DNA from: Acidithiobacillus sulfuriphilus
Lineage (GTDB): Bacteria; Pseudomonadota; Gammaproteobacteria; Acidithiobacillales; Acidithiobacillaceae
Assembly: GCF_003721225.1 (NCBI RefSeq)
Contig: NZ_RIZI01000153.1
Location: forward strand, 1 to 23,424
DNA: 23,424 nt
Reading direction: 5' to 3'
Part shown: one piece after another, positions 1-23,424 of the stretch
How the letters are laid out: every line of letters begins with the position of its first letter
Position numbering within the stretch: the stretch's first letter is position 1
Notes under the pieces: model-generated
The model's input: the letters and a program-made list of their open reading frames with translations, nothing else
Told to the model about the DNA's origin: nothing
The model's database searches: none
Translations under genes and position numbers: made by a program

Positions 1-689
1 TCGGTGCGGTAGATCTGAACCCGCAGCGGCAGGATAAAAAGGCCGCTTAAAAAATGGGAAACGCGACAACTACCTTGACAGACGCCGTCTGGGTCACCCA
101 AGAGACGATCAAGGTTAGTAATCGGGAAATTCTCCATCTGTGCATCCACATTGGTAGCAAGCGCACCCTTCGCACGAACAAACTCAAGAACCTGAAAAGA
201 AGAGTTATTACCTCTGAAACGAGCGGTGGCTTGACCATCCCAAGGAACGATGCCAGCCCCGTCATTCTCGCCTGTGTGCCTGAGCTCGATCCAATGATTT
301 GCTTCTTCTCGACTATCGAACAATACACATGGCATCGGATCGACGAGTGTCGAATCGAAATTCAGAGCGAGTTTTTTTATTTTTACTTTCAGTGAAGTGG
401 CTATATCCATATCGTCAAGCCGCGCTGGATTACATAGCAATTTACTTGCTGCTAAGCGGCGATTTCCTTCAACGACTATGTGCTTATCGCTTTTCTCATT
501 TGTGATAACACTTACACGTTCGGTAGGATTTAATCCCTGCTGTGCAATGTCCTGAGCCAACTTCCAAAGTTTATCGCCTTGGTTTGACACAATTTCTTGC
601 AAGGCAGCACGTTGATCAGACAGGCCGTTAAAGCGGGGATTATCCAAGTCGAATAGTAGATTTTCCAAATCTAATTCCAAGTCATTCAT
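1..689 (-). CDS. ParB/sulfiredoxin-fold domain protein, partial (C-terminus beyond left edge)
   Basis: The reading frame opens with ATG at 689, about 7 nt after a GGGGG ribosome-binding site, and stays open to base 1, giving about 229 visible residues. Near the N-terminus are DNPRF (residues 16-20) and, after a helix-rich stretch, EGNRRLAA (74-81). This spacing and the G-x-R-R-x-x-A core match the N-terminal ParB/Srx fold, whose members bind or hydrolyse nucleotides or cut DNA. A further conserved-looking segment with RHTGENDG lies near residues 137-144. It starts 37 nt after the mod stop on the same strand, so it is probably co-transcribed with mod and may be an accessory of that system; this is inference. 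Base composition is clearly AT-richer than the restriction genes. No partitioning context (parA, parS) is visible, so a plasmid-segregation role is unlikely. The last 30 visible residues fit the family less clearly, so a frameshift near the edge cannot be excluded. Confidence 0.72.
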   Translation of the reverse strand, partial: MNDLELDLENLLFDLDNPRFNGLSDQRAALQEIVSNQGDKLWKLAQDIAQQGLNPTERVSVITNEKSDKHIVVEGNRRLAASKLLCNPARLDDMDIATSLKVKIKKLALNFDSTLVDPMPCVLFDSREEANHWIELRHTGENDGAGIVPWDGQATARFRGNNSSFQVLEFVRAKGALATNVDAQMENFPITNLDRLLGDPDGVCQGSCRVSHFLSGLFILPLRVQIYRT

Positions 690-726
690 AACACCCCCTT
701 TGTTTTAAGACACGTTCAACAAGCAA

Positions 727-3570
727 TCAAACAATCCGAAACACCTTCATCACCTCATCCCCCAAATGATTGATCACCTTCACCGCGATCCGCCCCGACT
801 TGGGCTTGTCGAAGGGGCGGGAGGTGTCGCTGTGCAGGGTGGCCCAGGCTTCTTCGTTGATTTCGGCTTTTAGGGTGGTTTTTAGGGCCTTGTAGGGGTC
901 GTTGGCGCCGAGGAAGTAGGCTTGGCGGACGAAGAAGGATTCCATGTTGTAGTCGGTGTCGATGAACCAGCAGGCGATGCCTTCGGGGCCGTCGCTGCGG
1001 ACTTCGCCGGTGTTGGGGTGGAAGACGTCGACGCCGTTGACCTTGACGCGCACCTGGCCGCCTTCAACCTCCAGGATGTCGATGTCGGGCTCGCCGAAGA
1101 TGACGAAGAGGTTGCCCTTGCCGGTGTTCTTGAGGTCTTCGGCCATGTGCAGGTCGGCGTTCATGCGTGCCTTGAGCACGGGGATGCGGCCGAGTTTGCT
1201 GAAGTCGGAGCTGTGCACGTCATAGTTGAAGGCGCAGGCGACGAGCACGTCGAAGCCCGCTTCCGCGCACTCGCGGGCGGCCTCCACCAGATCGGGCTTG
1301 TTGACCGTACCGAACTCGGGGCCGATGAAGATGCCCGCGCGTTTTTCCGTGCCACCTTCGTCGTAGCGACCTTCGGCGCAGATCAGATCGCCGGGCCAGG
1401 GGGCCAACGAGGTGAAGGTGATCTTGTCTTCCTTGTGGGCCTGTTGCACGCCGGCGGTCTTGAGGTTTTCCAGGATCATCCGGACGAAGTCGCGCTCTTC
1501 GCCGTAGGCGCCCTTGTCCTCGCCAACGCCGTCCAGCAGATCGTCATCCTCGTCCACGCCCAGCACGCGGTGGGGCGAGAGACTCTCGACGGTGAAGGGG
1601 CCGGCGACGCGGACTTTCTTCTTGTCTTCGTAGGGTTTGTCGTAGAGGTACTCGAATTCGGCCTTGGCGGCGATGGAGGCGTCCATTTCCTTTTGGCGGG
1701 CGATGCGGGCTTGCCACCAGTCGGCGTGGAGTTTTTTCGCGGCATCCGGCCACTTGGGATCGGCGTCGCGGGGGATTTCCCATTCCTGCCATACCGGTAG
1801 GAGCGGCCCATGGCCGCGACCAGCGTCGGTGTTGCGGCCATGGGCCGCTCCTACAGCGAGGGCCGCGCGCAGGGGCTCCAGGGTTTGCTGCCATTTTTCC
1901 CAGATGACGTCGATCTCGGCGTTGTTGGCGATGGATTTCAGGGTGATATGGGGTACGCGCTCGTAGACGAAGCCGTGGCGGAGGTCGCCGTGGGTGGGGT
2001 GGCTGGAGGATGCGCTGCGGGTGACTTCGGCTTCCTTGATCTGGCCGTCGCGGCTGTCGGCGAGCAGGTAGTAGGGGTAACGGGCGCCCATGATGCGGGC
2101 TCGTGCCAGGGCCAGGGCGACGCGGGAGGTGTCGAGGGTGATCCAGCGGCGACCCCATTGTTCGGCGACAGTGGCGGTGGTGCCGGAGCCGCAGGTGGGG
2201 TCGAGGACGAGGTCGCCGGGGTCGGTGGCCATGAGGATGCAGCGTTGAACGACCTTCGTCGAAGTCTGGACAACGTAAATTCGTGGGTCGCTGTATTGGC
2301 CCGTAATTGTGTCAACCCATGTGGATGCGAGCGGCTGAGCCGGATAGTCACGGAAAAATCTCACGAACCGAACAGAGTTAGTGCTCTCATGTATTCGATT
2401 CGCCTTCGCTAAACGCGACATTCCCATCGGAGATGTCGTCCAGAATCTAGTCCCAGGTTTAAACTTCTTACCTTGAAATTCGAAATCACATTTGCCTTCA
2501 CTGTAATCGTGGCTGCTGGTGAGATCGCCCACCGAATAAGCTGTTGAGGGATTTGGTTGCTCATGTTGCGCAATTTTTCGTCGTTCTCCGTTTTCGTTTT
2601 CAGTGTAACTGTAAAACCCAAGGTCACTCTCGTAGCCCTTCTCCACGAGCACACTCCGATACTTCGCAGTCAGGCGGTTCTTCGCAAACCAGATAATGTA
2701 ATCGAAGTTATTTGCGAGGAATTCGGAGGTAAGTGAACTCGTCTTTTTAAAAGAGATGAGAGCCATGGAGTTATCTTCCCCAAACACCTCATCCATCACC
2801 GCCCTTACCCGGTGCACATTCTCATCCCCAATCTGCACAAAGATCGACCCGGAGTCGGTCAACAAATCCCGCGCCACGGTCAACCGATCACGCAGATAGG
2901 TCAGATAGGAATGAATGCCGTCGCGCCAGGTGTCGCGGAAGGCCTTGACCTGTTCCGGTTCGCGGGTGATGTGCTCGGTATTGCCGTCCTTGACGTCGCG
3001 GCTCGTCGTGCTCCACTGGAAATTGCTGTTGAATTTGATGCCGTAGGGCGGATCGAAATAGATGCACTGCACCTGCCCGCGCAGTCCTTCGCGCTCGGCC
3101 AGGCTGGCCATGACTTGCAGGCTGTCGCCGAGGATCATGCGGTTGGCCCAGTGGGCGTCGTGCTGGTAGAACTCGGTCCTGGCGTTGTCGTCGGGCAGAC
3201 CGTTGAAGTCGGCGAAGAGGTCGATCTGCTCCTCTCCCTGGCGGTCGGCGGCGCTGCGCCGCAAAAGGTCGTCGATGAGCACCTTGGGGTGGATCTTTTC
3301 CTGGATGTAGAGGGGCGGGGCGTTGACCACGAGGTCCGACCAGTCTTGCTGGTCCTTGCCGCGCCAGACCAGTTGCGGGTCCAGGTCGCAGTTGCGCTGG
3401 GTCTTTTCCTCATCCAGTCCGGCGGCGCCACGCGCATAGGCGATGCGCACGGGGGCTTGCTCATCCTGCTTCATCACCGACTGGTATTCCGCGGTGGGGA
3501 TGTTTTTGCGGGTGGCCTCACCGTGGGTGAGGGTAGTGACGCTGAGTGTGGGGATGGATTTCTTGGCCAT
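727..3570 (-). CDS. mod: Type III-like restriction-modification DNA methyltransferase subunit (Mod)
   Basis: This 947-residue protein is a site-specific DNA methyltransferase of the beta (N6-adenine/N4-cytosine) group. The catalytic DPPY motif is at 173-176 and the S-adenosylmethionine-binding motif DPTCGSGTT at 457-465. That order, with a target-recognition region between them, is typical of type III Mod proteins. It should pair with the res product encoded upstream and confer sequence specificity. I chose the ATG at 3570 (MAKKS) over an upstream in-frame Met at 3633, because the latter lies inside vapC and 3570 follows the vapC stop by 13 nt, with AGGACG about 9 nt upstream. The long C-terminal half (about 600-947) is rich in acidic and aromatic residues, as in large Mod homologues. 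Two oddities stand out. Residues about 270-410 are encoded by AT-richer DNA than the flanks. Residues about 573-591 are encoded by a REP hairpin. Both leave the frame open. Confidence 0.9.
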   Translation of the reverse strand: MAKKSIPTLSVTTLTHGEATRKNIPTAEYQSVMKQDEQAPVRIAYARGAAGLDEEKTQRNCDLDPQLVWRGKDQQDWSDLVVNAPPLYIQEKIHPKVLIDDLLRRSAADRQGEEQIDLFADFNGLPDDNARTEFYQHDAHWANRMILGDSLQVMASLAEREGLRGQVQCIYFDPPYGIKFNSNFQWSTTSRDVKDGNTEHITREPEQVKAFRDTWRDGIHSYLTYLRDRLTVARDLLTDSGSIFVQIGDENVHRVRAVMDEVFGEDNSMALISFKKTSSLTSEFLANNFDYIIWFAKNRLTAKYRSVLVEKGYESDLGFYSYTENENGERRKIAQHEQPNPSTAYSVGDLTSSHDYSEGKCDFEFQGKKFKPGTRFWTTSPMGMSRLAKANRIHESTNSVRFVRFFRDYPAQPLASTWVDTITGQYSDPRIYVVQTSTKVVQRCILMATDPGDLVLDPTCGSGTTATVAEQWGRRWITLDTSRVALALARARIMGARYPYYLLADSRDGQIKEAEVTRSASSSHPTHGDLRHGFVYERVPHITLKSIANNAEIDVIWEKWQQTLEPLRAALAVGAAHGRNTDAGRGHGPLLPVWQEWEIPRDADPKWPDAAKKLHADWWQARIARQKEMDASIAAKAEFEYLYDKPYEDKKKVRVAGPFTVESLSPHRVLGVDEDDDLLDGVGEDKGAYGEERDFVRMILENLKTAGVQQAHKEDKITFTSLAPWPGDLICAEGRYDEGGTEKRAGIFIGPEFGTVNKPDLVEAARECAEAGFDVLVACAFNYDVHSSDFSKLGRIPVLKARMNADLHMAEDLKNTGKGNLFVIFGEPDIDILEVEGGQVRVKVNGVDVFHPNTGEVRSDGPEGIACWFIDTDYNMESFFVRQAYFLGANDPYKALKTTLKAEINEEAWATLHSDTSRPFDKPKSGRIAVKVINHLGDEVMKVFRIV
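1797..1854. repeat. REP doublet (REPIN-like hairpin) inside mod
   Basis: Two 24-nt arms (1797-1820 and 1831-1854) are inverted repeats of each other with one mismatch, separated by a 10-nt spacer. The left arm begins GTAGGAGCGGCCCATGGC. The same arm recurs identically at 11139-11162, so this is a dispersed repeat and not chance symmetry. REP sequences in proteobacteria often share the GTAGGAGCGG start and are mobilised by RAYT transposases; no RAYT gene is visible here. The element is read through in frame by mod and adds about 19 residues rich in Gly, His and Arg. Confidence 0.88.
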
Positions 3571-3583
3571 GGGCTTTACCGTC

Positions 3584-3955
3584 CTAGTGTGCGACCGGGC
3601 AGGCCAGCCGCAGCGCCTCTGCCACAACGGCAAGGCGCTTGTCTCTGGTCCACAGGGTTGCGTCGTCAGCCAGGGCAGTGGCGGCCAGCAGGTGGACGTC
3701 GATATAACCGATGCCGCGCCCCATCAGACGGTGGCGCTCGATGTAGCCCAGGGCCTCGCCTGCGGTGGCGACGGGGGCGGCGGGCAGATTACCGAGCAAC
3801 GCCAGCACTTCTGCGCGATTGGCGAGGGTGCCGCAGGCAAGTTCGCCCAGAATGAATGGATGCATCAGCACCTGCCCGGCTTCCAGCGCCACAGCCAGCA
3901 TCGAATCGTTGCGGCGCAAGTGATCGATCCAGACGGAGGTATCGACCAGGATCAT
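3584..3955 (-). CDS. vapC: VapC-family PIN-domain toxin ribonuclease
   Basis: This 123-residue protein begins MILVDTSVWIDHL, the classic start of a VapC PIN domain. The four acidic residues expected to hold the catalytic Mg2+ are present: D5, E38, D86 (YIDVHLL) and D105 (TRDKRL). VapC toxins cut RNA, commonly tRNA or rRNA, when their antitoxin is degraded. The target of this one cannot be read from sequence. Its start overlaps the end of vapB by 4 nt (ATGA), which implies translational coupling. Its stop is only 13 nt before the mod start, so toxin and methyltransferase probably share a transcript. Length and catalytic residues are intact, so it is likely functional. Confidence 0.92.
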   Translation of the reverse strand: MILVDTSVWIDHLRRNDSMLAVALEAGQVLMHPFILGELACGTLANRAEVLALLGNLPAAPVATAGEALGYIERHRLMGRGIGYIDVHLLAATALADDATLWTRDKRLAVVAEALRLACPVAH

Positions 3956-4149
3956 TGGGGCTCGGCGCGCCGCCGTGGAATAGGCCGCAGATCCGGCTCA
4001 CTGCCGCCCAGGCGGGCTAGCCGCCGTGCGCTTTCGCGCTCGATGAGCGCCTTGAGCCCCGCGTGGATCAGTGCGGTGCGTTCTTTCATGCCCGTAATGA
4101 GCTGGGCTTCGTGCAGCAGGTGGTCGTCCAGGTTGAGGGTGGTGCGCAT
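3952..4149 (-). CDS. vapB: VapB-family antitoxin
   Basis: This 65-residue protein begins MRTTLNLDDHLLHEAQ, a ribbon-helix-helix N-terminus of the VapB type, followed by a helix with GMKERTALIHAGLKALIERE. The basic, proline-rich C-terminal tail is where such antitoxins usually wrap the toxin's active site. The start at 4149 has a GGAGG ribosome-binding site 7 nt upstream. An in-frame ATG at 4176 lies within the operator and has no such site. As in other type II systems, the VapB-VapC complex would be expected to repress its own promoter; the palindromes just upstream fit this. Confidence 0.9.
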   Translation of the reverse strand: MRTTLNLDDHLLHEAQLITGMKERTALIHAGLKALIERESARRLARLGGSEPDLRPIPRRRAEPQ

Positions 4150-4164
4150 CGTGTGCCTCCGGTC

Positions 4165-4192
4165 ACCATGTATCATGGTACATCATATGATG
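4165..4192. promoter_or_regulatory. Putative VapBC operator (two palindromes)
   Basis: A perfect 12-bp palindrome, CATCATATGATG, lies at 4181-4192 and covers the -10 box. An inverted repeat with ACCATG and CATGGT arms around a 3-nt centre lies at 4165-4179, at the expected transcription start. Paired palindromes over the -10 and start site are the usual binding sites for a ribbon-helix-helix antitoxin complex. Autoregulation here is inferred, not shown. Confidence 0.6.
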
Positions 4193-4210
4193 CCTGATTA
4201 GATGTATCAA
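4182..4210 (-). promoter_or_regulatory. Sigma70 promoter of the vapBC(-mod) operon
   Basis: On the minus strand, TTGATA (4210-4205) and TATGAT (4187-4182) are separated by exactly 17 nt. Each hexamer differs from consensus at one position. Transcription would start near 4175, about 26 nt before the vapB ATG. It is the strongest promoter I could find in the accessory locus. Confidence 0.75.
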
Positions 4211-4287
4211 GTCATCGGTGACTGCATTCACTTGACCTCGGATTCGGCACTTGGCAGCGGTATTTTTTGCTCTGGCCAAATCCATGC

Positions 4288-4422
4288 TTATCCCGGTTTT
4301 TCCCTGATCCAGGCCGGGGGTTCGCTGGCATGGGCGCTCTGGCAAAGACCGTCCCAGAGGCTTTCCATGGCCGCCATTTTTTCTTCCATGGACATCTGTT
4401 CTAGCGGAAGCGTGAAGTTCAT
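4288..4422 (-). pseudogene. Truncated RelB/ParD-like addiction-module antitoxin
   Basis: A 44-residue frame starts at ATG 4422 with a good GGAG site 7 nt upstream. It encodes MNFTLPLEQMSMEEKMAAME and then LWDGLCQ, which resembles the N-terminal half of the short 'addiction module component' antitoxins of about 70-80 residues. The family's charged C-terminal half is missing: after PPAW the frame ends within eight residues. No ParE/RelE-type toxin follows. The rest of the 377-bp res-vapB gap holds the vapBC promoter and operator downstream of it; I see no gene in 4423-4526. It is most likely a relic of a second toxin-antitoxin module. A very short functional antitoxin is less likely. Confidence 0.6.
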
Positions 4423-4526
4423 CGCTGCTCCAGAATACTGCCCTATCGGCCCTTTCGACAAACGCAAAAAGCCTGCAGGTGCTGCCATCCTAGCATCATT
4501 GCCGGGCTTGAATCATTGCCGCCCGC

Positions 4527-7500
4527 TCAGGACACCAAGCCCGCCAGCATCCGCTGGAACTCGGCGTCGATCTCGTAGACCTCCGTAAACTCGGCAAAGG
4601 CCCAGCGGCCATAGCTGCCCAGGCGGTTCACGCCGGGCAGCCAGTGGGTTTCCATGGCGGCCTTCTTTTCCTTGGCGTCTTCGCGGCGATAGCCCTTGAT
4701 CTCGACGACGAGGTTGAGCAGGTCATGGTCGCCGTGGCCGTCGTCGATGCGCACGATGAAATCCGGGCGGTAGCCGCGCAGGACGGAGCCGTAGCGATAG
4801 GGCACTTCCAGACCGAGGTTGTGGTTCTTGACGTAGGCGCGCACCCGGGGATGGGCCTCGGCCACGCGGCAGAATTCGGCTTCCCAGTCGCTGTCGAGGA
4901 TGACCCAGTTGAGCTGGCAACGGCGCGGGTCGGTCTGCCAGCGCTCGGTCTTGGCGGTGTTGAAGTTGACGTGGGCGCTGCTGCCCGTGGGGTTGTAGGG
5001 GTCGAGCACGGCCTGGATGGGTTTGCTGCCGACCATGGCGCGGGTGATGCCGGCGGTAATGCGCTCGCAAGCCATGTCGGCCAATTCCGGGTAGAGGATC
5101 TGCGCCGGGTAGGTGCCGCCCGTGCAGCGCAGGCAGGTGTCCAGCCACTGCCCGGTGATGCGCTTGAGCTGGCCGAAGAGGTAGAGCTTGGGTGCCGCAA
5201 AGGGATCGCGCCATTTGCTGTAGAGGAGACGATGGGTGAGGCGATAGAGCAGGGAGGCTGGGCGTAGATCGGCCGGGCTTTCCAGGCTCAGGTCCACGCT
5301 CTCGCCGATGATGCCGGCGTTCTTGGTGATGGAGGGGCCGACCAGATCGGGGGTGAGCTCCAGCACCGAGTCGGCGGTGAACTCGGCGCTGAGGCGTTCC
5401 CCGGGCAACTCCACCCGATAGCCCTGCACGCGCGGGAAGCGGATTTCCAGGGCGTCACGCTCGGGGCGCACGGCCTTGACCTGAATGGTTTCACGGGGCG
5501 GCTGGGGTGGCGCGACCACCGGCTTGGCGGTGAAGTCGAAGGGAATGCCCAGCACATCGGCATATTCCACGTTGAACAGGCCTTCTTCATTGAGGTCGTA
5601 GGACTGGCGGCGCAGGGCGCGGCCGATGACCTGTTCACAGAGCAATTGGGTGCCGAAGGCGCGCACGCCCAGCACGTGGGTGACGGTGTTGGCGTCCCAG
5701 CCTTCGGTGAGCATGGAGACGGAGACGACGCAACGGATGGACTCGCCCAGGCGCCCCGCCTTGCCGACGGTGTTCATGACCTCGCGCAGCAATGCCTGAT
5801 CGCTGAGATTTTCTCCCCCCTGACGATCGCCCGTGCGCTCGATGATTTCGCGGCGGAAGCGCTCGATTTCGTCGGCGGCCATGCTGCGGAACTGCTCGTC
5901 CAGGGCCTCGCCGGATTCAAGCTGCTCGCTGTCAATGAGGAGGGTCCTGGGGCGGCCGAGGGGCTTGCCGTCCTCGTCGAAGTTGCGAAAGAGGGGCAGG
6001 CGGCCATTCTCCAGGGTGGTGGAGCCGTCCTCGTTCCGCCGCTGAAAGCCGGAGAGGTAGTCGTACACCAGCTTGGAGGTGGCGGTGTTGTTGCAGACGA
6101 CGATGAAGCAGGGAGGCACCCGGATGCCGGCCCTTTCCCAGAGTTCGTAGGTTTTTTGATAATGGCCGTAGAGGGCTTCCAGGGCCGTTATCAGGCGGGT
6201 GGGCAGCTTGAGGGGGTCCAGTTGCGCGGCCTTGCCCCGGCCCTTTTTCGGCATCTCCGGGCGGATATGCTCCCAGAGATCACGGAATACCGGCATTTCC
6301 CCACCGGGGATGTTGTCGGCCACCGGCACCCGCGGCAGCTTGACGATACCGCACTCGATGGCGTCCATCAGCGAAAAGTCGCTCATGGTCCAGGGGAACA
6401 AGGTGCCTTCGGCATAGCCGGAGCCGCGCAGAAAGAAAGGAGTGGCGGACAGGTCGATCACCCGGTTCACGCCCAGTTTGCGCTGGACCGCCTCCAGGCC
6501 GGAGATCCACAGCCGCGCCGCCTCGTTGTTCTGCTCGGCCTCTTTCCGCTCATCGCCCTTGAGGCCCTCCTCCTCCGCGTGGGGTTTTTCGCGGTAGCAG
6601 TGGTGGGCCTCGTCGTTGATCACCAGGATGTTCTTGAGACCCATGAGCTCGGGCATGACCCGCTGGATCATCTGTCCTTCGCTCTCCAGGGTGTCGAGGG
6701 GATCGCCGCCCCGCCCCTGGAGGAGCAGGCGGCCGCCCTTGGAGAGTTCCATGCGCTCGCGCAGCTTGAAGGCGTGGTAGTTGGTGATGACGATCTTGGC
6801 CCGCTCCAGATCGCCGAGCATGTCGCCCGGCACCAGTTCACGGCTGGCATAGTAGCTGTCGGGATCGTTGGGCTGGAGCACACGCAGGCGGTCTTTGATG
6901 GTGATGCCCGGCGCGACGACCAAAAAGCCACGGGTGAACTTCTTGCTCTGGGGCCGGCGCACCGCGTTGATCGTCTGCCAAGCGATGAGCATGGCCATGA
7001 CGGTGGTCTTGCCGGCGCCGGTGGCCAGCTTGAGGGCCAGACGCAGCAAGTCCGGGTTGGCGTCGTGCTTGGCATTGGCCAGATGTTCCAGAAAGCGTTC
7101 CCCCGTCTTGCCCAGTTGCGGCGCCACCTCGCTCAGCCAGATGGCCGTTTCCGCCGCCTCGATCTGACAAAAGAACGGCCGGATACTGCTAAAAGGGTGC
7201 TGCCGCCAATGCTGCAGCAGGCGGGCCGTTTCGGGGGTCACCCGCCAGTCATGGGGGTTGGGCAGGGCGCGCCACTGGTCCACCTCCAGCCGTAGCGCAT
7301 TGATGACGGCCGTGTGGGCGTATTGCTGCTCCTGGGTAGAGAGCCCTGCGTCGAAGAGCAAGGCCGCCTGACCGCCCCCGCCCTTTTGCTTCCGGGGCTT
7401 GGGGATCGGGGTGATGAATTCGGCGCGCCGCCGGGTCTCCACGACCCGCTGCGTCGGCTGCCCGGCGCTATCCAGTTCCCAGTGACGGTGGGGATACGCA

Positions 7501-7544
7501 TAAGGCGAATTGAGGATCGGTTGCGCGAAGAAGGCGTTATTCAT
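4527..7544 (-). CDS. res: Type III restriction endonuclease subunit, DEAD/DEAH helicase-nuclease (Res)
   Basis: This 1005-residue protein is an ATP-dependent superfamily 2 translocase/helicase with a C-terminal nuclease. Visible motifs in order are Walker A ATGAGKT (about 173-179), the DEAH box INDEAHHCYR (about 308-317), SATPF (about 362-366), TEGWDAN (about 613-619) and the arginine-finger motif QVIGRALRR (about 637-645). A PD-(D/E)XK nuclease site, YRPDFIV (about 925) with EIKGY (about 948), lies near the C-terminus. This is the standard layout of type III Res, which cleaves DNA together with Mod after translocation or diffusion between sites. The start at 7544 has only a weak GGA site. 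All motifs are intact. Unusually, its partner mod is not the next gene, because vapBC and an antitoxin relic lie between them. No clear terminator follows the stop. Confidence 0.92.
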   Translation of the reverse strand: MNNAFFAQPILNSPYAYPHRHWELDSAGQPTQRVVETRRRAEFITPIPKPRKQKGGGGQAALLFDAGLSTQEQQYAHTAVINALRLEVDQWRALPNPHDWRVTPETARLLQHWRQHPFSSIRPFFCQIEAAETAIWLSEVAPQLGKTGERFLEHLANAKHDANPDLLRLALKLATGAGKTTVMAMLIAWQTINAVRRPQSKKFTRGFLVVAPGITIKDRLRVLQPNDPDSYYASRELVPGDMLGDLERAKIVITNYHAFKLRERMELSKGGRLLLQGRGGDPLDTLESEGQMIQRVMPELMGLKNILVINDEAHHCYREKPHAEEEGLKGDERKEAEQNNEAARLWISGLEAVQRKLGVNRVIDLSATPFFLRGSGYAEGTLFPWTMSDFSLMDAIECGIVKLPRVPVADNIPGGEMPVFRDLWEHIRPEMPKKGRGKAAQLDPLKLPTRLITALEALYGHYQKTYELWERAGIRVPPCFIVVCNNTATSKLVYDYLSGFQRRNEDGSTTLENGRLPLFRNFDEDGKPLGRPRTLLIDSEQLESGEALDEQFRSMAADEIERFRREIIERTGDRQGGENLSDQALLREVMNTVGKAGRLGESIRCVVSVSMLTEGWDANTVTHVLGVRAFGTQLLCEQVIGRALRRQSYDLNEEGLFNVEYADVLGIPFDFTAKPVVAPPQPPRETIQVKAVRPERDALEIRFPRVQGYRVELPGERLSAEFTADSVLELTPDLVGPSITKNAGIIGESVDLSLESPADLRPASLLYRLTHRLLYSKWRDPFAAPKLYLFGQLKRITGQWLDTCLRCTGGTYPAQILYPELADMACERITAGITRAMVGSKPIQAVLDPYNPTGSSAHVNFNTAKTERWQTDPRRCQLNWVILDSDWEAEFCRVAEAHPRVRAYVKNHNLGLEVPYRYGSVLRGYRPDFIVRIDDGHGDHDLLNLVVEIKGYRREDAKEKKAAMETHWLPGVNRLGSYGRWAFAEFTEVYEIDAEFQRMLAGLVS

Positions 7545-7661
7545 TTTTCCGTTTTCTGCTGCATGGTCCTCGTCCGCTATTGGGTAGTGCAGTCATGGAA
7601 TAATCGCCCCTTCCTCATCAGGGCATGATGTCACGACGGCGGTTCCATGGACAAAGAAAGC

Positions 7662-7684
7662 AAGCCCATGCAGGACATGGGCTT
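7662..7684 (-). terminator. Candidate hairpin terminator downstream of ssb
   Basis: A perfect 9-bp stem (AAGCCCATG / CATGGGCTT) closes a 5-nt loop. On the minus strand it is followed by a modest T-rich run (GCTTTCTTTG). It lies 36 nt past the ssb stop and would separate ssb from the restriction locus. The weak T-tract makes this tentative. Confidence 0.45.
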
Positions 7685-7720
7685 AGCCGGATATTGCAAC
7701 GTCTTATACAATGGTACTAA

Positions 7721-8185
7721 CTAGAACGGAATATCGTCATCAAAATCCTCCACCGGCGCCGGCGGCATGTCCGGCTTGCGCCCGCCGGCGCCGCCATTGC
7801 CGCCGCTCATGCGCGGGGCAGGCTCTTCGTCCAGGGAGGCCGTGCCGCCGCCACCGCGGCCGCCGACCAGTTGCAGGCGGTCGCCCACGATTTCCGTCGT
7901 GTAGCGCTCCTGCCCTTCCTTGTCCGTCCACTTGCGCGTTTGCAGCCGGCCTTCCACATAGGCCATACTGCCCTTGCGCAGATACTCGCCCGCAACCTCC
8001 GCCGGGCGGCCGAAAAAGACTACCCGATGCCACTCGGTCCGCTCCTGCTTGTTTCCTTCGCGGTCCTTGAAGGTCTCGGAGGTCGCCAGATTCAGGGTCG
8101 CAATGGCCCCGCCGCTGGGCTGGTAACGCATCTCCGGATCACGACCCAGATGTCCAAGCAAAATCACCTTGTTCACTCCCGCCAT
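7721..8185 (-). CDS. ssb: Single-stranded DNA-binding protein
   Basis: This 154-residue protein opens with [20 protein letters not shown], the start of the SSB OB-fold that coats single-stranded DNA in replication, recombination and repair. The OB domain runs to about residue 110 ([17 protein letters not shown]). A Gly/Pro-rich flexible linker follows, ending in the acidic tip DDDIPF that recruits partner enzymes. The ATG at 8185 is preceded by AAGGAG. An upstream in-frame ATG would add 12 unrelated residues and is rejected. It diverges from uvrA, a ssb-uvrA pairing common in proteobacteria. Confidence 0.96.
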
Positions 8186-8281
8186 GTCTTTCTCTCCTTC
8201 TGCGCATGGGACTGCCGTCACGAAAAGCCTTATACTAGCGCAAATTGGCCGTCATGCCTCCTCCTCCAGCCCTGGAACTTC
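8186..8281. promoter_or_regulatory. ssb-uvrA divergent promoter spacer
   Basis: This 96-bp spacer separates two divergent genes and so should hold both promoters. A plausible -10 for uvrA is TATACT at 8231-8236, and the same AT-rich box read on the other strand could serve ssb. I see no good -35 hexamers and no E. coli-type LexA box. Confidence 0.35.
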
Positions 8282-11086
<2,805 letters not shown>

Positions 11087-11134
11087 ACCTCAGGAGCATG
11101 CACTCGATGCCACCATCAGGCAATGCATTTCACA

Positions 11135-11210
11135 ACCGGTAGGAGCGGCCCATGGCCGCGACCTGCTCGTGGGCACCAGCCATTGGGGTCACGGGCATAG
11201 CCTGCTCTGC
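11135..11210. repeat. REP element with decayed partner arm, uvrA-rplQ spacer
   Basis: Bases 11135-11163 are identical over 29 nt to 1793-1821 inside mod. A looser inverted partner lies at 11188-11210; allowing gaps, about 18 of 23 positions pair with the first arm. The element therefore looks like an older, degraded doublet. It sits between two convergent gene ends, the usual place for REP sequences. Confidence 0.78.
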
Positions 11211-11296
11211 GCGGCTGTATGCATGGATCCTTGGGGATTTGACCCAGGGTCATTGTTTTCACGTTAAAACGCCCGTACCAACGGCCCGTAGACGCG

Positions 11297-11323
11297 AAAA
11301 AGGCCGGTTTTGCCGGCCTTTTT
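11297..11323. terminator. Bidirectional rho-independent terminator between uvrA and rplQ
   Basis: A perfect 11-bp inverted repeat (AAAAAGGCCGG / CCGGCCTTTTT) flanks the 5-nt loop TTTTG. Because the arms begin with A5 and end with T5, the hairpin is followed by a U-tract in both directions. It can end uvrA transcription from the left and the ribosomal operon from the right, 21 nt after the rplQ stop. Confidence 0.93.
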
Positions 11324-11344
11324 CCCAATCGGAAACGCGCGAGA

Positions 11345-11722
11345 CTATTCGCCCGCAACGGCTCCCTGCCGGTCCACCAGCTCGACAATCGCCAACGGCG
11401 CATTGTCGCCCGCCCGGAACCCATATTTGACGATCCGCAGATAACCGCCCGGACGTGACTGATAATGGGGCCCCAAATCATCGAAAAGCTTTACCACCGC
11501 CTGCCGATCCCGCAAGCGGGCAAAGGCCAGACGGCGGCGCGCCACCGTGGCGTCCTTGGCCAGTGTAATCATCGGTTCAGCAAAGCGCCGCAATTCCTTG
11601 GCCTTGGGCAAGGTCGTCACGATCCGCTCATTATGGAACAAAGACACCATCATATTGGCGAACATCGCCTTACGATGACTACTGTTACGGTTTAACTGCT
11701 TGCCACTCTTGCGATGACGCAT
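11345..11722 (-). CDS. rplQ: Large-subunit ribosomal protein L17
   Basis: The 125-residue protein begins [20 protein letters not shown], the conserved L17 N-terminus, and contains the family segment [25 protein letters not shown]17 helps assemble and stabilise the 50S subunit near the exit-tunnel side. It is the last gene of the operon, 30 nt after rpoA, with AAGGAT before its ATG and the symmetrical terminator just downstream. Confidence 0.97.
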
Positions 11723-11752
11723 GACGAATATCCTTGTACTTGGGACCTGTAC

Positions 11753-12772
11753 TTATGTATTAACCGATTCAGTTTCCGTATTCCGTCCGGGAATGGGCGG
11801 AAGATTTTCCGGCGGCCAGTTTTCCAGCCGCATCCCCAGAGAAAGCCCATGTGCCGTAAGGACTTCCTTGATCTCGGTGAGGGACTTGCGCCCCAGATTC
11901 GGCGCCTTGAGCAATTCCTGCTCGGACTTCTGCACCAGATCGCCGATATAAAAAATGTCTTCGGCCTTGAGACAATTGGCGGAGCGCACCGTCAGTTCCA
12001 GATCGTCCACCGGACGGATGAGTAACGGCTCCAGGCTGACGCTGCTATGCACCGGCCGCGGCTCGCGGGACGCTCGCGCTTCGTCCCCGACCAGCACGCC
12101 GAGTTGGTCGCGCAGGATGCGCGCCGACTCCTGTACCGCCCAAGCCGGGTCCACCACGCCATTGGTTTCCACGTCCAGAACCAGCCGATCCAGGTCGGTG
12201 CGCTGCTCGACGCGGGCGCTCTCCACCTGATAGCTGACCCGCCGTACCGGGCTAAAGCTGGCATCTACCGCCATCACGCCGATGCGCTTTTCATGGGACA
12301 CCGGCCGCGAGGCAGCCGCCTCATAACCACGGCCTTCCCCCAGGCGCAAACGCATCACCAGCTCCACATCACGGGTAAGGGTTGCAATCACCTGATCGGG
12401 GTTCGCCACTTCAATGCCGTGCTCTTCGACGATGTCGGCGCCCGTCATGACGCCCGGACCGCGCTTCTTCAGGGTCACGACGGCCTCGCTCCGCCCCGAC
12501 GAGCGAATGGCGAGCAGTTTGAGGTTCAGCAGGATATCGACGACATCCTCTTTGACCCCTTCAATGCTCGAATACTCGTGCAGTACGCCGTCGATCTCCA
12601 CTTCCGTGACGGCAGCGCCCTGCAGGGATGAAAGCAACACCCGCCGCAACGCATTACCCAGCGTGTGGCCAAAACCCCTTTCCAGAGGTCCCAAAGCGAT
12701 ACGCGCACGGTGAGCACCCAAGGGCTCCACCTCCACCGCATGCGGATGCAACAGCTCTCCAACCTCAGTCAT
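11753..12772 (-). CDS. rpoA: DNA-directed RNA polymerase alpha subunit
   Basis: This 339-residue protein nucleates assembly of RNA polymerase. The N-terminal dimerisation domain carries [17 protein letters not shown] near residues 33-49. After a linker, the C-terminal domain contains [17 protein letters not shown] and [12 protein letters not shown], which bind promoter UP elements and activators. I chose the ATG at 12772, with GAGG 7 nt upstream, over a TTG two codons earlier. The gene sits between rpsD and rplQ as in most proteobacterial alpha operons. Confidence 0.97.
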
Positions 12773-12794
12773 AAGCAATCCTCAACCCCTGGTC

Positions 12795-13421
12795 TTACTT
12801 AGAGTACAACTCCACGACGACCTGTTCGTTCAAATCCGGTGCCATATCTTCCCGCACCGGGACCGCCTTGATGGTCCCTTTGAGCGCCTTGGCATCCAAG
12901 GACATCCAATCGGGCAAACCGCGGCTCACCGCCGCCTCGACCGCCGCGATGATCCGCGCGTGGGCGCGGGCGCTTTCCGCCACGCTCACTTCATCTCCCG
13001 CCCGGACCTGATAGGAGGGAATATCGACGCGCCGACCGTTGACCAAAATATGTCCATGGCGCACCACTTGGCGGGCTTCCGCGCGGGACGCCCCAAAACC
13101 CATCCGGTAGGCAATATTATCCAGCCGCAGTTCGAGGAAACGCAGCAGCGACTCGCCCGTTACCCCCCGGGCTTGGCTGGCGCGCTCGAAATAACGACGG
13201 AACTGCCCTTCCAGAAGACCATAAATACGACGGATCTTCTGCTTTTCCCGGAGCTGCGTCCCATATTCGCTTACCCGTGAGCGGCGCTGGCCGTGTTGAC
13301 CCGGCGCATAAGCCCGAATGCTGACCGGACATTTGTCGGAGAAACACTTTTCTCCCTTCAGAAACAGCTTCCCGCCTTCACGCCGGCACAAACGACAACT
13401 CGGACCCGTATACTTAGCCAC
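12795..13421 (-). CDS. rpsD: Small-subunit ribosomal protein S4
   Basis: The 208-residue protein is a primary 16S rRNA-binding protein that helps start 30S assembly. It has the S4 N-terminus and, from about residue 96, the S4 RNA-binding domain (LELRLDNIAYRMGFGASRAEARQ and GHILVNGRRVDIPS). Cysteines 9, 12, 26 and 31 form a complete zinc-ligand set, so this is the zinc-binding form. In E. coli S4 represses the alpha operon by binding the rpsM leader. Whether it does so here is unknown. Confidence 0.97.
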   Translation of the reverse strand: MAKYTGPSCRLCRREGGKLFLKGEKCFSDKCPVSIRAYAPGQHGQRRSRVSEYGTQLREKQKIRRIYGLLEGQFRRYFERASQARGVTGESLLRFLELRLDNIAYRMGFGASRAEARQVVRHGHILVNGRRVDIPSYQVRAGDEVSVAESARAHARIIAAVEAAVSRGLPDWMSLDAKALKGTIKAVPVREDMAPDLNEQVVVELYSK

Positions 13422-13441
13422 AGACTACCTCCAACAATGAA

Positions 13442-13837
13442 TTATACACGCCGCTTCTTGGGCGGACGGCAACCGTTATGGGGAATGGGCGTCACATCGC
13501 GAATGCTGGCAATGCGGAAGCCGATGGAGTGCAGGGCCCGCACGGTGCTTTCCCGACCCGGTCCCGGACCGCGCACTTCCACGTCGAGATTTTTTACGCC
13601 ATATTCCTGCGCCCGTTTGCCGGCGTTCTCCGCAGCAACCTGGGCAGCAAAAGGCGTGCTTTTCCGTGAGCCGCGAAAGCCGGAACCGCCGGAGCTCGCC
13701 CAAGTCAGCACGTTGCCCTGACGGTCACTGATCGTGATGATCGTGTTGTTAAAAGAAGCGTAAATGTGCGCGACGCCGTCAAGAACGTTTTTCTTGACGC
13801 GCTTACGTACACGCGCGCTCGTCTGTGTCTTCGCCAT
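13442..13837 (-). CDS. rpsK: Small-subunit ribosomal protein S11
   Basis: A 131-residue S11, recognised by [18 protein letters not shown] and by the C-terminal end [19 protein letters not shown]11 lies on the 30S platform and contributes to the site where mRNA and initiator contacts form. The conserved Asn-Gly pair that becomes isoaspartate in some bacteria is present in HNGC. It lies 15 nt after rpsM and 20 nt before rpsD. Confidence 0.97.
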
Positions 13838-13852
13838 ATTCGATCTTCCTGC

Positions 13853-14209
13853 TTAACGGGTGATGGACTTCGCCGGGCCCTTGCGGGTGCGAGCGTTAGT
13901 CCGCGTACGTTGACCGTGCACCGGCAATCCACGACGATGCCGAATGCCCCTGTAACAGCCCAGGTCCATCAGCCGTTTGATGTTCATGGATGTCTCCCGG
14001 CGCAAGTCTCCCTCGACCAGGAACTTGCCCACTTCGCCGCGAATCCGCTCCAGCTCCGGCTCGCTGATATCCTTCACCCGCATGGTCCGAGCGACCTCAG
14101 CGGCATCCAGAATCTGCTGCGCACGCGTTTTGCCAATGCCGAAAATATACGTCAAAGCAATTTCTGCTTGCTTATTATTGGGGATGTTGACGCCAGCGAT
14201 GCGGGCCAT
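13853..14209 (-). CDS. rpsM: Small-subunit ribosomal protein S13
   Basis: A 118-residue S13 with the family start [30 protein letters not shown] and the C-terminal signature [19 protein letters not shown]13 sits in the 30S head, contacts P-site tRNA and forms bridges to the 50S. The ATG at 14209 has a GGAGG site 8 nt upstream. A more distal in-frame ATG at 14224 would overlap that site. It opens the alpha-operon part of the cluster, after the only sizeable gap (69 nt). Confidence 0.96.
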
Positions 14210-14232
14210 CCGTAAAACCTCCAAAGGCTATG

Positions 14233-14251
14233 GTGCGGCGTCCTACCGCAC
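14233..14251 (-). promoter_or_regulatory. Hairpin in the rpsM leader
   Basis: A 6-bp stem (GTGCGG / CCGCAC) with a 7-nt loop lies in the 69-nt rpmJ-rpsM gap, about 24 nt before the rpsM start. It has no U-tract, so it is not an intrinsic terminator. It could be part of a translational control or RNA-processing element. The evidence is weak. Confidence 0.35.
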
Positions 14252-14278
14252 GAAAAATCTCAACCACGCGTTGCAGGA

Positions 14279-14392
14279 CTAACCCTGACGCTGCTTATGC
14301 CGTGGCTCTTTACAGATCACGCGAACCACACCGTTTCGCCGAACAATCTTGCAGTTTCGACAAAGCTTCTTTACCGATGCCCGGACCTTCAT
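14279..14392 (-). CDS. rpmJ: Large-subunit ribosomal protein L36
   Basis: A 37-residue protein, [20 protein letters not shown] onward, ending PRHKQRQG. C11, C14, C27 and H32 make the zinc-ribbon ligand set of the zinc-type L36. L36 stabilises the 50S near helices 89-97 of 23S rRNA. The ATG at 14392 follows a GGGGA site and lies 9 nt after the infA stop. The infA-rpmJ-rpsM order is conserved in many bacteria. Confidence 0.95.
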
Positions 14393-14401
14393 ACCATTCC
14401 C

Positions 14402-14620
14402 CTACTTGGCTCGATACACAATACGGCCCTTACTCAAATCGTAGGGCGTCATTTCCACAGTTACCTTATCCCCGGGCAATATACGAATATAATGCATCCG
14501 CATCTTGCCGGAAATATGGGCGTTTACCACATGACCGTTTTCCAGCTTGACGCGAAATGTCGCGCTCGGCAAATTTTCCAAAACTTCTCCCTGCATTTCC
14601 AGGGTGTCTTCCTTAGCCAT
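14402..14620 (-). CDS. infA: Translation initiation factor IF-1
   Basis: A 72-residue single OB-fold protein ([20 protein letters not shown], then [15 protein letters not shown]). IF-1 binds the 30S A site with IF-2 and IF-3 during initiation. It overlaps the end of adk by 8 nt, so the two are probably translationally coupled. In E. coli infA is elsewhere on the chromosome; here it sits in the ribosomal operon, as in beta-proteobacteria and Firmicutes. Confidence 0.97.
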
Positions 14621-15278
14621 GCACCGCCCTAATCCCTAATGCCGCAAGAATCCGGGAGGTCACCGCTTCCGCATCTCCCTCTCCGGTCACACGATGATAG
14701 CTCGGCCGACTCCCATAATAAGCCACCAAAGGCGCCGTCTCTGCAGCATATACCTCCAGACGCTTGAGGATCACTTCCGGCTGATCGTCGTCCCGTTGTA
14801 CCAGGCGTCCACCGCAAAGGTCGCAAACGCCCTCCACCCGCGATGGCTGGTATTTCACATGATAAATCGCGCCACATTGCACACACACACGCCGCCCGGA
14901 CAACCGCTCGACAATCTCTTCAGTCGGCAAATCGATGTGAATGATCGCCCGAACCCTGGCGCCCCGCTGGGCGAGGAGATCATCCAGGGCCTGTGCCTGG
15001 GCCATGGTACGCGGAAAACCGTCAAAGACCACCCCATTGCGAGCGTCCGCCATGCCCAGACGCTCAGCCACCAAGCCGATGATGAGATCGTCTCCGACCA
15101 ACTGCCCGGACTCCATAACCGCCTTGGCCCGCTGCCCAAGGGCGGTACCGGAGGAAACTGAGGCGCGGAGCATATCACCTGTAGAGACGTGCGGCAAGCC
15201 CAACAAACGGCAAAGCACCTGCGCCTGCGTACCCTTGCCCACCCCTGGCGGGCCAAGAAAAATGAAATGCTCACCCAT
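14613..15278 (-). CDS. adk: Adenylate kinase, zinc-lid type
   Basis: A 221-residue adenylate kinase (ATP + AMP to 2 ADP). The P-loop GPPGVGKG is at residues 9-16, the AMP-site segment STGDMLRA at 32-39, and GFPRT at 87-91. The lid (about 130-160) carries a full Cys4 zinc site, C132, C135, C152 and C155, which many enteric adenylate kinases lack. The ATG at 15278 lies 1 nt past the secY stop. An in-frame start at 15296 would be inside secY. Its location between secY and infA resembles Firmicutes clusters, but the map gene usually found there is absent. Confidence 0.97.
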
Positions 15279-15279
15279 C

Positions 15280-16614
15280 TTAACGACCGCCCCCAAGGGA
15301 GGACTTGCGGATCAGACCCTCGTACTGATGGGTCAGCAAATGGCTCTGGATCTGCGACATCAGATCCATCATCACGACCACCACGATGAGCAAACTGGTA
15401 CCACCGAAGTAAAAGGGCACGTTGTACTGGACAATCAGAAACTCCGGCAACAGACAAACCAGGGTCAGGTAGATAGCGCCGGTCAGAGTGAGGCGACTCA
15501 GGATCTTGTCCATATACTTTGCCGTGCTCTCACCGGGCCGGATGCCAGGAATGAAGGCCCCGGATTTCTTGAGATTATCAGCGGTATCGCGCGGATTGAA
15601 CACCATCGCCGTGTAAAAGAAGGCAAAAAACACGATCGCCGTCGTAAACACCACCACATAAAGGGCAGATCCCGGACTCAAACCCTGACCGATCCGCTGC
15701 AACCACCCCATGCCCGGCACACTGCCAAACCAGCCAGCCAGGGTCGCGGGCAGAAGAATAATACTCGAAGCGAAAATCGGCGGAATCACCCCCGACATAT
15801 TCACCTTCAACGGCAAATGAGTGCTCTGGCCACCGTAGATCTTCCGCCCCACCTGCCGTTTGGCGTACTGAATGGGAATCCGCCGCTGGGCACTTTCCAT
15901 AAAGACCACAAAGGCCGTAACACCCAGCGCCAGGACGAAGAGCGCCAAGACGAAGAGCGGCTGATACTGTCCCGTCTGCACCAATTCGATGGTAGTGGCA
16001 ACGGCATGGGGCAATCCCGCGACAATGCCGGCGAAAATGATCATGGAAATCCCGTTACCAATGCCGCGCTCGGTAATTTGCTCCCCGATCCACATCAGAA
16101 ACAGGGTGCCCGTCGCCAGGGTAATGGTGGTGGTAAACAGGAATATCGAACCCGGATCAATGACCACCGGCAGATTACCGGCGTGCATCTTCTCGATGGC
16201 AATGGCAATCCCCAGCCCCTGCATAAGGGCCAGAATAATGGTGCCATAGCGCGTATATTCCGTAATCTTCCGTCGGCCGGCTTCGCCTTCCTTGCGGAGT
16301 TCTTCAATCTTGGGAAACACCGCCCCGGCCAACTGCAAAATGATCGAGGCGCTGATATAGGGCATGATGCCCAGCGCAAAGACCGTCAATCTCGACAACG
16401 CCCCACCCGAGAACATGTCGAACATGCCAAGGATGGTCCCGCGCTGCTGATTAAAAAAAGACGCCATGGCCGCTGGATCAATCCCCGGTACGGGAATATG
16501 CGCGCCAATACGAAATACCAGGAGGGCTCCCAGCAAAAAGAGAATGCGGTTGCGCAGTTCGTTGATCCGTCCCGCGCCCTGCGCCGCATGGCCAATACGC
16601 CCTCCCGCAGCCAT
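15280..16614 (-). CDS. secY: Preprotein translocase channel subunit SecY
   Basis: A 444-residue inner-membrane protein with about ten hydrophobic segments. It forms the channel of the Sec translocon with SecE and SecG. Visible landmarks are [21 protein letters not shown] (first membrane segment, with the plug region after it), [10 protein letters not shown] near residue 85, [11 protein letters not shown] near 180, and the cytoplasmic-loop segment [18 protein letters not shown] near 350-367. Its ATG shares one base with the rplO stop, so translation is tightly coupled. Confidence 0.97.
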
Positions 16615-17051
16615 CAGGCCTCCACCGATCCGCCGGCTTGCTCGATGGCGGCTCGCGCCCCGGCACTGACACGCAGACCGCGCAGCACCAAAGCCTCCGT
16701 CAACTCACCAGCCAGAATGACCTTGACGATCTTGGGCGTCCCGCGCACAACTCGCCGCAGCATCAAAGCCTCCAGATCCACGACTCCGGATACCGCGGCG
16801 CCGGCCAACTGGTCCAGGCGCACCTCGAAGACATCCTTCCCATGAATATTGCGGAAGCCGCGTTTGGGGATCCGCCGTTGCAACGGCATCTGTCCGCCTT
16901 CAAAACCGACCTTATGATAGCCGCCCGACCGTGCGTGCTGACCCTTGTGACCGCGCCCCGCGGTCTTGCCGAGGCCACTGCCGATACCGCGACCGACGCG
17001 CCGCCGATCCCTTTTTGCGCCCTCGGCAGGGGCGATTGCATTCAAACGCAT
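16614..17051 (-). CDS. rplO: Large-subunit ribosomal protein L15
   Basis: A 145-residue L15 with the Gly/Arg-rich extended N-terminus ([23 protein letters not shown]) that threads into 23S rRNA, followed by [19 protein letters not shown]15 is a late 50S assembly protein. Its ATG overlaps the rpmD stop by 1 nt and its stop overlaps the secY start by 1 nt. Confidence 0.97.
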
Positions 17052-17233
17052 TACACTTCCTCCCAGCGCAGCAGGTAGGATATCTTGTTGACCATGCCCC
17101 GAATCTCCGGCCTGTCCAGTCGTTCCACGGTGTGGTTGGTATGCCGCAAGCCAAGGCCCGCAACCACCCGCCGGTGCTTTTCCGTGACGCCGATGAGACT
17201 ACGCGTCAGGGTGATACGCAACTGCTTATTCAT
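17051..17233 (-). CDS. rpmD: Large-subunit ribosomal protein L30
   Basis: A 60-residue L30 ([20 protein letters not shown], then [20 protein letters not shown]). It is a small 50S protein near the base of the central protuberance. It begins 8 nt inside the end of rpsE and ends on the rplO start. This is the usual L30 length and position. Confidence 0.95.
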
Positions 17234-17756
17234 CGCTCCCCCCTTGACCGCGAATCTGCTTGACCGTCTTGCCCCGTTTCATGGCCATCTCCTGGGGAGT
17301 GGCAAGCTTGCTGAATGCATTGAAGGTCGCCCGCACAACATTGATGGGGTTGTTGGAGCCCAAGGACTTGGCCACCACATTGCGCAGGCCGGCCACTTCA
17401 CACACCGCCCGCATCGCCCCACCCGCGATCACGCCGCTACCCTCGCTCGCCGGACGCAGAATAACCCGCGCTGCGCCGTGCCGCCCCTCAACCGGAAACG
17501 GAATCGTACCCCCGCGCATGAGCGGGACCTGGGTCATCTGCCTGCGCGCCTGATCCGTCGCCTTCTGGATGCCGGCGGGAACCTCTTTGGCCTTGCCCCG
17601 GCCGAAGCCGACCTTGCCGTCCCCGTCGCCTACCACGATGAGCGCCGCGAAACCGAATTGACGACCACCCTTTACGACCTTGGAAACGCGATTAATATGA
17701 ATCAGCTTCTCTTGGAGCCCATCGTTCTGCTGCGATTCCCGATTTTCCCGTGCCAT
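17226..17756 (-). CDS. rpsE: Small-subunit ribosomal protein S5
   Basis: A 176-residue S5. The N-terminal double-stranded RNA-binding domain contains [21 protein letters not shown], and the C-terminal domain contains [19 protein letters not shown]5 lines the mRNA entry channel and affects decoding accuracy; substitutions in the VVKGGR loop are known to confer spectinomycin resistance in other bacteria. The loop here looks wild type. It overlaps rpmD by 8 nt. Confidence 0.97.
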
Positions 17757-17767
17757 GCTTTCTCTCC

Positions 17768-18121
17768 TCAGAACGCCAGACCGCCCGCGCGGGCGGCCTC
17801 AGCGAGGGCTTTCACCCGGCCGTGATAACGATATCCACTCCGGTCGAAAGCCACTTCCTTCAAACCGAGGGCGAGCGCCTTTTCCGCGACTCGGCGACCG
17901 ATCTGCGCCGCCGCATCGACGTCGCCGCCGTTGGCCAATTGCGCACGCACGTCCTTCTCCAGGCTCGATGCCTGCGTGAGCACAGTCCCCTTGGCATCAT
18001 CGATTACTTGCGCGTAAATATGTTTGCCGGAGCGAAATACGCAAAGCCTGGGCTTTGCCTGTGCCGCAATCCGAATCCGTGTTTTACGCGCACGCCGGAG
18101 TCGCGCAATGTTCTTATCCAT
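17768..18121 (-). CDS. rplR: Large-subunit ribosomal protein L18
   Basis: A 117-residue L18 with the basic N-terminal tail ([20 protein letters not shown]), then [18 protein letters not shown] and the C-terminal [21 protein letters not shown]18 binds 5S rRNA together with L5 and helps dock it on the 50S. It lies 14 nt after rplF and 11 nt before rpsE. Confidence 0.97.
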
Positions 18122-18135
18122 GTTGCTTACCCTCG

Positions 18136-18660
18136 CTATTTCTTCTTCGCTTCTTTACGCCGGACATCCTCACCCGCATATCGAACACCCTTGCCCTTGT
18201 AAGGTTCGGGAGGACGGTAGCCGCGGATATCGGCAGCCACCTGACCGACGCGCTGTTTGTCCACACCCCGGATGACAATCTCCGTCTGGGTCGGCGTCTC
18301 GATAGTGATGCCATCGGGAACCGGATAATCCACGGGATGGGAAAAACCGAGGGCCAGGCTCAGGGACTTGCCCTTGGCCTGCGCGCGATAACCCACCCCA
18401 ATGATTTCCAGCTTTCGCTCAAAACCCTGGGAAACGCCATGCACCATATTGTGCAGCAGCGCCCGCATGGTGCCCGCCGCCGCGCCCCCGCCATTTCCCC
18501 AACTCAAGGTGGCCACGTCGCCTTCCACCTGCAACGTTACCGAAGGATGCAGTGCCGTTGACATCTCGCCCTTGGGGCCCTTCACGCGCAGCATATCATC
18601 CGCTACCGTGACCGCCACGCCTTTGGGTAGAGGGACGGGTTGCTTAGCTACTCGAGACAT
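18136..18660 (-). CDS. rplF: Large-subunit ribosomal protein L6
   Basis: A 174-residue L6 ([19 protein letters not shown]). It has two alpha/beta repeats and the C-terminal signature [25 protein letters not shown]6 lies near the sarcin-ricin loop, where translation factors bind. Length and ends are normal for the family. Confidence 0.97.
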
Positions 18661-18672
18661 ATCCTCCCCCCC

Positions 18673-19068
18673 TTAAGAAACGACGCAAAGGATTTCGCCG
18701 CCGATGCCAGCCTCGCGGGCCGCCCGGTCGGTCATGATCCCCCGCGAAGTAGAGATGATGGCAATGCCAAAACCGTCACGCACCCGCGGTAACGCCTCGG
18801 CACCCCGATAAATGCGGACGCCAGGTTTACTCACCCGCCGAATCTCCGCAATAACCCCCTGCCCCGCGTAATACTTCAACGTGAGTTTCAGGGTTGGGTG
18901 ATTGCCGTCCATTTCTTCGATGGCATCCTGAATATAACCTTCTTCAACCAGCACATGCGCAATCGCGCGCTTTACTTTTGATGCTGGCATATGCACTTTC
19001 GCCTTACCAACTTGCTGCGCATTGCGAATGCGCGTCAGCATGTCTGCGATAGGATCCGTCACGCTCAT
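18673..19068 (-). CDS. rpsH: Small-subunit ribosomal protein S8
   Basis: A 131-residue S8 ([18 protein letters not shown]) ending with [23 protein letters not shown], the conserved rRNA-binding C-terminus. S8 is a primary binder of the 16S central domain. In E. coli it also represses the spc operon by binding the rplE leader region. I did not find a clear mimic of that site here. Confidence 0.97.
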
Positions 19069-19077
19069 CGTGCACCC

Positions 19078-19263
19078 TCACCAACTGGCTTTGACAATAC
19101 CCGGAATCGCACCGGCAGAAGCATGCTTACGCAAGCACAAGCGGCACAAGCCGAACTTTCGATAATAACCGCGCGAACGCCCGCACAACTTGCAGCGGTG
19201 ATACGCGCGAACCTGAAACCTGGGAGTCCTCTCGGACTTCGCAATCAGCGATTTTTTTGCCAC
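19078..19263 (-). CDS. rpsN: Small-subunit ribosomal protein S14, short zinc-binding type
   Basis: Only 61 residues, with a zinc ribbon C24-x2-C27 and C40-x2-C43 ([20 protein letters not shown]). This is the short type-Z S14 common in Gram-positive and thermophilic bacteria. Most proteobacteria carry the cysteine-free form of about 101 residues. S14 completes the 30S head near the P/A sites. The frame is whole, with a normal start 13 nt after rplE, so this is not a truncated long form. Confidence 0.96.
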
Positions 19264-19276
19264 TGTTATAGCTCCT

Positions 19277-19819
19277 TCAAGATCTAAAGGGCATCTTGAA
19301 GGCCTTCAAGAGACCCAGCCCCTCTTCGTCGGTTTTGGCGCTGGTCGTCAGCACGACATCAAGGCCGCGCAGTCGATCAATCTTGTCGTATTCGATTTCT
19401 GGAAAAATGATTTGTTCTTTCACTCCGAGACTGTAATTACCACGCCCATCGAAAGATCGTGGCGACAAACCGCGAAAATCACGAATCCGGGGAATAGCAA
19501 TGGTGATCAGCCGATCCAGGAACTCATACATCCGAATCCCGCGCAGAGTGACCATACAGCCGATGGGATAGCCCTCGCGAATCTTGAACGCCGCGACGGA
19601 CTTGCGCGCCCGCGTCACCACCGGCTTTTGCCCGGCGATCCGCGTCATGTCGCCCACCGCTGCTTCCAGGACCTTCTTGTCACCCACGGCCGCGCCCACG
19701 CCCATATTGAGCGTCACCTTCTGCAGCTTGGGGACTTCCATCACACTTTGATAACCAAATTCCTGAATCAGCCGCGGAACGATTGACTCACGATAGACAT
19801 TATACAGACGCGCTTCCAT
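19277..19819 (-). CDS. rplE: Large-subunit ribosomal protein L5
   Basis: A 180-residue L5 recognised by [24 protein letters not shown]-like [19 protein letters not shown], and [18 protein letters not shown]5 binds 5S rRNA and contacts P-site tRNA and S13 through bridge B1b. Length is normal, and it lies 17 nt after rplX. Confidence 0.97.
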
Positions 19820-19836
19820 GATTTTTCCTCTGCTCG

Positions 19837-20154
19837 TCAGCGATCAACAACTTCGCCATTCGCCTTGAAGACACGAACCTTACGGCCATCCTCCAAAAAC
19901 TTATAGCCAATACGGTCCGCCTTACCGGTCGCGCCATTGAAAATCGCCACGTTGGAAATATGTATGGGCGCTTCCTTCTCAACGATCCCGCCCGGCTTGC
20001 CGAGGCGGTCCGGGCGCACGTGGCGCTTTACCATGTTTACTTTTTCCACCACCACGCGCGAATCCTCAAACAGCGTACGCAGCACCTTGCCCCGCTTGCC
20101 CTTATCCTTACCCGCCAAGATGACCACTTCGTCACCCTTCCGCATTTTAGCCAT
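19837..20154 (-). CDS. rplX: Large-subunit ribosomal protein L24
   Basis: A 105-residue L24 with the KOW motif region [21 protein letters not shown] at its start. L24 is an early 50S assembly initiator at the tunnel exit. Two adjacent ATGs (20157, 20154) follow a run of six Gs. I chose 20154 because it gives the usual MAKMRKGDE start and better spacing. The choice is uncertain by one codon. Confidence 0.95.
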
Positions 20155-20163
20155 CATACCCCC

Positions 20164-20532
20164 CTACAGCACTTCAGGCGCTAAGGAAATAATCTTCATG
20201 AATTTAGCCCCCCGCAATTCACGGGTGACCGGGCCAAATATACGTGTCCCGATGGGCTGCATCTGATTATTCAGAAGCACGGCGGCGTTGCTGTCAAAAC
20301 GGATCAGCGAGCCATCGTCACGGCGCACGCCCTTGCGCGTCCGCACCACCAACGCGTTATAGACATCGCCCTTCTTGACTTTGCCGCGCGGTACCGCGTC
20401 CTTGATGCTGACCTTGATCACGTCGCCAATGCCGGCATAGCGCCGGTGCGAGCCACCCAGGACCTTGATGCACATCACTTCCCGCGCACCGCTGTTGTCG
20501 GCGACGGAAAGCCGCGTTTGCATCTGGATCAT
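20164..20532 (-). CDS. rplN: Large-subunit ribosomal protein L14
   Basis: A 122-residue L14, exactly the family length when started at 20532 ([20 protein letters not shown]). The AAGGAG site sits before this ATG. The frame extends further upstream only as shadow of rpsQ. L14 binds 23S rRNA at the subunit interface (bridges B5 and B8). Its start overlaps the rpsQ stop by 4 nt. Confidence 0.97.
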
Positions 20533-20804
20533 GCGAATTCTCCTTCGCCAACGGCCTGCGTTACCACCGAAACCAGACGCCAGGTCTTGGTCTTGGATAG
20601 CGGACGACATTCCTCGATCCGCACCACATCACCGATGTGGCAGGTATTTTCCGGATCATGGGCATGAAATTTCTTGGACCGCCGCACGTATTTCTTGTAC
20701 AGCGGATGCTGAATACGGCGCTCTACCGTGACCACAATCGTTTTATCCATACGGTCGCTGACCACTCGACCGATAAGACTTCTTGGGTTCTTTTGCTCAG
20801 CCAT
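20529..20804 (-). CDS. rpsQ: Small-subunit ribosomal protein S17
   Basis: A 91-residue S17 OB-fold protein ([55 protein letters not shown]). It is a primary 16S binder in the 5' domain. I chose the ATG at 20804, with GGAG 7 nt upstream, over one at 20816. It overlaps rpmC by 8 nt and rplN by 4 nt, so the classical S10-spc operon boundary does not exist here. Confidence 0.96.
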
Positions 20805-20997
20805 TTTTGGCTCCATTCTTCACGGTAAGGGCGGTACGCACCCGCGCAATATCGCGCCGAACCAAACGTAAACGCGTCGTATTGGCCAGTTGCCCAGTTG
20901 CGTGCTGCATACGCAGCTTGAATTGTTCCTCGAGGAGGCCCAACAACTCCGCCTGGCAGCCAGCGACATCCTTTTGTTCCAAATCCTGCATCTTCAT
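20797..20997 (-). CDS. rpmC: Large-subunit ribosomal protein L29
   Basis: A 66-residue, mostly helical L29 ([36 protein letters not shown], then [14 protein letters not shown]). L29 lies at the tunnel exit near L23. Its ATG overlaps the rplP stop by 4 nt. A start two codons later (20991) is possible. Confidence 0.95.
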
Positions 20998-21410
20998 CCC
21001 ATCACCCGCCGGCTAACGAAGACGGTCTGTACCGGAAGCTTGGCGGCGCCGAGGGCGAAGGCCTCCCGCGCGACATCTTCCGTAACCCCTTCCATTTCAT
21101 AGAGGACTTTCCCGGGTTGGATCAACGCCACCCAATACTCCGGATTGCCCTTGCCCTTGCCCATACGGACTTCAGCTGGCTTTTTGCTGATTGGTTTGTC
21201 CGGAAAAATCCGAATCCACATGCGACCACCGCGCTTTACGTGGCGACTAATGGCGCGACGGGCCGCTTCCAGTTGGCGCGCGGTGATCCTTCCCCGGGTG
21301 GTCGCCTTCAAGCCAAACTCACCAAAGCTCACCTTGTTGCCACGAGAGGCAACGCCCCGATTGCGGCCTTTATGCTGTTTGCGAAACTTTGTACGATTAG
21401 GTTGCAACAT
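20994..21410 (-). CDS. rplP: Large-subunit ribosomal protein L16
   Basis: A 138-residue L16 ([19 protein letters not shown]) with the signature [30 protein letters not shown]16 sits by the A-site tRNA elbow and is needed for late 50S maturation. The conserved Arg in [13 protein letters not shown], hydroxylated in some bacteria, is present. No oddities. Confidence 0.97.
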
Positions 21411-21422
21411 CCGACACCCCTA

Positions 21423-22085
21423 TCATTTTTGCCGGGCTGCGCCGCCGTGAGCCGCGCCCCAATCCAGGATTTCACCCTTGAAGATCCACACCTTGACGCC
21501 GATGATGCCATAGGTGGTCTTCGCCTCAGCAAAGCCATAATCAATATCGGCGCGCAGGGTATGCAAGGGCACCCGCCCTTCGCGATACCATTCGGTTCGG
21601 GCGATTTCCGCACCGCCCAAGCGGCCGGCGCAGTTGATACGCATGCCCAAGGCACCGAAACGCATGGCATTGATCACCGCCCGCTTCATGGCGCGGCGAA
21701 ACATGATGCGCCGCACCAATTGCTGCGCGACACTCTCCGCCACCAACTGCGCGTCCAATTCTGGCTTGCGGATTTCCTCGACATTGATGTGCACTGGAAC
21801 GCCCATCCTGCCTTGCACTTCGCGCCGCAGCTTGTCGATATCCTCGCCTTTCTTGCCGATGACCACACCAGGGCGCGCTGTATGAATGGTGATACGGGCG
21901 CTGCGCGCCGGGCGTTCGATAATGATGTCGGAGATGGCCCCGCCGGACAGCCGTTCGCGAATGAACTGACGAACCCGGATGTCCTCCAGCAGCTTGTCTT
22001 TAAAATCGGCCTTGCCATACCACCGGGAGCTCCAATTCTTAACGATTCCCAGACGCAGTCCGATTGGGTTGGTCTTTTGTCCCAT
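21423..22085 (-). CDS. rpsC: Small-subunit ribosomal protein S3
   Basis: A 220-residue S3 ([20 protein letters not shown]). The KH domain has its GxxG loop in [15 protein letters not shown] near residues 72-86. The C-terminal domain carries [30 protein letters not shown] sequence. S3 forms part of the mRNA entry tunnel and helicase site. Length and composition are typical. Confidence 0.97.
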
Positions 22086-22096
22086 ATAATCCTCGA

Positions 22097-22429
22097 TTAA
22101 ATCTCGGCTACGGTGATGGTGATGTGGCTGGTACGCTTCAGGATCCGCGATCCGCGACCCTTCGCCCGCGCCGCGAACCGTTTCAACACGGTGCCCGTGT
22201 CGATCATGATCTGCTCCACCACCAGGGCATCCACATCCGCCCCCTCATTGTTTTCGGCGTTGGCGATGGCCGATTCTAGGCATTTACGGATCGGCAGGGC
22301 GGCTTTCTTCTGCGTAAAGCGGAGAATTTCCAACGCCTTGCCTGCAGGTTGTCCACGCACCATGTCGGCGACGAGGCGAGCCTTTTGCGGAGAGATTTGC
22401 AGACCTTTGAGTATTGCTGAAGATTTCAT
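22097..22429 (-). CDS. rplV: Large-subunit ribosomal protein L22
   Basis: A 110-residue L22 ([21 protein letters not shown]) with the beta-hairpin sequence [20 protein letters not shown] that reaches into the exit tunnel; changes there affect macrolide sensitivity in other bacteria. The hairpin is of normal length here. Confidence 0.97.
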
Positions 22430-22439
22430 CTGCTCCTCC

Positions 22440-22715
22440 CTATCGCTTTGCTTTCTTATCCGCGCTATGACCTTTAAAGGTCCTGGTCAGGGCAAATTCC
22501 CCCAGCTTGTGACCAACCATATTTTCGTTGATCACCACCGGAATATGCTGCCTGCCGTTATGCACGCTGATGGTAAGACCAATGAAATCGGGCGTGATAG
22601 TCGAACGCCTCGACCACGTCTTGATGGGCCTGCGACTCCCCGCCGATTGTGCAGCTACAACTTTTCGGTCCAAATGATCGTCGACAAATGGGCCCTTTTT
22701 GATGGAACGTGGCAC
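22440..22715 (-). CDS. rpsS: Small-subunit ribosomal protein S19
   Basis: A 91-residue S19 ([15 protein letters not shown], then [23 protein letters not shown] and [18 protein letters not shown]). S19 forms the top of the 30S head with S13 and makes a bridge to the 50S. It lies between rplB and rplV, as in all S10 clusters. Confidence 0.97.
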
Positions 22716-22730
22716 GATAATTCCCCTTCT

Positions 22731-23424
22731 CTACTGCCGATTACGACGGCGCACGATCATACTTGTCGTACGCTTATTCCGCCGGGTCCGATAACCCTTG
22801 GTCGGCTGACCCCAGGGCGACACAGGATGCCGACCACCAGAAGTACGCCCCTCACCACCACCGTGGGGATGATCGACCGGGTTCATGGCCACGCCACGCA
22901 CCGTCGGTCGAACACCGCGCCAGCGCATAGCGCCCGCTTTTCCGAGCTGCCGTGATCCATGCTCTTCATTGCCCACTTCACCAATGGTCGCACGACACAG
23001 CACATGAATCCGCCGAACCTCACCTGACCGCAAGCGCACCTGGGCATAGTCGCCATCCCGCGCCATGAGCTGGGCAGAGGTGCCGGCGGAACGCGCCAAC
23101 TGCCCGCCCTTTCCCGGCCGCATCTCAATGTTGTGAATGACCGAACCCACCGGAATGCTCCGCAAGGGCATGCAATTCCCCGGCTTGATGGGCGCCTGGT
23201 CACTGGAAATGACTGAATCCCCCGCCTGCATCCCCTTCGGGGCAAGAATATAGCGACGCTCGCCATCCACATAGCAAATCAGGGCGATGTGCGCGCTCCG
23301 GTTTGGATCATACTCCAACCGCTCAATTTTACCAGGGATACCGAGCTTGTTACGGCGGAAGTCGATCTGCCGATAATGGGCCTTATGCCCGCCACCCTGG
23401 TGCCGCCGGGTGATACGGCCGAGA
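22731..23424 (-). CDS. rplB: Large-subunit ribosomal protein L2, partial (N-terminus beyond right edge)
   Basis: About 231 C-terminal residues are visible. The frame is open to the right edge and starts with [26 protein letters not shown] L2 sequence, so the true start is outside the window. The peptidyl-transferase-associated signature [20 protein letters not shown] is intact and includes the conserved histidine equivalent to E. coli His229. L2 is needed for subunit association and peptide-bond formation. It is the first operon gene seen, with rplW presumably just outside. Confidence 0.97.

Follow-up and report, generated by a model that had tools for sequence, protein, structure and literature searches.

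An in-frame REP doublet in a type III-like DNA methyltransferase gene of Acidithiobacillus sulfuriphilus, at a linker likely to tolerate unrelated repeats

Introduction

In-frame GTAG- and CGTC-tagged REPs have been described in many genes, often with roles in DNA repair or metabolism, where REPs or REP dimers encode about 20–30 residues and some species have only one tagged gene (PMC3733652). At roughly matching positions, the recB genes of two Xanthomonas species contain REPs that differ from each other, and flexible linkers were put forward as a reason for such tolerance (PMC3733652). The Rickettsia palindromic elements (RPE) are also in-frame palindromic repeats in protein genes (cited in PMC3733652), and REP doublets are reported to act as units (PMC3116915). 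Intragenic REPs have so far been scattered cases, so that tolerance and function could not be separated.

Here we analyze a REP doublet inside mod, a gene in a 23,424-nt stretch of A. sulfuriphilus DNA that we refer to in its entirety as the window. An earlier note on this DNA called the doublet domesticated and its coding position unusual. The latter description needs qualifying, given the many genes in which intragenic GTAG/CGTC REPs have been described (PMC3733652).

Restriction-modification locus

The genes considered are:
727..3570, minus strand: mod, encoding a type III-like DNA methyltransferase (947 aa when read from the ATG); the TTG ORF extends to 3633
4527..7544, minus strand: res, BPTD_3080 family restriction endonuclease (NF046055, 1366 bits, cut-off 800), serving as the control gene from the same operon

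Judged by profile matches, mod and res are a predicted type III-like restriction-modification pair. The mod product read from the ATG (947 aa) was identical to database protein P0001 and matched PADLOC MTase_III PDLC03632 over its full length (1462 bits, residues 4–946). Its methylase domain, N6_N4_Mtase (PF01555), spans residues 167–487 in ATG numbering, or 188–508 in the TTG ORF. The EcoP15I Mod (4zcf) was related to the window's Mod over profile positions 120–466. Solved Mods aligned with its N-terminal half only, and the C-terminal 454 residues had no solved chain at E ≤0.3 and no Pfam family. The neighboring res gene that characterizes type III systems was recognized by both NF046055 and Pfam ResIII, and a Res ORF of >800 aa was present at 70 of 80 relative loci (the best 80 of 585).

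Two other genes lie on the minus strand around mod. A PIN-domain (VapC-like) gene at 3584–3955, between res and mod, scored above the cut-off in Pfam and below that of the NCBIfam VapC model. At 3–689, an ORF cut by the contig end matched PADLOC PD-Lambda-5_A (236 bits, residues 2–201), with its last 28 residues beyond the matched part.

REP doublet within mod

The elements of the doublet and its linker are:
1797..1820, plus strand: REP arm 1, GTAG-tagged, 24 nt, from inverted-repeat analysis and genome matches
1821..1830, no strand: doublet spacer, 10 nt
1831..1854, minus strand: REP arm 2, inverted, 24 nt, one mismatch relative to arm 1
1789..1860, minus strand: mod codons L571–W594 (ATG numbering), the linker harboring the doublet
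11139..11162, plus strand: lone intergenic REP arm in the uvrA/rplQ gap, identical to 1797–1820

The doublet occupies 58 nt (1797–1854) and is GTAG-tagged, lies in the mod reading frame, and introduces no stop codon into the 968-aa TTG ORF (727–3633, minus strand). Its arms are 96% complementary, and a wider inverted repeat around them (1788–1863) is 85% complementary. Sequence analysis agreed with the earlier description of two near-perfectly inverted 24-nt arms around a 10-nt spacer, and residues 573–591 (ATG numbering) were indeed those fully encoded by the doublet. The identical arm noted between uvrA and rplQ was recovered over all 24 nt. The element has the form of a GTAG-superfamily REP, with a palindromic unit of 20–40 nt and GTAG at one end, as well as that of a REPIN, with two inverted REPs as one unit. 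Mod-sense RNA from 1780–1870 folded at −59.4 kcal/mol (z −5.2), and 0 of 200 shuffles were equally stable. We therefore classify 1797–1854 as a REPIN-like REP doublet, read in frame within mod, whose arms belong to a GTAG family specific to the genus.

REP family in the genome and genus

The window's genome (G000) is a 2.81 Mb draft assembly in 194 contigs. The arm pattern GTAGGAGCGGCCNNNGGCCGC had 40 matches there (25 forward and 15 reverse) and none in a backwards control, bearing out the expectation of further genomic copies. Across 40 genomes including G000, the arm occurred 27 times in G001, the sole other genome of the genus among those searched (71% complete), and 0 times in the remaining 38. 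The 40 arms of G000 grouped into 30 clusters, 10 of which were inverted pairs; six of these spanned 72 nt, while the mod pair spans 58 nt.

The family is mainly intergenic. Using a simple codon score trained on the window's genes minus mod, we found strong coding signal on both flanks in 1 of 30 clusters, which was the mod copy alone (0.46 and 0.51). Three borderline clusters (L013, L021, and L037) scored > −0.1 on both flanks, but their arms lie ≤17 residues from one end of an open frame and are therefore better read as beside genes; three of the 30 clusters had no candidate frame. Judged by codon score over the 40 arms and 30 clusters, no other intragenic copy in this genome was convincing.

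The earlier suggestion of a RAYT gene was correct as to its presence, since NF047646 gave a full-length match at G000:C18:7841–8287 (194 bits) to a gene that had escaped Pfam PF01797. Its flanks did not carry the same REP. Another GTAG REP family, with the inverted repeat GTAGGTCGGGTTAGCG.., adjoins the RAYT gene (L144 1962–2045), and GTAGGAGC was absent from the 3447-nt RAYT locus. In this draft of 194 contigs, this RAYT and the window's REP accordingly do not form a REPtron, in which a RAYT is flanked by its own REP. A partial Y1_Tnp at G000:C4 (24.5 bits) was rejected as a RAYT because it matched only positions 13–58 of 121.

Linker length in homologous Mods

We scored 8000 candidate proteins sharing most words with Mod and listed the best 120; genome loci were collected with an insert-free relative, P0002, as query (best 80 of 585). 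With three relatives' loci, these 120 proteins and 80 loci made an alignment of 203 Mods. The conserved residues L571 and W594 are separated by 7 residues in 173/203 and by 22 in the window's Mod, a net gain of 15. The clean gap of 19–21 residues predicted for homologues was thus not found, nor do the flanks join directly, as had been proposed. The two anchors enclose 66 nt, comprising the 58-nt doublet and 8 nt of host sequence, and comparison with the usual 7-residue linker indicates that the host linker lacks ~13 nt. The peptide itself was absent from the other 119 of the best 120 homologues listed.

The linker sits ~85 residues past the methyltransferase domain, and the alignment confirmed the site of the doublet as a length-variable linker. 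Residues 548–640 exceeded the modal length by at least 8 residues in 38/203 Mods, made up of 24/120 listed proteins (P0001 included) and 14/83 loci. Among the loci retrieved with P0002, 12/80 (best 80 of 585) had at least 8 extra linker residues. A second variable linker near residue 737 had longer loops in 15/203 Mods, with inverted repeats scoring 12 or 13 in L095 and L113. Length variation at residues 47 (37/203) and 841 (10/203) was rejected as repeat-derived, being mostly shared non-palindromic subfamily features.

Several Mods vary in other ways. Two relatives in the family, L139 and L140, have a linker of a different kind at the doublet's position, with a 38-residue insert that is neither palindromic nor a repeat. 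P0005 has 71 extra linker residues that copy a linker segment, an internal duplication, and the P0027 Mod has 146 extra residues near residue 841.

Repeats in the linker of relatives

In nine of the 12 insert loci (best 80 of 585), the insert was a tagged and/or palindromic repeat adding 8 to 34 residues; the other three (L075, L101, and L129) had no clear palindrome. At site A (571–594), L081, L092, L082, and L095 hold four GTAG...CTAC palindromes, each with its own sequence, while L060 holds a CGTC...GACG palindrome, so that with the window there are at least six distinct repeats at this site at the DNA level. Site A′, about ten residues downstream, contained CGTC/TGTC-type repeats in L090 and L099, a GTAG-tagged repeat in L093, and another palindrome in L125. 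Inserts seen at the protein level only, such as VGWAPPT..GGHCPPY, RVRHAHQ.., and PSP..GEG, are putative repeat translations.

Insertion points vary by several codons, with 3 to 24 host nucleotides on the left, and all six elements examined at site A start on a codon boundary (frame 0). For the five GTAG elements, TAG bars one of three frames, and the third frame of the window's element is open. Finding 5/5 GTAG elements in a single one of the two frames they could use is no more than suggestive.

Inserts were multicopy in their own genome at 7/9 loci, two of them weakly, with all counts including the mod copy. The L090 repeat had 62 matches (control 0), that of L082 had 13, and that of L092 had 198. 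L095 gave 96 strand matches at ≤3 mismatches (control 0), though many places are counted twice since the repeat is a near-perfect palindrome. With a loose pattern, L081 had 15 matches against 9 in the control, 7 of the 15 being the exact arm, and degenerate patterns gave four matches each for L060 and L099 (controls 0). L093 and L125 had no second copy in their own genome at ≤3 mismatches.

Partner-gene control and phylogeny

Across the 70 loci that have Mod as well as Res, inserts of at least 8 residues, at any position in the protein, were present in 26 Mods versus 3 Res. Inverted-repeat scores of at least 12 were found in 9/60 Mod insert rows (7/83 sequences) and in 0/7 Res insert rows (70 sequences), with a background of 1/400 random windows in each case. 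Paired by locus, palindromic inserts were present in five Mods (L081, L082, L092, L095, and L113) and no Res (sign test, p 0.031); the paired set omits L060 and L125, neither of which has a Res ORF of >800 aa. The contrast between Mod and Res is real, and rests on five loci.

A FastTree phylogeny was built from the 189/203 rows of at least 850 aa with both hotspot regions excluded; 42 of its 180 inner branches are open. The 36 insert-bearing rows among the 189 are scattered and require 28 changes, which is an upper-side figure and not an insertion count because alike inserts occur in distant rows. GSVGAGLPAI-type inserts with similar flanks were present in P0014, P0056, P0059, and P0097, which lie far apart on the tree; their sequences suggest that this type may have spread by gene exchange between alleles rather than by new insertions.

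Explanations for the hotspot

We consider it likely that a genus-specific REP doublet was inserted in the mod linker and that this region is a tolerance hotspot for unrelated palindromes of the local genome. The occurrence of different repeats in one linker region among relatives makes it look like a natural insertion hotspot, and tolerance is, we infer, its likeliest cause. The linker without a repeat would have come first, with a REP doublet of the genus-specific GTAG family, presumably mobilized by a RAYT, entering it later. Repeats would reach many places and selection would spare those at permissive linkers, Mod probably still working with its insert. Retention of the doublet would follow from the lack of a stop in the used frame, junctions that are in frame, and a linker tolerant of extra residues: 58 nt were gained and ~13 host nt lost, and the net 45 nt, or 15 codons, keep the frame.

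Restriction-modification genes move horizontally, and together with the similarly flanked GSVGAGLPAI-type insert in rows distant on the tree, this would fit a few original insertions that then spread mainly via recombination among mod alleles. We regard this as unlikely, since site A holds at least six different repeats at the DNA level, several inserts match multicopy repeats of their own host genome, and the window's REP is genus-specific. It is also quite unlikely that palindromes from each genome are recurrently gained at this C-terminal linker with the resulting diversity altering the enzyme, through hairpin effects on expression or through domain spacing, though if true this would mean that repeats drive variation in a defense enzyme. 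Domestication proper, in which selection keeps the inserts because linker length or an mRNA hairpin alters Mod activity, stability, or translation, could draw on the hairpin (−59.4 kcal/mol, z −5.2), on the repeated gains in Mod with none found in Res, and on the speculation in PMC3733652 that REPs lying in repair genes may have functional effects. We hold it to be very unlikely: the inserts are highly diverse in length (8 to 34 extra residues), sequence, and repeat family, they are absent from most relatives, and their peptides are alike in frame alone. The doublet described in the earlier note is in frame as stated, but shows no sign of a selected function that would make it domesticated.

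Less probable still is that repeats preferentially target the mod linker DNA, guided by its sequence or structure, so that the hotspot reflects targeting and not tolerance. All six site-A elements do share frame 0, though for the five GTAG elements TAG already bars one of the three frames, and TnpA-REP cleaves at CT beside the REP (PMC8266576), a dinucleotide found immediately 5′ of GTAG in the window's mod. However, we rejected CT as a target signature because it precedes GTAG in just 1/40 copies of this genome. CGTC-type repeats and other palindromes also enter the region, the 3 to 24 host nucleotides on the left place the insertion points several codons apart, and the neighboring sites A′ and B were also hit.

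Comparison with known systems

While intragenic REPs are known, a hotspot for multiple repeat families in one enzyme is apparently unreported: we found it nowhere in print, nor any paper whose title concerns mod repeats. The main text of PMC3733652 does not contain "methyltransferase", "methylase", or "restriction", and its supplementary gene table may list a mod case. The Mod family, its insert-free relatives, and the partner-gene control constitute a natural insertion set in which tolerance, targeting, and function are testable. Selfish repeats add new peptide to proteins, and where Mods differ in length the DNA should be checked before changes in specificity are inferred.

The mod doublet resembles the REPINs described in PMC3116915 and PMC8266576 in its inverted GTAG arms, multicopy occurrence, and the presence of a RAYT in the genome, but differs from them in being intragenic and in that the genome's RAYT is flanked by another REP family. 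Like the RPE, as cited in PMC3733652, it is a palindromic repeat inserted in frame in a protein gene. The RPE, however, are families specific to a lineage and spread over many genes within a single genus, whereas in Mod a mixture of repeat families occurs within a single gene family. Compared with the REPs described in PMC3733652, what distinguishes the present case is the entry of many unrelated repeats, in many bacteria, into one linker region of one gene family.
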